A stretch of 64,000 nucleotides of DNA, taken from Lacinutrix neustonica (GTDB lineage: Bacteria; Bacteroidota; Bacteroidia; Flavobacteriales; Flavobacteriaceae). Where the stretch lies: the NCBI RefSeq assembly GCF_026625145.1, contig NZ_CP113088.1:3017501-3081500 (forward strand). The letters run 5' to 3'. The notes beneath the pieces were generated by a model. It had not been told where the DNA came from, did not search any database, and was given only the letters and a program-made list of their open reading frames with translations. The translations under genes and the position numbers were made by a program. Positions 1 to 64,000 of this stretch are shown here, in pieces (the first letter of the stretch is position 1; each line of letters opens with the position of its first letter).

Positions 1-382
1 ATAGGTTAAAACTTAATATCCAACTGTATGTGCCTAAACAAACCACCGGACATCGCGATGTGGTTCTAGGGATTCCCGATGTTACTGATCCTAACCATAA
101 AGTGTTTACGGAACAGGTGAAATTAGAACCTTTTAAACGCGCGATGAAGGCACATCGGCCGATTTGTGGTTTACTAATTTACGTCAAGGACAAACGGCTT
201 TTAGAGACAGCATAGATATTGTTTCACAGGGAGCAGACGGTCTTATAAAAGTAAGTCCGTTCTACTATTATTCAGATCAAGCATTAGATAAATATTTAGA
301 AGCGCATCAACTGCCAAATGAATTTAAATATTTCGACCCAACAAAACAATTAGAGAACAGAGAGTGTGGCTTACACGCTTAA
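1..382 (+). CDS. cysH: Phosphoadenylyl-sulfate reductase, 3' part (frameshifted)
   Basis: The frame is open at the left edge, so the N-terminus is missing. CysH reduces activated sulfate (PAPS or APS) to sulfite with thioredoxin in the cytoplasm. The visible part carries the family stretch [10 protein letters not shown], then [14 protein letters not shown] and the C-terminal ECGLH motif with the catalytic cysteine near position 370. No CxxC pair of the Fe-S APS-reductase type is visible, which favours the PAPS type; no APS kinase gene (cysC) lies in this window. One base is missing at 159-163, where CCGAT is seen and CCGGAT expected, shifting the frame; the protein is otherwise well conserved. 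The gene ends 10 bases before cysD, as in an operon. Confidence 0.88.
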
Positions 383-392
383 ATCAATTTAT

Positions 393-1295
393 ATGAAGAA
401 TACATCACTAGTCAATCCTCCGGAAAATGAGGCGATTTATATTTTTAGGGAAGTCGCCGCACAATTTGAAAAACCCGTGCTCTTATTTTCGGGAGGAAAG
501 GATTCCATAACTTTAGTACGCTTAGCACAAAAGGCCTTTTATCCAGCAAAAATTCCATTTCCCCTAATGCATATAGATACAGGGCATAATTTTCCTGAAA
601 CCATAGCGTTTCGCGATCGATTGGTTAAAGAATTAGGACTGGAGCTTATTGTAAGACACGTTCAGGATGCTATAGACGAAGGTAAAGTAAGAGAAGAATC
701 GGGAAATATGCCAGCCGAAACGTATTACAGACTACCACACTTTTAGATGCTATTGAAGAGTTTAAATTCGACGCCTGTATTGGTGGTGCGAGACGTGACG
801 AAGAAAAAGCGCGTGCTAAAGAACGTATTTTTTCAGTGCGTGACGATTTTGGGCAATGGGATGAGAAAAATCAGCGTCCGGAATTGTTCGATATGCTCAA
901 TGGGAATATAGAATTAGGTCAGAATGTAAGAGTGTTTCCCATTTCGAATTGGACAGAACTCGATGTGTGGTCTTACATACAAAAAGAGCAGATTGAAATT
1001 CCTTCCATTTACTTTGCACATACCAGGGCGACATTTTTACGTGATGGCTTAATATGGTCTGCCGAAGATGACGTGGTTTATAGAGAAGAAGATGAGGTGG
1101 TAGAAAACCGATTGGTGCGTTTTAGAACCGTTGGCGATATGAGTTGTACCGCAGCCGTACTATCTCGGCGCAACCACAATTTCTAAAGTAGTAGATGAGA
1201 TTAGAGCCTCAACCATTTCAGAACGCGGTGCGAGAATTGACGACAAACGCTCGGAAGCCGCTATGGAAAAACGAAAGCAACAAGGCTATTTTTAA
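393..1295 (+). CDS. cysD: Sulfate adenylyltransferase subunit 2 (frameshifted twice)
   Basis: CysD is the nucleotide-binding subunit that, with the GTPase CysN, makes APS from ATP and sulfate. The PP-loop motif LLFSGGKDS lies near residue 30, [21 protein letters not shown] mid-protein, and the C-terminus is the typical KQQGYF. I chose the ATG at 393; a GTG at 366 would overlap cysH. The corrected length is 300 aa, usual for the family. Two indels interrupt it: a missing base within 709-718, before the conserved SRN, and an extra base at 1163-1168 where TCTCGG stands for an expected TCCGG. The second lesion belongs to the CCGG-linked class seen throughout the window, so the gene is probably intact in the organism. 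Confidence 0.9.
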
Positions 1296-1433
1296 AATAG
1301 TTAATAGTTTTTAGTTACTGGTTTTGGTAAAAACAGCGTCAAAAGATATTTCAAAAGAGTAATAAAATTTAAGTTGTTGTGTGTTTTGGGTTCTATTAAG
1401 AGAACCAACAACCAACAACGAATAACAATAGAG

Positions 1434-2679
1434 ATGGAAGTTTTAAAAATAGCAACAGCAGGAAGTGTCGATGATGGAAAGAGCACCTTAATAGGTCGAT
1501 TACTCTACGATACAAAATCACTTACCTCAGACAAATTAGAAGCCATAGAAAAAAAAGTCAGCAGTTGGGTTATGACTATTTGGATTTTTCTTTGGCGACA
1601 GATGGTTTAATAGCAGAACGAGAGCAAGGCATTACAATAGATGTCGCTCATATTTATTTCTCTACAGCAAACAAAAGTTACATCATAGCAGACACCCCAG
1701 GACATGTAGAATATACCCGAAATATGGTCACGGGTGCTTCAACCTCTCAGGCAGCCATTATATTAATAGATGCCGGAAAAGGAGTGATTGAGCAAACTAA
1801 TCGACATTTTTTTATTAATAATTTATTGCGCATCAAAACAGTGATTGTGGCGATAAATAAAATGGATCTGGTAGATTTTTCTGAAGCGGAATACAAGGCT
1901 ATTAAATCAGATTTTCAAACGCTAATGCGTAAAAGAGATTATCAAAATCAACAGATCACTTTTATTCCTGTAAGTGCTTTAAAAGGTGATAATGTGGTAA
2001 ATAAATCAGAAAAAATGCCTTGGTATACAGGCAAGACCTTACTTGAGAATTTAGAGAGTATTGATGTAGAAGATGTTTATAATGTGGGGACACCAAGGTT
2101 TCCTGTGCAATATGTTATTCGTCCTAAAACCGAGGAATTTCATGATTTTAGAGGGTATGCAGGGAAAGTTTATGGTGGCGAATTAAGTGTTGGAGATGCA
2201 GTAGTGGTATTACCATCTCAAACAAAATCTAAAATTAAAGCTATTCATTTTTACGATCAAAAAGTTGAAACAGCTGGGCGGCGTTCTTCCGTTTTAATCA
2301 CCTTAGAAGACGACGTTAATATTAGTCGTGGTGATATGATTGTTAAAGAAAACGACTTGCCAACTATAGATAAGCAATTTACAGCTATAGTCTCTTGGAT
2401 GGACGCTCAAAAATTAACAGCATCGAGTAAATATATTATACAACATGGCGTCCATAAAGTTTTGGCAAAAGTAGACCGTATTCACAATAAAATAAATCCA
2501 GTTATTACGGTATTGATGACACTGTTGATACACTGGAGATGAATGATATGGCAACCGTATCCTTCAAATTAAACAAACCAATTTTTTATGATGCGTTCAA
2601 GAATCACAGAACCAATGGCTCTTTTATTCTCATCGATTCGCAATCTAACAATACGGTTGGAGCAGGATTTATTCAATAA
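1434..2679 (+). CDS. cysN: Sulfate adenylyltransferase subunit 1, GTPase (frameshifted twice)
   Basis: CysN is an EF-Tu-like GTPase that drives APS formation together with CysD. The P-loop [10 protein letters not shown] is near residue 10, the G3 motif DTPGHVEY near residue 100, and NKMD follows. The corrected length is about 415 aa, so it is a stand-alone CysN without the fused APS-kinase domain found in some bacteria. Two single-base losses break the frame: an A run at 1549-1556 (8 A, 9 expected) and a missing base near 2501, before the expected DYYGIDD. Neither is at CCGG; the first looks like a homopolymer undercall. A 138-base gap separates it from cysD. Confidence 0.9.
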
Positions 2680-2700
2680 AAATAATTATTAACTAATAAA

Positions 2701-2721
2701 GACCTCCCTTTTGGGTAGGTC
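2701..2721 (+). repeat. Short imperfect inverted repeat before sulfite reductase
   Basis: GACCT and AGGTC face each other around a CCCTTTTGGG core just upstream of the sulfite reductase start, making an imperfect hairpin of about 8 pairs. It lacks a T tract, so it is not an evident terminator. It could be an operator or a remnant; nothing in the sequence decides this. Confidence 0.3.
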
Positions 2722-2730
2722 AGTAGGGCC

Positions 2731-4824
2731 ATGCAAAGTTTTAGAACAGAAATTGAAAATCCGCTAGTAGAAAAGGACATCATAGAATTAGTGAATAAGA
2801 TAGAACTTTTTCAAAAAGGGAAACTTGATGAAGAAAAATTTCGCAGTTTACGACTGGCCGGAGGTGTTTATGGACAACGCCAAGAAGGCGTACAAATGAT
2901 TCGCATTAAACTGCCTTACGGCAAAGTTACGAGTCATCAATTACGCCGTATTGCTGAGGTTTCAGACGAGTATTCAAGAAGCAGATTACACATCACAACA
3001 CGCCAAGATATTCAAATACATTATGTCGATTTAAACCGTACCCCGCAACTTTGGGCAGAATTAGAGCGCGATCAAGTCACCTTAAGAGAAGCGTGTGGTA
3101 ATACCGTAAGAAATGTGACGGCGAGTGAAACGTCAGGTATTGATATTAATGAGGTGTTCGACGTTTCACCTTATGCAGATGCCGTGTTTAAATTCTTTTT
3201 ACGAAACCCCATTTGCCAGGACATGGGGCGGAAATTTAAGGTATCATTCTCCAATACAGACGAAGATACAGGCTTGTCTTATATCCATGATTTAGGTTTT
3301 ATTGCTAAAATCGAAAATGGCGTAAAAGGGTTTAAAGTGATGCTTGGTGGCGGATTAGGATCGCAACCTAGACATGCCGATACCTTTTACACTTTTCACG
3401 GCTTCAGATAAAATAATTCCGTTAATGGAAGGTGTTTTAAGAGTGTTCGATCGTTATGGTGAACGTAAAAGCAGAGCCAAAGCCGAATGAAATTCCTAAT
3501 TAAAGATTTGGGGTTAGACGCTTTTAAAGCATTAGTAGAAGCAGAACAGCAGGCCATAGAGTTTAAAACAGTAACTATAAATGAAGCAAATTACACTGCC
3601 TCAACGCCTGTAATTGTTCAAGCGCCACAAGTAAATATTAAAAATCAAAAGGCTTTTAAGCTATGGCAATCCACAAATGTTATTCCTCAAAAACAAACCG
3701 ATTATTTCGCTATCGGCATTAAAGTGTTACTTGGTGATTTTTATACCGACAAAGCACGCTTATTAGCAGATTTAGTTGATAATTATGCCGCGGGAGAAAT
3801 ACGATTAACATTACGACAAAACATAGTCATACCATTTGTGAAACTAGATTTGATTCCGTTTTTTTATCAGGAACTCAAAAAGCTAGGGTTTGCTGATCCA
3901 GGTTATAACAAGGCGGTTGACATTACCGCTTGCCCAGGAACAGACACCTGTAATTTAGGGATTTCTAGTAGTACGGGAATCGCTCAAGAATTAGAGCGTG
4001 TTATTAAAACCGAATACCCACAGTATTTAGAAAACAAGGATCTCGTTATTAAAATTAGTGGGTGTATGAATGCTTGCGGACAGCATAATATGGCAAACAT
4101 TGGTTTTCAAGGCATGTCCATTCGTACCAAAGATAAATTAGTCGCACCCGCTTTACAAGTTCTATTAGGAGGTGGGAATAAAGGTAATGGCACTGCTACT
4201 TTTGCCGATAAGGTAGTCAAGGTTCCTAGTCGAAGGGGTCCGGAAGCTTTAAGACGTGTTCTTAATGATTATGAAGCCAATACTAATGGCAAACTGTTTG
4301 CTGCATATTATCAAGAAAAAGGGGAAAAGTACTTTTATGATTTACTTAGAGATTTATCAAGTATAGATAATTTAACACCGGAAGATTTTATTGATTGGGG
4401 AACCAAAGAAACCTATATTAAAGCTATTGGAGTTGGTGAGTGTGCCGGCGTGGTTATCGATTTAATTGCGACGTTATTTCTAGAAAGTGAGGAAAAGATT
4501 GAAGAAGCCAAAGCGGCATTTGAGAATAAAGTGTACTCCGGGGCCATCTACGAGGCTTATCGCTCTATGGTGAATTCTGCTAAAGCGCTATTACTTTCAG
4601 AAAACATAAGCACCAACACGCAAGCTGGAATAATCAGTCAGTTCGAAGAACTGTTTGTTGATACAAAAAAGATGGACTTAGGATGTTCTTTTTCAGACTT
4701 GATCTATCAAATAAAAGAGCAACCACCAACTGAAGATTTCGCCATCAATTACATTAAAAGTGCAGAAGCGTTTTTAACTATCGTAAGGGAATCTAGAGCA
4801 CAGGAAATGGCTAAAAGAATATAA
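2731..4824 (+). CDS. Assimilatory sulfite (nitrite/sulfite-type) reductase with C-terminal HEPN domain (frameshifted twice)
   Basis: This hemoprotein reduces sulfite to sulfide with electrons from ferredoxin or flavodoxin. Ferrodoxin-like halves with TTRQDIQIHY near residue 90 are followed by the siroheme/4Fe-4S ligand motifs CPGTDTC near residue 400 and CMNACG near residue 445. The last ~130 residues form a helical HEPN-like tail, a fusion typical of flavobacterial enzymes; no R-x4-6-H nuclease motif is visible in it. The corrected length is about 698 aa. Indels: an extra A at 3397-3401 (CACGG for CCGG) and a missing base at 3482-3486, just before the ATG at 3487. Siroheme genes follow, matching its cofactor need. 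Confidence 0.88.
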
Positions 4825-4843
4825 GAACGTAAAATGTAGAATC

Positions 4844-5612
4844 ATGATACATCCACAATTATCAGTCGTTGGTGCAGGACCTGGAGATCCCGAGCTCATC
4901 ACTTTAAAAGCGATTAAAACCATTGCTTCTGCAAAGGTTATTTTATACGACGCTTTAGTCAATGAGGCCTTATTAATGTATGCTTCACCAACTACAGAAT
5001 TAATATTTGTGGGTAAAAGAAAAGGATGTTATGCCTACCAGCAAGAGCAAATCAACGAACTTATTGTTAACAGAGCCTTGAAATATGGTCATGTGGTACG
5101 TTTAAAAGGGGGTGATCCCTTTATTTTTGGTCGTGGTGCAGAAGAATTAGAATATGTGCAACCTTTTGGTATTGCTGCGCACGTGGTGCCAGGTATATCG
5201 TCTTCATCTGCGGTTCCAGCTTATCAAGGCATACCGTTAACCAAACGAGGGGCTTCAGAAAGCTTTTGGGTCATTACAGGGACTACTAAAACACATCATA
5301 TTTCGGGTGATATAGCACTGGCAGCACAATCTACAGCTACCGTTGTTATTTTAATGGGTATGGGGAAATTATCAGAAATTGTTCAGGTTTTTTCACAAGC
5401 AGGACAGAGTGAAACGGCGATTGCTGTCATCGCGAATGGAACAAGACCGAGACGAAAAAGTGGGTATAGGGTCGATAAAAACTATTGAGGGCATCGTAAA
5501 AGAGAAAGGATTAGCGTCTCCGGCCATCATTATTATAGGTGAAGTAGTAAAGCAACGGGTGACACTAAATGCTATTAGTGAAAAGATAATAGTGACGCCA
5601 ATTTCAGCATAA
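4844..5612 (+). CDS. cobA: Uroporphyrinogen-III C-methyltransferase (frameshifted)
   Basis: This SUMT enzyme methylates uroporphyrinogen III twice with S-adenosylmethionine to give precorrin-2, the first step towards siroheme. The SAM-binding motif VGAGPGDPELIT is at the N-terminus, RLKGGDPFIFGRG near residue 87 and VVPGISS near residue 110, all family signatures. The corrected length is 255 aa, as usual for SUMT. One A is inserted at 5447-5453 (CCGAGAC where CCGGAC is expected), shifting the last ~50 residues, which read on as DEKVGIGSIKTIE in the next frame. It sits between the sulfite reductase and the precorrin-2 dehydrogenase gene (6 bases downstream), consistent with cofactor supply within one operon. 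Confidence 0.9.
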
Positions 5613-5618
5613 GGACAG

Positions 5619-7251
<1,633 letters not shown>

Positions 7252-7351
7252 AATAAGAGCTATTAACAGCAATGAATAACTTAAATTTGTATAAAGTGAG
7301 TGCAGTTGTAAGTTAAGTGCGCTTCCAGCTACTACCTATTAAAATTTAAGT

Positions 7352-8104
7352 ATGATTTCAGAAAAAGAGACAGGTTTTAAGAGTTATAAGGTGTGTTTAA
7401 AAGGAACCGTTAAAACCTTTACTAAAGGATTATTCTATTCATTATTTGACGAGGCGTATTCTAAAAAGAATATAGGCGCAATAGAAGATACTTTTTTAAG
7501 TATTTTTAAGAGACTCGATGATGATAGAGGTCAGGCGGTTTGGGAGGCGTTTAAAAACGAATTTCCTAATATTAGAAAAAAACTCGATCTAGATGCTCTA
7601 GCCATGGAACGAAACGATCCTGCAACGAAGAGTTTAGAAGAAGTTTATCTTGCTAGCCCAGGGTTTCATGCCATTGCCATTTACAGGCTTAGTCATCAAC
7701 TTTATAAACTCGACTGTTTTGTAATTTCTAGAATGATGAGTGAATACATCCATGGGGTGACGGGTATTGATATACATCCTGGAGCGACTGTAGGTGAGTC
7801 TTTTTTTATAGATCACGGCACAGGAATTGTCATTGGTGAAACCTCCGTTATAAAAGATAGAGTGAAGATATTTCAGGGGGTTACCTTAGGGGGCATTCAG
7901 GTCAAGAAAAGTATGTCTGCCACGAAACGGCATCCAACCATAGAGAATGATGTTATTATCTATGCTAATGCGACTATTCTAGGGGGGGATATTATAATAG
8001 GTGCCCGTAGTATCATTGGGGCAAACGTTTGGATCACTGAGTCTGTACCCGAAAATGCTTTGGTGACTTATCAATCTGAAATAAAAATTAGTATTAAGAA
8101 ATAA
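7352..8104 (+). CDS. cysE: Serine O-acetyltransferase
   Basis: CysE acetylates L-serine with acetyl-CoA to give O-acetylserine, the carbon acceptor for cysteine. The intact 250-aa protein has an N-terminal helical domain and, from about residue 135, a left-handed beta-helix of hexapeptide repeats with the catalytic-region signatures DIHPGATVG, FIDHGTGIVIGETSVI and GVTLGG. It is the first intact gene of the island. A 100-base gap precedes it, in which I see no clear promoter. Its stop overlaps the start of the cysteine synthase gene by one base (TAATG at 8102-8106), so the two are likely translationally coupled and may form the cysteine synthase complex. Confidence 0.92.
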   Translation: MISEKETGFKSYKVCLKGTVKTFTKGLFYSLFDEAYSKKNIGAIEDTFLSIFKRLDDDRGQAVWEAFKNEFPNIRKKLDLDALAMERNDPATKSLEEVYLASPGFHAIAIYRLSHQLYKLDCFVISRMMSEYIHGVTGIDIHPGATVGESFFIDHGTGIVIGETSVIKDRVKIFQGVTLGGIQVKKSMSATKRHPTIENDVIIYANATILGGDIIIGARSIIGANVWITESVPENALVTYQSEIKISIKK

Positions 8105-8999
8105 TGACGGCAGAAAAAGGAATTTTAAGTCAAGTAGGGAATACACCTTTAATTGAATCGGTTAATTTAGTTGCTAAAAAGGGCGTGAAGTTGCTTTTAA
8201 AACTAGAAGGAAATAATCCCGGAGGAAGTGTTAAGGACCGTCCGGCATACAATATGATTGCTGAAGCGGTGAAGCGTGGCGATATAAAAAGAGGCGGGCA
8301 TTTGGTGGAGGCGACGAGTGGTAACACAGGGATTGCTTTGGCCTATGTTGCTCGTTTATTCGGTTTAAACATTTCTTTGATTATGCCGAGAGAATTCTAC
8401 TGAAGAACGCGTTAAAACCATGCGGGCTTATGGTGCAGAGGTGATTTTAACATCATCAAATGAAGGGATAGAAGGTTCACGGGACCTCGCCTTTAAAATG
8501 AGGGATGACAAAGGGTATTTACTATTAAACCAGTTTGAGAATGAGGACAACTGGAAAGCCCATTATAAAACTACGGGGCCGAGAGATTTGGCGAGATACC
8601 AACGGGGCAGTGACTCATTTTGTTTCCGCAATGGGAACCACAGGCACAATAATGGGAACCTCTACTTTTTTGAAAGAAAAAAACAAGTCCATTAGAATTG
8701 TTGGCGCACAACCGGAAGACGGCTCTAGTATTCCGGGCATTAGAAAATGGTCGCCGGAGTATGTGCCTAAAATTTTTAATCCTTCAAAGGTCGATCAAAT
8801 TATAGAAGTTAGTGAGGCCGAAGCTAAAAAAATGACTCAAAGGCTAGCTAGAGAAGAAGGTGTTTTTGCAGGGATGAGTAGTGGAGGCTGTATTGCGAGT
8901 GCTTTAAAGCTTATTGAAACTATAGAAAAAGGTGTAGTTGTAGCCATAATTTGCGACCGAGGCGATCGGTATTTGTCATCCGATCTATTTGATTGGTAA
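8104..8999 (+). CDS. cysM: Cysteine synthase, CysM/CysK family (frameshifted twice)
   Basis: This PLP enzyme replaces the acetyl group of O-acetylserine with sulfide (or thiosulfate) to make cysteine. The PLP lysine motif GGSVKDRPA is near residue 42, SGNTGIALAY near residue 70 and GTTGTIMGT mid-protein. The C-terminus ICDRGDRYLSSDLF is typical of CysM. The corrected length is 297 aa. Two insertions of one A break it, at 8386-8391 and 8579-8585; both read CCGAGAG where CCGGAG is expected, and the three frames joined give a continuous family-like protein. It is the last gene of the sulfate-to-cysteine island. CysK is the alternative name; the shorter length and C-terminus favour CysM. Confidence 0.88.
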
Positions 9000-9036
9000 T
9001 TTTGTTTTAAGCAGGCGGTACTTTGTATAATTTAAT

Positions 9037-9044
9037 TACTTTTG
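9037..9044 (+). promoter_or_regulatory. Bacteroidota-type -7 element
   Basis: TACTTTTG matches the Bacteroidota -7 consensus TAnnTTTG, 21 bases before the start of the next gene. A TTG at the proper distance upstream is not evident, so support is moderate. Confidence 0.45.
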
Positions 9045-9064
9045 CAGCTTAATTCAACCCATTA

Positions 9065-10159
9065 ATGAAGTTTTTTTTTTATTGCTTAACCTTTTTATGC
9101 TTCACATTCGTTAGCGCGCAAGAGGACAAAAATCCGTTTACTATAGATGCTAATTATTTCTATGGTACCATTTTGGAACACAATCCAGATATCGCGCATT
9201 TAATTACTGAACACCAAACAGGTGCCATTATAAGTTTTAATCAAAAAACTTTCGGTAAGAACGCTTGGGAAAGCAGGTTTAACTATCCAGATTATGGGGC
9301 GTCTTTCGTTTACCAAGACATGAAAAATGACTTTCTTGGTGAAAATTATGGGTTGTATGCACATTTTAATTTCTATTTTTTAAACCGAAATTTAAAATTT
9401 AGGATTGCGCAAGGCATTGCATATACTACAAATCCATACGATAAAGTAAATAACTATAGAAATAACGCCTATGGTTCAGACTTACTTAGTTCTACTTACC
9501 TTCAGTTAAATTATGATAAGCAGAATATATTTAAAGGCTTTGGTTTACAAGGCGGTGTTTCTGTCATTCATTACTCTAACGCTAATTTTCGCGCACCTAA
9601 TAATTCAACGAACACCTTTACGTTTAACGTTGGTGCTACTTACATGTTTGGTTATGATGCACAGCCGGATTATATAGCGTCTACTGAAGCACGATATTTT
9701 AAAGAAAAAATAAAATACAACCTGGTATTTAGAAGTGGTATTAATGAGAGTGATGTCAATAATTCGGGACAGTACCCCTTCTATATTCTTTCGGCTTATG
9801 CAGATAAACGATTAAATAGAAAAACAGCAGTTCAAGTAGGTACAGATGTCTTCTTTTCTACTTTTCTAAAAGAATTAATAAAATATTACGCAGTGGCTTT
9901 TCCTGAGGACCAGGTGTCAGGAGATGAAGATTACAAGCGCGTTGGTATTTTTGTTGGTCATGAGCTCTTTATTAATAAAATGTCTTTGATTACACAACTT
10001 GGTTATTATGTGTATTACCCCTATGATTTTGAAGGACGCATCTATAATCGAATAGGATTAAAACGTTATTTCGGAGATAAAATTTTTGCTGCTATTACTT
10101 TAAAATCACATGCCGCAAAGGCAGAAGGCGTAGAATTTGGAATTGGTATTCGTTTATAA
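9065..10159 (+). CDS. Outer-membrane acyloxyacyl hydrolase-like (PagL-type lipid A deacylase family) protein
   Basis: The 364-aa product has a signal peptide ending at SAQ near residue 19, followed by an amphipathic-strand-rich sequence with many aromatic residues and a terminal strand, as in outer-membrane barrels. The motif HYSNANFRAPNN near residue 169 resembles the His-x-Ser-Asn active-site region of PagL lipid A 3-O-deacylases. The match is to the motif and overall form, so substrate and activity are inferred. The protein is longer than classical PagL (about 185 aa), as is common for Bacteroidota relatives. The downstream lipoprotein gene starts 6 bases after it, suggesting a two-gene unit. 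The ATG at 9065 directly precedes the hydrophobic signal. Confidence 0.62.
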   Translation: MKFFFYCLTFLCFTFVSAQEDKNPFTIDANYFYGTILEHNPDIAHLITEHQTGAIISFNQKTFGKNAWESRFNYPDYGASFVYQDMKNDFLGENYGLYAHFNFYFLNRNLKFRIAQGIAYTTNPYDKVNNYRNNAYGSDLLSSTYLQLNYDKQNIFKGFGLQGGVSVIHYSNANFRAPNNSTNTFTFNVGATYMFGYDAQPDYIASTEARYFKEKIKYNLVFRSGINESDVNNSGQYPFYILSAYADKRLNRKTAVQVGTDVFFSTFLKELIKYYAVAFPEDQVSGDEDYKRVGIFVGHELFINKMSLITQLGYYVYYPYDFEGRIYNRIGLKRYFGDKIFAAITLKSHAAKAEGVEFGIGIRL

Positions 10160-10165
10160 TTAGTT

Positions 10166-10908
10166 ATGAAAAAAATAATGTATATATTAAGTTTAATCGT
10201 TTTGTTAGCATGTAACAATGAGAATACACCAGACTGTTTTCAAAATTTCGGCGAGCGCATTACACAGACTTTTGAAGTAGAAGCGTTTAATAAAGTAACT
10301 GTCTTTGAGCGTATCGAGTTAATAGTAAAAGAAGGGCCCAGTCATGAAGTTGTTGTGGAAACCGGAGAGTTTTTGATGGATGAAATAGAAGTTAAAGTCG
10401 AAAACGGAAAATTGCTTTTAAACAACAACAACGGTTGCAATTTAACCAGGGATTATGGCATAACTAAGATCTACATCACCGCTCCAAATCTTACTGAGAT
10501 TCGCAGTAGTACAGGATTACAAACCAGTAGCAAGGGGGTTTTGAATTATCCGAACTCTCATTGATTTCAGAAGATTTTAACGAAGAATATCATACAGACG
10601 GTTTATTTGTATTACAAGTGAATTGCGAACGTTTGAACGTTACTATTAATAACCTGTCCACTTGTTTTATTGAAGGGAATGTAGAGAACTTAAAGCTTCA
10701 ATTTTTTTCGGGAGATGCTCGTTTTGAAGGCCGGAATTTGCTTGCTCAAAATATAAACATTTTTCACCGGGGGTCAAATGATATTATCATAAACCCACAA
10801 GTATCGCTGGTAGCTGATTTAGTGGGTACGGGCGATGTTATCGTAGTTAATAGACCACCAGTTTTAGACATTCAAGAGCAATATACAGGTCGTGTTATTT
10901 TTGAATAG
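10166..10908 (+). CDS. GIN-domain (DUF2807) lipoprotein (frameshifted)
   Basis: A signal peptide ends in LLAC near residue 17, a lipobox, so the product should be a lipoprotein. The rest is a repetitive beta-rich sequence of the head-GIN (DUF2807) type: FNKVTVFERIELIVKEG near residue 45, a beta-helix-like series of short strands, and GTGDV near the C-terminus. The corrected length is about 247 aa. Its function is unknown; family members are presumed to be cell-envelope adhesins or sensors. A base is missing at 10550-10554 (CCGAA where CCGGAA is expected); the frame after it continues ELSLISEDFNEE. It follows the PagL-like gene closely and is convergent with gldA. Confidence 0.75.
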
Positions 10909-10967
10909 TTAGTTCTCTTATTTTTAGGAGCCGGAACACTCGGAAATATGAAATTTGACACACTTAA

Positions 10968-11862
10968 TTAAGTTGTCAAATCCCTAAACATACTCTCTAA
11001 ACTAGCGTTTTTTTGATTCAGTTGTAAGATTTTTAATTCATTATCATGAGCAAAATCAAACACATGAGAGCGCATATCTTCTTGGGTTGAAAACGTAATC
11101 TCATAGATAAAGTCATGGGTGTTCTTAACACTTTTAGTATGCGGTAATTTGTGTAAAAAAGCATCTTCTACACGATAATCAAATTCGACAATTACAATTT
11201 GTTCCTGTCCGTCACGGAGCTCTTTCAGTTTCTTATTGGCTACGATCTCACCTTTGTTGATGATAATTACGCGATCACACATCGCTTCAACCTCTTGCAT
11301 AATGTGTGTAGAAAGAAAGACGGTCTTTTCTTTACCTATGGATTTTATTAAATTTCTAATATCTACTAATTGATTTGGATCTAAGCCTGTAGTGGGTTCG
11401 TCAAGAATTAAAACGTCAGGATTATGCAATAAAGCATTGGCCAAACCCACCCGTTGTCTGTAACCTTTAGATAGCTGACCAATTTTTTTGTGAGACTCAG
11501 AAGTTAATCCAGTCAATGCAATTACTTCTTCAATCCGGGATTGACTTACCTTAAAAATTTGAGCATTAAATGCTAAATATTCACGAACATATTGCTCAAG
11601 GTATAAGGGGTTATGTTCTGGTAAATACCCAACACTTCTCTGAACTTGCTTGGTTTCTGTGCTTATAGAAAAATTATTTACTTGAGCTTCACCTGTAGTC
11701 GGCTTTATAAAAGTGGTTAAAATTTTCATCATCGTAGATTTCCCAGCACCATTTGGTCCTAAGAAACCAACAATCTCTCGGATTTTTTATTTCAAAAGAG
11801 ATATTGTTCAAGGCTTTTTGTGCGCCGTAACTCTTCGATATGTTTTCAACTTTTATAGACAT
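10968..11862 (-). CDS. gldA: Gliding motility ABC transporter ATP-binding protein (frameshifted)
   Basis: GldA is the ATPase of the GldA-GldF-GldG ABC transporter required for gliding in flavobacteria. The sequence shows the Walker A motif GPNGAGKST near residue 36, the ABC signature LSKGYRQR near residue 135 and Walker B VLILDEPTTGLDPNQL near residue 155. The C-terminal NASLESMFRDLT also resembles GldA. The start is taken at 11862 (MSIKVENISKSYG), the usual GldA N-terminus. The corrected length is 297 aa. One base is inserted at 11775-11781; on the coding strand CCGAGAG stands where CCGGAG is expected, just before Walker A. gldF and gldG are not in the window, consistent with gldA lying apart from them in many flavobacteria. 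Confidence 0.86.
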
Positions 11863-11964
11863 CTTGAATTCTTTCTTCAAAAATAAACATTCTGTAATTT
11901 AAATTAAGGTTTGTAGGTAAATCTTTAAATCTTCCAGTAAAACACTAAAAATTAGTCTTTAGTG

Positions 11965-11995
11965 TTTTGTTATATCGAAATATTATTTACTTTAG
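11965..11995 (+). promoter_or_regulatory. Probable promoter of the aromatic leader
   Basis: TTTTG at 11965-11969 (-33 region) is followed after 18 bases by TACTTTAG at 11988-11995, one base off the Bacteroidota -7 consensus. Transcription would start just before the leader peptide ATG at 12010. Confidence 0.5.
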
Positions 11996-12009
11996 CACAG
12001 TATTACATT

Positions 12010-12087
12010 ATGAAAATAGCAAACAACACATATTATAGCTGGTTTTATTTCTTTTTTAACAAAGAGATCGAGACGCTATATATGTAA
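12010..12087 (+). CDS. Tyr/Trp/Phe-rich leader peptide of the aromatic operon
   Basis: This is a 25-codon reading frame with a dense run of aromatic codons in the middle: Tyr-Tyr-Ser-Trp-Phe-Tyr-Phe-Phe-Phe (12031-12057), and a further Tyr before the stop. It lies directly upstream of a terminator and the genes for phenylalanine, tyrosine and common aromatic synthesis. This arrangement is the hallmark of transcription attenuation, in which ribosome stalling at scarce charged Tyr/Trp/Phe tRNA allows an antiterminator to form. The leader overlaps the proposed antiterminator arm ATCGAGAC at 12067-12074. It is too short for standard gene calling. The function is inferred from composition and structure. 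Confidence 0.75.
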   Translation: MKIANNTYYSWFYFFFNKEIETLYM

Positions 12088-12141
12088 TTAAAAAACATAT
12101 ATTTAAAACCAAGTCTCGATAATTATATCGGGACTTTTTTT
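12064..12141 (+). promoter_or_regulatory. Attenuator: antiterminator and terminator alternatives
   Basis: The arm GTCTCGAT (12113-12120) can pair either with ATCGAGAC at 12067-12074, inside the leader reading frame (antiterminator), or with the downstream ATCGGGAC (terminator). The terminator stem pairs 12111-12121 with 12126-12136, 11 pairs including one G-T wobble, around an ATTA loop and followed by a T tract to 12141. A further small hairpin (TATATATGT / ACATATATT) lies between. Mutually exclusive structures plus an aromatic-rich leader peptide support attenuation control of the genes from 12220 on. Confidence 0.75.
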
Positions 12142-12219
12142 ATACCTAAAATGTAATCTTTTCAGATTAAAATAAGTAATAGACTCTAATGTAAGTTAGG
12201 GTAAATAATACAAAAAAAC

Positions 12220-13047
12220 TTGAAAAAATTAGTAGCTATACAGGGCGTTAAAGGATCATTTCACCATATTGTGTCGCAAGATTATTTTGGAGAAAACACG
12301 ACGGTAGACGAATGTTTGTCGTTTGATGATACTGTAGAGGCGCTTTTAAGTGGTAAAACAGAAGCAGCTATTATGGCTTTAGAGAACTCTATAGCGGGTT
12401 CCATTATTCCAAACTATGCGTTGATTGACAATAATAATCTTCACATTGTTGGCGAGCATTATTTAGACATCCAGCACCATTTAATGGCCTTACCAAACCA
12501 AGGTATTGAAGCCATAAAAGAAGTGCATTCGCATCCTATGGCTTTATTGCAGTGTAAAACATTTTTTAAAGCCTATCCTCATATTAAGTTGGTAGAAGAT
12601 AAAGATACCGCTGAAGTTGCCAAACGTATTAGCGAGCAAAATATAAAAGGTATTGCAGCAATAGCTAGTCGGTTGGCATCGAAACTATTTAATTTGACAA
12701 TTCTTGCAGAGAGTATTCAAACTATAAAACATAACGAAACACGTTTCGCAATACTGAAACGCCGCAATTCTGAAATACCAAAAGCGGAGATTAATAAAGC
12801 GTCAATAAAATTTGAACTCGATCACAAACGTGGCAGTTTAGCGACCATTTTGAATGTGATGAGTGATTGTAAGCTCAATTTAACTAAGATACAATCACTA
12901 CCAAAAATTGAAACCCCTTGGTTGTACGCTTTTTTCGTAGATGTCACTTTCGAAAACCATTTAGATTTTGAAAAAGCGACCTCTATAATGCACATTATGG
13001 CGACACAATTTAAAATATTAGGAGAATATAAAAACGCAAAAAACTAA
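12220..13047 (+). CDS. pheA: Prephenate dehydratase
   Basis: This enzyme converts prephenate to phenylpyruvate, the committed step of phenylalanine synthesis. The N-terminal ~185 residues form the periplasmic-binding-like catalytic domain with the NETRF motif near residue 170. A C-terminal ACT regulatory domain starts near residue 195 (HKRGSLATILNVM), probably sensing phenylalanine. It has no fused chorismate mutase; that activity is on the DAHP synthase encoded downstream. The 275-aa frame starts at a TTG, which I accept because no ATG fits and the sequence matches the family from that point. The stop TAATGG overlaps the next start, so the operon is coupled. The leader attenuator at 12010-12141 should control it. 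Confidence 0.9.
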   Translation: MKKLVAIQGVKGSFHHIVSQDYFGENTTVDECLSFDDTVEALLSGKTEAAIMALENSIAGSIIPNYALIDNNNLHIVGEHYLDIQHHLMALPNQGIEAIKEVHSHPMALLQCKTFFKAYPHIKLVEDKDTAEVAKRISEQNIKGIAAIASRLASKLFNLTILAESIQTIKHNETRFAILKRRNSEIPKAEINKASIKFELDHKRGSLATILNVMSDCKLNLTKIQSLPKIETPWLYAFFVDVTFENHLDFEKATSIMHIMATQFKILGEYKNAKN

Positions 13048-14187
13048 TGGAAGTTTCAAAGCGATTACATAGCGTTGAAGAATACTACTTTTCAAAAAAG
13101 CTGAAGGAAGTAAATGTGCTAAAAGCCAGTGGTAAACCTATTATTAATTTAGGTATTGGTAGTCCGGATTTACAACCACCAGAAAAGGTGATTAAAGCTA
13201 TTACTGATAGTTTTAAGGATGAGAATGCGCATAAGTACCAAAGTTATCAGGGGTTGCCTGAGCTACGTGACGCCATTTACGGGTTTTACCGTAGACATTT
13301 TAATGTTTTTGTAAATAGGGATACAGAAGTTTTACCTTTAATGGGAAGCAAAGAAGGCATCCTGCATATTTCTATGGCTTTTTTAAATGCCGGTGATGAA
13401 GTTTTGATTCCTAACCCAGGCTACCCCACCTATACTTCAGTAACCAAGTTGTTACATGCCAAACCTGTATTTTATAATTTAGCAGCGCATAATAACTGGT
13501 GTCCGAGATATAAATGCATTAGAAAAACTGGATTTAAGTAACGTTAAGATGATGTGGTTGAGTTACCCACATATGCCAACCGGCGCGCAGGCCACTGAGG
13601 AGACCTTTAAATCCCTGATAGCTTTTGCAAAACGCCACCATATTTTATTGGTAAATGACAATCCGTATAGTTTTGTTTTAAATAAAAACCCACTGAGTAT
13701 CTTGAGTGTCGAAGGTGCCAAAGACGTTTGTTTAGAGCTAAATTCATTAAGTAAAACCTTTAATATGGCTGGGTGGCGCGTAGGCATGGTTTTGGGAAAA
13801 TCAACGTTTTTAGAAGCGATTCTTAAAGTGAAAAGCAATATGGATTACGGAATGTTTTACGGCATACAAAAAGGGGCGATTGCAGCCTTAAACTGCTCAA
13901 ATTTTTGGTTTGCCAGTTTGAACAGTGTCTATGAACAACGCCGCAGCTTGGTTTGGGAATTAGCAACACGCCTTAATTGCACTTATGATAGGGATACCGT
14001 AGGGTTATTTGTATGGGCAAAATTGCCCCCTTCTATTAAATCGGAAGCATTTATAGATAAATTATTAAAAGAAAATCACATTTTCATTACACCAGGAACT
14101 GTGTTTGGCTCACAAGGAGAAGGGTATGTACGTTTTTCTCTATGTGCAACAAACGAGGTTATTGAAGAAGCAATCTCAAGAGTATGA
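13047..14187 (+). CDS. Aromatic-operon aminotransferase, class I/II PLP (frameshifted)
   Basis: This fold-type I aminotransferase probably transaminates phenylpyruvate and 4-hydroxyphenylpyruvate to Phe and Tyr, judged by its operon position. The N-terminus has NLGIGSPDLQPP and SYQGLPELRDAI; the PLP lysine motif is SLSKTFNMAGWRVG mid-protein, and the C-terminus has VRFSLCA with the substrate-carboxylate arginine. The corrected length is about 379 aa. One A is inserted at 13503-13509 (CCGAGAT where CCGGAT is expected); the following frame continues DINALEKLDLS. The start overlaps the pheA stop by one base and the stop overlaps tyrA by 4 bases. LL-diaminopimelate aminotransferases are relatives, so substrate specificity is inferred. 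Confidence 0.85.
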
Positions 14188-15038
14188 TTAATAAAATATA
14201 TGTCATTGGTGTAGGATTAATAGGGGGCAGTTTGGCTATAGACATTAAAGCGAAACGACCCGATGCGACTATTTTTGGATTGGATCATTTAGAAGAAAAC
14301 CTCACGACCGCCTTGGAATTAGGTGTGATTGATGAAAAAGCAGTTTTTGAAGATTTAGACAACGCCGATTTAGTGATTTTAGCCATTCCGGTAGATGCCA
14401 CGGTCGTTCTTTTGTCAAGAGTGCTTGATGCAGTTTCAGATTTTGGTTTAGTCGTCGATGTGGGTTCAACTAAAAAAGACATTTGTAAAGCGGTTGAAAC
14501 GCATCCTAAACGACGAAATTTTTTGGCCATGCATCCCATCGCAGGGACCGAATTTTCAGGGCCTAAGGCGGCCATTCCTAATTTGTTTCAGCACAAAACC
14601 AATATCATTTGTGAAGTGGAAAAAACAGCTTTCAAATTACAGGAGAAAGCCTTAAATCTTTTCGCAGAACTTGGTATGCGAATGCGTTACATGAACCCGG
14701 AATCTCACGACAAGCACATCGCATATATGTCACATTTATCGCACATTAGCGCTTTTATGCTAGGTAAAACGGTGATTGAAAAAGAAAAAAACGAACGTGA
14801 TATTTTCGATATGGCAGGCTCTGGTTTTGAAAGTACTGTGCGTTTGGCAAAAAGTTCACCTGCCATGTGGACGCCCATTTTTAAACAGAATAAAGACAAC
14901 GTTATTGAAACGTTGGAGGATTATATTAAGAACCTCTCACAATTTAAAGCACTCCTAGAGAATGATGATTTTGAAGGTGTTTTTAATGAAATGAAAGACA
15001 CCAATTACATTAAACAAATATTAAACGGAATACAATAA
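14184..15038 (+). CDS. tyrA: Prephenate dehydrogenase
   Basis: TyrA oxidatively decarboxylates prephenate to 4-hydroxyphenylpyruvate for tyrosine synthesis using NAD(P). The 284-aa intact protein opens with the Rossmann motif IYVIGVGLIGGSLA. It continues with VVDVGSTKKDI near residue 92 and the catalytic-site signature MHPIAGTEFSGP near residue 113; His-rich SHLSHI near residue 185 lies in the helical dimer domain. There is no C-terminal ACT domain. The start overlaps the aminotransferase stop (ATGA). The gene is followed after 53 bases by the DAHP synthase gene, so the four genes make one aromatic operon. Confidence 0.92.
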   Translation: MINKIYVIGVGLIGGSLAIDIKAKRPDATIFGLDHLEENLTTALELGVIDEKAVFEDLDNADLVILAIPVDATVVLLSRVLDAVSDFGLVVDVGSTKKDICKAVETHPKRRNFLAMHPIAGTEFSGPKAAIPNLFQHKTNIICEVEKTAFKLQEKALNLFAELGMRMRYMNPESHDKHIAYMSHLSHISAFMLGKTVIEKEKNERDIFDMAGSGFESTVRLAKSSPAMWTPIFKQNKDNVIETLEDYIKNLSQFKALLENDDFEGVFNEMKDTNYIKQILNGIQ

Positions 15039-15091
15039 TAAAGCAATAACCTTTAAGATTTAAAACCCTAAAGGTTTAATATAGTAAGAAT

Positions 15092-16175
15092 ATGGAAAAT
15101 AAAAAAGAAATGAGAAACTGGTTGGATGCTATGAATTTAGAGCATCCATTAGTCATTGCTGGGCCTTGTAGTGCTGAGACAGAAGAACAAGTGTTGAGGA
15201 TAGCGCATGAGCTAAAAGATACAGATGTAAGTTATTTTAGAGCTGGGATTTGGAAGCCTAGAACGCGTCCAGGCATGTTTGAAGGTGTTGGAGCTTTAGG
15301 TTTGAACTGGCTTAAGAAAGTAAAGGCTGAAACTGGAATGAAAACCTGTACGGAGGTGGCCAATGCAGCCCATGTTAAACTGGCCATAGAAAATGATGTC
15401 GATTTACTTTGGATTGGAGCGCGCTCAACCGTGAGTCCATTTATTATGCAGGAATTAGCAGATGCTTTAGCGGGAACAGATAAAATTGTACTGGTTAAAA
15501 ATCCAGTAAATCCAGATTTAGCATTATGGTTAGGTGGTATTGAACGCTTATATACTGCGGGCATTAAAAATTTAGGGGCGATACATAGGGGGTTTTCAAC
15601 CTACGAAAAAACCAAGTATAGAAACATTCCGAGAATGGCAAATAGCCATCGAATTCCAAAATAGATTTCCCGATTTACCGTTAATTAATGATCCGTCACA
15701 CATTACAGGAAAACGCGATATGGTTTTTGACGTGTCTCAAACAGCCTTAGATCTTAATTTTGATGGCTTGATGGTAGAAACGCATTTCGATCCGGATAAT
15801 GCGTGGAGTGATGCCGCGCAACAAGTGACTCCAGCAACTTTGATCCAAATGATGAAGGATTTAAAAATTAGAAAAGAAAGTGACCCGGAAGCAGAATATA
15901 ATAGTGAGCTAGCTAACTTAAGAGCCCAAATAGACGTTGTAGATAATCAAGTGATTGAATTATTAGGCAAGCGTATGAAAGTTGCAGACGGTATTGGAGC
16001 CCTTAAAAAAGAGAAAAACGTGGCCGTTTTACAAAGTAAACGATGGAATGAAATTTTGGGTAAAATGGTGTTAGAAGGAGAAACCAAGGGATTGAGTGAA
16101 GAGTTTATTTTAAAATTGTTTAAAGCCATTCACCAAGAGTCTATTAATCATCAGGAAAAGGTGATAAAAGGCTAA
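15092..16175 (+). CDS. Bifunctional DAHP synthase / chorismate mutase (frameshifted)
   Basis: The N-terminal ~260 residues are a type I-beta 3-deoxy-7-phosphoheptulonate synthase with VIAGPCSAET near residue 20, RAGIWKPRTRPG near residue 50 and LWIGARSTVSPF. The C-terminal ~90 residues form an AroQ-type chorismate mutase (LRAQIDVVDNQVIELLGKRM). It makes the first shikimate-pathway intermediate and converts chorismate to prephenate, the substrate of the two upstream enzymes. In relatives, the mutase domain lets prephenate or chorismate inhibit the synthase. The corrected length is 360 aa, normal for the fusion. One A is inserted at 15629-15635 (CCGAGAA where CCGGAA is expected). A strong terminator follows. 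Confidence 0.9.
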
Positions 16176-16179
16176 AATA

Positions 16180-16214
16180 AAAAAAAGCCTCTTTTACTAA
16201 AAGAGGCTTTTTTT
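16180..16214 (+). terminator. Bidirectional rho-independent terminator
   Basis: AAAGCCTCTTTT pairs with AAAAGAGGCTTT around a three-base loop, flanked by A and T tracts on either side. It can end the aromatic operon on the plus strand and the convergent gene on the minus strand. Confidence 0.9.
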
Positions 16215-16216
16215 AT

Positions 16217-16856
16217 TTACTTAGTATAAGATAATCTTCTCGATGCTTTTCTCATTAATACATTAACCAAGTCCTCCGGACTACTTCCAATACTTCCACG
16301 TACTTTTTTGTTGTAATTCCAAAGTAAAAGACCATCAGTATTATTGTTAATATTCATGTTCACTATAGCATTGTTAGTACTTCCCCGGAAGCCTATAAGT
16401 AACCCAAGCGCTACAGATGCCCCTTCAGACATAGGTTTGTTAGTTTCAAATGTTCCTGTTATTACAGCATCAACACCTAGTATTTTTGCTAAATCTTCAG
16501 GTAATTGATCTTCTATATTTTCGTATGTTATTCGCATTTTTTTAATAGCGCATTGGTCCTGTTTGGTTCTTGTACATCAATACTAAGCGTTCCTCTTTTT
16601 TTCTTTTCAAAAACCATGAATGCATACCTAATTGTAGCCCAAGGGATTCGTTGTTTTCTAATTGAACATGTTGTTCTTCGCTGATATCCTTCATTTGTTT
16701 AGGGCGCAATTTTACTTGTGTTTTAAAAGGGATGATGGCAATGGTTTTGTGATTTTTAGATATGCTATCAAATTTAGGGTGTTCATATAAATGCGTTTGA
16801 GCCATAGCAGTTGATAATGTTCCTAAAAGAATAGCGAAAAGTAAAATTTTTTTCAT
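16217..16856 (-). CDS. Secreted conserved hypothetical protein (frameshifted at two A runs)
   Basis: The frame from 16856 begins with a signal peptide ending near TAMAQ (residue 19). The mature part contains KTIAIIPFKTQVKLRPKQM and, in the C-terminal half, LAKILGVDAVITGTFET, a pattern of small envelope proteins that assemble as TolB-N/FlgO/LpoB-like domains. I do not recognise a named family with certainty. Two A-run undercalls (coding strand) break it: seven T at 16596-16602 and seven T at 16537-16543, each one short. Joining the frames gives about 213 aa with NRTNALLKK bridging the parts. It is convergent with the aromatic operon and shares the terminator at 16180-16214. Confidence 0.65.
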
Positions 16857-16883
16857 AATTTATGTTTAGTTAAAATTTCGATT

Positions 16884-16891
16884 CAAATATA
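16884..16891 (-). promoter_or_regulatory. Bacteroidota-type -7 element (minus strand)
   Basis: Read on the minus strand, TATATTTG exactly matches TAnnTTTG, 28 bases before the start of the secreted hypothetical gene at 16856. Confidence 0.55.
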
Positions 16892-16989
16892 CCTTTTTCA
16901 TTAAAATAATATGTGCTAACACCAATATACAGGTCTAATAGTTATTTAATTTGTTGCATTAATTATTAAGAATAGTCATCTTTGTATTA

Positions 16990-17940
16990 ATGACAGGACT
17001 AGTATATAAATCTACAGGAAGTTGGTACACGGTTAAAACCGAGTTAGGAACTACTTACGAATGCCGTATAAAAGGAAAATTCCGTTTACAGGACATAAAA
17101 AGCACCAATCCCATTGCGGTTGGAGACTATGTCGATTTTGAATTAGACACCAAGAGTGATGAAGAAACGGGTGTTATTTCTAAAATTCATGATCGCAAAA
17201 ATTATATTGTTCGCAAATCGGTAAACCTGTCTAAGCAAACACATATTATAGCCTCAAACATCGATCAGGTATTTTTATTGGTAACAATAGACAACCCGCC
17301 AACCTTTACTAGTTTTATAGATCGGTTTTTAGTGACTGCCGAGGCCTATGCTATAAAAGCCATTTTATTGTTTAATAAAATGGATGCCTATAACGAAGAT
17401 ACCACATTAGAAGTTAAATATTTAGCACATGTATATCGAGAAATTGGGTATGAGTGTCTAGAAATCTCAGCTGCAACGGGACAAAATATCGAAAAAGTAA
17501 AAGCGTTAATGGTTGGCAAAGTAAGTATGTTTACGGGGCATTCAGGTGTTGGTAAATCGACTTTAGTCAATGCCATAGAACCCACTTTAGACTTAAAAAC
17601 AAAGGCCATTTCAACACAACACATGCAAGGACAGCATACAACGACTTTTGCGGAAATGTTCGATTTAAGCTTTAATGCAAAAATTATCGATACACCAGGT
17701 ATTAAAGGGTTTGGAGTTGTAGATATGGAAAAGGAAGAAATTAGTGATTATTTTCCTGAATTTTTCAAATTAAAACAAGACTGTAAATTCAATAATTGCT
17801 TACATATCGAAGAGCCTAAATGTGCTGTGAAGGACGCCTTAGAAAAGGATGAAATCTCAGCGTCTCGCTATAGAAGTTATGTGCAAATTATAGAGGGAGA
17901 TGACCAACATTATAGAACCGATATCCGGAATCAAGAATAA
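16990..17940 (+). CDS. rsgA: Ribosome small-subunit-dependent GTPase A
   Basis: RsgA is a circularly permuted GTPase that assists late maturation of the 30S ribosomal subunit. The intact 316-aa protein has an N-terminal OB fold, then the permuted G-motif order: NKMD near residue 129, SAATG near residue 160, the P-loop GHSGVGKST near residue 183 and DTPG near residue 234. The C-terminal zinc site CKFNNCLHIEEPKC (C-x4-C-x-H-x5-C) is complete. It is followed with no gap by dtd (TAA then ATG), so the two are likely co-transcribed. The promoter region just upstream is short and weak by sequence. Confidence 0.95.
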   Translation: MTGLVYKSTGSWYTVKTELGTTYECRIKGKFRLQDIKSTNPIAVGDYVDFELDTKSDEETGVISKIHDRKNYIVRKSVNLSKQTHIIASNIDQVFLLVTIDNPPTFTSFIDRFLVTAEAYAIKAILLFNKMDAYNEDTTLEVKYLAHVYREIGYECLEISAATGQNIEKVKALMVGKVSMFTGHSGVGKSTLVNAIEPTLDLKTKAISTQHMQGQHTTTFAEMFDLSFNAKIIDTPGIKGFGVVDMEKEEISDYFPEFFKLKQDCKFNNCLHIEEPKCAVKDALEKDEISASRYRSYVQIIEGDDQHYRTDIRNQE

Positions 17941-18393
17941 ATGCGAGTCGTTATTCAAAGAGTTTCGAAGGCAAAGGTTACTATTGAAGACAATACAGTA
18001 GCCGCCATTAGAAATGGCTTACTTGTTTTATTAGGCATCGTTTCTGAAGACACGCAAGAAGATGTTAATTGGCTCGTTAACAAAATAGTAAACCTTCGTA
18101 TTTTTCCCGATGCTAAAGGCATCATGAATGAATCCTTAATGGCGACACACGGTGAGATGCTAGTAGTGAGCCAATTTACTTTACATGCCAGCACTAAGAA
18201 GGGCAATAGACCAAGCTATATCAAAGCAGCAAAACCTGAAATTGCTATTCCTTTATATGAAGCTTTCATTAAATCTTCCGAGACTATTTTAGATAAAACA
18301 GTGCAAACTGGACAATTTGGAGCAGACATGAAAGTGGAATTAGTGAATGATGGCCCTGTGACGATCATTATCGATTCTAAAGACAGGGCTTAA
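17941..18393 (+). CDS. dtd: D-aminoacyl-tRNA deacylase
   Basis: Dtd removes D-amino acids (and glycine from tRNA-Ala) mischarged onto tRNAs. The 150-aa intact protein begins MRVVIQRVSKAKV, has the active-site motif SQFTL near residue 79 and the Gly-cis-Pro motif DGPVT near residue 138, both diagnostic. The length matches the family. It starts directly after the rsgA stop codon. Confidence 0.95.
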   Translation: MRVVIQRVSKAKVTIEDNTVAAIRNGLLVLLGIVSEDTQEDVNWLVNKIVNLRIFPDAKGIMNESLMATHGEMLVVSQFTLHASTKKGNRPSYIKAAKPEIAIPLYEAFIKSSETILDKTVQTGQFGADMKVELVNDGPVTIIIDSKDRA

Positions 18394-18430
18394 AAATATA
18401 TATTTTCACCATTTTTCGTTCCATAAGTTT

Positions 18431-18438
18431 TATATTTG
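18431..18438 (+). promoter_or_regulatory. Bacteroidota-type -7 element
   Basis: TATATTTG fits the TAnnTTTG consensus, 18 bases before the start codon at 18457. No clear -33 TTG is present. Confidence 0.5.
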
Positions 18439-18456
18439 AGACCCTAAATTATTCTA

Positions 18457-20355
18457 ATGCGCCCCAATTTAAAACTCAGTATTGTTTTTGTACTATTTTC
18501 ATTTACCAGTTTCTCACAAAATTATTTGTCATCATTAACTTTAAAAAAAGAGCTTACTAAAGATGCTAATGCTGTAGTCCGGCTAAATGATGTTGAAATT
18601 AATATTTTGTCTCACGATAAAATGAATATTAAAAAGCACAGGGTGGTCACGGTACTCAATAAGAATGGAGAACGTTATATCGACGCTAACATAAGGTATG
18701 ATAAATCTGTTAATATTAAAAAATTAGAAGCTGTTGTGTTTAATCACTTAGGTGAAGAAATTAAAAAGTTCAGGAAAAACGATTTTGAAGATATAAGTGT
18801 TTACGATGGCGTGTCAATATTTAACGATGATAGAACTAAATATATAAGTTACACGGCGACCCAGTATCCTTATACAATTGAGTATTTTGAGGAAACAGAG
18901 CAATCTACTACAGCATTCATTCAACAGTGGTATCCTTTAGAGGACTATTATGTAAGTACAGAAACTTCCAGTATTCAAGTTAACAATACGTCCGGTGTTG
19001 TTCTTGTTTCAAAAACGTCAAGGTTTGATGGTTTTAATATTTCGAAACATTCAGAATTTCATTTTTCAGCAGAAAATATCCCAGCCATAAAATATGAACA
19101 ATACGCACCGTCATTTATTTCTTTTGCTCCTAATCTTAAGTTTGCCTTGCAGGAGTTTGATATGAAAGGGATGAAAGGGGTTAACACGAGTTGGAAAGAT
19201 TTTGGAAAATGGGTAGGAGAAGCACTTATTAATGATACCCAAAAACTACCTGAAGCTGTCATTGAAGCAGTACAAACACTAACTGCAGATGCTAAAACAG
19301 ATTATGAAAAAGCAAAGATTGTTTATCAGTTTATGCAAAATAAAACGCGCTATATAAGTGTTCAAGTTGGTATTGGTGGTTGGAAGCCTATGCTCGCTGA
19401 GGACGTTGATAGACTGGGATATGGAGATTGTAAGGCGTTGTCAAATTATACAAAATCATTGCTTAAAGCTGTTGGTGTAGAGTCTTATTATACGTTGATT
19501 TATGGAGGGCGCGACATAAAAAATATTGATAGAGATTTCTCTTCTCAACAAGGTAATCATGCTATTTTAGCGCTTCCAGTTCAAGGCGATTTGATCTTTC
19601 TAGAATGTACAAGTCAAACAGATCCTTTCGGTTACATTGCAAATTTCACAGATGATCGGGATGTATTAATAATAAAACCTGAAGGAGGCGAGATTGTGCA
19701 TACTACAGCCTATGAAACCAAAGATAATTTGCAAAGTACAAAAGCAGCCGTTTTTTTAGATGAATTCGGGGATTTTGAGGCTGAAATTACTATAACATCT
19801 AAAGGGACTCAGTACGCCTATCATAGATCACAAATTGAAAACGAAACTAAAAAAAATCAAAAGCTACATTACAAAAATTACCTTGATAATATCAATAATC
19901 TGAGTGTAAGTTCCATGAATTTTGAAAATGATAAGGATGAAATTGTTTTCAAAGAAAGCCTTGCCTTATCAGCAACTAAATATGGTGCAAAAGCGGGGAC
20001 TAGGTTATTGTTAAACCCTAATATGTTTAATAGAAAAACAAAAGTACCACCAAGATATCCAGATCGTCATTTAGGTATTGAAATAGATAGGGGTTATACA
20101 GATATAGATGAGTATGAATTAACATTATCTAACAGGCTTAGCATAGATGCGTTACAGGATAATGTTTCTATTAAAAATAAATTTGGAGAGTATACCACCT
20201 CTTTTGAAAAGATTTCAGAGCACGTTTTTATATATAAAAGGAAGCTTATTATTAATAAAGGGTATTATGCTAAAGATGATTATAAGGCATTTAGAACGTT
20301 TAATTCCCAAATCGTAAAAAACGACAATTCTAAGATAGTACTAAAACAACTGTAA
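18457..20355 (+). CDS. DUF3857 / transglutaminase-like secreted protein
   Basis: The 632-aa intact protein has a signal peptide ending near SFSQ (residue 21). A DUF3857 beta-sandwich domain covers roughly residues 45-210. A transglutaminase-like core follows near residues 260-360, with the cysteine in GYGDCKALSNYTKSLL and the histidine in NHAILAL. The tail is beta-rich (DUF3858-like). Such proteins are exported by flavobacteria; the actual peptidase or crosslinking activity is not known. The next gene, 4 bases downstream, encodes a paralogue of the same architecture, so they probably act together. Confidence 0.8.
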   Translation: MRPNLKLSIVFVLFSFTSFSQNYLSSLTLKKELTKDANAVVRLNDVEINILSHDKMNIKKHRVVTVLNKNGERYIDANIRYDKSVNIKKLEAVVFNHLGEEIKKFRKNDFEDISVYDGVSIFNDDRTKYISYTATQYPYTIEYFEETEQSTTAFIQQWYPLEDYYVSTETSSIQVNNTSGVVLVSKTSRFDGFNISKHSEFHFSAENIPAIKYEQYAPSFISFAPNLKFALQEFDMKGMKGVNTSWKDFGKWVGEALINDTQKLPEAVIEAVQTLTADAKTDYEKAKIVYQFMQNKTRYISVQVGIGGWKPMLAEDVDRLGYGDCKALSNYTKSLLKAVGVESYYTLIYGGRDIKNIDRDFSSQQGNHAILALPVQGDLIFLECTSQTDPFGYIANFTDDRDVLIIKPEGGEIVHTTAYETKDNLQSTKAAVFLDEFGDFEAEITITSKGTQYAYHRSQIENETKKNQKLHYKNYLDNINNLSVSSMNFENDKDEIVFKESLALSATKYGAKAGTRLLLNPNMFNRKTKVPPRYPDRHLGIEIDRGYTDIDEYELTLSNRLSIDALQDNVSIKNKFGEYTTSFEKISEHVFIYKRKLIINKGYYAKDDYKAFRTFNSQIVKNDNSKIVLKQL

Positions 20356-20359
20356 CCTA

Positions 20360-22378
20360 ATGAAGAAGAGTATTATAATTTTATTACTGGGACTCGCGTC
20401 AGCCAGTAACGCACAAGATTTTAAATTTGGTAAAGTAAGTAAAGAAGAACTACAAGAAAAGGCTCATTACAAAACACTAGAAACCAATGCAGCTGTATTG
20501 TTTAAAAAACAATATACTAATTTTAGATTTTCTCAGAGTGATGGATTTACTCAAGAAACTAAGGTTCATGAGCGTATAAAAATATATAATAAAGAGGGTT
20601 ATGAATGGGCAACCAAGCGTATAAAATTATACGATGAAAGTAATGCTAAAAGTGAAAGGTTGTCAGGTCTTAAAGGTTATACTTATACGCTTCTCAATGG
20701 TAAAATAGAAAAAACCAAACTAAGAAAGGAAAACATTTTTGAAGAAAAATCTAATAAGTACTGGAGTACTTCGACATTTACCATGCCAGGACTAACAGAG
20801 GGTTGTATTGTTGAATTTGAGTATGTTATAGAGACTCCTTTTTTAGAAATTGAGGATGTTATTCTTCAATATACGATTCCTATTAACAATTTAGAAGTAG
20901 ATATTGTTACCCCGTAATATTATAATTACAATAAAATCGTAAATCCTAAAGCATCATTTTTGCCTAATATAGAAGAATCCAAAAGAAATAGAAGTGTCAG
21001 TATTAGTAACAAGAGAAAATTTGAAGCTAAAGTGCCTCAAACATCAAATAACGCTACAGATTTAAATTTTAAAGAAAATATTGTAAAGGTTTATATGCAA
21101 GATATACCTGCATTATTAGAAGAACCCTATACAAGTAATATCGGTAATTACAGGTCAAAAATAGCTTTTGAGTACGCGTTTTATAGAGGTCCAGATTTAG
21201 CGGTTAAGAGTTACGCCACTACTTGGGAAAAAGTAACCGAAAATATTTATAGAAATGAAGATTTTGGAGGTCAATTAAATAAAAATAATTATTATGAAGC
21301 AGATCTCGATAGACTGTTAGTGAACGCAACATCAGATAAAGAAACCATTCAACTGATTTTCGATTTTGTAAAGTCGAAGGTTAAATGGAATGATTATATA
21401 GGATATACTTCGGAGAATGGAGTTAAAAAAGCATACAAAGAGGGCGTTGGAAATATCGCAGACATCAATTTAATGCTAATATCCATGTTAAGACACGCAA
21501 AAATTAATGCAAATCCTGTCTTGATTAGTACCGGAAATAATGGAATTCCACTTTTTCCAACACAATCTGGTTTTAACTATGTAATATGTGCCGTTCAACT
21601 TGATCAAAGTATTTTGCTGTTGGATGCTTCGCACGAGAATGCAAAGGAAAATATTTTACCCAAAAGAGTTTTAAACTGGCAAGGACGCTTAATTCGGGAA
21701 GATGGTACATCAGACTGGATCAATTTAAATCCTGAAAGCCCATCTCAGGAAATGATCATGCTTAACTATGTTTTGGATAGTGAATGGAATATAGAAGGTA
21801 AAATTCACAAGAGGTTAACAGAATACTTAGCGTTGGATTACAGAGATGAAAATAAAGGCGCTACTAGCGAAACACAAATCAGGAAATTAGAAGAAAATAA
21901 AGGAAATATTGAGATATTAAATATAGAATTAAAAGACGAAAACAATATAAATAAACCTATTGTCTATAATTATGATTTTAAATTGAAGAATGGTGTAGAT
22001 GAAATTGGAGGTAAATTATATCTATCGCCTTTATTATTTTTAAATAAGGAAGAAAACCCTTTTAAACAGGACTCAAGACTCTACCCTATTGATTTTATAT
22101 ATCCCATAGCAAATAAGTATATTGTAAATATAGAACTTCCTGATGGCTATGCTGTAGAATCAATGCCGGAAAATATAAAAGTTGAGTTAAATGTATACGA
22201 TGGAAAATTCTCTTATCTCATACGTGAAAATGAAAATAATTTGCAGTTGACTGTTGAATTTGTTTTAAATAAAACGTTTGTATTACCTTCTGAGTACAAT
22301 CAATTTAAAGAATTTTTTGCTTTGTCTTTTGAAAAGCAATCTGAGCAAATAGTACTTGCTAGAAAACAGCAAAATTAG
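20360..22378 (+). CDS. DUF3857-type secreted protein, paralogue of the preceding gene (in-frame TAA)
   Basis: A signal peptide ends near SNAQ (residue 19). A DUF3857-like domain follows, then a degenerate transglutaminase-like region near residues 330-420 in which the catalytic cysteine is replaced (GVGNIADINLMLISMLRHA), and a beta-rich C-terminal part. An in-frame TAA at 20915-20917 splits it; it reads CCGTAA where CCGGAA (Pro-Glu) would be expected, and the same frame continues as YYNYNKIV. I treat it as one gene of 672 aa with a probable sequence error. The lack of the cysteine suggests a non-catalytic partner of the upstream protein. Confidence 0.75.
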
Positions 22379-22380
22379 TA

Positions 22381-22897
22381 ATGGCATCACTCTTCGGGCA
22401 TGGTTTGTTAGGTTACACGCTCTCTAAAATAGCAGAGAGGAACTCTAATAAGCTATTAGTGATTCTCGCAATAGGCTCTGCTATTTTACCGAGATATAGA
22501 TGTGTTGGCTTTTAACTTAGAGATTCCCTATTCGCATCCGTTTGGGCATCGCGGGTTTACGCATTCTGTCCTCTTCGCTCTATTGTGGGCTGGTCTATTA
22601 GCACTATTGGTAGGTAAGAGTAGAAAGTATTTGTTTTTTATCACTGTCTTTTCTGCAACCGTTTCGCATGGTATTCTCGATGCTTTAACGACTGGAGGGC
22701 TTGGTGTTGGTTTTTTCATTCCCTTTAACATGGAGCGTTTCTTTTTTCCGTTTCGGCCAATCAAAGTATCTCCAATCGGTGTTAGTAAATTTTTTTCAGA
22801 ATGGGGTTTTCAAGTGATTATTAGCGAATTAAAATATATTGCTATTCCATGCGTCTTGGTTTTACTATTTTTGTACCTCTTAAAGCCAAAAGAATGA
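22381..22897 (+). CDS. Membrane-bound metal-dependent hydrolase, YdjM type (frameshifted)
   Basis: The frame from ATG 22381 (MASLFGHGLLGY) runs into LPDIDVL and HPFGHRGFTHSVLF, the histidine-rich signature of the YdjM/DUF457 inner-membrane hydrolases, with four or so membrane segments. The corrected length is about 171 aa. An A is inserted at 22489-22495 (CCGAGAT where CCGGAT is expected) in the LPDID motif. The substrate is unknown; relatives in Gram-negative bacteria are linked to the SOS regulon or to membrane lipids, but nothing here shows this. The stop overlaps the start of the MazG-type gene (ATGA at 22894). Confidence 0.78.
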
Positions 22898-23220
22898 ACA
22901 TACAAAACGCACAACAAGACGTCGATAACTGGATAAAAACACATGGTGTTCGTTATTTTAATGAACTGACCAATATGGCGCAACTCACGGAGGAAGTTGG
23001 AGAAGTGGCTAGAATTATTGCACGGCGTTATGGCGAACAAAGTGAAAAAGAAAGTGATAAAAACAAAGATCTGGGGGAAGAACTGGCAGATGTGATGTTT
23101 GTCGTTCTGTGTTTGGCCAATCAAACGGGCATAGATTTGCAAGAAGCCTTTGATAAAAAGTTGGACTTTAAAACGAAACGGGATCACGACAGACACCAAA
23201 ATAACGAAAAACTCAAATAG
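22894..23220 (+). CDS. MazG-type nucleotide pyrophosphohydrolase
   Basis: The 108-aa intact protein has the MazG-family metal-binding pattern: EEVGEVARIIARR near residue 30 and DLGEELADVMFVVLCLAN near residue 65, i.e. EExxE and ExxD motifs on neighbouring helices. It likely hydrolyses a (d)NTP to the monophosphate as a house-cleaning enzyme; the substrate is not shown. I chose the ATG at 22894, which overlaps the upstream stop. aroA begins 38 bases after its stop. Confidence 0.85.
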   Translation: MNIQNAQQDVDNWIKTHGVRYFNELTNMAQLTEEVGEVARIIARRYGEQSEKESDKNKDLGEELADVMFVVLCLANQTGIDLQEAFDKKLDFKTKRDHDRHQNNEKLK

Positions 23221-23257
23221 ATTAGATATAGTTTTAGAAAACGGTAATCTTTCCCTT

Positions 23258-24500
23258 ATGAATTTACATCTCAATAAATCAACCATAAAGTCACATTCAG
23301 AACTTCAAATCACTGGCTCAAAAAGTGAATCCAACCGTTTGTTATTATTGCAAGCACTTTTTCCTGACATAGAAATTAAAAACGTTTCTAATAGCGATGA
23401 TTCGCAGTTAATGACTAAAGCACTAGCTTCAAAAAGTGAGGTTATCGATATTCATCACGCAGGAACAGCGATGCGTTTTTTAACGGCCTTTTTTGCAACA
23501 CAAGACGGTAGAACACTGGAATTAACGGGGTCAAAACGCATGAAAGAGCGGCCCATAAAAATTTTGGTGGATGCTTTAAATCAGTTGGGAGCCGAAATAA
23601 GTTACAAAGAGAAGGACGGTTTTCCGCCCTTAATCATAAAAGGCAAAAAGATTACAAAAAATCAAGTGGCCTTGGAAGCCAATGTAAGTAGTCAATATAT
23701 TTCTGCCTTATTGCTTATCGCTTCAACATTAGAAAATGGGTTGGAATTAACTTTGAAAGGTAAAATTACCTCAGTGCCCTATATAAACATGACATTAGGT
23801 TTGTTAAATGCGATTGGCGTAGAAACTGTATTTGAAAATAATACGATTTTTGTACTAGCGAATGGAAGACAACCAACAGTCAAGAGTCATTTAACCGTGG
23901 AGTCCGATTGGTCTTCTGCTTCGTATTATTACAGTATTATAGCGCTTTCAAATGTAGGAACCACGGTGACATTGTCTGCTTATAAAAAAGACAGTTTGCA
24001 AGGTGATGCGGCATTATCAAATATTTATAAGTCCTTTGGAGTTTATACTACTTTCGACAACCACTCAGTAACGCTGTGTAAATCAAAAGTTGTAAGCCCA
24101 GGAGGTTAAAATTGCTTTCGATTTATCAAATTCACCAGATATTGCACAAACAATAGCGGTTTCAGCCTTTGCTTTGGGTTTAGAATGTGATTTAACAGGC
24201 TTACACACCTTAAAAATAAAAGAAACAGATAGACTAGTAGCATTAAAAACTGAAATTGAAAAATTAGGGGGTGACGTTAATATTACAAGCGACACACTTC
24301 GACTTTCGGGATCAAAAGAAATAAACAAAAACGTAACTATCGCGACCTATAACGACCATAGAATGGCGATGGCTTTTGCGCCATTGGCTCTAAGAGTGCC
24401 ATTGGAAATCGAAGCAGCAGAAGTGGTTTCAAAATCGTATCCCACTTTTTGGGACGATTTAAAAGCCATTGGGTTTCAGATTAATGAGAAATACATTTAG
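23258..24500 (+). CDS. aroA: 3-phosphoshikimate 1-carboxyvinyltransferase (EPSP synthase, frameshifted)
   Basis: AroA joins shikimate-3-phosphate and PEP in the shikimate pathway. The motifs are the lysine region GSKSESNRLLLLQAL near residue 20, GTAMRFL near residue 70, RPIKILVDALNQLGA, KETDRL near residue 325 and NDHRMAMAFAP. The corrected length is about 414 aa. One A is inserted at 24098-24103 (CCAGGAG where CCGGAG is expected), splitting the gene; the frame after it continues EVKIAFDLSNSPD. The start at 23258 (MNLHLNKS) fits the family. Lying apart from the aromatic operon at 12220, it is not obviously under the leader attenuator. Confidence 0.9.
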
Positions 24501-24640
24501 TAGGCCTTATTTTGAATTAAATTCAGATATAGAAATGGCTACGGTCTGCTTTTATATTGAGATGTTTATAAAATAGTAGCGAAGGTTATCCATTATTTTT
24601 ACATTTTATGGCGTATAATAAATAATAATCAGTCATTTAC

Positions 24641-24672
24641 TTGACAAGGCCTATCTCGAGATTGTATATTTG
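24641..24672 (+). promoter_or_regulatory. Promoter of queA
   Basis: TTGACA at 24641 (-33) is followed after 21 bases by TATATTTG at 24665-24672 (-7), a complete Bacteroidota sigma-A type promoter. The queA start lies 18-33 bases downstream. Confidence 0.7.
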
Positions 24673-24690
24673 TAGCTTTCAAAATAAGAT

Positions 24691-25755
24691 ATGATAGACG
24701 TAAAAATGAAATTATCGCACTTCAACTTCGAATTGCCTGAGGAATTATTGGCAGAGTATCCAGCCGAAAACAGAGATGAGTCTCGATTAATGGTTTTAAA
24801 CCGTAAAGAACAAACCATCGAACATAAAATGTTTAAAGACATCATTGATTATTTTGATGAAAAAGATGTCATGATTCTTAATGACACAAAGGTTTTTCCT
24901 GCGCGTCTATATGGTAATAAAGAAAAAACAGGAGCAAGAATCGAAGTATTCTTATTACGTGAATTAAACGAAGAACAACGCCTTTGGGATGTTTTAGTAG
25001 ATCCTGCTCGTAAAATAAGAATTGGAAACAAGCTGTATTTTGGAGATGATGAAACATTAGTAGCCGAAGTGATAGATAATACAACATCACGAGGGAGAAC
25101 CTTACGTTTTCTATACGATGGTTCTTATAAAGAGTTTCGTACCAAGTTAACGCAACTAGGGGAAACACCATTGCCAAAGTATATTAAGCGAGGCGTAGAA
25201 GCAGAAGATGAAGAGCGTTATCAAACTATTTTTGCTAAAAAAGAAGGGGCTGTAGCTGCGCCAACGGCAGGATTACATTTCTCTAAACATTTATTAAAGC
25301 GTTTAGAAATTAAAGGTATTGATTTTGCAGAGGTGACCTTACACGTCGGATTAGGAACGTTTAATCCAGTAGAAGTAGAAGATTTATCTAAACATAAAAT
25401 GGATAGTGAAGAGGTTACCATTGGGCCAAAAGCAGTCGAGCAAATAAATACAGCTTTAAAAGAAAGACGTCGTATTTGTGCTGTAGGTACTACCGCAATG
25501 CGTGCGGTAGAAAGCGCTGTGTCTTCAAGCCATACGCTTAATGAAATTGATGGATGGACTAATAAATTCATTTTTCCTCCATATGAATTTAGCATTGCTA
25601 ACGCCATGATTACTAACTTTCACACGCCAAAATCAACTTTATTGATGATGGCGTCAGCTTTTGCTGGACACGATTTTATTAAACGTGCCTACGAGGAAGC
25701 AGTAAAAGAAAAGTATAAATTTTACAGTTATGGAGATGCGATGTTAATTATATAA
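24691..25755 (+). CDS. queA: S-adenosylmethionine:tRNA ribosyltransferase-isomerase
   Basis: QueA transfers and isomerises the ribosyl moiety of SAM onto preQ1 in tRNA, giving epoxyqueuosine. The 354-aa intact protein has [21 protein letters not shown] at the N-terminus, [11 protein letters not shown] near residue 68, TAGLHF near residue 190 and [20 protein letters not shown] near the C-terminus, all family signatures. An ATG at 24706 (MKLSHF) is the more typical family start; 24691 is the first possible ATG after the promoter. A terminator follows at 25822. Confidence 0.95.
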
Positions 25756-25821
25756 CACGCTATTTAATAGAAGTCTCCCGCTTTGGGTTGCGATATTACT
25801 CTAAACTAAAAACCAATTATT

Positions 25822-25853
25822 AGCCTCAGCTTTTTTAAAGTTGAGGCTTTTTT
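25822..25853 (+). terminator. Rho-independent terminator after queA
   Basis: AGCCTCA at 25822 pairs with TGAGGCT ending at 25848, extended by inner A-T pairs to a stem of about 12, followed by a T run. Confidence 0.85.
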
Positions 25854-25895
25854 ATTATTCGCAATCCAAAAATCGTAATTCTTTAATGCTTTCAC

Positions 25896-25903
25896 TATTT
25901 TTG
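25896..25903 (+). promoter_or_regulatory. -7 element of rlmN
   Basis: TATTTTTG fits TAnnTTTG. It is only 7 bases from the ATG at 25911, so the transcript would be leaderless or nearly so. No -33 TTG is clear. Confidence 0.4.
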
Positions 25904-25910
25904 CATTACA

Positions 25911-26951
25911 ATGGAAATTAATAAAAAAGACATAAGAGCATTAACCAAGGAGCAATTACGCGATTTCTTCGTTAAAGAAGGAGATGAAGCCTTTCGTGGC
26001 AATCAGGTTTACGAATGGTTATGGAGTAAAAGCGCACATGCTTTTGAGGATATGACGAATATTTCGAAAGAAACGCGACAAATGCTGGAAGATAATTTTG
26101 TGATTAATCACATTAAAGTAGATACCATGCAACGCAGTAGCGATGGGACGGTTAAGAATGCCGTGCGGTTGCATGATGGCTTAATTGTCGAATCTGTTCT
26201 AATTCCAACGCCAACACGAACAACAGCTTGTGTTTCCAGCCAGGTGGGTTGTAGTTTAGATTGCTCCTTTTGTGCAACATCACGGTTAAAACGCATGCGA
26301 AACTTAAATCCTGATGAAATTTATGATCAGGTTGTAGCTATAGATAACGAGAGTAGGCTTTACTTTAACAGGCCATTGAGTAATATTGTATTTATGGGCA
26401 TGGGTGAACCACTCATGAACTACAATAACGTGATCAAAGCCATCGATAAAATCACCTCACCGTAAGGCTTAGGCATGTCGCCAAAGCGAATTGTGGTCTC
26501 TACTTCGGGTGTTCCAAAGATGATTAAAAAAATGGCAGATGATGAAGTGAAATTTAACTTAGCAGTTTCTTTACATTCAGCAATAGATGAAGTGAGAACG
26601 TCTATTATGCCATTTAATGAGACTTTTCCACTTAAAGATTTGCAAGAGGCATTAGAATATTGGTATGAGAAAACTAAAAAGGCCATTACCTATGAATATA
26701 TAGTGTGGAAAGGTATAAATGATAGCATTAAAGATATAGAGGCCTTAGTGACGTTTTGTAAGTACGTACCTTGTAAAGTCAATATTATTGAGTACAACCC
26801 CATTGATGATGGCGCATTTCAACAAGCATCAAGTCAAGCTATAGAAGATTATATTCGTATTTTAGAACGTAATAATATAGTGGTTAACGTACGCAGAAGT
26901 CGTGGTAAAGATATCGATGCAGCTTGCGGACAATTGGCAAATAAAAGTTAA
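25911..26951 (+). CDS. rlmN: 23S rRNA (adenine-2503-C2)-methyltransferase (in-frame TAA)
   Basis: RlmN is a radical SAM enzyme that methylates A2503 of 23S rRNA and A37 of some tRNAs. The cluster motif CSLDCSFC is near residue 113, and the C-terminal catalytic cysteine is in DIDAACGQLA. The corrected length is about 346 aa. An in-frame TAA at 26463-26465 interrupts it; it reads CCGTAA where CCGGAA (Pro-Glu of SPEGLGMSPKR) is expected, and the same frame continues without change to the stop at 26951. Because the gene is highly conserved, I read this as a base error at a CCGG site and not a true pseudogene. Confidence 0.9.
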
Positions 26952-26993
26952 AAATTAAATTATCATTTAGTGAAGTTCTATCTTTAGTAACCT

Positions 26994-27971
26994 GTGAAAA
27001 TAACCGAACAAATAAAAGAACCCATTGCTTACGAAATGGAGCTTTTCGAACAAAAGTTTCGTTTAGCGATGGCTTCTAAAGTAGCGTTGCTTAATCGTAT
27101 TACTCATTATATAGTGAATAGAAAAGGCAAGCAAATGCGCCCTATGTTTGTGTTTCTTGTGGCTAAAATGGTTTCAAATGGAGAGGTGTTAGATAGAACC
27201 TATCGTGGGGCTTCCGTCATAGAATTGATACACACCGCGACTTTAGTTCACGACGATGTGGTCGACGATAGTAATAAACGTCGTGGTTTCTTTTCTATTA
27301 ATGCCCTGTGGAAAAACAAAATTGCTGTTCTAATTGGTGATTATTTGTTATCAAAAGGGTTGTTGCTCTCTATAGATAATAATGATTTCGATTTACTAAA
27401 AATAATTTCGATTGCCGTTCGCGAGATGAGTGAAGGCGAATTACTTCAAATTGAGAAAGCACGGAAACTTGATATTACGGAGGCTGTTTATTATGAAATC
27501 ATCAGGCAAAAAACGGCAACACTCATTGCAGCCTGTTGTAGCTTAGGTGCCGCGTCTGTGAAGCCTGATTCAGCAGATGTAGAAACAATGCGTAAGTTTG
27601 GAGAGCTCATTGGTATGGCGTTTCAAATAAAAGACGACTTATTCGATTATGGTTCGAAAAGCATTGGAAAGCCTATAGGTATTGATATTAAAGAACAAAA
27701 AATGACCTTGCCTTTAATTCATGTACTAAATACATGTACTAAGAAAGAGAAGAAATGGCTCATTAATTCCATTAAAAATCACAATAAAGATAAAAAACGA
27801 GTAGCAGAGGTTATTGCTTTTGTTAAAAATAATGGGGGATTGGATTATGCCGTGACTAAAATGAAGACTTTTCAGTCTGAAGCCTTAAAAATACTACAAA
27901 GTTACCCGGAATCTAGCTATAAATCTTCCTTAGAATTGATGGTAAATTATGTGATTGAAAGAAAAAAATAA
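26994..27971 (+). CDS. Polyprenyl diphosphate synthase (octaprenyl type)
   Basis: This trans-isoprenyl synthase extends isopentenyl diphosphate chains, probably for the menaquinone side chain. The 325-aa intact protein has the first aspartate-rich motif DDVVDD at residues 87-92, with LIHTATLVH before it, and the second, DDLFD, near residue 213. The start is a GTG at 26994; no closer ATG fits the family N-terminus. Chain length cannot be set from sequence alone. It lies 42 bases after rlmN and 77 bases before the sigma factor gene. Confidence 0.88.
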   Translation: MKITEQIKEPIAYEMELFEQKFRLAMASKVALLNRITHYIVNRKGKQMRPMFVFLVAKMVSNGEVLDRTYRGASVIELIHTATLVHDDVVDDSNKRRGFFSINALWKNKIAVLIGDYLLSKGLLLSIDNNDFDLLKIISIAVREMSEGELLQIEKARKLDITEAVYYEIIRQKTATLIAACCSLGAASVKPDSADVETMRKFGELIGMAFQIKDDLFDYGSKSIGKPIGIDIKEQKMTLPLIHVLNTCTKKEKKWLINSIKNHNKDKKRVAEVIAFVKNNGGLDYAVTKMKTFQSEALKILQSYPESSYKSSLELMVNYVIERKK

Positions 27972-28048
27972 CTTTTTTTCAATACGCAGGCAACCTTTTG
28001 TATCACTTTTGCGTCTTTATAAATGAAGACTAAAACTAACGACACCTT

Positions 28049-28612
28049 TTGAAAGTTATCCAATTCTATACTAATGAAACGAGGTTCATTAAACGTGCTC
28101 AAAAAAATGACCGTCAGGCACAGCATGTTATTTATGAGTGGCATGCACCCAAAATGTTAAGTGTTTGTCGTTATTATATAAAGGACCTGCAACAAGCAGA
28201 GGAAGCGATGCTCAATGGTTTCTTTAAAGTATTCACCAATTTGAAATCATTTAAATCTGAAGGTAGTTTTGAAGGTTGGATAAGACGCATAATGGTAAGG
28301 GAAGCGATTTCCTTTCTAAGACAAAAAAAGCAGATCGCATTTGTTTCAGATGACGTAGATGGACATCAAGAATACACTAATAATATTCAAACAGAGATTG
28401 AGGTTGAACACATTCAAAACATAATTGATGCCCTACCAGAAGGCTATAAAATAGTCTTTAATATGTATGCTATTGAAGGCTACAAACATCAAGAAATCGC
28501 TGAAATATTAAATATCAGTGAGGGGACATCAAAATCCCAATTGTTTAAAGCAAGACAACTGCTGCAAAAACAGGTTAATGAACTAAATACATCGAGTTAT
28601 GGCACCAATTAA
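28049..28612 (+). CDS. RNA polymerase sigma-70 family (ECF-type) factor
   Basis: The 187-aa intact protein has a sigma region 2 (DLQQAEEAMLNGFFKVFTNLKSF near residue 50) followed by EGWIRRIMVREAI, and a region 4 helix-turn-helix (ALPEGYKIVFNMYAIEGYKHQEIAEIL near residue 130). It should direct transcription of a specific regulon. The frame begins at a TTG at 28049, preferred because the whole N-terminus to that point reads as protein. It overlaps the next gene, a one-span membrane protein, by 14 bases; an outer-membrane protein gene follows. This sigma / membrane protein / barrel order is common in Flavobacteriaceae. Confidence 0.85.
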   Translation: MKVIQFYTNETRFIKRAQKNDRQAQHVIYEWHAPKMLSVCRYYIKDLQQAEEAMLNGFFKVFTNLKSFKSEGSFEGWIRRIMVREAISFLRQKKQIAFVSDDVDGHQEYTNNIQTEIEVEHIQNIIDALPEGYKIVFNMYAIEGYKHQEIAEILNISEGTSKSQLFKARQLLQKQVNELNTSSYGTN

Positions 28613-29360
28613 ATTTGAAGAAGACTTAAAAGATAGGCTCGAAAAACGAACAATAAATCCCTCAGATAAAACATGGGATGCGTTGTCAAACCGTTTAGAT
28701 GTTGAAGAGCAAAAAGAAAGTAAAACAGGGTTCCAGTGGTTCGCTATTGCCGCCAGTATTGTGGGATTGCTATGCGTTGTTTACCCTATATTAAAAAAGG
28801 ACATCACAACCACCCAGCCACCAACTGTTGTTGATATAAATAAAAACAAGACCATGAATACGGAAGATACGGTTATTCTATCACCTGAAATGCTGGAAGA
28901 AAATACAACTCCCATTGTAGTCAAAAACGTGATAGAAAGTAACGCAAAACGACCACATGGTGAGGTGAAAAATAAGCCTCAAGACCCTCAAGGAACTGTA
29001 GTAAATAAACAAAACCAACAGTTATTGGCTAGTAACCATATAAGTGAAATTGCAGTCCATGAAAGCTTACTTATAGATTCTCAAAGTAACAAAATGGAAG
29101 CGGATATTTTGGTGTCAACCCGTAAACAGGATCGTGTTATTATGGGTAGCGAAAATAATATTGATTCTTTACTATCAAGGGCGCGAGAAGATATCGTGTG
29201 GAGGGCATTAAATAAAAACACGAACGTACCTATAGACCACAACGAGATACTTCAAGATGTTGAAGACGATTTAGAGGAATCGCTTAGAGATAAATTACTT
29301 AAAACGGTACGTAACGGTTACAGTTCTATTAGAGCGGAACTAGCAGAGCGTAACGATTAA
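28599..29360 (+). CDS. Single-span membrane protein, possible anti-sigma factor
   Basis: The 253-aa intact product has an N-terminal cytoplasmic part of about 45 residues, one membrane segment near residues 47-65 (FAIAASIVGLLCVVYP) and a long periplasmic part rich in charged and polar residues. I do not recognise a domain. The topology, the 14-base overlap with the sigma factor gene and the outer-membrane protein gene downstream suggest that it holds or tunes the sigma factor; this is inference from context. Confidence 0.6.
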   Translation: MAPIKFEEDLKDRLEKRTINPSDKTWDALSNRLDVEEQKESKTGFQWFAIAASIVGLLCVVYPILKKDITTTQPPTVVDINKNKTMNTEDTVILSPEMLEENTTPIVVKNVIESNAKRPHGEVKNKPQDPQGTVVNKQNQQLLASNHISEIAVHESLLIDSQSNKMEADILVSTRKQDRVIMGSENNIDSLLSRAREDIVWRALNKNTNVPIDHNEILQDVEDDLEESLRDKLLKTVRNGYSSIRAELAERND

Positions 29361-29448
29361 AACAATCATCAATTAAAATCAATTATAAACGAATCTCTTT
29401 GGGTTTTTCACTATAGAAAAATGTCAAGGAGGCAAAAAACGAACAATT

Positions 29449-30517
29449 ATGCAAACAATTACGAGGTATTTATTAGGGTTAATTTTAAGTTGTTATGTAA
29501 CGCAAACGGTAGCACAAGACAGTATTCAAGTAAAACAAACAGACAAGCAAATTATTTATTTGGAATCTTTAAAAGCACGCGTTGAAACGGAGGAAAAGGG
29601 ATTTTTGAAAGAAGAAGTTGAAGCGATTAATAAACGGGTAAATGCAAAAGAAATTACTTATGAAGAAGGCGAAGATTTAAAACAGGAAGTGGCTAAAAAG
29701 CGGGCGTTAAATATTGAAAATCGTCAAATAATACTCCAAAATCACATCGATTTAGTTAGACGTAATGGCTATGACGAAGCTATCGGAAATGAAGAGGTTA
29801 ATAGGATTTCTATCGTAATAGGAGCTGGAAGAAAAGAATTAGGTATTACAGGGAAAAGACATCCCGTAAAATACGACATTCGAACAGGGAATGATTTAGT
29901 GATTGCGGCTGGTATAAATAACGCTATTATAGACGGCCGGAGCTTAAGTGATTCTCCGTATAAATTAGGTGGGTCTCGGCTTTTTTGAATTAGGCTGGAA
30001 TTGGAAAACCGGACTATTTAAAGAATCCAATTTTGCGAGAGTGAAGTATGGTTTTTCTTTCCAGTGGAATAAGTATGATTTAAAGGATAATAAATTTTTT
30101 GTGCAAAATGGCAATACGACGACTATAGAAACATTCCCGTCAGATTTAAAACAAGCAAAATTCCGTACTACAAATTTGGTTTTCCCATTGTATTTTGAGT
30201 TTGGCCCATCGAAAAAAGTGGAGAAAAAAGATAGAATTCGTTACTATACACAGGATCAATTTAAGTTTGGTATTGGTGGTTATGGCGGAATTAACTTAAG
30301 TGCGAAACAAAAACTTTGGTACAAAGAAGATGGAAAGCGTGTGAAACAAAAAATACAACAGGATTATAATGTGAATCCTTTTGTTTATGGTGTGGGAGCT
30401 TATGTGGGTGTTGGAGACATTAGTTTGTATGCAAAATATGACTTATCAGAAACCTTTAAAAGCAATACGTTTAAACAAAACAACATCTCTTTGGGTGTGA
30501 GAATTGATTTAGATTAA
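29449..30517 (+). CDS. Outer-membrane beta-barrel protein with coiled-coil N-terminal part (frameshifted)
   Basis: A signal peptide ends near VAQ (residue 23). Residues about 30-110 are strongly charged and helical (KARVETEEKGFLKEEVEAINKRV), likely a coiled coil. The rest is beta-rich with alternating aromatic strands and ends in a barrel-like strand SLGVRIDL. One base is inserted at 29974-29980 (TCTCGGC where TCCGGC is expected); the next frame continues GFFELGWNWKTG. The corrected length is about 355 aa. It follows the sigma factor pair with a gap of about 90 bases and ends at a terminator, completing a sigma / membrane protein / barrel unit. Its function is unknown. Confidence 0.7.
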
Positions 30518-30540
30518 ATTCATTCTAATACCGCATTAAA

Positions 30541-30575
30541 AAGCCTTTTCAATTCCATTTGAAAAGGTTTTTTTG
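30541..30575 (+). terminator. Rho-independent terminator
   Basis: CCTTTTCAA pairs with TTGAAAAGG around a six-base loop, followed by seven T. It ends the sigma/outer-membrane protein unit. Confidence 0.85.
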
Positions 30576-30647
30576 ATTAAACCGATGGCATAAGTAAGAG
30601 CGTTTTTGACTTCATGTCTTTGAGTGAGATGAAAGCACCTCAATATT

Positions 30648-30842
30648 TTAGTTTATTTTTCTTAATTGCTTGTGGGAACCATCACAATTAGGCAAACGTT
30701 TAGATAAACCACAAACGCAATCATTTAATCCCTTTCCAAGGAGGATTCTTTTCATGTTTTTTTCTATTTCAATCGCTTCTTCAATGTTTTGTTCTATGCC
30801 CGGTTTGTGGGCGATAATTTCTGAGCAGTTTCTGAATCGCAT
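30648..30842 (-). CDS. CDGSH iron-sulfur mini-protein
   Basis: The 64-aa minus-strand product ends in a textbook CDGSH [2Fe-2S] motif: Cys42, Cys44, Cys53 and His57 in the spacing C-x-C-x8-C-x3-H, within [16 protein letters not shown]. The N-terminal ~40 residues are charged and helical and match nothing I know. CDGSH domains bind a redox-active, labile [2Fe-2S] cluster; the role of bacterial single-domain forms is unclear. The plus strand carries an overlapping frame of similar length, which is a shadow. No partner gene is adjacent. Confidence 0.75.
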
Positions 30843-31383
30843 GTGTCGAGCGGATGGTCTATTTTTCGTCTGCTGAATGAACTTAGTTTTAGGCCTTATA
30901 ACAACGCGGTTTTATGAAAAAGAATAGCACAATAGTCCTTAATTTAAGCAAGCTTTTTAAGAGCATACGTATAATACGGGTACATCCACGTATAACTTTT
31001 AGACAGTCCGAAGTGATGAAGGTTTTTCGAAGCGTAATCAGTTTCTTTTGTTATTTTTTAAGGCTTTTAAAATAGGTATCAAGGTCTTTATGTGTTATTT
31101 AACAAAGCTCTCAAAGGGTGTTTTAGGTGGTAAATACCATAAGTTGCCTAATATTAGGAAATGAACTCAACTAAAGTAATTTATTTAGGTTTTGGTACAC
31201 GGGTGACCTGGAGTAACGCGAGACCCGGAGCTTCGGCATACAACGTGTTATTTTTAAAATACTGAAATATTGTGACCTTAAAACTTAGTGTGAATCAGGT
31301 ATTTGTACGCTGTTTTATTGCCTTTAAAACCTGTATATTTATGGTATTCAACAACCAATCAATTTATTTTAAAAAACCACCTT
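30843..31383. other. Intergenic stretch without a recognisable gene
   Basis: About 540 bases with no reading frame that looks like protein, no tRNA-like cloverleaf and no clear terminator. It contains a GC-rich patch near 31200-31250 (CCGGAGCTTCGG and a following GCATACAACGTG) that stands out from the AT-rich surroundings and may be a fragment of a dispersed intergenic repeat; this cannot be decided from one copy. Confidence 0.4.
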
Positions 31384-32838
31384 ATGAAACCTTTAAATTT
31401 AATAGTACTCTTTATCACCTTAACAATAATATATAGTTGTAAGAACGATTTAAAGCAACCAGCAACAAATGCTACCTTATCTGAATATGTAGAGGCTACC
31501 GAAGCGATGCCTTCAAACTGTAATGCCCCATCAGAATGGTTTAAACTAGTTGATGGCGTACGTAACACACCACCACCTAATGAAGGGGCTACCAGCGTTT
31601 TTGCAAATAATGAAACGGTTACCAATTGTAATTTTCATCAATGGTCTTGGCAAAAATTTTTATGGCTAACCAACGAAGTGAATGGAAGGCCAATGTTTTT
31701 AGATAGCCTGATTCAAGTCTCTTCTATCGGTGAGAAATTAGGCCCTAACCAAGCGGTGATTCTAACAGATACCGCACAAGCTAGTAGTACTACAGATATA
31801 TTGAAGACACCTGTTTTTGCATCGGGAGACCCAGCTTCTACCACAGTATATTATGCTATTTATATGGATGACATTAGTTATAATACGATGATAAAATATG
31901 CGCCGCAGGCGGAAGCAGATTCAACGAGCGTAAAAAACATCGCATTTCCTGTTGGTGCTTTAGAACTTAAAACCTCATGGATTGACGTAAAAGGCTTGCA
32001 AGATGCATCGACCTATTTTGTAACAGAGGGTTTGATTAATGGTGTGCCAACCCAAGTAGCGCTCTTAGGAATGCATGTTGTAGGTGTGGTGGAAAATCAT
32101 CCTGAATTCATTTGGGCGACTTTTGAGCACGATGCACTCGCCCCTTATTATGATTGGAGTAAAGCAACACCAACGACTGATGCTCCTATAACGAGCACTA
32201 CAGACTATCCGCTTTTTAGTAAAAATTCTACGGCAACCGTTAAAAATGTTACTTCAGGCAATGGTATTTATACAGATGTATTTTCTGTCTATAAATATGG
32301 AACGCCTGTTGAGATTAAGGGTATTGATAATAAGAATGTACAAGTCTATATGGAAACGAGCCAAAACGGGTCAGAAAATTATAACAATATTCGCACGATT
32401 AACAACGATGTAAAAAAACAATTATCAGGAATTTGGAATAATTATTTCTATAATGGCTCTCTATGGATCAATACCGAAGGTTATGAAGGCTTAGAAGCAC
32501 AAACCGCATTGTTAGACTCTTTAGGAGGTAATCTTCATAATTCAAAAAAAGGAGATTTAGCGCGTGGCTCTGTGGCTGCTTATAATATAACTATGGAAAC
32601 CTATGTTCAAGTAGGGTTTTCTTCAAATGCGATTCACGAAACGACGGACAGTAACCTTGTTAATTGTTTCTTATGCCATAGTGTATCTCATGATAAAAGA
32701 ACAACGCCACTTAATATTAGTCATGTTTTTACGGGGTATATAGATAACCTTAATGGCTTGAACAAAACAGAAGTGAAACAAAAGCATGTCGATCTAGTAA
32801 GAGCAAAATTAGAGCAATTGGGAAGGAACGAAAACTAG
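31384..32838 (+). CDS. Lipoprotein with a single CXXCH heme-binding motif
   Basis: From the ATG at 31384 the product (484 aa) has a signal peptide ending at a lipobox-like YSC near residue 20. The mature part is intact and carries one CXXCH motif (CFLCH at residues 428-432), suggesting covalent heme c binding late in the chain. The sequence has many aromatic and polar residues (NFHQWSWQKFLWLTNE near residue 85); I do not recognise a named domain. It may be an envelope electron carrier. No cytochrome biogenesis or oxidase genes are adjacent. An upstream in-frame start at 31303 would add an N-terminus that hides the signal. Confidence 0.68.
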   Translation: MKPLNLIVLFITLTIIYSCKNDLKQPATNATLSEYVEATEAMPSNCNAPSEWFKLVDGVRNTPPPNEGATSVFANNETVTNCNFHQWSWQKFLWLTNEVNGRPMFLDSLIQVSSIGEKLGPNQAVILTDTAQASSTTDILKTPVFASGDPASTTVYYAIYMDDISYNTMIKYAPQAEADSTSVKNIAFPVGALELKTSWIDVKGLQDASTYFVTEGLINGVPTQVALLGMHVVGVVENHPEFIWATFEHDALAPYYDWSKATPTTDAPITSTTDYPLFSKNSTATVKNVTSGNGIYTDVFSVYKYGTPVEIKGIDNKNVQVYMETSQNGSENYNNIRTINNDVKKQLSGIWNNYFYNGSLWINTEGYEGLEAQTALLDSLGGNLHNSKKGDLARGSVAAYNITMETYVQVGFSSNAIHETTDSNLVNCFLCHSVSHDKRTTPLNISHVFTGYIDNLNGLNKTEVKQKHVDLVRAKLEQLGRNEN

Positions 32839-33079
32839 TTAGGTAAAAGGTGGACTACGAAATAGAAATTGGTGAAGATGTTTGCTCTTAGAGACTTAGT
32901 CATTAATTCCAATATGTTTTGTAGTCCATTTAATTTCAATACACTTAATTTACTAAGCATTCCATTTGATCTCATATAAATTAGTATTAGCAAAATTATA
33001 GTTTTGCATGAGGATAATACGCTCTTGTAAAGAGTGTCATATGAACGTTTTTAAAATACTTAAAGACCTAAAACAAAGG

Positions 33080-34353
33080 CTACCACTGGTTGATCCTGTT
33101 AGAATCTAGCTTGATGAAAATAAACAGCAAAATGGTGAATCCCCAAAGCCCGGAGCCACCATAACTAAAAAAGGGCAATGGAATACCAATGGTAGGTATT
33201 AAGCCCATAACCATGCCTATATTAATTAAAAAGTGGAGAAAGAATATGGCGGCGACAGCGTAGCCATAGACTCGGCTGAATTGCGATTTTTGTAATTCGG
33301 CAAGATGTAGCAGACGTAAAATAAGTAATACAAAGAGCAAAACGACACCAAAGCTACCCATAAAACCCCATTCTTCACCAACAGTACTAAAAATATAATC
33401 TGTATGTTGTTCCGGTACAAACTTACCTGTGGTTCGCGTGCCCTCTAAAAATCCCTTACCGGAGAAGCCTCCGAACTAATGGCTTTTTCACTTTCTAAGA
33501 GATTATATGCCGCTTTCTTCTTCATACTTTCAAGTTTAGCAGCATCTTTTTCTAAACTTAACCAAATGGTGATTCGGTCCTTTTGGTGAAAAGGCAATTG
33601 ATGCTCATAAACATAGCGCACAAGAAAAGCCAATCCTAATCCAATAATTAAAGTGAAAACGGGCAGATAAAAGGGTGGTTTCTTTCTTCGGGTAAAATAA
33701 TAGCCAAAAACAAGTAGTGCTGCGGTTAGCATGGTTACTGTCACACCAAATTTTAAGGCAGCTATAGACAAGACAATTAATAACGAACCAATAATTAAAT
33801 AGATTTTTGGTAGTCCTTCACGATAAAGCACAAAAAAGAAAGCGCCATAAACTAGTGTGCTTCCTGCGTCTTTTTGCAATAAAATTAATAAAGCCGGAAG
33901 TAGGATGATGCCAAACAGGCGTAGTTGATCTTTAAAATACTTGATGTCGGTTTGTAAATCACTAACATATTTCGCCACTGCCAACGCAGTTGCAGCTTTA
34001 GCAAACTCACTAGGTTGTAAAGTCATGCCTCCAAAATCATACCAAGAAGTTGCCCCGTTTATGCTTTTACCAAATATAAAAAGTCCTATTAAGGACAACA
34101 TAGATGCAAAGTAAATAATGCTGGAAAACCGTTCGTAAAACTTAGAGTCAATAGATAAAATGAAAATGATTAAAACGATAGAGAGAATGATAAAAATGAG
34201 CTGCTTTCCATAAAAATTATCGAAACTGAAATAATGTATAGCTTCTCCCGTTTGTGACGCAGAAAGGATATTTAACCATCCAAAGCTAACTAATAAAAAG
34301 AAAAGGAGTATAGTAATCCAATCAAACTTATAGTGTCTATCAGTCTGTCTCAT
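33080..34353 (-). CDS. rodA: Rod shape-determining protein RodA (frameshifted)
   Basis: RodA is the SEDS-family peptidoglycan glycosyltransferase of the elongasome. The minus-strand protein has about ten membrane segments, GATSWYDFGGMTLQPSEFAKAATAL near residue 105 and the C-terminal GIPLPFFSYGGSGLWGF signature. A base is missing at 33471-33475: the plus strand shows TCCGAA where TCCGGAA is expected, and rejoining gives SSGGFSGKGFLEGTRTTGKF. The corrected length is about 424 aa. It overlaps the end of mrdA by 14 bases, as the last gene of the mre cluster. Confidence 0.9.
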
Positions 34354-36243
34354 AATCTGTAGGTAGGGGTATGACTTGTAATTGGGCTTCCCTGTTTATT
34401 TTAAACGGTTCTCCGGAATAGGGCTTCGCGTATTCATCTTCTAAACTATGGGTTAATAACCAGCGCTCAAGATCTTTACGGGTTATGGTTCCGTTTACAT
34501 ATTTTTCAATCATTAAACTCGCAACTTTTCCAGCAAAACGACTTCCAAAATAACCATTTTCAACAAAAACAGCTATTGCAATCTTCGGGTTGTCTTTTGG
34601 TGCAAAAGCAACAAAAATAGAATGATCGGTCAATTGTACTCGTGTGCTATCAATATTTATAAAATTTTCTACGGTACCTGTTTTTCCGCAAATCTCAAGG
34701 TCTTTTACTTGAAGGTATTGTGCCGTTCCTTTTTTATACACTTGATGCATGCCTTCAATAACAGGCTCAAAGTGCTTTTTATCTATCGTTGTGTACTTAG
34801 GTGACGTAAACTCCAAAGGGAGTGTTTCGTCTTCGATAGATTTTATAATATGAGGGGTAAAATAATACCCTCGATTGGCAATAGCGGCCACCATATTTGC
34901 TAATTGAATAGGTGTGGTTGCGACTTCTCCTTGACCAATGGCATTAGACATGGTGTAGGTACTGTAAAAACGGTCCGGATACAAACCTCTGTAATAATCG
35001 CGATCTGGAATACGCCCTTTTTGTCCTACTACTAAATCATTATTTAAATAATTACCTAAACCAAAACTTTGCACATGTTTACTCCAAGTATCAATGCCAA
35101 TGGAGGCATTTTCTGGTTTGTCTAAAATGCGTCTGTAGGTGGTCGCGAAATACGCATTACAAGATTGTTGTATGCCACGAATAAGATCATTACGAGTGCC
35201 GAATTACAGTGGCATTTCATAAAACGATTCGCATATTTGTAGCCGGCATAACAGGTTATTTTTTCGTCTACACTAATAACGCCTTCTTGAAGAGCGACTA
35301 AAGCATTCATCAACTTAAAAGGGGACCCTGGCTCATAAACACCTTGAAGACTTCTATTAAATAAGGGTTTCGCTATGGTGTCTCTTAATAGTTTATTAAA
35401 ATTTTTAGAGCGAATTCTACCCACTAAATCATTGGGGTCGTAAGTGGGGGCGGCCACCATCGCTAAAATTTCACCAGTACTTGGTTCAATGGCAATAACA
35501 CCACCACGTTTGTTTTGCATTAGCCATTCCCCATAGGCTTGCAAGTCTGCATCTATCGTGATTTTAATGTCTTTACCAGGTTTTGGTAAGGTGTCATATT
35601 TACCGTCTTTATATGGTCCTATGTTTCTATTAAAACGGTCTTTTTGAATAAATTTAATTCCTTTTTGTCCACGAAGTATGTTCTCATAAGACTTCTCAAT
35701 ACCTTGTTTTCCTATTAAATCACCACTTTTATAATAAGCGTCTTGGTTTAATAGCGCTTGATTAACCTCTCCAATGTCACCTAAAACATTAGCCCCGATA
35801 GCGGCTTCGTATTGCCTTAGTGATCGCTTTTGAATATAAAAACCATCATATTTTCTCATTTTTTCTTGAAGAACAGCATAATCTTCTTTAGACAAATGTG
35901 ACACAAAAACAGAGGGTAAGCGCCAAGAGTAATGTTTAGCCTTTTCAAATTGCGTTAAAAATCGTGTTTTGTCGATTTTTAAGAGCGAGCAAAATTCTAA
36001 AGTATCTAATGGCTCTACTTCACGAGGGATGACCATGACATCGTATGACGGTTGATTGGCGACTAAAAGCTTGCCATTTCTATCGTAAACATAGCCTCGT
36101 TTTGGGTAATCATAAACCTTTCTTATGGCATTGTCTTCGTATAAACCATCAGCATTTGACTGATATATTTGTAAATAGAATAACCGTCCTGTAAATACAA
36201 CACCAACGAAAATAACAATAAGAAAAAGTAATAATTGTCTCAT
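34340..36243 (-). CDS. mrdA: Penicillin-binding protein 2, elongasome transpeptidase (frameshifted)
   Basis: This class B PBP crosslinks peptidoglycan with RodA. There is an N-terminal membrane anchor, a pedestal with YDYPKRGYVYDRNG near residue 50, the active-site SxxK motif in EPGSPFKL near residue 303, an SCN motif in QQSCNAYF, and KTG in CGKTGTVEN near residue 500. The corrected length is about 634 aa. A base is missing at 35199-35203 (plus strand CCGAATT for CCGGAATT); rejoining gives CNSGTRNDLIRGIQQ. It overlaps mreD by 4 bases upstream and rodA by 14 downstream, so the order is mreB-mreC-mreD-mrdA-rodA. Confidence 0.9.
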
Positions 36244-36749
36244 TTTTTATTAGAACTACTAAATAAAATAGTCATTAAAACACATAAAATAATCGTAAAA
36301 ATACTAGAGAGTAACGTGCTTTTAAGGGTTAATAGTATTTTTGATAAGTTAAAAAATTCTAGCGAGAATAAAACAAGATGGTGGATAAAAGTTAATAGGG
36401 TTATATAGGTGATGCGTTGTCCAAGAGCAATGGAATTAAATTTTAGTGCCTGATGCTCATAAACAGCACCAAAACTCGTCTTTAAAGCTGCGGGCCTTAT
36501 AAAAGCAATAGTTACTGAAGCCGCAGCGTGAATTCCTCCGGAATCCGGAAACATATCTACAAGCAAACCCAATAAAAAACTTAGTAAAATAAACAACATT
36601 CGGTTGTTTTTTATGGGATATAAAATGATGAATAAGATATATAAATAAGGGTTTACAAATCCCATAAAATTGATATGACTTAATACGAGGACTTGTACTA
36701 AAAGTAAAACTATAAAACGGACTGTATTTTTTGAAAATATATTAGTCAT
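36240..36749 (-). CDS. mreD: Rod shape-determining protein MreD
   Basis: This small 169-aa integral membrane protein of the elongasome has about five membrane segments and the stretch LLGLLVDMFPDSGGIHAAASVTIAF, typical of the Bacteroidota MreD family. It is poorly conserved in sequence, so its identity rests largely on its place between mreC (overlap of 8 bases) and mrdA (overlap of 4 bases). Intact. Confidence 0.85.
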   Translation of the reverse strand: MTNIFSKNTVRFIVLLLVQVLVLSHINFMGFVNPYLYILFIILYPIKNNRMLFILLSFLLGLLVDMFPDSGGIHAAASVTIAFIRPAALKTSFGAVYEHQALKFNSIALGQRITYITLLTFIHHLVLFSLEFFNLSKILLTLKSTLLSSIFTIILCVLMTILFSSSNKK

Positions 36750-37563
36750 CTATAGTATTTAAAAGCGTTTTAATGGCTGTTTTGTCTGTGTTTTCTATAA
36801 CATAAACATGCTCAATGTTGGTCATGTCATTAAAAAGACTGATTTCAATTTCATAATAATTCTCAGCGGCATCCAATTTAAAAGAAGACACCGTACCAAT
36901 CAGAATCCCTTTAGGGAATATAGACGAACGGCCTGAGGTAATTATAGTGTCCCCTTCAGCCACAGGGGCTATTTTTGGAATCTCTGTGAGCTGAATAAAT
37001 TTTGGTGACTTAGCATTCCAATGTAACGATCCAAAGTGATTTGTTTTTTTTAGCTGAGCACTGATGCGATTGGTAGTGTTTAGAATCGAAATGACAGTAG
37101 CATAATTGTTATTTGTGTTTTCTATAATGCCAATAATTCCCTTTGAAGAGATCACGCCTAAGTCTTGTATAACACTATCTTTTTTGCCTTTGTTTATAAG
37201 AAGAACATTGTTTGTAAATGCGTAGTTGTTTCTAATAACCTTTGCTTCTGTAAATTTATAGTTTTTTGTAAAATGCAGACTGTCTATATACGTAGAGTCA
37301 GCCTGTATATCTGCATTAAAAAGAGCAGATCTCAGCCTGTTATTTTCTTCTTGAAGCAATATATTTTGCTCTCTTAGTCCAAAGTAATCACTAATATTAT
37401 TGGAAGCGTTATAAATACCACCACTTACAAAATTTGCAGAGTTAATAAATCTACTTTTATGGTAGCTATGTGATTGAATCGTTAGCGTGAGTGCAATAAA
37501 TAACAAAAAGGCAAACAGCAGAAACGTTTTGTTTCGTAGAATGAAGTTTACTATTTGTTGCAT
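36742..37563 (-). CDS. mreC: Rod shape-determining protein MreC
   Basis: This 273-aa bitopic membrane protein links MreB to the periplasmic wall-synthesis enzymes. An N-terminal membrane segment (residues about 12-30) is followed by a coiled coil (REQNILLQEENNRLRSALF near residue 65) and the beta-rich MreC domain with GIIGIIENTNNNYATVISILN and GDTIITSGRSSIFPKGILIG. It is intact, lies 14 bases after mreB and overlaps mreD. Confidence 0.9.
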   Translation of the reverse strand: MQQIVNFILRNKTFLLFAFLLFIALTLTIQSHSYHKSRFINSANFVSGGIYNASNNISDYFGLREQNILLQEENNRLRSALFNADIQADSTYIDSLHFTKNYKFTEAKVIRNNYAFTNNVLLINKGKKDSVIQDLGVISSKGIIGIIENTNNNYATVISILNTTNRISAQLKKTNHFGSLHWNAKSPKFIQLTEIPKIAPVAEGDTIITSGRSSIFPKGILIGTVSSFKLDAAENYYEIEISLFNDMTNIEHVYVIENTDKTAIKTLLNTIDD

Positions 37564-37577
37564 TTAATTTGGGAGAT

Positions 37578-38606
37578 TTATTTTATCAATACACTCTTAT
37601 ATTTTGGTATATTTTTAAGCGTTATACCAGTACCACGTACTACGGCACGCAACGGATCTTCAGCAATGTAAACAGGCAAGTCAGTTTTTTGAGACAACCT
37701 TTTGTCTAAACCACGAAGCATCGAGCCACCCCCCGCTAAATAAATACCAGTATTATAAATGTCGGCAGCTAATTCAGGAGGGGTTTGAGATAATGTTTCC
37801 ATTACGGCATCTTCAACACGTAATATAGATTTATCTAAAGCTTTTGCAATTTCACGATAAGAAATTTGTACCTGTTTAGGTTTCCCAGTTAATAAATCAC
37901 GCCCTTGAACGCTCATGTCTTCTGGAGGCAAATCTAAATCTTCAGTAGCAGCTCCAATCTGAATTTTTATTTTTTCAGCAGTACGTTCACCCACATATAA
38001 GTTATGTTGTGTACGCATATAATAAATTATATCATTGGTAAAAACATCACCTGCAATCTTTACCGATTTGTCACATACAATACCACCTAAGGCAATTACT
38101 GCAATTTCTGTGGTTCCTCCTCCAATATCTACGATCATGTTTCCTTTGGGTTGCATAATATCGATACCAATTCCAATGGCAGCGGCCATGGGTTCGTGAA
38201 TTAAATACACTTCTTTACCATTTACACGCTCAGCACTTTCCTTTACCGCACGCATTTCTACTTCTGTAATTCCGGAAGGAATACAGATAACCATGCGTAG
38301 TGCGGGAGTAAATAATCTCTTTTTTAAAGCAGGAATATTTTTTATAAACATGCTAATCATTTGCTCTGAAGCATCAAAATCTGCAATAACACCATCTTTT
38401 AGTGGTCTAATGGTCTTAATGTTTTCATGTGTTTTACCTTGCATCATGTTGGCCTGCTGGCCAACGGCAATAATTTTACCCGAAATACGATCACGAGCAA
38501 CAATAGACGGCGCATCGACAACCACTTTATCATTATGAATTATTAGTGTGTTTGCTGTTCCTAAATCTATAGCGATTTCTTCAGTCAAGAAGTCAAAAAA
38601 TCCCAT
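37578..38606 (-). CDS. mreB: Rod shape-determining protein MreB
   Basis: MreB is the bacterial actin that guides lateral wall growth. The 342-aa intact protein has the phosphate-1 motif IDLGTANTLI at the N-terminus, MVDIGGGTTEIAVI (phosphate 2) near residue 160 and GIYLAGGGSMLRGLD (adenosine motif) near residue 290. It is the first gene of the mre cluster. The ~150 bases upstream contain a TACTTTTA that may be a -7 element, and the purH terminator lies beyond. Confidence 0.95.
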   Translation of the reverse strand: MGFFDFLTEEIAIDLGTANTLIIHNDKVVVDAPSIVARDRISGKIIAVGQQANMMQGKTHENIKTIRPLKDGVIADFDASEQMISMFIKNIPALKKRLFTPALRMVICIPSGITEVEMRAVKESAERVNGKEVYLIHEPMAAAIGIGIDIMQPKGNMIVDIGGGTTEIAVIALGGIVCDKSVKIAGDVFTNDIIYYMRTQHNLYVGERTAEKIKIQIGAATEDLDLPPEDMSVQGRDLLTGKPKQVQISYREIAKALDKSILRVEDAVMETLSQTPPELAADIYNTGIYLAGGGSMLRGLDKRLSQKTDLPVYIAEDPLRAVVRGTGITLKNIPKYKSVLIK

Positions 38607-38755
38607 ATGCTAGTGTAATTATTTGGGTTAAAAAAAAGTATGCGTAAAAGTAATAAAATTGAGCAAAAAAAAGCATTTTATTGCATTTTGTTGTGCGATT
38701 AATTTATAAAGATATAATTTTTTAAAATGATCCAATATTTTAAAGTGAAAAACTG

Positions 38756-38788
38756 AATAAAAAAAGCCTCAGCCGTAGCTGAAGCTTT
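38756..38788 (-). terminator. Rho-independent terminator after purH
   Basis: On the minus strand, AAAGCTTCAGC pairs with GCTGAGGCTTT (one wobble) around a short loop and is followed by a T run. It separates purH from mreB. Confidence 0.8.
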
Positions 38789-38824
38789 AATAAAATGTAT
38801 CATTTTAATGCCTTAAAACGTAAC

Positions 38825-40357
38825 TTAATGTTTAAAATGTCCGGTTCCTGTAAACACCATAGAGACCCCGTTTTTATTACAATAATCAATGCTTAATTGA
38901 TCTTTTATAGAACCACCAGGTTGAATCACAGCCGTAACCCCGGCATGATCGGCAATTTCTACACAGTCAGGAAAGGGGAAAAAGGCGTCACTCGCCATCA
39001 CACTTCCTTGTAAATCAAATTTAAAAGATTGTGCTTTGTGAATGGCTTGGTTTAATGCATCAACACGACTGGTTTGTCCGGTGCCGCTAGCACATAATTG
39101 TTTATTTTTCACTAAGACGATGGTGTTTGACTTCGTGTGCTTGCATATTTTTGAAGCAAAAATCAAATCGTCTAGTTCGCTCGATGTTGGCGCCTTATCG
39201 GTTGCATTGGTTGTGTTTTCTTTATGATCCGTGATGGTATTTCTATCCTGAACTAAGACCCCATTTAAACAGGTTCTTACAGTGCTTTGAGCTAATGCGG
39301 CTTCTTTTAACACTAAAAGAATACGGTTTTTCTTTCCTTTCAATATGGTTTCCGCTTCCTTTGAAAATGAAGGCGCGATAACGACTTCACAAAAGAGTTT
39401 GTGAATTTCATTTGCAGTGGTAGCATCAATTTCTTTGTTCGCAATTAAAACACCGCCAAAAGCAGAAACGGGATCCCCCGCTAAAGCATCTGTATATGCT
39501 TGATGCAACGTGTCGCGTTGTGCTAAACCACAAGCATTATTGTGTTTTAAAATAGCAAACGTAGGTGCGTCATCTTTAAACTCGTCCATTAAATTCACAG
39601 CGGCGTCCACATCGAGTAGGTTATTATAGCTTAATTCTTTACCATGAAGTTGCGTGAACATGGCCTCAAAATCACCGTAGAAAAATCCACGTTGGTGTGG
39701 ATTTTCGCCATAACGCAATACTTTTCCATTCGTTTCAGAAATTTTTAAAGCTGGGATCTCATGGTTTTTATTGAAATAATTAAAGATCGCAGAGTCATAA
39801 TGCGACGACACGTTAAAAGCTTTTGCTGCGAATATTTTTCTGTCATCCTCAGATAAATTTCCTTTTTTATCTGTAATCAATTCTAAAAACTGAGCATAAT
39901 CAGCCACGGAAGACACACAAATGACATCGGCATAATTTTTTGCTGCTGCGCGAATTAGAGAAATACCGCCAATATCTATTTTTTCAATAATCTCTTGATT
40001 ACTTGCTCCGTAAGCCACTGTTTTTTCAAATGGATATAAATCTACAATCACCACATCAATTTGTGGAATGTCGTAGTCTTTCATCTCGGTAACATCGCCT
40101 TCGTGATCTTGACGATTTAAAATACCTCCAAAAACTTTAGGATGTAGTGTTTTTACACGCCCACCAAGAATAGAAGGATAGGAGGTCACCTCTTCAACAG
40201 GAACGACTTTTATGCCTAAGTCATTGATGAATTTTTCGGTGCCACCAGTAGAATAAATAGTAACGCCTTGTTGGTCTAGTTCTTTAACAATAGGTTCTAA
40301 ACCGTCTTTGCTAAATACAGAAATTAATGCAGATTTAATTGTTTTGTTATTGCTCAT
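38825..40357 (-). CDS. purH: Bifunctional AICAR formyltransferase / IMP cyclohydrolase
   Basis: PurH carries out the last two steps of IMP synthesis. The 510-aa intact protein has an N-terminal MGS-like cyclohydrolase domain (STGGTEKFINDLG, GGRVKTLHPKVFGGIL near residue 65) and a C-terminal transformylase domain with LRYGENPHQ near residue 215, NNACGLAQ and SDAFFPFPDCV near the end. It has its own -7-like element upstream and a terminator downstream, so it is likely a single-gene unit. Confidence 0.96.
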   Translation of the reverse strand: MSNNKTIKSALISVFSKDGLEPIVKELDQQGVTIYSTGGTEKFINDLGIKVVPVEEVTSYPSILGGRVKTLHPKVFGGILNRQDHEGDVTEMKDYDIPQIDVVIVDLYPFEKTVAYGASNQEIIEKIDIGGISLIRAAAKNYADVICVSSVADYAQFLELITDKKGNLSEDDRKIFAAKAFNVSSHYDSAIFNYFNKNHEIPALKISETNGKVLRYGENPHQRGFFYGDFEAMFTQLHGKELSYNNLLDVDAAVNLMDEFKDDAPTFAILKHNNACGLAQRDTLHQAYTDALAGDPVSAFGGVLIANKEIDATTANEIHKLFCEVVIAPSFSKEAETILKGKKNRILLVLKEAALAQSTVRTCLNGVLVQDRNTITDHKENTTNATDKAPTSSELDDLIFASKICKHTKSNTIVLVKNKQLCASGTGQTSRVDALNQAIHKAQSFKFDLQGSVMASDAFFPFPDCVEIADHAGVTAVIQPGGSIKDQLSIDYCNKNGVSMVFTGTGHFKH

Positions 40358-40380
40358 TAGTAGTTGTGTTAATAAGCCAT

Positions 40381-40388
40381 CAAATTTA
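40381..40388 (-). promoter_or_regulatory. -7 element of purH (minus strand)
   Basis: Read on the minus strand, TAAATTTG matches TAnnTTTG, 24 bases upstream of the purH start. No clear -33 TTG is seen. Confidence 0.45.
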
Positions 40389-40458
40389 CGTAAAAGGAAG
40401 GGGTTTATTTTTAAAAAGGCAGCGATCTTTTTTAACTAAAACGGGGAGTTATTAACAA

Positions 40459-40914
40459 CTAAAGCATTCCTGAAACTTTTTCACAAACAAACTCCAAGAA
40501 GCGTTCGTCTTCTGTTGTAAAAGGATCTGCTGTGTTAGAATCAATGTCTATTTGTCCCATGTTTTCGCCATTTACAAAAATAGGGATCACAATTTCTGCC
40601 TTTACCGTAATACTACAGGCGATATAGTTGTCTTGTGCTGCAACATCGGGTACCACAAAGTTCTCATTACTTACCGCTACTTGTCCACAAATGCCTTTTC
40701 CAAATGGAATAATGGTATGGTCTGTAGGCTCGCCTACATAAGGGCCCAATTTTAATTCGTTTTTATCTCCATTTTTAAAATAAAAACCAACCCAATTGTA
40801 GTATGTTATATTGGCTTCTAATAATTCACAAATTTTTAAAAGAGCAGTGTCTACTGTGTTATTTGGATTAGAAACAATTGTTTCTACTTGAGGTTTTAGT
40901 GCTTCAAAAGTCAT
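40459..40914 (-). CDS. GAF-domain protein, free methionine-(R)-sulfoxide reductase family
   Basis: The 151-aa intact protein is a single GAF domain with WVGFYF near residue 42, GPYVGEP, GKGICGQVA and a second cysteine in YIACS. In the characterised reductases three cysteines matter. Here the second and third are present (Cys76, Cys100), but the first position, in the segment between GPYVGEP and IPFGKG, is not a cysteine. It may still reduce free Met-R-sulfoxide with a modified resolving step, or be a sensor-like relative. It is transcribed divergently from the exosortase gene. Confidence 0.75.
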   Translation of the reverse strand: MTFEALKPQVETIVSNPNNTVDTALLKICELLEANITYYNWVGFYFKNGDKNELKLGPYVGEPTDHTIIPFGKGICGQVAVSNENFVVPDVAAQDNYIACSITVKAEIVIPIFVNGENMGQIDIDSNTADPFTTEDERFLEFVCEKVSGML

Positions 40915-40994
40915 TGCTGTAAATTTTTTGGTAAAAGTATTTAAAAAGCCTTAATTTCAACCTTTCAAAATCTATAAATTTTTTAAATAATTAG

Positions 40995-41546
40995 TTGAAA
41001 GCCCTCATATTAAAATATAAGTCCGTCATAAAGTTTATTCTCACCTTTTTGTTGGTTTATAGTGTGTTGTCTTTAGGGTATAATTGGTATTTAAATGTTT
41101 CGAAAACATCTGTCAATGCATCAGATTATGTCTCCCATCAAGTTTCGAAACAGTCGGAATCACTTTTAAACGCTATCGGGTATAAAGCCCAAGTTGTTAA
41201 GCACGCAGACGAACCTTCCATGAAATTAATAGTTCGTGGTAAGTACGTCGCAAGAGTTATTGAAGGGTGTAATTCGCTAAGTATTATTATTTTATTCATC
41301 TCTTTTGTAGTGGCATTTTCAGGGCGATTTAAAACAACAGCACTTTTTATAATCTTTGGAAGTGTTATTATTTACTTAGTCAACGTCCTTAGAATAGTTA
41401 TTCTTTCTATTGGTTTATACCACTATCCATGGCGCAGCGAACTGCTACATGTGGTTGTCTTTCCTGGTATTATTTATGGGATGGTTTTTTTGTTATGGAT
41501 GTTATGGGTGAACAAATTTTCTAACATAGGTAAGAATAAGTCATGA
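40995..41546 (+). CDS. xrtF: Exosortase family protein XrtF
   Basis: This 183-aa polytopic membrane protein has the exosortase catalytic triad: Cys92 in EGCNSLSIIILF, Arg133 in NVLRIVILS and His152 in ELLHVVVFP. Exosortases cleave and anchor C-terminally tagged secreted proteins; XrtF is the compact version found in Flavobacteriia, for which I know of no established substrate tag. The start is a TTG at 40995. The stop overlaps the following exosortase-associated gene by 4 bases. Confidence 0.85.
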   Translation: MKALILKYKSVIKFILTFLLVYSVLSLGYNWYLNVSKTSVNASDYVSHQVSKQSESLLNAIGYKAQVVKHADEPSMKLIVRGKYVARVIEGCNSLSIIILFISFVVAFSGRFKTTALFIIFGSVIIYLVNVLRIVILSIGLYHYPWRSELLHVVVFPGIIYGMVFLLWMLWVNKFSNIGKNKS

Positions 41547-41968
41547 TTTCTAAAAAATACATTGGATTGCTTTTCTTAATCGGTTTACTCGTGGTCGTAC
41601 GGGCCTTTGAAAATCAATTGTTTTATGACCCTTACTTAGTTTTTTTTCAAAACGACTATCTTTACATTGATTCTCCACGACGAGAAGTCTTTAAATTAAT
41701 ACTTTCTACTACGCTTCGGTTTTTTATAAACACTTTGGTTTCTTTAGCTATTTTATATGTTTTTTTTAAAGATTGGACCATTGTTAAATTTTCAGCCTTG
41801 GTTTATGCTTTTAGCTATGTTGTGCTTATTGTACTGTTTCTTTATTTTGTAACCAACCCGAAACAGGAAGACTATGTCATTTTTTTTAACATTCGTCGTT
41901 TTTTAATACAGCCGTTACTATTACTACTTTTATTACCAGCATTTTATTATCATAGAAAAGGAGCTTAG
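41543..41968 (+). CDS. Exosortase F-associated membrane protein
   Basis: The 141-aa intact protein with about four membrane segments starts ATGA over the xrtF stop. The region VVRAFENQLFYDPYLVFFQND near the N-terminus is characteristic of the small protein that always accompanies XrtF in flavobacteria. Its role is unknown; a structural or substrate-docking partner of the exosortase is likely. Confidence 0.8.
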   Translation: MISKKYIGLLFLIGLLVVVRAFENQLFYDPYLVFFQNDYLYIDSPRREVFKLILSTTLRFFINTLVSLAILYVFFKDWTIVKFSALVYAFSYVVLIVLFLYFVTNPKQEDYVIFFNIRRFLIQPLLLLLLLPAFYYHRKGA

Positions 41969-42028
41969 TTGCTTATAAAATGTGTGGTAAATGGCCTTGT
42001 CTTTTTTCTTTTTTGTAACTTTGTCTCG

Positions 42029-42430
42029 GTGAAAAAAACCTTACATCACGTGTTTTCTTTTTTTATGGCGTTTGCTGTATTGTTTTCAACACTATCTTTT
42101 ACTGTTGAATCTCATTACTGTGGTAACCGTTTGGTAGATACTGCTGTTTTTACTAAAGTTAAAAGTTGTGGCATGGGGACTTCAGCTAGTATACCCGTAA
42201 AAAAAGGGTGTTGTAAAGACAAGGTAGAACTAGTAAAAGGGCAGGATGAATTAAAATTAAATAGTAGTGAAGCTTTAGATTTTGATCAGCAATTTGGTCT
42301 CGCCACTTTGATGTATTCTTACGGTTCTCTTTTTAAGGGCATGTCTAAGCTAGTCTTTCCTCATAAAAATTACAGACCACCTCATGTCATCTGCGATATT
42401 ATTATTTTAGGTGAAACATTCCTCATTTGA
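42029..42430 (+). CDS. HYC_CC_PP family small secreted protein
   Basis: From a GTG at 42029 the product (133 aa) has a signal-like hydrophobic N-terminus, then SHYCGNRLVD near residue 34, a CC pair in GCCKD near residue 65 and RPP near the C-terminus; these are the motifs after which the family is named. The cysteines and histidine suggest metal binding. An alternative upstream start at 41969 is less likely because of the long hydrophobic extension. It stands upstream of HMA, TonB and second HMA genes, forming a putative copper/heavy-metal cluster. Confidence 0.75.
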   Translation: MKKTLHHVFSFFMAFAVLFSTLSFTVESHYCGNRLVDTAVFTKVKSCGMGTSASIPVKKGCCKDKVELVKGQDELKLNSSEALDFDQQFGLATLMYSYGSLFKGMSKLVFPHKNYRPPHVICDIIILGETFLI

Positions 42431-42504
42431 TCTCATAGGTTCTTATTATTAGATTTCCAGCTTACGCGGAAGTGAAAAGAATACTTAACAATCCATTATT
42501 TACA

Positions 42505-43233
42505 ATGACACAAACATATACAGTTACAGGAATGACCTGTAATGGCTGTAAAACGTCAGTTGAAAACAAACTGAACGCGTTATCACAAGTAAAAAACACT
42601 ATAGTAGATTTAGAACATGCCGAAGCGACTATAGAACTGTCTCAGCATATTTCAATACAAGAATTACAAGATGTATTACCCGATAAATTCTCAATTACTG
42701 AAAAGCAGAGTAAAAATGCTTTTAGAACATTAGAAGTAGAAAAAGAGAAAAGTGATCTTCAGCAATTAAAACCCTTGTTTTTAATCTTTGGATATATTAC
42801 AATCGCCGCAATACTCATGCACTATAAGCGTTGGAATTGGAGTGATTTCATGCTCGATTTTATGGGCTTATTTTATATCGTCTTCAGCTTCTTTAAGATT
42901 TTAGATTTAAAAGGGTTTCCGGACTCTTTTAAAATGTACGACCCTCCGGCAAAAGGAATCCCAGGTTATGCTCAAATCTATCCTTTTATAGAATTGGTTT
43001 TAGGCGTGTTATTTTTACTGCGGGTTCAAATTCCGCTGGCTCTAATGATAACTATAGTTGTTTTAGGGATTACAACTTACGGGGTTACTAAAGCACTATT
43101 AAATAAGCGAACTATTTCCTGTGCGTGTTTAGGGACAGCCTTAAAATTACCAATGACTAAAGCAACATTTATTGAAAACACAATAATGATTATTATGGCG
43201 ATAATCATGTTGCTAAGCATGTCGGGGGTATGA
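42505..43233 (+). CDS. Heavy-metal-associated domain fused to MauE/DoxX-like membrane domain
   Basis: The N-terminal ~70 residues are an HMA domain with the metal site GMTCNGC (Cys-x2-Cys) near residue 10. After a short linker come four membrane segments of the MauE/DoxX type (YITIAAILMHYKRWNW, FIELVLGVLFLL, and others) with a CAC pair near residue 210. The architecture suggests a membrane metal carrier or a thiol-linked factor. I use the ATG at 42505 (MTQTYTV); a GTG at 42472 would add 11 residues. The stop overlaps the TonB receptor start by 4 bases. Confidence 0.78.
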   Translation: MTQTYTVTGMTCNGCKTSVENKLNALSQVKNTIVDLEHAEATIELSQHISIQELQDVLPDKFSITEKQSKNAFRTLEVEKEKSDLQQLKPLFLIFGYITIAAILMHYKRWNWSDFMLDFMGLFYIVFSFFKILDLKGFPDSFKMYDPPAKGIPGYAQIYPFIELVLGVLFLLRVQIPLALMITIVVLGITTYGVTKALLNKRTISCACLGTALKLPMTKATFIENTIMIIMAIIMLLSMSGV

Positions 43234-45464
43234 GAAAGTTAACGTTTTTATGCCTTTTTTTATCCTGTTTATTGAGCGCTCAAAACGAGGTGAGTGGTAT
43301 TGTTACCGAGGTTACTTCCAGTAATAAAATGTTGCCCTTGGTTGGGGCTAATATCTATTGGCTAAACACGACCGTTGGCACAGTAACCGATTTTGATGGT
43401 AAATTCACTTTAGAATACAAGAAAGCGTACTCCAAGTTAGTTGTGAGTTATGTAGGGTATAAAACCGATACGATTACAGTTCATTCGCCCAAATTTATTA
43501 AGCATATTTTAAAGCCTACTAGTGCGCTTGATGAAGTGAACCTTTCGGCGAAGAATAAAGCAACGGCCAAATCCTATTTACAAGCACAAAATATCATTAC
43601 TGTAAGTAGTGATGAATTACTAAAAGCGGCCTGTTGCAATTTGGCCGAAAGTTTTGAAACCAATCCGTCTATTGATGTTAATTTTGCAGATGCGGTTACG
43701 GGTACCCGACAAATAAAAATGTTGGGTTTAACGAGTCCGTATATTTTGATTGCCACAGAAAATATTCCCTCAATTCGTGGTGCGTCGCAAGCATTTGGTC
43801 TCAGTTTTATACCAGGAACTTGGGTGGAAAGCATTCAAATAACAAAAGGCGCGGGGAGTGTGGTAAATGGATATGAAAGTATAGCGGGACAGATTAATAC
43901 AGAGTTGGTAAAACCCACAACAGATAACCAATTCTTTTTTAATATGTATGGTGCTGCGAACGGTAGATTAGAGTTAAATACACATGTGAATACTACAATA
44001 AATGATAAATGGAATACGGGCTTGTATCTGCATGGCAATTTGAGAAATGAAAAATTTGATAGAAATGACGACTCTTTTTTAGATGTACCACTTGCGAAAC
44101 AAGTGAATGTTATGAACCGCTGGCAATATACCAACCAAGAAAAGGGCTTGGTGAGTTTTATTAATTTTAAATATTTAAACGACCAAAAACAAACGGGACA
44201 AATTGATTTTAATCCAATTGCTCATGTGTTAACCACTAATAATTGGGGAAGTGAAATTGATACCGAGCGTTACGAAATTTCAGCAAAGCTAGGGTATGTC
44301 AATGCCGAGTTACCTTGGCAAACCATAGGGTTACAGACGGCTTTTAGTGGTCATGAACAAAACTCCTATTTTGGCTTAAGCAAGTATAATATTAATCAAA
44401 ATAGCTTGTATATCAATACGATTTATAATAGTATCATTAGTGATTCTAGGCACAAAATTAAAACGGGTGTAAGCTATACTTATGACCATTATGATGAAGT
44501 AGTTAATACAGAGAATTTTGAAAGAACAGAAGCCGCAATTGGGGCTTTTTTTGAGTACAATTACGATAGTTTAGAAAAATTAAATCTTACGGCAGGCCTG
44601 CGAGTAGATCAACACAATTTACTAGGTACATTTATAACCCCGCGTTTGCATTTGCGTTATACCGCTTGGGAAAAAGGAGTGTGTAGAGCTTCTTTTGGGA
44701 GAGGAAAACGTAGTGCCAATATTTTTGCTGAAAATCAAAAGGTATTTGCTACTTCGAGGATAATAAATATATTAGAGACTAGTGGGGAAATTTATGGACT
44801 AGACCCTGAGATTGCTTGGAACTACGGGGTGTCTTTTTTACAAGGCTTTAGAGTATTTGGCAGAAAAGGGGATCTCACATTAGATTATTATAGAACCGAT
44901 TTTAAAAACCAAGTGGTTGTAGATTATGAAAATGCTCTAGAGGTGAATTTCTATAATTTAAAAGGGGATAGTTATGCAAATAGTTTTCAAATTGAAATGA
45001 ATTATGAGCCTTTTGATCAATTTGATGTAAGACTAGCGTATAAAAATTATGATGTAAAAACACAGTATAATTCTCGTAAATTAGAGAAGCCCTTAACACC
45101 AAAGCACCGGTTTTTTGCCAACGCTTCTTATGAAACACCAATCCGTAACAACTCAAAATGGAAGTTTGATGCCACATTTAATTGGTTGGGAGAGCAACGG
45201 TTTTCATCAACAATACGTAACCCATTACCCTATAAATTACCAGACTATTCACCAACGGTTAGTACCTTAAACACACAAATAACAAAAGTGTTTTCTCCAA
45301 AGTTTGAAATGTATTTAGGAGCCGAAAACATAACTAATACAAAACAAGACCATCCTATTTTAGCCGCAAATGATCCTTTTGGTTCAAGTTTTGATACTAC
45401 ATTTGTATATGGTCCTATTTTTGGGGCGAGTTATTACGCAGGATTAAGATTTAAAATAAAATAA
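43230..45464 (+). CDS. TonB-dependent outer-membrane receptor
   Basis: The 744-aa intact protein has a signal peptide ending at SAQ near residue 18. A carboxypeptidase-regulatory-like domain follows (VGANIYWLNTTVGTVTDFDGKFTLEYKK), then a plug domain (residues about 115-230, with KAACCNLAESFE and QITKGAGSVVNGYESIAGQIN) and a 22-strand-type barrel ending in GLRFKIK. It should import a ligand across the outer membrane using TonB energy. Being flanked by HMA-domain genes, it probably handles copper or another metal; the CC pair in the plug fits but does not prove this. Confidence 0.88.
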   Translation: MRKLTFLCLFLSCLLSAQNEVSGIVTEVTSSNKMLPLVGANIYWLNTTVGTVTDFDGKFTLEYKKAYSKLVVSYVGYKTDTITVHSPKFIKHILKPTSALDEVNLSAKNKATAKSYLQAQNIITVSSDELLKAACCNLAESFETNPSIDVNFADAVTGTRQIKMLGLTSPYILIATENIPSIRGASQAFGLSFIPGTWVESIQITKGAGSVVNGYESIAGQINTELVKPTTDNQFFFNMYGAANGRLELNTHVNTTINDKWNTGLYLHGNLRNEKFDRNDDSFLDVPLAKQVNVMNRWQYTNQEKGLVSFINFKYLNDQKQTGQIDFNPIAHVLTTNNWGSEIDTERYEISAKLGYVNAELPWQTIGLQTAFSGHEQNSYFGLSKYNINQNSLYINTIYNSIISDSRHKIKTGVSYTYDHYDEVVNTENFERTEAAIGAFFEYNYDSLEKLNLTAGLRVDQHNLLGTFITPRLHLRYTAWEKGVCRASFGRGKRSANIFAENQKVFATSRIINILETSGEIYGLDPEIAWNYGVSFLQGFRVFGRKGDLTLDYYRTDFKNQVVVDYENALEVNFYNLKGDSYANSFQIEMNYEPFDQFDVRLAYKNYDVKTQYNSRKLEKPLTPKHRFFANASYETPIRNNSKWKFDATFNWLGEQRFSSTIRNPLPYKLPDYSPTVSTLNTQITKVFSPKFEMYLGAENITNTKQDHPILAANDPFGSSFDTTFVYGPIFGASYYAGLRFKIK

Positions 45465-45475
45465 AACAAAAAGAT

Positions 45476-45832
45476 ATGAAAAAATTAGTAATAGTAGTAC
45501 TAGTAGCCCTTGTAAGCGCAACCACTTTTGCGCAAAATAAAAATGCCAAAGCCTCTATTGAAGTAGATGGTGTTTGTATGATGTGTAAAAAGCGTATCGA
45601 GAAGGCAAGCTTAAACACTAAGGGAGTCAAATCTGCGATTTGGAATGTTGAGACCCATGAGTTAAAATTGATTTTTGATGAACGTAAAGCGAGTCTTGAA
45701 ATCATAGAGAAAGCGGTTGCAGCTGTTGGTCATGATACAAAAACACTAAGAGCGACCAATGAAGCTTATGCTACCGTGCACCCCTGTTGTAAATATAGGG
45801 AAGAGGCTGTTAGGGAGGAACACAAAGATTAG
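45476..45832 (+). CDS. Secreted heavy-metal-associated (HMA) domain protein
   Basis: The 118-aa intact protein has a signal peptide ending at TFAQ near residue 20 and an HMA fold with the metal-binding pair CMMC near residue 36 (VDGVCMMCKKRIEKASL). A further CC pair lies near residue 103 (HPCCKYREE). It probably binds Cu(I) or a similar ion in the periplasm. It follows the TonB receptor by 11 bases and is the last gene before a bidirectional terminator. Confidence 0.85.
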   Translation: MKKLVIVVLVALVSATTFAQNKNAKASIEVDGVCMMCKKRIEKASLNTKGVKSAIWNVETHELKLIFDERKASLEIIEKAVAAVGHDTKTLRATNEAYATVHPCCKYREEAVREEHKD

Positions 45833-45855
45833 GTGCTTATAAAGCGCTCAATAAA

Positions 45856-45898
45856 TGAAAAAGCCTCATTCTATATTTTAGAATGAGGCTTTTTTTTA
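45856..45898. terminator. Bidirectional terminator between metal cluster and groL
   Basis: AAGCCTCATTC pairs with GAATGAGGCTT around a 9-base loop with A and T tracts on both sides, ending the plus-strand metal cluster and the minus-strand groS-groL unit. Confidence 0.9.
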
Positions 45899-45913
45899 TT
45901 TGATAAGACTAGA

Positions 45914-47551
<1,638 letters not shown>

Positions 47552-47660
47552 TTATTTTTTTAGCTTTTAGCTATAAGCGCTTGGCTGTTAGCTAAAAGGA
47601 ATAATTAATAGTGTTTTATTTTAAATGTTTTTAGGCTTAAGGCCTAAAGCCAAAAGTTAT

Positions 47661-47939
47661 TTAGATGATTGCCATGATGTCTTCTTCACGCATCATTAAA
47701 TACTCGGTACCTTCTAATTTTAATTCTGATCCGTAATATTTTCCATAAAGTACGGTGTCTCCAACTTTAACCGTCATCGGTTCGTCTTTTTTGCCTTTAC
47801 CAACTGCCATAACAGTTCCTTTATGTTGTTTTTCTTGAGCGCTATCAGGAATGAATAATCCGTAAGCTGTTTGCGTTTCTGCTGGTAGAGGCTCTATAAG
47901 CACTCTGTCTGCTAATGGTTTAATGTTTATTTTACTCAT
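47661..47939 (-). CDS. groS: Co-chaperonin GroES
   Basis: The 92-aa intact protein caps the GroEL ring. Typical signatures are IKPLADRVLIEPLPAE at the N-terminus, the mobile-loop region near residues 20-35, and GDTVLYGKYYGSELKLEG. It precedes groL, and a sigma-54-like promoter is seen upstream at 47987-48001. No CIRCE-like inverted repeat is visible. Confidence 0.96.
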   Translation of the reverse strand: MSKINIKPLADRVLIEPLPAETQTAYGLFIPDSAQEKQHKGTVMAVGKGKKDEPMTVKVGDTVLYGKYYGSELKLEGTEYLMMREEDIMAII

Positions 47940-47986
47940 TATTATAAGTTTTTATTAATTAAGATTGTTTAATGCTTTAATAGGAA

Positions 47987-48001
47987 GCTAAAAATGTGCC
48001 A
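47987..48001 (-). promoter_or_regulatory. Sigma-54 (-24/-12) promoter-like element before groS
   Basis: The minus strand reads TGGCACATTTTTAGC, with GG and GC separated by exactly ten bases and the full TGGCAC half of the sigma-54 consensus; one T of the TTGC half is A. It lies 48 bases before the groS start. A sigma-54 activator is encoded about 2 kb away at 49981-51249. Confidence 0.5.
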
Positions 48002-48050
48002 ATAGCAGGTTACTGACAAACTTACAGCCCTGTTTATGGAACGGTTGTAA

Positions 48051-48088
48051 ACAAAAAAAATACCAACGCTAGCGTTGGTATTTTTTTT
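48051..48088. terminator. Perfect-palindrome terminator after secG
   Basis: TACCAACGCT and AGCGTTGGTA at 48061-48080 are a perfect 20-base palindrome flanked by A and T runs, so it can terminate in either direction. It stands at the end of the minus-strand secG unit. Confidence 0.8.
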
Positions 48089-48108
48089 GTTTTTAATGAG
48101 TACGTGTT

Positions 48109-48462
48109 TTATTTTGTACTATCTGCAGGTTTTGCGGTGTCATTAGTATTTGGTGTCACAGCGGCAGGAGCAGGCGTTTCAAGCGCATCCGGATCTAAAG
48201 CAGTTGAGTCTTCCTGAGCGATTCCTGCTCTTGGTATGGCTAAACTAGATAATAGGATCAGTACAACTAAAATGGTACTTAACGTCCAGGTGCTTTTGTC
48301 TAAAAAGTCTGTAGTTTTCTTTACACCTCCTAATTGTTGTGTACCACCTCCGCCAAAAGAAGACGAAAGTCCACCTCCTTTAGGGTTTTGTACCATAATT
48401 ACAACTATTAGTAAAAAAGCGACTACTACTATGAGTGCTAAAAATATTGTAAACTGTCCCAT
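48109..48462 (-). CDS. secG: Preprotein translocase subunit SecG
   Basis: SecG is a two-span inner-membrane subunit of the SecYEG channel. The first span (IFLALIVVVAFLLIVVIMVQ) is followed by the family motif NPKGGGLSSSFGGGG near residue 25, and the second span is near residue 58. The protein is 117 aa, longer than typical because of an Ala/Pro/Asp-rich C-terminal tail, common in Bacteroidota. Intact, and probably co-transcribed with the TPR gene upstream. Confidence 0.93.
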   Translation of the reverse strand: MGQFTIFLALIVVVAFLLIVVIMVQNPKGGGLSSSFGGGGTQQLGGVKKTTDFLDKSTWTLSTILVVLILLSSLAIPRAGIAQEDSTALDPDALETPAPAAVTPNTNDTAKPADSTK

Positions 48463-48476
48463 TATTCTTTTAATTT

Positions 48477-49414
48477 ATTCTTGTAATTGTTTTATTGCTT
48501 TAATTTGGTCTGCAAAGAAACCACTTTTTTCTCGGATATTTCAAAATTAAAATCTTGTAAGATTGAATTGCCTTAGTGTAGTTTTTTTGTTCGACATAAA
48601 TTCTAGCTAAAGTCTCTGTCATTAAGGCTTCAGGCTGTATCATTTGAGCCTTTGCAATGTTGTGTTTTGAAGCAGATGTTTTTTTAGCTTCTAATTTCGG
48701 GTTTTTTTCTATAAACTTTTCTATTAGCGCAAACTTTTTTGCCTGAGTTAAGGTATTGCTTTTATTGTCATCTATACATTCTTCAGAAGTGTTTTCTTCC
48801 TTTTCTAATTCCCGATTAATGGGCTTGAAATGGGTTAAGCTTAACCATTCGTTAAAGGAATGCGTTTCTGCTTTGTCAAAATTTAAAGGTTTACCTAGGT
48901 TTAAAACCTGTTCCGCAGACTGTAGATGTCCTTTAGAAATTCCAGTTTTGTCTTCCAGCTCTTGAGAAGGATCTAATTCAAAGTTGGCGACTTCCTTAAT
49001 TTTAATTTTAGGCTGAAATAATTCCGGATCTAGCGTTTTTTTTGAGTCTTCCAGGTGTTGCTTTAAAATGGCATCAATAGTGACACTTTTAGTGGTAGGC
49101 AAGTCTTTAGAATAGACTTTAATATCTGTTGTTTGTGTTGTGTTTTGTTTTATGTGCTGAGATATTTCATTTTGTTGAAAATTTTCAGAGGTGATAAAAT
49201 CAAACAAAATACTACGATCTGTAGTATAAGCCGCGGTGGTTTTTAATGCTTGATTGTATTTGAAACTCTCCGTATTTTTTAGTCCTTTGAGATATAAAGC
49301 TCCGGCCGATTGAAAATATGGAAAGGCGTCTACCACCGCTTTTAAGTTTTCTGTTTGAGACTTAGTCACCAGTTTGGGTTTACGTAGTAATTCTGTATAA
49401 GTTCCTTTGTCCAT
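48477..49414 (-). CDS. TPR-like conserved protein (frameshifted)
   Basis: A flavobacterial conserved protein with YFQSAGALYLKGLKN near residue 30, a long charged middle region, and a C-terminal tetratricopeptide-like repeat (MTETLARIYVEQKNYTKAIQSYKILILKYPE). It lies between lptE and secG, as in other flavobacteria; the function is unknown, with protein-protein contacts likely. One base is inserted at 48533-48537 (coding strand CCGAGAA where CCGGAA is expected). The corrected C-terminus is EKSGFFADQIKAIKQLQE, giving about 312 aa. The stop was taken at 48477-48479. Confidence 0.75.
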
Positions 49415-49418
49415 TAAC

Positions 49419-49925
49419 TTACCATTTTGCTAATGAGTCATTAAAAACATCCTGAGTAATGCGTTGAAAAATTTCCTCGAATGCAGTGGCCTTTATACTA
49501 CCGGATAATTGCGAAGAACCCTGATAATCGTAAAAGAAAGAGTAGGTTTTTTCAAAATCGTCTTCCTCATTTTGCTTATTATAAAAACGCACTAAAACAC
49601 CAATGGTTAATCGGTTTTGTGCAGCGGTATTGTTCGCTGTAGCAGTGGTTGGAGAAATGCGATATTCTGTAATTTCGCCTTCGTAAACGAGGTCGCCATT
49701 TGATGTTACTAATTCTAAATTGGTTTGATTCTGAATTAAATCTTGTAGAGCTAAAGTAAAATCTCTGTCTAAACCAGGTTCTATTAATTCTGCATTATTT
49801 TGAAAGTAATTCACCTGATAGGTTTTTACTGAAGCATCGATGTTCGTTCCGCTTAGGGAATACGCCCCACAACCTAAAAGCGTTGTGGTTAAGACGATAG
49901 TTAATAGGTGTTTTATGTATCTCAT
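49419..49925 (-). CDS. lptE: LptE family LPS-assembly lipoprotein
   Basis: The 168-aa intact protein has a lipobox (TLLGCGAYS, lipidated Cys near residue 19). The LptE-like fold region VNYFQNNAELIEPGLDRDFTLALQDLI is followed by GDLVYEGEITEYRISPT and IFQRITQDVFNDS near the C-terminus. In characterised systems LptE plugs the LptD barrel and helps insert LPS into the outer membrane. It is 4 bases upstream of the TPR gene and downstream of the sigma-54 activator gene, a flavobacterial arrangement. Confidence 0.88.
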   Translation of the reverse strand: MRYIKHLLTIVLTTTLLGCGAYSLSGTNIDASVKTYQVNYFQNNAELIEPGLDRDFTLALQDLIQNQTNLELVTSNGDLVYEGEITEYRISPTTATANNTAAQNRLTIGVLVRFYNKQNEEDDFEKTYSFFYDYQGSSQLSGSIKATAFEEIFQRITQDVFNDSLAKW

Positions 49926-49980
49926 TGACCATTTTTTTTATTCTTACAAAGGCGGAATTTTAATGTGTAATAACGCCATT

Positions 49981-51249
49981 TTACAAATCAAATTGTTTTA
50001 TTTTTCTATATAAGGTACGTTCGCTTATCCCCAACTCTTCAGCGGCTAACTTACGTTTTCCTTGGTGTCTTTCTAGCGATTTTTTAATGAGTTCTAATTC
50101 TTTATCGTGAAGCGAAAGGGTTTCCTCTTCTTCTATTTCTTCAGCGAAATGATACTTGTCGTTAACATCTGTAGGATATGTTTTTGTAGGCTCTGCATTT
50201 TGTGGTATGGACAATACTTGTAAATCTTCTATAGCATCTTCATAATCTGAATCGTTAGTATTGTCGCCATAAATTTTTTCAATTAAACCTTCATGGTCTT
50301 TTTCAACCTCTTTTGTATTTCCACTTTTCATTAATTCCATGGTTAGCTTTTTTAAATCATTTAAATCGGCTTTCATATCAAATAAGACTTTGTAAAGGAT
50401 TTCACGTTCGCTACTAAAATCACTTTCAGACTTAGAGGTTTTAATTACAGCAGGTAAATTAGAACTACCAGATGGTAGGTATCCTTTTAAAGTATCGGCA
50501 GAAATCAATCTGGTTTGCTCTAAAACCGAAATTTGTTCAGCGACATTTCGTAATTGTCTTATATTTCCACTCCATCGAAATTTAAGCAGGATTTGTATGG
50601 CGTCGTCCGTAAGTTTTATGGTTGGCATTTTGTACTTCAATGCAAAATCACTTGCGAATTTTCTAAACAATAAATGAATGTCTTCTTGTCGCTCGCGTAA
50701 GGGCGGTAAGTTAATGTCTACGGTACTTAATCTATAATATAGATCTTCGCGAAATTGCTCCTTTTTAATGGCATCAAACATGTTAACATTTGTTGCAGCG
50801 ACGATACGTACGTTGGTTTTTTGAACTTTACTGGAACCCACTTTTAAGAACTCGCCATTTTCTAGCACACGCAATAGGCGTACTTGTGTGGTTAAAGGTA
50901 ATTCGCCTACTTCATCTAAAAAAATGGTGCCACCATCGGCCACTTCAAAATAGCCATTTCTAGTGGCTGTTGCTCCAGTAAACGCCCCTTTTTCATGTCC
51001 AAAAAGTTCACTATCGATAGTGCCTTCTGGTATGGCTCCACAGTTTACAGCGATGTATTTGTTATGTTTTCTATGCGAGAGTTGATGAATAATCTTAGGA
51101 ATGCTCTCTTTACCAACGCCACTTTCTCCAGTGACTAACACAGAAATATCTGTTGGAGACACCTGGATTGCTTTTTCAACAGCGCGATTTAAAGCGGAAT
51201 TATTGCCTATAATCCCGAATCGTTGTTTTGTTGCTTGAATAGACTCCAT
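49981..51249 (-). CDS. Sigma-54-dependent transcriptional activator
   Basis: The 422-aa intact protein has an AAA+ domain at the very N-terminus, with Walker A GESGVGKE at residues 41-48, the sigma-54 contact loop GAFTGA at 88-93, Walker B GGTIFLDE near residue 108 and the arginine-rich LPPLRERQEDI. A charged linker follows, then a Fis-type helix-turn-helix (RKLAAEELGISERTLYRKI) at the C-terminus. There is no receiver domain, so control is probably by other signals or by expression. It is in a unit with miaB upstream (5-base gap) and lptE downstream. Target promoters should be of the -24/-12 type; one candidate precedes groS. Confidence 0.92.
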   Translation of the reverse strand: MESIQATKQRFGIIGNNSALNRAVEKAIQVSPTDISVLVTGESGVGKESIPKIIHQLSHRKHNKYIAVNCGAIPEGTIDSELFGHEKGAFTGATATRNGYFEVADGGTIFLDEVGELPLTTQVRLLRVLENGEFLKVGSSKVQKTNVRIVAATNVNMFDAIKKEQFREDLYYRLSTVDINLPPLRERQEDIHLLFRKFASDFALKYKMPTIKLTDDAIQILLKFRWSGNIRQLRNVAEQISVLEQTRLISADTLKGYLPSGSSNLPAVIKTSKSESDFSSEREILYKVLFDMKADLNDLKKLTMELMKSGNTKEVEKDHEGLIEKIYGDNTNDSDYEDAIEDLQVLSIPQNAEPTKTYPTDVNDKYHFAEEIEEEETLSLHDKELELIKKSLERHQGKRKLAAEELGISERTLYRKIKQFDL

Positions 51250-51253
51250 AAAA

Positions 51254-52699
51254 TTAATTGTTTTTACTTAAACTAATCGCTTCACCTATTAGTGTCGCTT
51301 TGGTGCAATCTGTTACTCTTACATTAACAAAATCGCCAATAGAATACTGTTCTTTATTGAATACGCAAACAATATTAAATTCACTACGTCCGGACCATTG
51401 GTTTTTCGATTTTTTAGATTCTTTTTCAATGAGAACTTCTACTGTTTTCCCTAAATGTTCTTGAGTTCTTAAGGTGCTATGTTTTAGCTGAAGCTCAATA
51501 ATTTCACTTAACCGTCGGCTTTTGGTCGCTTCAGGAATGTCATCTTCTAATTTGCGTTCGGCAAGTGTTCCAGGTCGTTCTGAATAGGTAAACATATAAC
51601 CAAAATTATACTTCACGTACTCCATTAAAGAGAGTGTGTCTTGATGGTCTTGTTCGGTTTCTGTTGGGAAACCAGTAATCATGTCTTGACTTATAGCACA
51701 TCCGGGAATAATCTCACGAATATTATCGATTAATGTAAAATATTCTTCACGTGTATGCAGTCTATTCATTTCTTTTAAAATGCGGTTGCTACCACTTTGT
51801 ACTGGGAGATGAATGTGATTGCAAATATTATTGTATTTAGCCATGGTGCGAATCACTTCTAAACTCATGTCTTGAGGATTCGATGTTGAAAAACGAATGC
51901 GCATTTTAGGCTGGGTTTCAGCACAGATTTGTAATAGTTTTGAGAAATCTACAGCGGTAGCCTTTTGTATTTCTGAAGCTTTACTGAAATCTTTTTTCAA
52001 ACCACCACCGTACCACAGGTAACTGTCTACATTCTGTCCGAGTAAGGTAATTTCTTTAAAGCCTCTACTCCATAAATCGTTAACTTCTTCGATAATGCTT
52101 TGTGGGTCACGACTACGCTCACGACCTCGAGTAAAAGGTACCACACAAAATGTACACATATTATCACAACCACGAGTAATAGATACAAAGGCCGTAACGC
52201 CATTGCTGTTTAAACGCACAGGAGAAACATCTCCATAGGTTTCATCTTTAGATAAAACGACATTAATAGCGTCTCGACCATCTTCCACTTCAGCTAACAA
52301 ATTAGGTAGATCTTTATAGGCATCAGGCCCGACCACCAGATCCACAATTTTCTCTTCTTCTAGAAACTTGCTTTTTAAACGTTCTGCCATACAGCCTAAC
52401 ACGCCCACTTTCATTTTAGAATTGGTGCGTTTAACCGCGTTATATTTTTCTAGGCGTTTGCGAACCGTTTGTTCGGCTTTATCTCGTATAGAGCAAGTGT
52501 TCACTAAAACTAAATCGGCTTCTTCGAGATTGTTAGTGGTGTTATACCCTTCTTTATCTAAAATGGAAGCCACAATTTCACTGTCACTAAAATTCATAGA
52601 ACACCCGTAGCTTTCAATAAAAAGTTTTTTAGTGTTTTTCTCTTTCTCCTTTAATACAAGCGCATGCCCTTGTTTCGTTTCGTCAATTGTTTTTTCCAT
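51254..52699 (-). CDS. miaB: tRNA-2-methylthio-N6-dimethylallyladenosine synthase
   Basis: MiaB is a radical SAM enzyme that adds the methylthio group to i6A37 of tRNAs. The 481-aa intact protein has an N-terminal MTTase domain with cluster cysteines in SYGCSMNFSDSE, VNTCSIRDKAEQ and GCMAERL. The radical SAM motif CDNMCTFC is near residue 180, and a C-terminal TRAM domain begins near residue 415. A CCGG-type lesion is not present here. Confidence 0.95.
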   Translation of the reverse strand: MEKTIDETKQGHALVLKEKEKNTKKLFIESYGCSMNFSDSEIVASILDKEGYNTTNNLEEADLVLVNTCSIRDKAEQTVRKRLEKYNAVKRTNSKMKVGVLGCMAERLKSKFLEEEKIVDLVVGPDAYKDLPNLLAEVEDGRDAINVVLSKDETYGDVSPVRLNSNGVTAFVSITRGCDNMCTFCVVPFTRGRERSRDPQSIIEEVNDLWSRGFKEITLLGQNVDSYLWYGGGLKKDFSKASEIQKATAVDFSKLLQICAETQPKMRIRFSTSNPQDMSLEVIRTMAKYNNICNHIHLPVQSGSNRILKEMNRLHTREEYFTLIDNIREIIPGCAISQDMITGFPTETEQDHQDTLSLMEYVKYNFGYMFTYSERPGTLAERKLEDDIPEATKSRRLSEIIELQLKHSTLRTQEHLGKTVEVLIEKESKKSKNQWSGRSEFNIVCVFNKEQYSIGDFVNVRVTDCTKATLIGEAISLSKNN

Positions 52700-52828
52700 A
52701 GATGTACTGAAAAAGTGTATCAGTCAATAAGTGGACAAAGATAGATTATTTTATAGAATATGACAATATGACAGTGTGTTAAATTATGCTAAAAGCGATT
52801 AAATTAGGTTCATAAATTTTTTTTCATA

Positions 52829-52836
52829 TACCTTTG
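52829..52836 (+). promoter_or_regulatory. -7 element of topA
   Basis: TACCTTTG fits TAnnTTTG, 20 bases before the topA start. No convincing -33 TTG is seen. Confidence 0.5.
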
Positions 52837-52856
52837 TAGCTTCAAAAAATCGAAGA

Positions 52857-55382
52857 ATGGCGAAGAATTTAGTAATAGTTGAGTCACCTGCAAAGGCTAA
52901 AACAATTGAGAAATTTTTAGGAAAAGACTTTAAAGTGGAATCAAGTTATGGGCATATTTCCGACTTGCCTTCCAAAGAATTAGGTGTAGATGTTGAAGGT
53001 GATTTCGATCCAAAATATGAAGTTTCTACAGATAAAAAAGCAGTCGTTAAAAAGCTGAAAGATTTAGCTAAGAAAGCAGAAATGGTTTGGTTAGCTAGTG
53101 ATGAAGATAGAGAAGGAGAAGCTATTGCGTGGCATTTGGCAGAATCATTAGGGCTGGACAAAAATAAGACAAAACGGATTGTATTTCATGAGATTACAAA
53201 ATCGGCTATTCAGAAAGCGGTAGAGAACCCAAGACAAATTGATTACGATTTAGTCGATGCACAGCAAGCGCGTCGTGTATTAGATAGAATTGTAGGCTAC
53301 GAATTATCCCCTGTATTATGGCGTAAAGTAAAAGGTGGATTGTCTGCAGGACGTGTGCAATCTGTTTCTGTGCGCTTAATCGTAGAGCGTGAACGTGAAA
53401 TAAATGAATTTGAACCCGAAGCGTCTTATAGAATTGATGCTGAATTTTCAAATGAGGACGGACAGTCTTTTAAAGCAAAGCTGCCTAAAACGATTAAAAC
53501 GAAAGCACAAGCTTTAAAATTCTTAGAGCAAAATGCGAATACCACATTTAAGGTTTTCGATTTAGAAAAGAAGCCAGCTAAAAAGGCACCTGCCGCACCA
53601 TTTACAACCTCTACATTACAGCAGGAAGCGTCACGTAAACTCTATTTTTCTGTAAGTAAAACCATGAATATGGCTCAGCGTTTATACGAAGCTGGTTTGA
53701 TCACTTACATGAGAACCGATAGCGTAAACTTAAGTGATGAAGCTCGAAAAGGTGCCGAAAAAGAAATCACAGAAGCTTATGGTAAAGCCTATTCAAAAGA
53801 ACGAAAATATAAAGGTAAATCTAAAGGCGCTCAGGAAGCCCATGAGGCCATTCGTCCTACAGACTTTTCCGTGCACTCTGTAGATTTAGAGCGTGATCAA
53901 ACAAGGTTATACGATTTAATTTGGAAACGCGCCATTGCCTCACAAATGAGTGAAGCAAAATTGGAACGTACTAATGTGAAAATTAAAGCAGCAGCACATA
54001 ATGATATCTTCACGGCTAATGGAGAGGTTATCACTTTTGATGGGTTTTTAAAAGTGTATTTAGAAGGTACCGATGATGAGGATGTGGAGCAGGAAGGCAT
54101 GTTGCCAGCAATGAAAGTAAATGAAGCCTTGCTTAATAATTACATTACCGCAACAGAGCGTTATTCAAGACCACCTTATAGATATACAGAAGCTTCTTTG
54201 GTTAAAAAATTAGAAGAGCTAGGTATTGGGCGACCGTCTACTTACGCTCCAACAATTTCTACAATTCAGAATAGAAAGTATGTTGAAAAAGGAACCATTG
54301 ATGGTAAAGAACGTGAATACACACAGCTAGTTTTAAAAAATGATAAAGTAAAAGATACCCTGCTTACCGAAAAAGTAGGTTCCGATAAAGGTAAGCTTGT
54401 GCCTACAGATATTGGAATGATTGTGACAGATTTTTTAGTGAATCATTTTGAAAGTATTTTGGATTATAGTTTTACTGCAAATGTAGAGGATCAGTTTGAT
54501 GATATTGCAGAAGGTAAAGCCAATTGGAAGACGGTTATGAAATCATTTTATAAAGACTTTCACCCAAAAGTTGTTGATGTACAAGAAAATGCTGAACGCG
54601 AATCCGGAGAGCGTATTTTAGGGGAGGATCCAAAATCAGGAAAACGAGTGAGTGTCCGATTAGGAAAATTTGGACCTATGGTTCAAATGGGGACGGTTGA
54701 TGACGAAGACAAACCTACCTTTGCGAGTTTAGGGCCGGAGCAACAATTGGGAAGTATTACTTTTGAAGAGGCTATGGATCTGTTTAAACTTCCTAAAGCG
54801 TTAGGGGAATACAAAGGGGAGCCAATAGAGGTGAATAATGGCCGATTTGGACCTTATGTGAAATTTGGAAAGAAATTTATTTCTTTAGCGCCAGGACAAG
54901 ATCCTTTAAGTATAGAAAAAGAGGAAGCTATTGAATTGATTAAAGAAAAAGAAATTGCAGATGCACCTATTTATACCTATAAAGGGGAAGGTGTTACCAA
55001 AGGCAAAGGACGTTTCGGTCCCTTTATTAAATGGGATGGCATGTTTATAAATGTGAATAAGAAATACGATTGGGACAATTTATCTGAAAAGGATATTATT
55101 GAATTGATTGAAACCAAGATTCAGAAAGAGATAGATAAGGTTATTCATAATTGGGAAGAAGAAGGCATTCGCGTGGAGAAAGCCCGTTGGGGAAGACATA
55201 ATATTTTGCAAGGTAAGGTGAAAATAGAGTTGCCTAAAACAGTAGATGCGGTAGCATTGACTCTTGACGAAGTAAAGGGGATTATAGAAAAGAATGCGCC
55301 TAAGAAAAAGGCTGCTAAGAAAAAACCGGCAGCTAAAAAGAAACCAACGGCTAAAAAGAAAACGGTAGCTAAAAAGAAATAA
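52857..55382 (+). CDS. topA: DNA topoisomerase I
   Basis: TopA relaxes negative supercoils through a transient tyrosine-DNA link. The 841-aa intact protein has an N-terminal Toprim domain (LVIVESPAKAKTIEKFLG, DEDREGEAIAWH near residue 83) and the catalytic tyrosine in TYMRTDS near residue 284. C-terminal toprim-C repeats (GRFGPYVKFG and similar) take the place of zinc fingers. The last ~25 residues are a lysine-alanine tail made of repeated AKKK units, probably binding DNA nonspecifically. Intact, preceded by a -7 element and followed after 3 bases by the ureohydrolase-like gene. Confidence 0.95.
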   Translation: MAKNLVIVESPAKAKTIEKFLGKDFKVESSYGHISDLPSKELGVDVEGDFDPKYEVSTDKKAVVKKLKDLAKKAEMVWLASDEDREGEAIAWHLAESLGLDKNKTKRIVFHEITKSAIQKAVENPRQIDYDLVDAQQARRVLDRIVGYELSPVLWRKVKGGLSAGRVQSVSVRLIVEREREINEFEPEASYRIDAEFSNEDGQSFKAKLPKTIKTKAQALKFLEQNANTTFKVFDLEKKPAKKAPAAPFTTSTLQQEASRKLYFSVSKTMNMAQRLYEAGLITYMRTDSVNLSDEARKGAEKEITEAYGKAYSKERKYKGKSKGAQEAHEAIRPTDFSVHSVDLERDQTRLYDLIWKRAIASQMSEAKLERTNVKIKAAAHNDIFTANGEVITFDGFLKVYLEGTDDEDVEQEGMLPAMKVNEALLNNYITATERYSRPPYRYTEASLVKKLEELGIGRPSTYAPTISTIQNRKYVEKGTIDGKEREYTQLVLKNDKVKDTLLTEKVGSDKGKLVPTDIGMIVTDFLVNHFESILDYSFTANVEDQFDDIAEGKANWKTVMKSFYKDFHPKVVDVQENAERESGERILGEDPKSGKRVSVRLGKFGPMVQMGTVDDEDKPTFASLGPEQQLGSITFEEAMDLFKLPKALGEYKGEPIEVNNGRFGPYVKFGKKFISLAPGQDPLSIEKEEAIELIKEKEIADAPIYTYKGEGVTKGKGRFGPFIKWDGMFINVNKKYDWDNLSEKDIIELIETKIQKEIDKVIHNWEEEGIRVEKARWGRHNILQGKVKIELPKTVDAVALTLDEVKGIIEKNAPKKKAAKKKPAAKKKPTAKKKTVAKKK

Positions 55383-55385
55383 ATT

Positions 55386-56553
55386 ATGAACTTTAATTTT
55401 TTATCGCCTGTTCAAGATGCCGTATTGGCTCACAACGAGTTATTGTCTATGCAAGCGTTAGGAAGGAAATTAAAAATTCATTCTCAACATACGGGGATAC
55501 CGAGACTTAGAAGGCGTCTCTATAGCGATTATAGGTGTGTTAGAAAACCGTAACGATATAGATTATATCGGGGAAGCGTTTCAGCTTAATGAAGTTAGAA
55601 AATCTTTTTACGCGTTGTTTCCAGGCAGTTGGAACACCACCATTGCGGACTTAGGAGATATAAATAAAGGAGAATCTGTTGAAGATACGTACTTTGCACT
55701 CAAAACGACCGTTTCCATTTTAGTGCAAAAAAAAATCATTCCAATCATATTGGGCGGTAGCCAGGATTTAACTTATGCCATATATCGTGCTTACGATAAT
55801 TTAATGCCAATGGTTAATGTGGTGAATGTCGATTCGTGTTTCGATTTAGGAGATTCTACAAAACCAATTAAAAATAATAGTTTTGTGGGGAAGATCATAT
55901 TAGACCAACCCTATAATTTATTTAATTATGCCACGGTAGGGTATCAAACGTATTTTAATTCTCAAGAAGAAATAGACCTCATGGAGCGTTTGTATTTTGA
56001 GGCTTACCGATTGGGGGAGGTCTCAAACGATATCACTTTAGTGGAGCCCGTGATGCGTGATGCAAATATTGTTAGTATCGATTTAGGTGCGGTCAAAGCG
56101 AGTGAAGTGAGCTTAAAGCAACGTATGTCTCCCAATGGTTTAGATGGAAAAGAAATATGTGCCGTTGCACGTTATGCCGGAATTAGTAATAAAGTATCGA
56201 CTTTTGGTATTTTTGAATACAAACCCTCTTATGACGACGAGATAACCGCTATGTTAATGGCTCAAATGCTATGGTATTTTGTTGAAGGAGTGAATTGTAG
56301 AATAAAAGACGATGATTTTTTGAATGATGACAATCATCAGAAATTTACTACATTCGCCGACTCTGAAGAATTAATATTTTACAAAAGTTCTAAAACAGGA
56401 CGTTGGTGGATTGAAATACCTTTTTTAGTAAATGTTAATAATAAATTAAAAAAGCATACGTTATTACCTTGCACGCATAAAGACTATCTTGATGCCTGTG
56501 ATGGAGAAATACCAAATAGATGGTATAAAGCATATCAAAAAAACAGCGTTTAA
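55386..56553 (+). CDS. Degenerate ureohydrolase (arginase/formimidoylglutamase family) protein (frameshifted)
   Basis: The ~388-aa product has the arginase fold pattern but altered metal sites. GGSQDL stands in the position of GG-x-H-D, VDSCFDLG in that of DAHxD, and SIDLGAVKASE in that of S-x-D-x-D, so most Mn-binding His and Asp residues are absent. It is therefore unlikely to have normal hydrolase activity and may be structural or regulatory. One A is inserted at 55500-55506 (CCGAGAC where CCGGAC is expected); the N-terminal 40 residues (from ATG 55386) and the rest join across it as TGIPDLEGVS. It lies between topA and gldK, an order seen in other flavobacteria, which suggests a link to gliding or secretion, unproven. 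Confidence 0.75.
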
Positions 56554-56638
56554 AATCGAACAACAATTATTTTAACATAATATTTATCGTTAAAAAGCGT
56601 TTTTTTTACGATGAAATGTAAATTTTTTAGTTAAAAAG

Positions 56639-56669
56639 TTGTTTTTTAGGAAATATATAAATATGTTTA
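56639..56669 (+). promoter_or_regulatory. Candidate promoter of the gldKLMN operon
   Basis: TTG at 56639-56641 is followed after 20 bases by TATGTTTA at 56662-56669, one base off the TAnnTTTG consensus. It lies 46 bases before the gldK start, with an AT-rich leader. Confidence 0.35.
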
Positions 56670-56715
56670 CGGTCTTAAAAAAATCTAGAGTATATAATTA
56701 ACCTCGAGTTTTACA

Positions 56716-58084
56716 ATGAATATGAAGAAATTTGTAGTATTAACGGCAGTTTTAGCACTTTTATTTAGTTGCGGGTCTAAGGACAATGGACAATTAGTAG
56801 GTGTTAAAGGTAAAAAATGGCATCCGAGAAAAGCCTTACGGTATGACATTAGTACCAGGAGGTGCATTTATTATGGGTAAAGCTGATGATGATTTAGCTG
56901 GAATTCAAGATGCGCCTGCAAAGACAGTTACTGTTAGAGCATTCTATATGGATGAAACAGAAATCACTAATAGTGAATATCGCCAGTTCGTAGAATGGGT
57001 TAGAGACTCTACTATTAGAACAAAACTCGCCATCTTAGCGGACGAAGTAGGAGAAGTTCCTGGTAACGGAGGTATTGGTGAATTTGCATTTAAAGATGCC
57101 GATTCTTCTAATATGACGCCTTACGAGAAGTATATGATTGACAACTACAGTGGTCTAGGAGAAACCGGTTATGAAGGAAGAAAGTTGAATAGAGATATTG
57201 ATCTTATTTTCGATACGACTGAATATCCGGATGAATACTATGTAGAAGTTATGGATACCATGTACTTGCCTATTGAAGAGTCGTATAATGGATCACGTAC
57301 TTGGGATGTTACCAAGTTTAAGTTTCAATATACCTACATGGACATCGCTAAAGCAGCAAAAAACAAAAATTTACGTCGTAAAGATGTTATTCATAAAGAA
57401 GAAGTAACCATCTATCCAGATACTACAGCATGGATTCGTGATTTCGCGTATTCTTATAATGAGCCAATGCACAATGATTATTTCCGGCATGACGCTTACA
57501 GTGAATATCCAGTAGTTGGAGTATCTTGGAAACAGGCGAAAGCCTTTTGCCAATGGAGAACCATGCATCACAATGCGTATAGAAAAGAGCGTAAAAGACA
57601 TTTTGTAAACTCTTACCGTTTGCCTAGTGAGGCAGAATGGGAATACGCAGCGAGAGGAGGCTTGCAAGCAGCAACTTTCCCTTGGGGTGGTCCGTATGCT
57701 AAAAATGACAGAGGTTGTTTTATGGCAAACTTTAAGCCTTTGCGTGGAGATTATGCCGCAGATCAAGCACTATATACGGTAGAAGCAGATGCTTACGAGC
57801 CTAACGATTATAACTTATATAATATGGCAGGTAATGTGTCAGAATGGGTGAATGCATCATATGATCCAGGTTCGTACGAGTTTGCATCAACGATTAATCC
57901 AAGTGTTAACGATGCGAATAACCAACGTAAAGTGGTAAGAGGTGGTTCTTGGAAAGATGTTGCCTATTTCTTACAAGTAAGTTCAAGAGATTATGAATAT
58001 GCAGATTCGGCAAGAAGTTATATTGGTTTCAGAACGGTACAAGATTATATGGGGACTGAAGTAACCTCAAATTCAAAAAGATAA
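56716..58084 (+). CDS. gldK: Gliding motility lipoprotein GldK, T9SS ring component (frameshifted)
   Basis: GldK with GldN forms the periplasmic ring of the type IX secretion system, anchored at the outer membrane. The product (about 455 aa) has a lipobox (LLFSCGSK, Cys near residue 20) and an FGE/sulfatase-modifying-factor fold with LVPGGAFIMGKADDD near residue 50, PVVGVSWKQAKAFCQWR and MAGNVSEWVNASYDPGS. It ends with RKVVRGGSWKD. One A is inserted at 56824-56830 (CCGAGAA where CCGGAA is expected); the start at 56716 joins it as WHPEKPYGMT. It is the first gene of gldKLMN. Confidence 0.92.
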
Positions 58085-58150
58085 TTACAAAAAAAAACAA
58101 AAATAAACCCTACTTAAAAATTTAAATTAACTACGTAAAACTTAGAAATT

Positions 58151-58782
58151 ATGGCACAACAAGGAAAAATCACAGTAACTAATATGATCTACGGATTAGG
58201 AGCGGCAATCGTAATCGTAGGTGCATTATTCAAAATCCAACACTGGCCATTGGCTTCAGAGATTTTGACGCTAGGTATGATTGTAGAAGCATTAGTATTT
58301 ACTTATTCTGCATTTGAAAGACAAAATTCAGATTTAGATTGGTCATTAGTATATCCGAATTAGCTGGTGGAGCAGTGACTAAAAAAGGATTAAAAGAAGA
58401 ACCTAAAGATGCTGAAGGTTTATTATCTAAAAAATTAGATAACTTATTAAAAGAAGCTAAAATTGATGGTGAATTAATGGCAAGCTTAGGTACTAGTATC
58501 AAAAACTTTGAAGGTGCTGCTAAAGGTATTTCTCCAACAGTAGATTCAATGGCTGCACAAAAGCGATATGGTGAGGAATTATCATTAGCTGCGGCACAAA
58601 TGGAATCACTAAATAGCTTGTATAAAGTACAGATGGAAAGTGTTAATCGTCAGTCACTTATTAATGAAGAGTCGGTTGAAAATGCGACTAAATTAAAAGA
58701 ACAAATGCAATCATTAGCATCTAACCTGTCTTCATTAAATGGAGTCTATGGTGGAATGTTATCTGCAATGAACAAAAACTAA
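58151..58782 (+). CDS. gldL: Gliding motility protein GldL, T9SS motor component (frameshifted)
   Basis: GldL is the inner-membrane part of the proton-driven motor of the type IX system. Two membrane segments near residues 12-31 (YGLGAAIVIVGALFKIQHWP) and 37-53 are followed by a cytoplasmic coiled-coil-like helical region (LLSKKLDNLLKEAKIDGELM). A base is missing at 58355-58359 (CCGAA where CCGGAA is expected), rejoining as VYPELAGGAV. The corrected length is 210 aa, normal. The gldM gene follows after 41 bases. Confidence 0.92.
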
Positions 58783-58823
58783 TTAGTCATTAGTATAATT
58801 AATAACTTAAAAACTAATTAGAC

Positions 58824-60390
58824 ATGGCAGGAGGAAAAGCATCTGCAAGGCAGAAAATGATTAACTTGATGTATTTAGTATTCATCGCAATGATGGCAAT
58901 GAATATGTCAAAAGAAGTGCTATCAGCATTTGGACTTATGGAAGTGAAGTTTGCAAATGCAAATGAAGATACTGAGGCGAAAAACGAAGCGTTATTAGCA
59001 AATTTAGAAGTTAAGGCTGAAGAAAAACCAGAAGATTTTGCTGTTCCAGCTTTAAAAGCGAAACAGGTAAATGAAGTCTCAACACAGTTTTTCAAATACA
59101 TCGAAACGATAAAAGTCGATTTGTTAAAGAGTGGAGATTACAAAGTTGATCCTAAAACTGGTAAATTGCCATTTGAGGAGATGGACAAAACAGATATTCC
59201 GGACGAAAAATGGTTTACAGGAGACCGTTTAACTAAAGAAGGTAAGGAAGTAATGGATAAAATTGAAAAGTATAAGAAAGATATACTTGATATTTTAGGA
59301 ACAGACGTTAAATACCAAACGGCAATCGCAAGTTTTAAAAAGCGTTTTGATACTGATAAAGTAATGAATAATGATGGAAAGAAAATTGATTGGTTAAACT
59401 ACCATTATCAAGGATTCCCAGCAATCGCATCTTACACAAAGTTAACAGCCATGCAAAATGATGTGATGGTAACAGAAGCTAATATGTTTAACCTATTTTT
59501 AGGGAATACATTAGATGCTGCAGTATCATTAAACAAGTTTAAGGCCATCGTATTAGCTGATAAATCTGCGTTTTTTGCAGGTGAAAAATTTCAAGGTAGA
59601 GTGGTCTTAGGTAAATATGCTAACGTAACACCGACAAAATTAACGGTTCAGGGTAAAGAAATTGATATTTCTGAAGCTATTGATTCTACTGGAGCGGCTA
59701 AATTAGATTTTAATGTTGGAAATGTTGGTGAGCATGAGATTGAAGGTAAGTTTACTTTCTTAGAAGATGGTAAGCCTTTAGAAATTCCAATTGTAGCTAA
59801 TTATGTTGTAGTACCAAGACCTAATTCAGCAACTATTTCTGCAGATAAAATGAATGTGGTATATCGTGGTGTATCAAACCCAATGACCATTTCTTTTGCT
59901 GGTGTTCCAGGTAATAAAGTATCTGCTAGTGCACCAGGTTTATCAAAAGGAGGTAAAGTGGGGCAGTATACAATGGTACCAGGTTCTCGTAGAGAAGTGA
60001 CCATTAGTGTTACAGCTACATTAGATGATGGCTCTAAAGTTAATGATAAAGCGAGTTTTAGAATTAAAGACATTCCTAAACCAGCAGGTCAAATGGCAGG
60101 ACAAACAGGAAGTGTTTCATTACCACGTAACAATGTTGAGATTGGTAAAGTTTCAGCAGTCTTAGAGGAGTTTGATTTCGATTTACCTTTAACCGTTACT
60201 GGTTTTAAAATGAAAGTGGAAGGATTACCAAGTGTGTCAGTTTCACGGTAACAGAATGAATGCGCAAGCAAAAGCGGCTATCCGTAAGGCTAAAAGAGGA
60301 TCTTCTATTCAAATATTTGATATTAAGTCTAGATCGAATGGACCTAGAATTAAACCGGCTGCGCCAATAGTTATAGAGTTGTCTAACTAA
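58824..60390 (+). CDS. gldM: Gliding motility protein GldM, T9SS motor component (frameshifted)
   Basis: GldM pairs with GldL: one N-terminal membrane helix (INLMYLVFIAMMAMNMSKEVL, near residue 12) and a long periplasmic part of four domains that reaches the GldK/GldN ring. The sequence shows the characteristic MAGGKASARQKMI start and IVANYVVVPRPNSATISADKMNVVYRG near residue 320. One A is inserted at 60243-60248 (TCACGGT where TCCGGT is expected); the next frame continues GNRMNAQAKAAIRKAKRG to the stop at 60390, giving 521 aa, which fits the family. Confidence 0.92.
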
Positions 60391-60428
60391 TTACTTTATA
60401 ATTAATTAAATTTAAAAAAAACAGTACA

Positions 60429-61328
60429 ATGAACTATAAATCTTTATTAGCAATCGTATGTGGTGTGGTATTTACCTCTACTGCCTTTGCTCAGGCTAAC
60501 ATTTTAAATGCTAAATCTCCGGAAGAGATTGGTGTGAGAACTGACGAACAAAAAGCTTTAGATAACGATAAGCCGTTAGAATATGGTTATGTTGATGATA
60601 GAGATATCATGTTTGCTAAAATGACTTGGGAAAAAGTGATTCTAGATGAGCGTGTTAACTTTCCATTATACTACCCTGTAGATACTAATAATATTGGAAA
60701 TAACAGACGTTCATTATACGATGTTTTAACAAAAGCCATTATAGATGGTAAGATTAAAAATGTATATAATGATTCTTATTTTACTGGTAAACGTACCTCA
60801 AAAGAATTGGCAGACATCACCACTAAGATTGATACCTTAGATATTGGTTATGATCAATTTAATGCCGATGGTTTTGTTGATCCAGAGTACATTACTACTA
60901 GAAAGATAGCATCATTTGATATTAGCGCCTACCTTATTAAAGGGTTGTGGTTTTTTGATAAACGTCAAGGAGAATTAAAGTACCGTCTTTTAGGTATTGC
61001 ACCAGCAGCACCAGATGTTAACTTTATTGATTCTAACGATGAAGCGAATAGAAAACCAAATGCCCTATTTTGGGTATTCTATCCAGATGCTAGAGATGTG
61101 TTGCATGAAGCTAAATCATTTAACGCTAAAAACAGTGCCATACCATTTTCATTCGATCACATTTTAAACTCTAGACATTTTAATGCCGTGATAACACGAG
61201 AAGAAAATGTGTACGGTGACCGTAAAGTGGAAGATTACATCGCTGAAAATGCATTAATGCAACTCTTAGAGTCTGAAAGAATCAAAGAGAAAATAAGAAA
61301 CTTTGAATTAGATATGTGGTCATACTAA
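60429..61328 (+). CDS. gldN: Gliding motility protein GldN, T9SS ring component
   Basis: GldN is a periplasmic partner of GldK in the type IX secretion ring. The 299-aa intact protein has a signal peptide ending at AFAQ near residue 21. It also has FAKMTWEKVILDERVNFPLYYP near residue 58 and the conserved C-terminal ENVYGDRKVEDYIAENALMQLLESERIKEKIRNFE. It follows gldM after 38 bases and ends at a clear terminator, closing the gldKLMN operon. Confidence 0.94.
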   Translation: MNYKSLLAIVCGVVFTSTAFAQANILNAKSPEEIGVRTDEQKALDNDKPLEYGYVDDRDIMFAKMTWEKVILDERVNFPLYYPVDTNNIGNNRRSLYDVLTKAIIDGKIKNVYNDSYFTGKRTSKELADITTKIDTLDIGYDQFNADGFVDPEYITTRKIASFDISAYLIKGLWFFDKRQGELKYRLLGIAPAAPDVNFIDSNDEANRKPNALFWVFYPDARDVLHEAKSFNAKNSAIPFSFDHILNSRHFNAVITREENVYGDRKVEDYIAENALMQLLESERIKEKIRNFELDMWSY

Positions 61329-61347
61329 TTTGACTTATAATATTGTT

Positions 61348-61382
61348 TAAACGCTCACTTGAAAAAGTGAGCGTTTTTGTTT
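61348..61382 (+). terminator. Rho-independent terminator after gldN
   Basis: AACGCTCACTT pairs with AAGTGAGCGTT around a four-base loop, followed by five T. It ends gldKLMN. Confidence 0.9.
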
Positions 61383-61505
61383 TAGAGCGATTCTTCAATC
61401 GATAAAGAATGCATTATCTTCGCGAAATAGTGCGCCATTATAATAGGTGTTAAGACGTATTATAGCACATTAAAACACCATCTTCCGAGTAAAAAGTAAA
61501 ATTAA

Positions 61506-62552
61506 ATGCAGATGAAAATTGATTATATCATAGTGGGCTGTGGTTTGGCAGGCATCGCCTTTTGCGAACAATTACTAGTTAATAACAAAACGTTTGTTGT
61601 TTTTGATGATAGTTCTCAGCAATCGTCTACCGTTGCGGGAGGCTTGTATAACCCAGTAACTTTAAAACGCTTTACCCCAGTTTGGAGAAATAAAGAACAA
61701 TTAGAAATGGCGATAACGGCTTACGAAAGAATAGAACAGCGTTTAAAGCTGAAATTGGATTACAAAGTTCCTGTCTTAAGACGTTTTACCTCATTGGAAG
61801 AACAAAACAACTGGTTCATTGCTTCAGACAAAGAAGGTCTTGAAGCCTATATGTCTACCACGATCCTGAAAAACACAAACAAATGTATTGATGCCGCATT
61901 CGGTTTTGGAGAAGTGCTGCAAACAGGAAGAATTGATACTAAACTACTCATCGCAGAATACAAAGCCTTTTTAAGACAACAGGATTTGTTAAATGAAGAC
62001 GCGTTCAATTATAATGCTTTAATTCACGGAGACGGTAGCGTAAATTATAATAATGTGGAAGCGAAGCACATCATCTTTGCTGAAGGTTTTGGAATACACA
62101 AGAACCCCTATTTTAAGCATTTGCCTCTAGAAGGCACTAAAGGGGAGTTGGTTACCATCCATGCGCCCGACCTAAAACTAGATTTTGTTCTAAAATCAAG
62201 CGTTTTTGTGATTCCATTAGGCAATGATTTATATAGAATAGGAGCTACTTACGAGCACAAAGATAAAACCAATACGATTTCAGCAGAAGCGAGAGAGCTG
62301 CTCTTAAATAAGCTTAATACGTTTATCAATTGCCCTTTTGAGGTGGTCAATCAGGTTGCAGGAATACGGCCAACCGTTAAAGACAGAAGAGCTTTGGTAG
62401 GAACACACAAAGCGTTTAAAAACTATCATATCCTCAATGGTTTAGGAACTCGAGGTGTAATGATCGCCCCCTATGTGGCTAAGCAGCTTTTTGAATCAAT
62501 AGAACACCAAACACCTATAGAAGCCGTTATTGATAGTCGGCGTTTTGACTAA
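61506..62552 (+). CDS. FAD-dependent oxidoreductase, DAO family
   Basis: The 348-aa intact protein begins with an ADP-binding Rossmann motif IIVGCGLAGIAFCE near residue 8. It has the DAO-family layout: AGGLYNPVTLKRFTP near residue 46, a central substrate domain, and a second Rossmann-side motif GIRPTVKDRRALVG plus LNGLGTRGVMIAPYVAKQL near the C-terminus. It may oxidise an amino acid or similar amine; the substrate is unknown. Genes of this kind often follow gldKLMN in flavobacteria. An ATG at 61512 is a close alternative start. Confidence 0.85.
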   Translation: MQMKIDYIIVGCGLAGIAFCEQLLVNNKTFVVFDDSSQQSSTVAGGLYNPVTLKRFTPVWRNKEQLEMAITAYERIEQRLKLKLDYKVPVLRRFTSLEEQNNWFIASDKEGLEAYMSTTILKNTNKCIDAAFGFGEVLQTGRIDTKLLIAEYKAFLRQQDLLNEDAFNYNALIHGDGSVNYNNVEAKHIIFAEGFGIHKNPYFKHLPLEGTKGELVTIHAPDLKLDFVLKSSVFVIPLGNDLYRIGATYEHKDKTNTISAEARELLLNKLNTFINCPFEVVNQVAGIRPTVKDRRALVGTHKAFKNYHILNGLGTRGVMIAPYVAKQLFESIEHQTPIEAVIDSRRFD

Positions 62553-62636
62553 TAAGACGTTTTGTTAATCAATAGCTTATTTGCGTTACGGGTAGTAGCT
62601 GAATCTTTTTTTATGAGATGGATGCCCAAAAAGCAT

Positions 62637-63020
62637 TTAAGATTTCCCTTTTGATTTATCGTAGCTCATAAAAAGGTTAATCCAAATATTGCGAGAAATT
62701 CGAACAATGATGGGATAGAAAATAAGCATGACACTCACAATAGAAATAAAACCAACGGTTAGTGTACTTCCTAAAATGAAATAACTAATGACAAAAGCGG
62801 CAACAGCAAAAGCGATACCAACCCCATAACTCACATACATGGAGCCGTAGAAAAATGAAGGTTCTATTTTGTATTTAGTATGACATTTCGAGCAGCGCTC
62901 GTGCATTTCAAACAATTGAGACAAGGCGTATGGATTTTTATTTATGTACATGGATTCTTCATGACACTTGGGACAAACACCAGTAATTATAGCATATAAT
63001 TTTGAGCCTTTTTTAAACAT
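62637..63020 (-). CDS. DUF983 family membrane protein
   Basis: The 127-aa intact product has an N-terminal zinc-ribbon-like pair of CxxC motifs (CPKC near residue 16 and CSKC near residue 43). Two membrane segments follow near residues 65-110 (GVGIAFAVAAFVISYFIL, VGFISIVSVMLIFYPIIV). This is the DUF983 layout; the function is unknown. It lies divergent to the ABC-F gene that starts at 63109. Confidence 0.82.
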   Translation of the reverse strand: MFKKGSKLYAIITGVCPKCHEESMYINKNPYALSQLFEMHERCSKCHTKYKIEPSFFYGSMYVSYGVGIAFAVAAFVISYFILGSTLTVGFISIVSVMLIFYPIIVRISRNIWINLFMSYDKSKGKS

Positions 63021-63108
63021 ATAATTTAACGTACTTTTGCACTTTTATAATCAGAAACAAAAATAAGTTTTAAATGATTAAAACTTAGTAACATTAGTCA
63101 CAAATTCT

Positions 63109-64000
63109 ATGCTTAACATTCACAACTTATCCATTTCCTTTCAAGGCGAATATTTATTTGAAGATATTACTTTCAAATTGGGTAATGGCGACCGCATTGG
63201 TCTTATTGGTAAAAACGGCGCTGGAAAATCGACGATGTTAAAAATCCTTTCTAAAGAATTAGAACCCGATACAGGACAAATTGCTTCAGATAAGGAGTTG
63301 AAAATCGGATTTCTTAAACAAGATATCGACTTCGTTTTAGGACGCACCGTTTTAGAAGAGTCTTATCAGGCATTTACTGAAATTAAAGCGCTAGAAGAAC
63401 AAATGGATGCTATAAATCATCAGTTGGCCGAGCGTACAGACTATGAAAGTGAAGGGTATAACCAGTTGATGATTGACCTCAATGAAGTGCAACACCAGTA
63501 TGAGATTGTTGGTGGTTATAACTACAAAGGTGAAACCGAAAAAATCCTACAGGGATTAGGTTTTAAACGTGAACAATTTGATAATTTAACCGATACCTTT
63601 TCAGGCGGGTGGCGTATGCGTATTGAGCTAGCAAAATTATTATTACAAAATAATGATGTGCTATTACTCGATGAACCTACCAATCACTTAGATATAGAAT
63701 CTATTATTTGGTTGGAAGGGTTTTTAAAGAATTACTTTGGAGCAGTAGTTATTGTATCGCACGATAAAATGTTTTTAGATAACGTAACGAATCGTACTAT
63801 AGAAATTTCATTAGGACGTATTTATGATTATCCTAAACCCTACACAAAATATCCGGTACTGCGTGAAGAATTGCGAACCCAGCAATTGGCGTCACAGAAA
63901 AACCAGCAGAAGCAAATTGAACAGACCGAAAAACTAATAGAGAAATTTAGAGCCAAAGCCAGTAAGGCAACAATGGCACAATCTCTCATTAAAAAATTAG
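63109..64000 (+). CDS. ABC-F family ATPase, 5' part
   Basis: The frame is open at the right edge of the window. The first ~297 residues show an ABC-F protein: Walker A GKNGAGKST near residue 38, the signature SGGWRMRIELAKLLL near residue 165, Walker B LLLDEPTNHLDIES near residue 184 and the IVSHDKMFLDNV switch. The start of the interdomain linker (KNQQKQIEQTEKLIEKFR) follows at the end. ABC-F proteins act on the ribosome, as translation factors or for antibiotic protection; the general Uup/YbiT-like role is likely here, but the second ABC domain is not visible. Confidence 0.9.
   Translation, partial: MLNIHNLSISFQGEYLFEDITFKLGNGDRIGLIGKNGAGKSTMLKILSKELEPDTGQIASDKELKIGFLKQDIDFVLGRTVLEESYQAFTEIKALEEQMDAINHQLAERTDYESEGYNQLMIDLNEVQHQYEIVGGYNYKGETEKILQGLGFKREQFDNLTDTFSGGWRMRIELAKLLLQNNDVLLLDEPTNHLDIESIIWLEGFLKNYFGAVVIVSHDKMFLDNVTNRTIEISLGRIYDYPKPYTKYPVLREELRTQQLASQKNQQKQIEQTEKLIEKFRAKASKATMAQSLIKKL

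Follow-up and report, generated by a model that had tools for sequence, protein, structure and literature searches.

The leader peptide PheL of enteric bacteria reads phenylalanine only, but reading of a single residue is not a general property of enteric leaders, as the thr and ilv leaders illustrate; the contrast with single-residue enteric leaders drawn in the original prediction for the element analyzed here thus holds for some of them only. For the Bacteroidetes/Chlorobi group, some attenuators were reportedly predicted by Vitreschak et al. in 2004. Published accounts of related systems comprise the pheA attenuator operon of Escherichia coli and Salmonella (PMC1183508), the Bacteroid-trp leader, Rfam family RF01692 (PMC2864571), and a mention of leader-like open reading frames (ORFs) in Bacteroides thetaiotaomicron (PMC7366714). 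For Flavobacterium psychrophilum, 64 structured 5′ regions have been listed, among which the pheA and hisG elements are conserved in Flavobacteriaceae and have no Rfam match, and strong clues for leader-peptide attenuation were reported upstream of amino acid operons (PMC9723704); the section of that study that names the pheA element does not describe it as a leader peptide and gives no residues. Among the publications listed, judged by title and abstract opening, none deals with a pheA leader peptide of the Phe/Tyr/Trp kind in Bacteroidota, the nearest being PMC9723704. In view of the F. psychrophilum study and RF01692, the claim that attenuation is little documented in Bacteroidota has to be toned down: this kind of attenuator is already known, also in this phylum, and the general novelty is modest. 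The present analysis adds the mix of residues, the evidence of covariation, and the taxonomic reach of the pheA leader.

The locus compared with these systems lies in a stretch of 64,000 nucleotides of Lacinutrix neustonica DNA, which was analyzed as a whole and is referred to as the window. The element in front of its prephenate dehydratase gene is very probably a classical ribosome-mediated transcription attenuator of the trpL/pheL/hisL type. The sequence shows the parts of the element, how they are conserved and covary, the bias in codon choice, and the spacing; we infer where transcription starts, that the ORF is translated, that the ribosome stalls, how the operon responds to amino acids, and that Trp plays a role. 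The features of the locus are as follows.

10968-11732, minus strand: ABC transporter ATPase gene, left neighbor, on the strand opposite to the leader
11966-11995, plus strand: putative Bacteroidetes-type promoter with TTTG (11966-11969), 18 nt, and TACTTTAG (11988-11995), one base off the consensus (direct reading)
12010-12087, plus strand: leader-peptide ORF MKIANNTYYSWFYFFFNKEIETLYM, ATG at 12010, TAA at 12087, 25 codons plus stop (direct reading)
12028-12085, plus strand: 1:2 hairpin (protector or pause hairpin), aromatic codons paired with the region 2 side (minimum free energy [MFE] fold)
12031-12057, plus strand: control codons Tyr-Tyr-Ser-Trp-Phe-Tyr-Phe-Phe-Phe (direct reading)
12067-12074, plus strand: region 2, left arm of the antiterminator, ATCGAGAC, inside the leader frame and covarying with region 3
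12111-12120, plus strand: region 3, AAGTCTCGAT, common to antiterminator and terminator (terminator scan, swap test, covariation)
12121-12126, plus strand: terminator loop, between AAGTCTCGAT and ATCGGGACTT
12127-12141, plus strand: region 4, ATCGGGACTT (12127-12136), followed by a T run to 12141, completing an intrinsic terminator (terminator scan)
12220-13047, plus strand: prephenate dehydratase gene (pheA), TTG start (Pfam PDT, 4e-54)
13047-14187, plus strand: class I/II aminotransferase gene, split in two frames (Pfam Aminotran_1_2 in both pieces)
14184-15038, plus strand: prephenate dehydrogenase gene (tyrA) (NCBIfam NF006307, 383 bits versus a cutoff of 295)
15092-16175, plus strand: gene for DAHP synthase with a chorismate mutase domain, split in two frames (Pfam, NCBIfam)

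With the F. psychrophilum pheA element, the window leader has in common the gene name, the bacterial family, the conservation, and the lack of an Rfam match (PMC9723704). With pheL of E. coli and Salmonella it would share the mechanism, and the first enzyme of the operon has the same activity; in contrast to pheL, codons for Tyr and often for Trp occur beside those for Phe, and tyrA and the DAHP synthase gene also belong to the operon. RF01692 likewise represents leader attenuators of this phylum, and the window genome has a leader of the RF01692 type before trpE, but that family combines Trp codons with the trp operon, and the window pheA leader does not match its model. A search with all 4,227 Rfam families gave three matches up to an E value of 5, none of them near its gathering cutoff; the sole leader family, Trp_leader, reached 19.6 bits versus 41, and no T-box riboswitch was matched up to an E value of 5. 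The pheA leaders of nine relatives matched no Rfam family at threshold.

The 25-codon frame with its aromatic run was found as predicted originally, at 12010-12087, as was the strong terminator behind it, at 12111-12141. The latter is the sole terminator-like site in the interval 11700-12400 (0.2 expected) and ends 78 bases ahead of the TTG start at 12220. The stretch 12004-12142 folds with a z score of −5.9, and none of 200 shuffled sequences folded equally well; its MFE structure contains the terminator and, as a second hairpin, the pairing of the aromatic codons with the ATCGAGAC-bearing stretch at 12028-12085. The Phe and Tyr genes ascribed to the downstream operon were borne out by Pfam and NCBIfam, with the DAHP synthase gene as an addition to the original list. 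No second DAHP synthase was found in the genome: the other PF00793 match is a KDO8P synthase, and PF01474 has no match. The genome is rated 84% complete, so that the absence of a further DAHP synthase is not certain. The frames within the window are split at 13541/13549 in the aminotransferase gene, at 15664/15720 in the DAHP synthase-chorismate mutase gene, and at 8403/8420 in a gene resembling cysteine synthase by eye; elsewhere in the genome, hisG is split and trpE is short. These frame splits are likely sequencing indels.

An aromatic leader in front of genes for aromatic amino acids most likely means that the operon is on when the cell is short of these amino acids. Specifically, transcription would begin just ahead of the leader ORF. 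If charged Phe-, Tyr-, or Trp-tRNA were scarce, the ribosome would stall in the aromatic run (12031-12057) and cover region 1, leaving region 2 (12067-12074) free to pair with region 3 (12111-12120); no terminator would form, and the operon would be transcribed. With an ample supply, the ribosome would reach the stop codon and cover region 2, region 3 would pair with region 4, and transcription would end near 12141. If the leader were not translated, the 1:2 hairpin would sequester region 2, resulting in termination by default. The characteristics of such an attenuator were found at the locus: a run of codons for the product of the operon within a short ORF (12010-12087), an intrinsic terminator between this ORF and the first gene, a 1:2 protector hairpin (window fold and synonymous-codon test), an antiterminator that uses the left arm of the terminator (swap test and covariation), and a spacing that, by a model with an assumed footprint, frees region 2 upon stalling and covers it at the stop codon. 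For the window leader, this model gives an antiterminator probability of 1.0 with the ribosome stalled at each control codon and of 0 at the stop codon.

The presumed promoter matches the published Bacteroidetes consensus TTTG/TANNTTTG (PMC6847099) except for one base. For the "promoter-like" sequence of the original prediction, a candidate of the Bacteroidetes type is thus present; a scan for sigma-70-type promoters gave three sites versus 3.2 in shuffled sequences, with none on the plus strand just ahead of the leader ORF. Across the 141 leaders from relatives described below, TAnnTTnG occurs within 70 nt upstream in 136 (14% in shuffled sequences) and the exact published TAnnTTTG in 25 (5.5%); the commonest form is TACTTTAG, and the commonest gap between TTG and the TAnnTTnG motif is 18 nt. 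With a start a few bases past the promoter, only about ten bases would precede the ATG of the window leader. An inverted repeat at 11940-11968 (AAACACTAAA/TTTAGTGTTT), partly kept in the genus, overlaps the −33 box of this promoter and is possibly an operator.

Conservation was assessed at 151 loci including the window, i.e., the matches to its prephenate dehydratase among 40 relatives and 149 family genomes; genome G028 (locus L392, leaderless and read separately) and a second, marginal match in genome G086 were left out. An aromatic leader ORF precedes the gene at 147 of these family and order loci. By a strict rule (ATG ORF of 8 to 45 codons, 7 or more aromatic residues in 10, no more than 400 nt upstream), a leader was detected at 141 of 150 loci, compared with 7 of 1,500 dinucleotide shuffles; a looser rule (at least 5 in 10) recovered 144 of 150, a level reached by 12% of shuffles, and reading a longer or corrected stretch added L044, L047 (at −649), and L130 (at −457). 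The four loci with no aromatic leader ORF are L092, L101, L096 (where no more than 379 nt precede the gene), and L027 (another family); the close relatives L006, L007, L013, L015, L016, L020, L029, and L032 all have one. A terminator follows 141 of the 144 leaders by the rule of the script and is visible by eye in the other three (L032, L085, and L111). Among 80 named genomes, which include Flavobacterium, Tenacibaculum, Winogradskyella, Psychroserpens, and Kordia and overlap with the 151-locus set, 79 contain an ORF with at least 6 aromatic residues in 10, followed in 76 of them by a terminator according to the script. In one genome (L116), a Flavo-1 RNA (RF01705, 78.6 bits) lies at 494-571, upstream of the pheA leader and on the opposite strand.

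A phylum-wide search detected the prephenate dehydratase gene in 138 of 158 genomes, and 70 loci were read. By the criterion of 7 or more aromatic residues in 10, 20 of them have such an ORF: in other orders of the class it precedes the gene at 15 of 17 loci, and it also occurs in one further member of the window's family and at 4 of the remaining 52 loci. No leader was seen at the 30 loci L376 to L405, which come from other families in the phylum and from one family in the order (4 aromatic residues in 10 at best); in family f5 of the window's order, L392 and L423 have none. The leader element thus appears to be ancient in the class and to have disappeared here and there, and leader-peptide control would be widely kept in this bacterial group. 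A covariance model of the leader (R1) had one strong match in the window genome (2e-15); the next one (E value of 0.009, L290) resembles an ordinary terminator rather than a second copy. In a search of 296 genomes of the order, R1 gave 136 matches at E values of up to 0.01, a number that overstates the family, since only 2 of 20 weaker matches inspected (L277 and L283) resemble leaders of amino acid genes.

The swap, ribosome-walk, and synonymous-codon tests were performed with 140 leaders, omitting L032, L085, and L111 (terminator missed by the script) and L152 (weak stem). Region 2 is formed by the last part of the ORF or follows it directly, and in each leader it can pair with the left arm of the terminator of its own species, although the letters vary (CGAGAC-GTCTCG, CGGGAC-GTCCCG, CCGGGT-ACCCGG, and AGGACT-AGTCCT for regions 2 and 3). 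Pairing amounted to −8.1 kcal/mol with the leader's own region 3 and to −6.1 kcal/mol with those of others, and none of 2,000 permutations was as good. When each distinct arm was represented by a single sequence (30 types), the values were −8.4 and −5.7. Outside the family (18 leaders, omitting L412, which has no terminator), they were −13.7 and −11.3, with none of 5,000 permutations as good. In a plain MAFFT alignment of 50 leaders, 96% of the cells of the terminator helix pair and 8 of its 10 pairs changed on both sides; for the antiterminator helix, the corresponding figures are 73% of the cells and 6 of 8 pairs. The antiterminator helix comprises 46 cells changed on both sides, a number reached by none of 500 shuffles; overall, three of five covariation measures lay beyond all 500 shuffles, and the other two were reached by 47 and 61. 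Swap test and covariation across relatives support the proposal that AAGTCTCGAT can alternatively pair with ATCGAGAC inside the frame. The comparison with relatives suggested in the original prediction thus turned out in its favor: the short ORF, the terminator, and the alternative stem are kept and covary, and the lack of conservation of ORF and stems that it had named as contrary evidence was not encountered in these sequences.

For the synonymous-codon test, ORFs were resampled according to the codon usage of the relatives' prephenate dehydratase genes. The real ORF surpassed the mean of its resamples in 2:3 pairing for 91% of the 140 leaders and in 1:2 self-folding for 98.6%; the z score for the 1:2 fold of the window leader was −2.7. 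Glu is encoded by 88 GAG and 37 GAA codons in the leaders, compared with 285 GAG and 712 GAA in the relatives' prephenate dehydratase genes. Codon choice favors both RNA structures, and the peptide alone does not account for the letters. In the ribosome walk, 13 nt were masked from the A-site codon on, the footprint being the value from enteric bacteria, and the downstream RNA was folded to just past region 3. The mean probability of 2:3 pairing was 0.89 for 738 Phe codons, 0.81 for 495 Tyr codons, 0.90 for 100 Trp codons, 0.48 for 1,994 other codons, and 0.0 for 140 stop codons. In 125 of the 140 leaders (111 Phe and 14 Tyr), an aromatic codon stands fourth before region 2, the last position with a high mean probability (0.92); the third codon, which is Phe in 8 leaders, has a mean of 0.58, and the codon after it 0.08. 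From the last aromatic codon to region 2, the distance is 10 to 11 nt in 104 of 140 leaders. Codons far upstream of the aromatic run are permissive as well, so that the model can account for the required end of the run but not for a required beginning; as region 2 was picked by its pairing and the footprint was assumed, the walk is a consistency test and no proof.

These data also bear on two other explanations for the short ORF. The peptide might act itself, either as an arrest peptide that senses a free amino acid like TnaC or as a small membrane peptide, and the terminator would then be secondary. The peptide is indeed conserved and has a hydrophobic middle; against such a role, its length varies, Phe and Tyr interchange freely, both RNA structures restrict the choice of synonymous codons, and a terminator follows all 144 leaders, by rule or by eye, which together make a self-acting peptide very improbable. 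Even less credit can be given to an ORF that only boosts translation of the next gene by reinitiation, next to a hairpin that ends another transcript. Leader genes are thought to act in this way at short distances, with a peak at 11 to 14 bp in Bacteroidetes (PMC4833913), but the ORF ends 132 nt before the prephenate dehydratase gene, and with the upstream neighbor on the opposite strand, no other plus-strand transcript is in sight for the hairpin to end.

Within the attenuator reading, it remains to be asked which amino acids are sensed. Following the start codon, the 141 leaders contain 23% Phe, 15.5% Tyr, and 3.1% Trp; Phe and Tyr occur in all of them, and Trp occurs in 99 and is absent from 42. 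Since 42 leaders do without Trp, three-way sensing is not general, and the proposed sensor of all three amino acids would fit this species and part of the group only. An attenuator of the same type might read Phe and Tyr alone, the Trp codon being incidental or a relic; for this possibility speak, in addition to the 42 leaders, the presence of Trp in just 34 of 79 leaders from named genomes, most Flavobacterium leaders having none, and the separate Trp-Trp-Trp leader of trpE in the same genome. On the other hand, Trp is found in the larger share of the 141 leaders, it is placed differently by clade (NWFYFFF and YFWNGFYFYFFF), and its codons lie, in 96% of cases, where the model keeps the antiterminator likely. 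Moreover, the DAHP synthase of the operon, the only one found, yields a product that also feeds Trp, so that a Trp codon in the leader would make sense despite the separate trpE leader. We consider reading of Phe and Tyr alone a possible but rather doubtful solution and are inclined, with some reserve, to assume that the leader of this species senses Trp as well.

Leaders at other genes served as a natural control, and their residues match the product of the downstream gene: His with hisG, Trp with trpE, Ile with an ilvA-like gene, and Tyr with phenylalanine 4-monooxygenase. Outside the window, the same genome has a His leader (MNFIQSHHHHFHTCHQAS) before hisG (L343) and a Trp leader (MNNILNHTWWWNSRKTIRE), matching RF01692, before trpE (L353), each with a terminator. 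Among the relatives read, all 21 hisG loci had a His leader and all 22 trpE loci a Trp leader, omitting L345 (second piece of one gene) and L368 to L375 (weak matches). Of the loci cut by contig ends, L328, L336, and L364 have leaders (two his and one trp), and L295 has none; behind three Trp leaders (L355, L359, and L361), the script's rule found no terminator. Locus L277 (genome G301, a member of the family) shows at about 200-345 an Ile-rich leader (MTNLNNIIIAIISIIVILQ) and a terminator before a gene that resembles ilvA by eye.

Tyr-only leaders (YYYY or YYYYY) occur at four of eight loci of the short type of phenylalanine 4-monooxygenase, in two taxonomic families: L296 (G068, with MKNLNNTYYYYPILTRRIGQ), L446 (G578), L447 (G577), and L448 (G583). 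The identification of this enzyme rests on 246.1 bits, just below the cutoff of 247, for a 232-residue piece; the gene at L447 has an internal stop. The ORFs start 154 to 175 bases upstream of the match, terminators are present, and antiterminator pairing was obtained in the model at the Tyr codons. No Tyr leader was seen at the other four short-type loci (G016, G088, G159, and G037), and upstream of 25 long-type relatives of the enzyme, read without L299, there were never more than 5 aromatic residues in 10. In G068, the genome of L296, prephenate dehydratase had no match. In the Tyr-only case, the ribosome-mediated attenuator would be specific for tyrosine; to our knowledge, there is no earlier example of this kind. 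The chances appear about even that Bacteroidia carry a residue-matched set of aromatic attenuators, in which the pheA-operon leader reads Phe, Tyr, and Trp in many species, as DAHP synthase is also controlled, and a Tyr-only leader in some lineages governs a phenylalanine hydroxylase that makes tyrosine.

If these readings are true, leader-peptide attenuation would be a main form of amino acid control in a large group that differs from the enteric models in its promoters and translation starts, and one leader would integrate the supply of several amino acids where a branched pathway begins. A Tyr-only leader would, in addition, help to tell tyrosine-making phenylalanine hydroxylases from phenylalanine-degrading ones.
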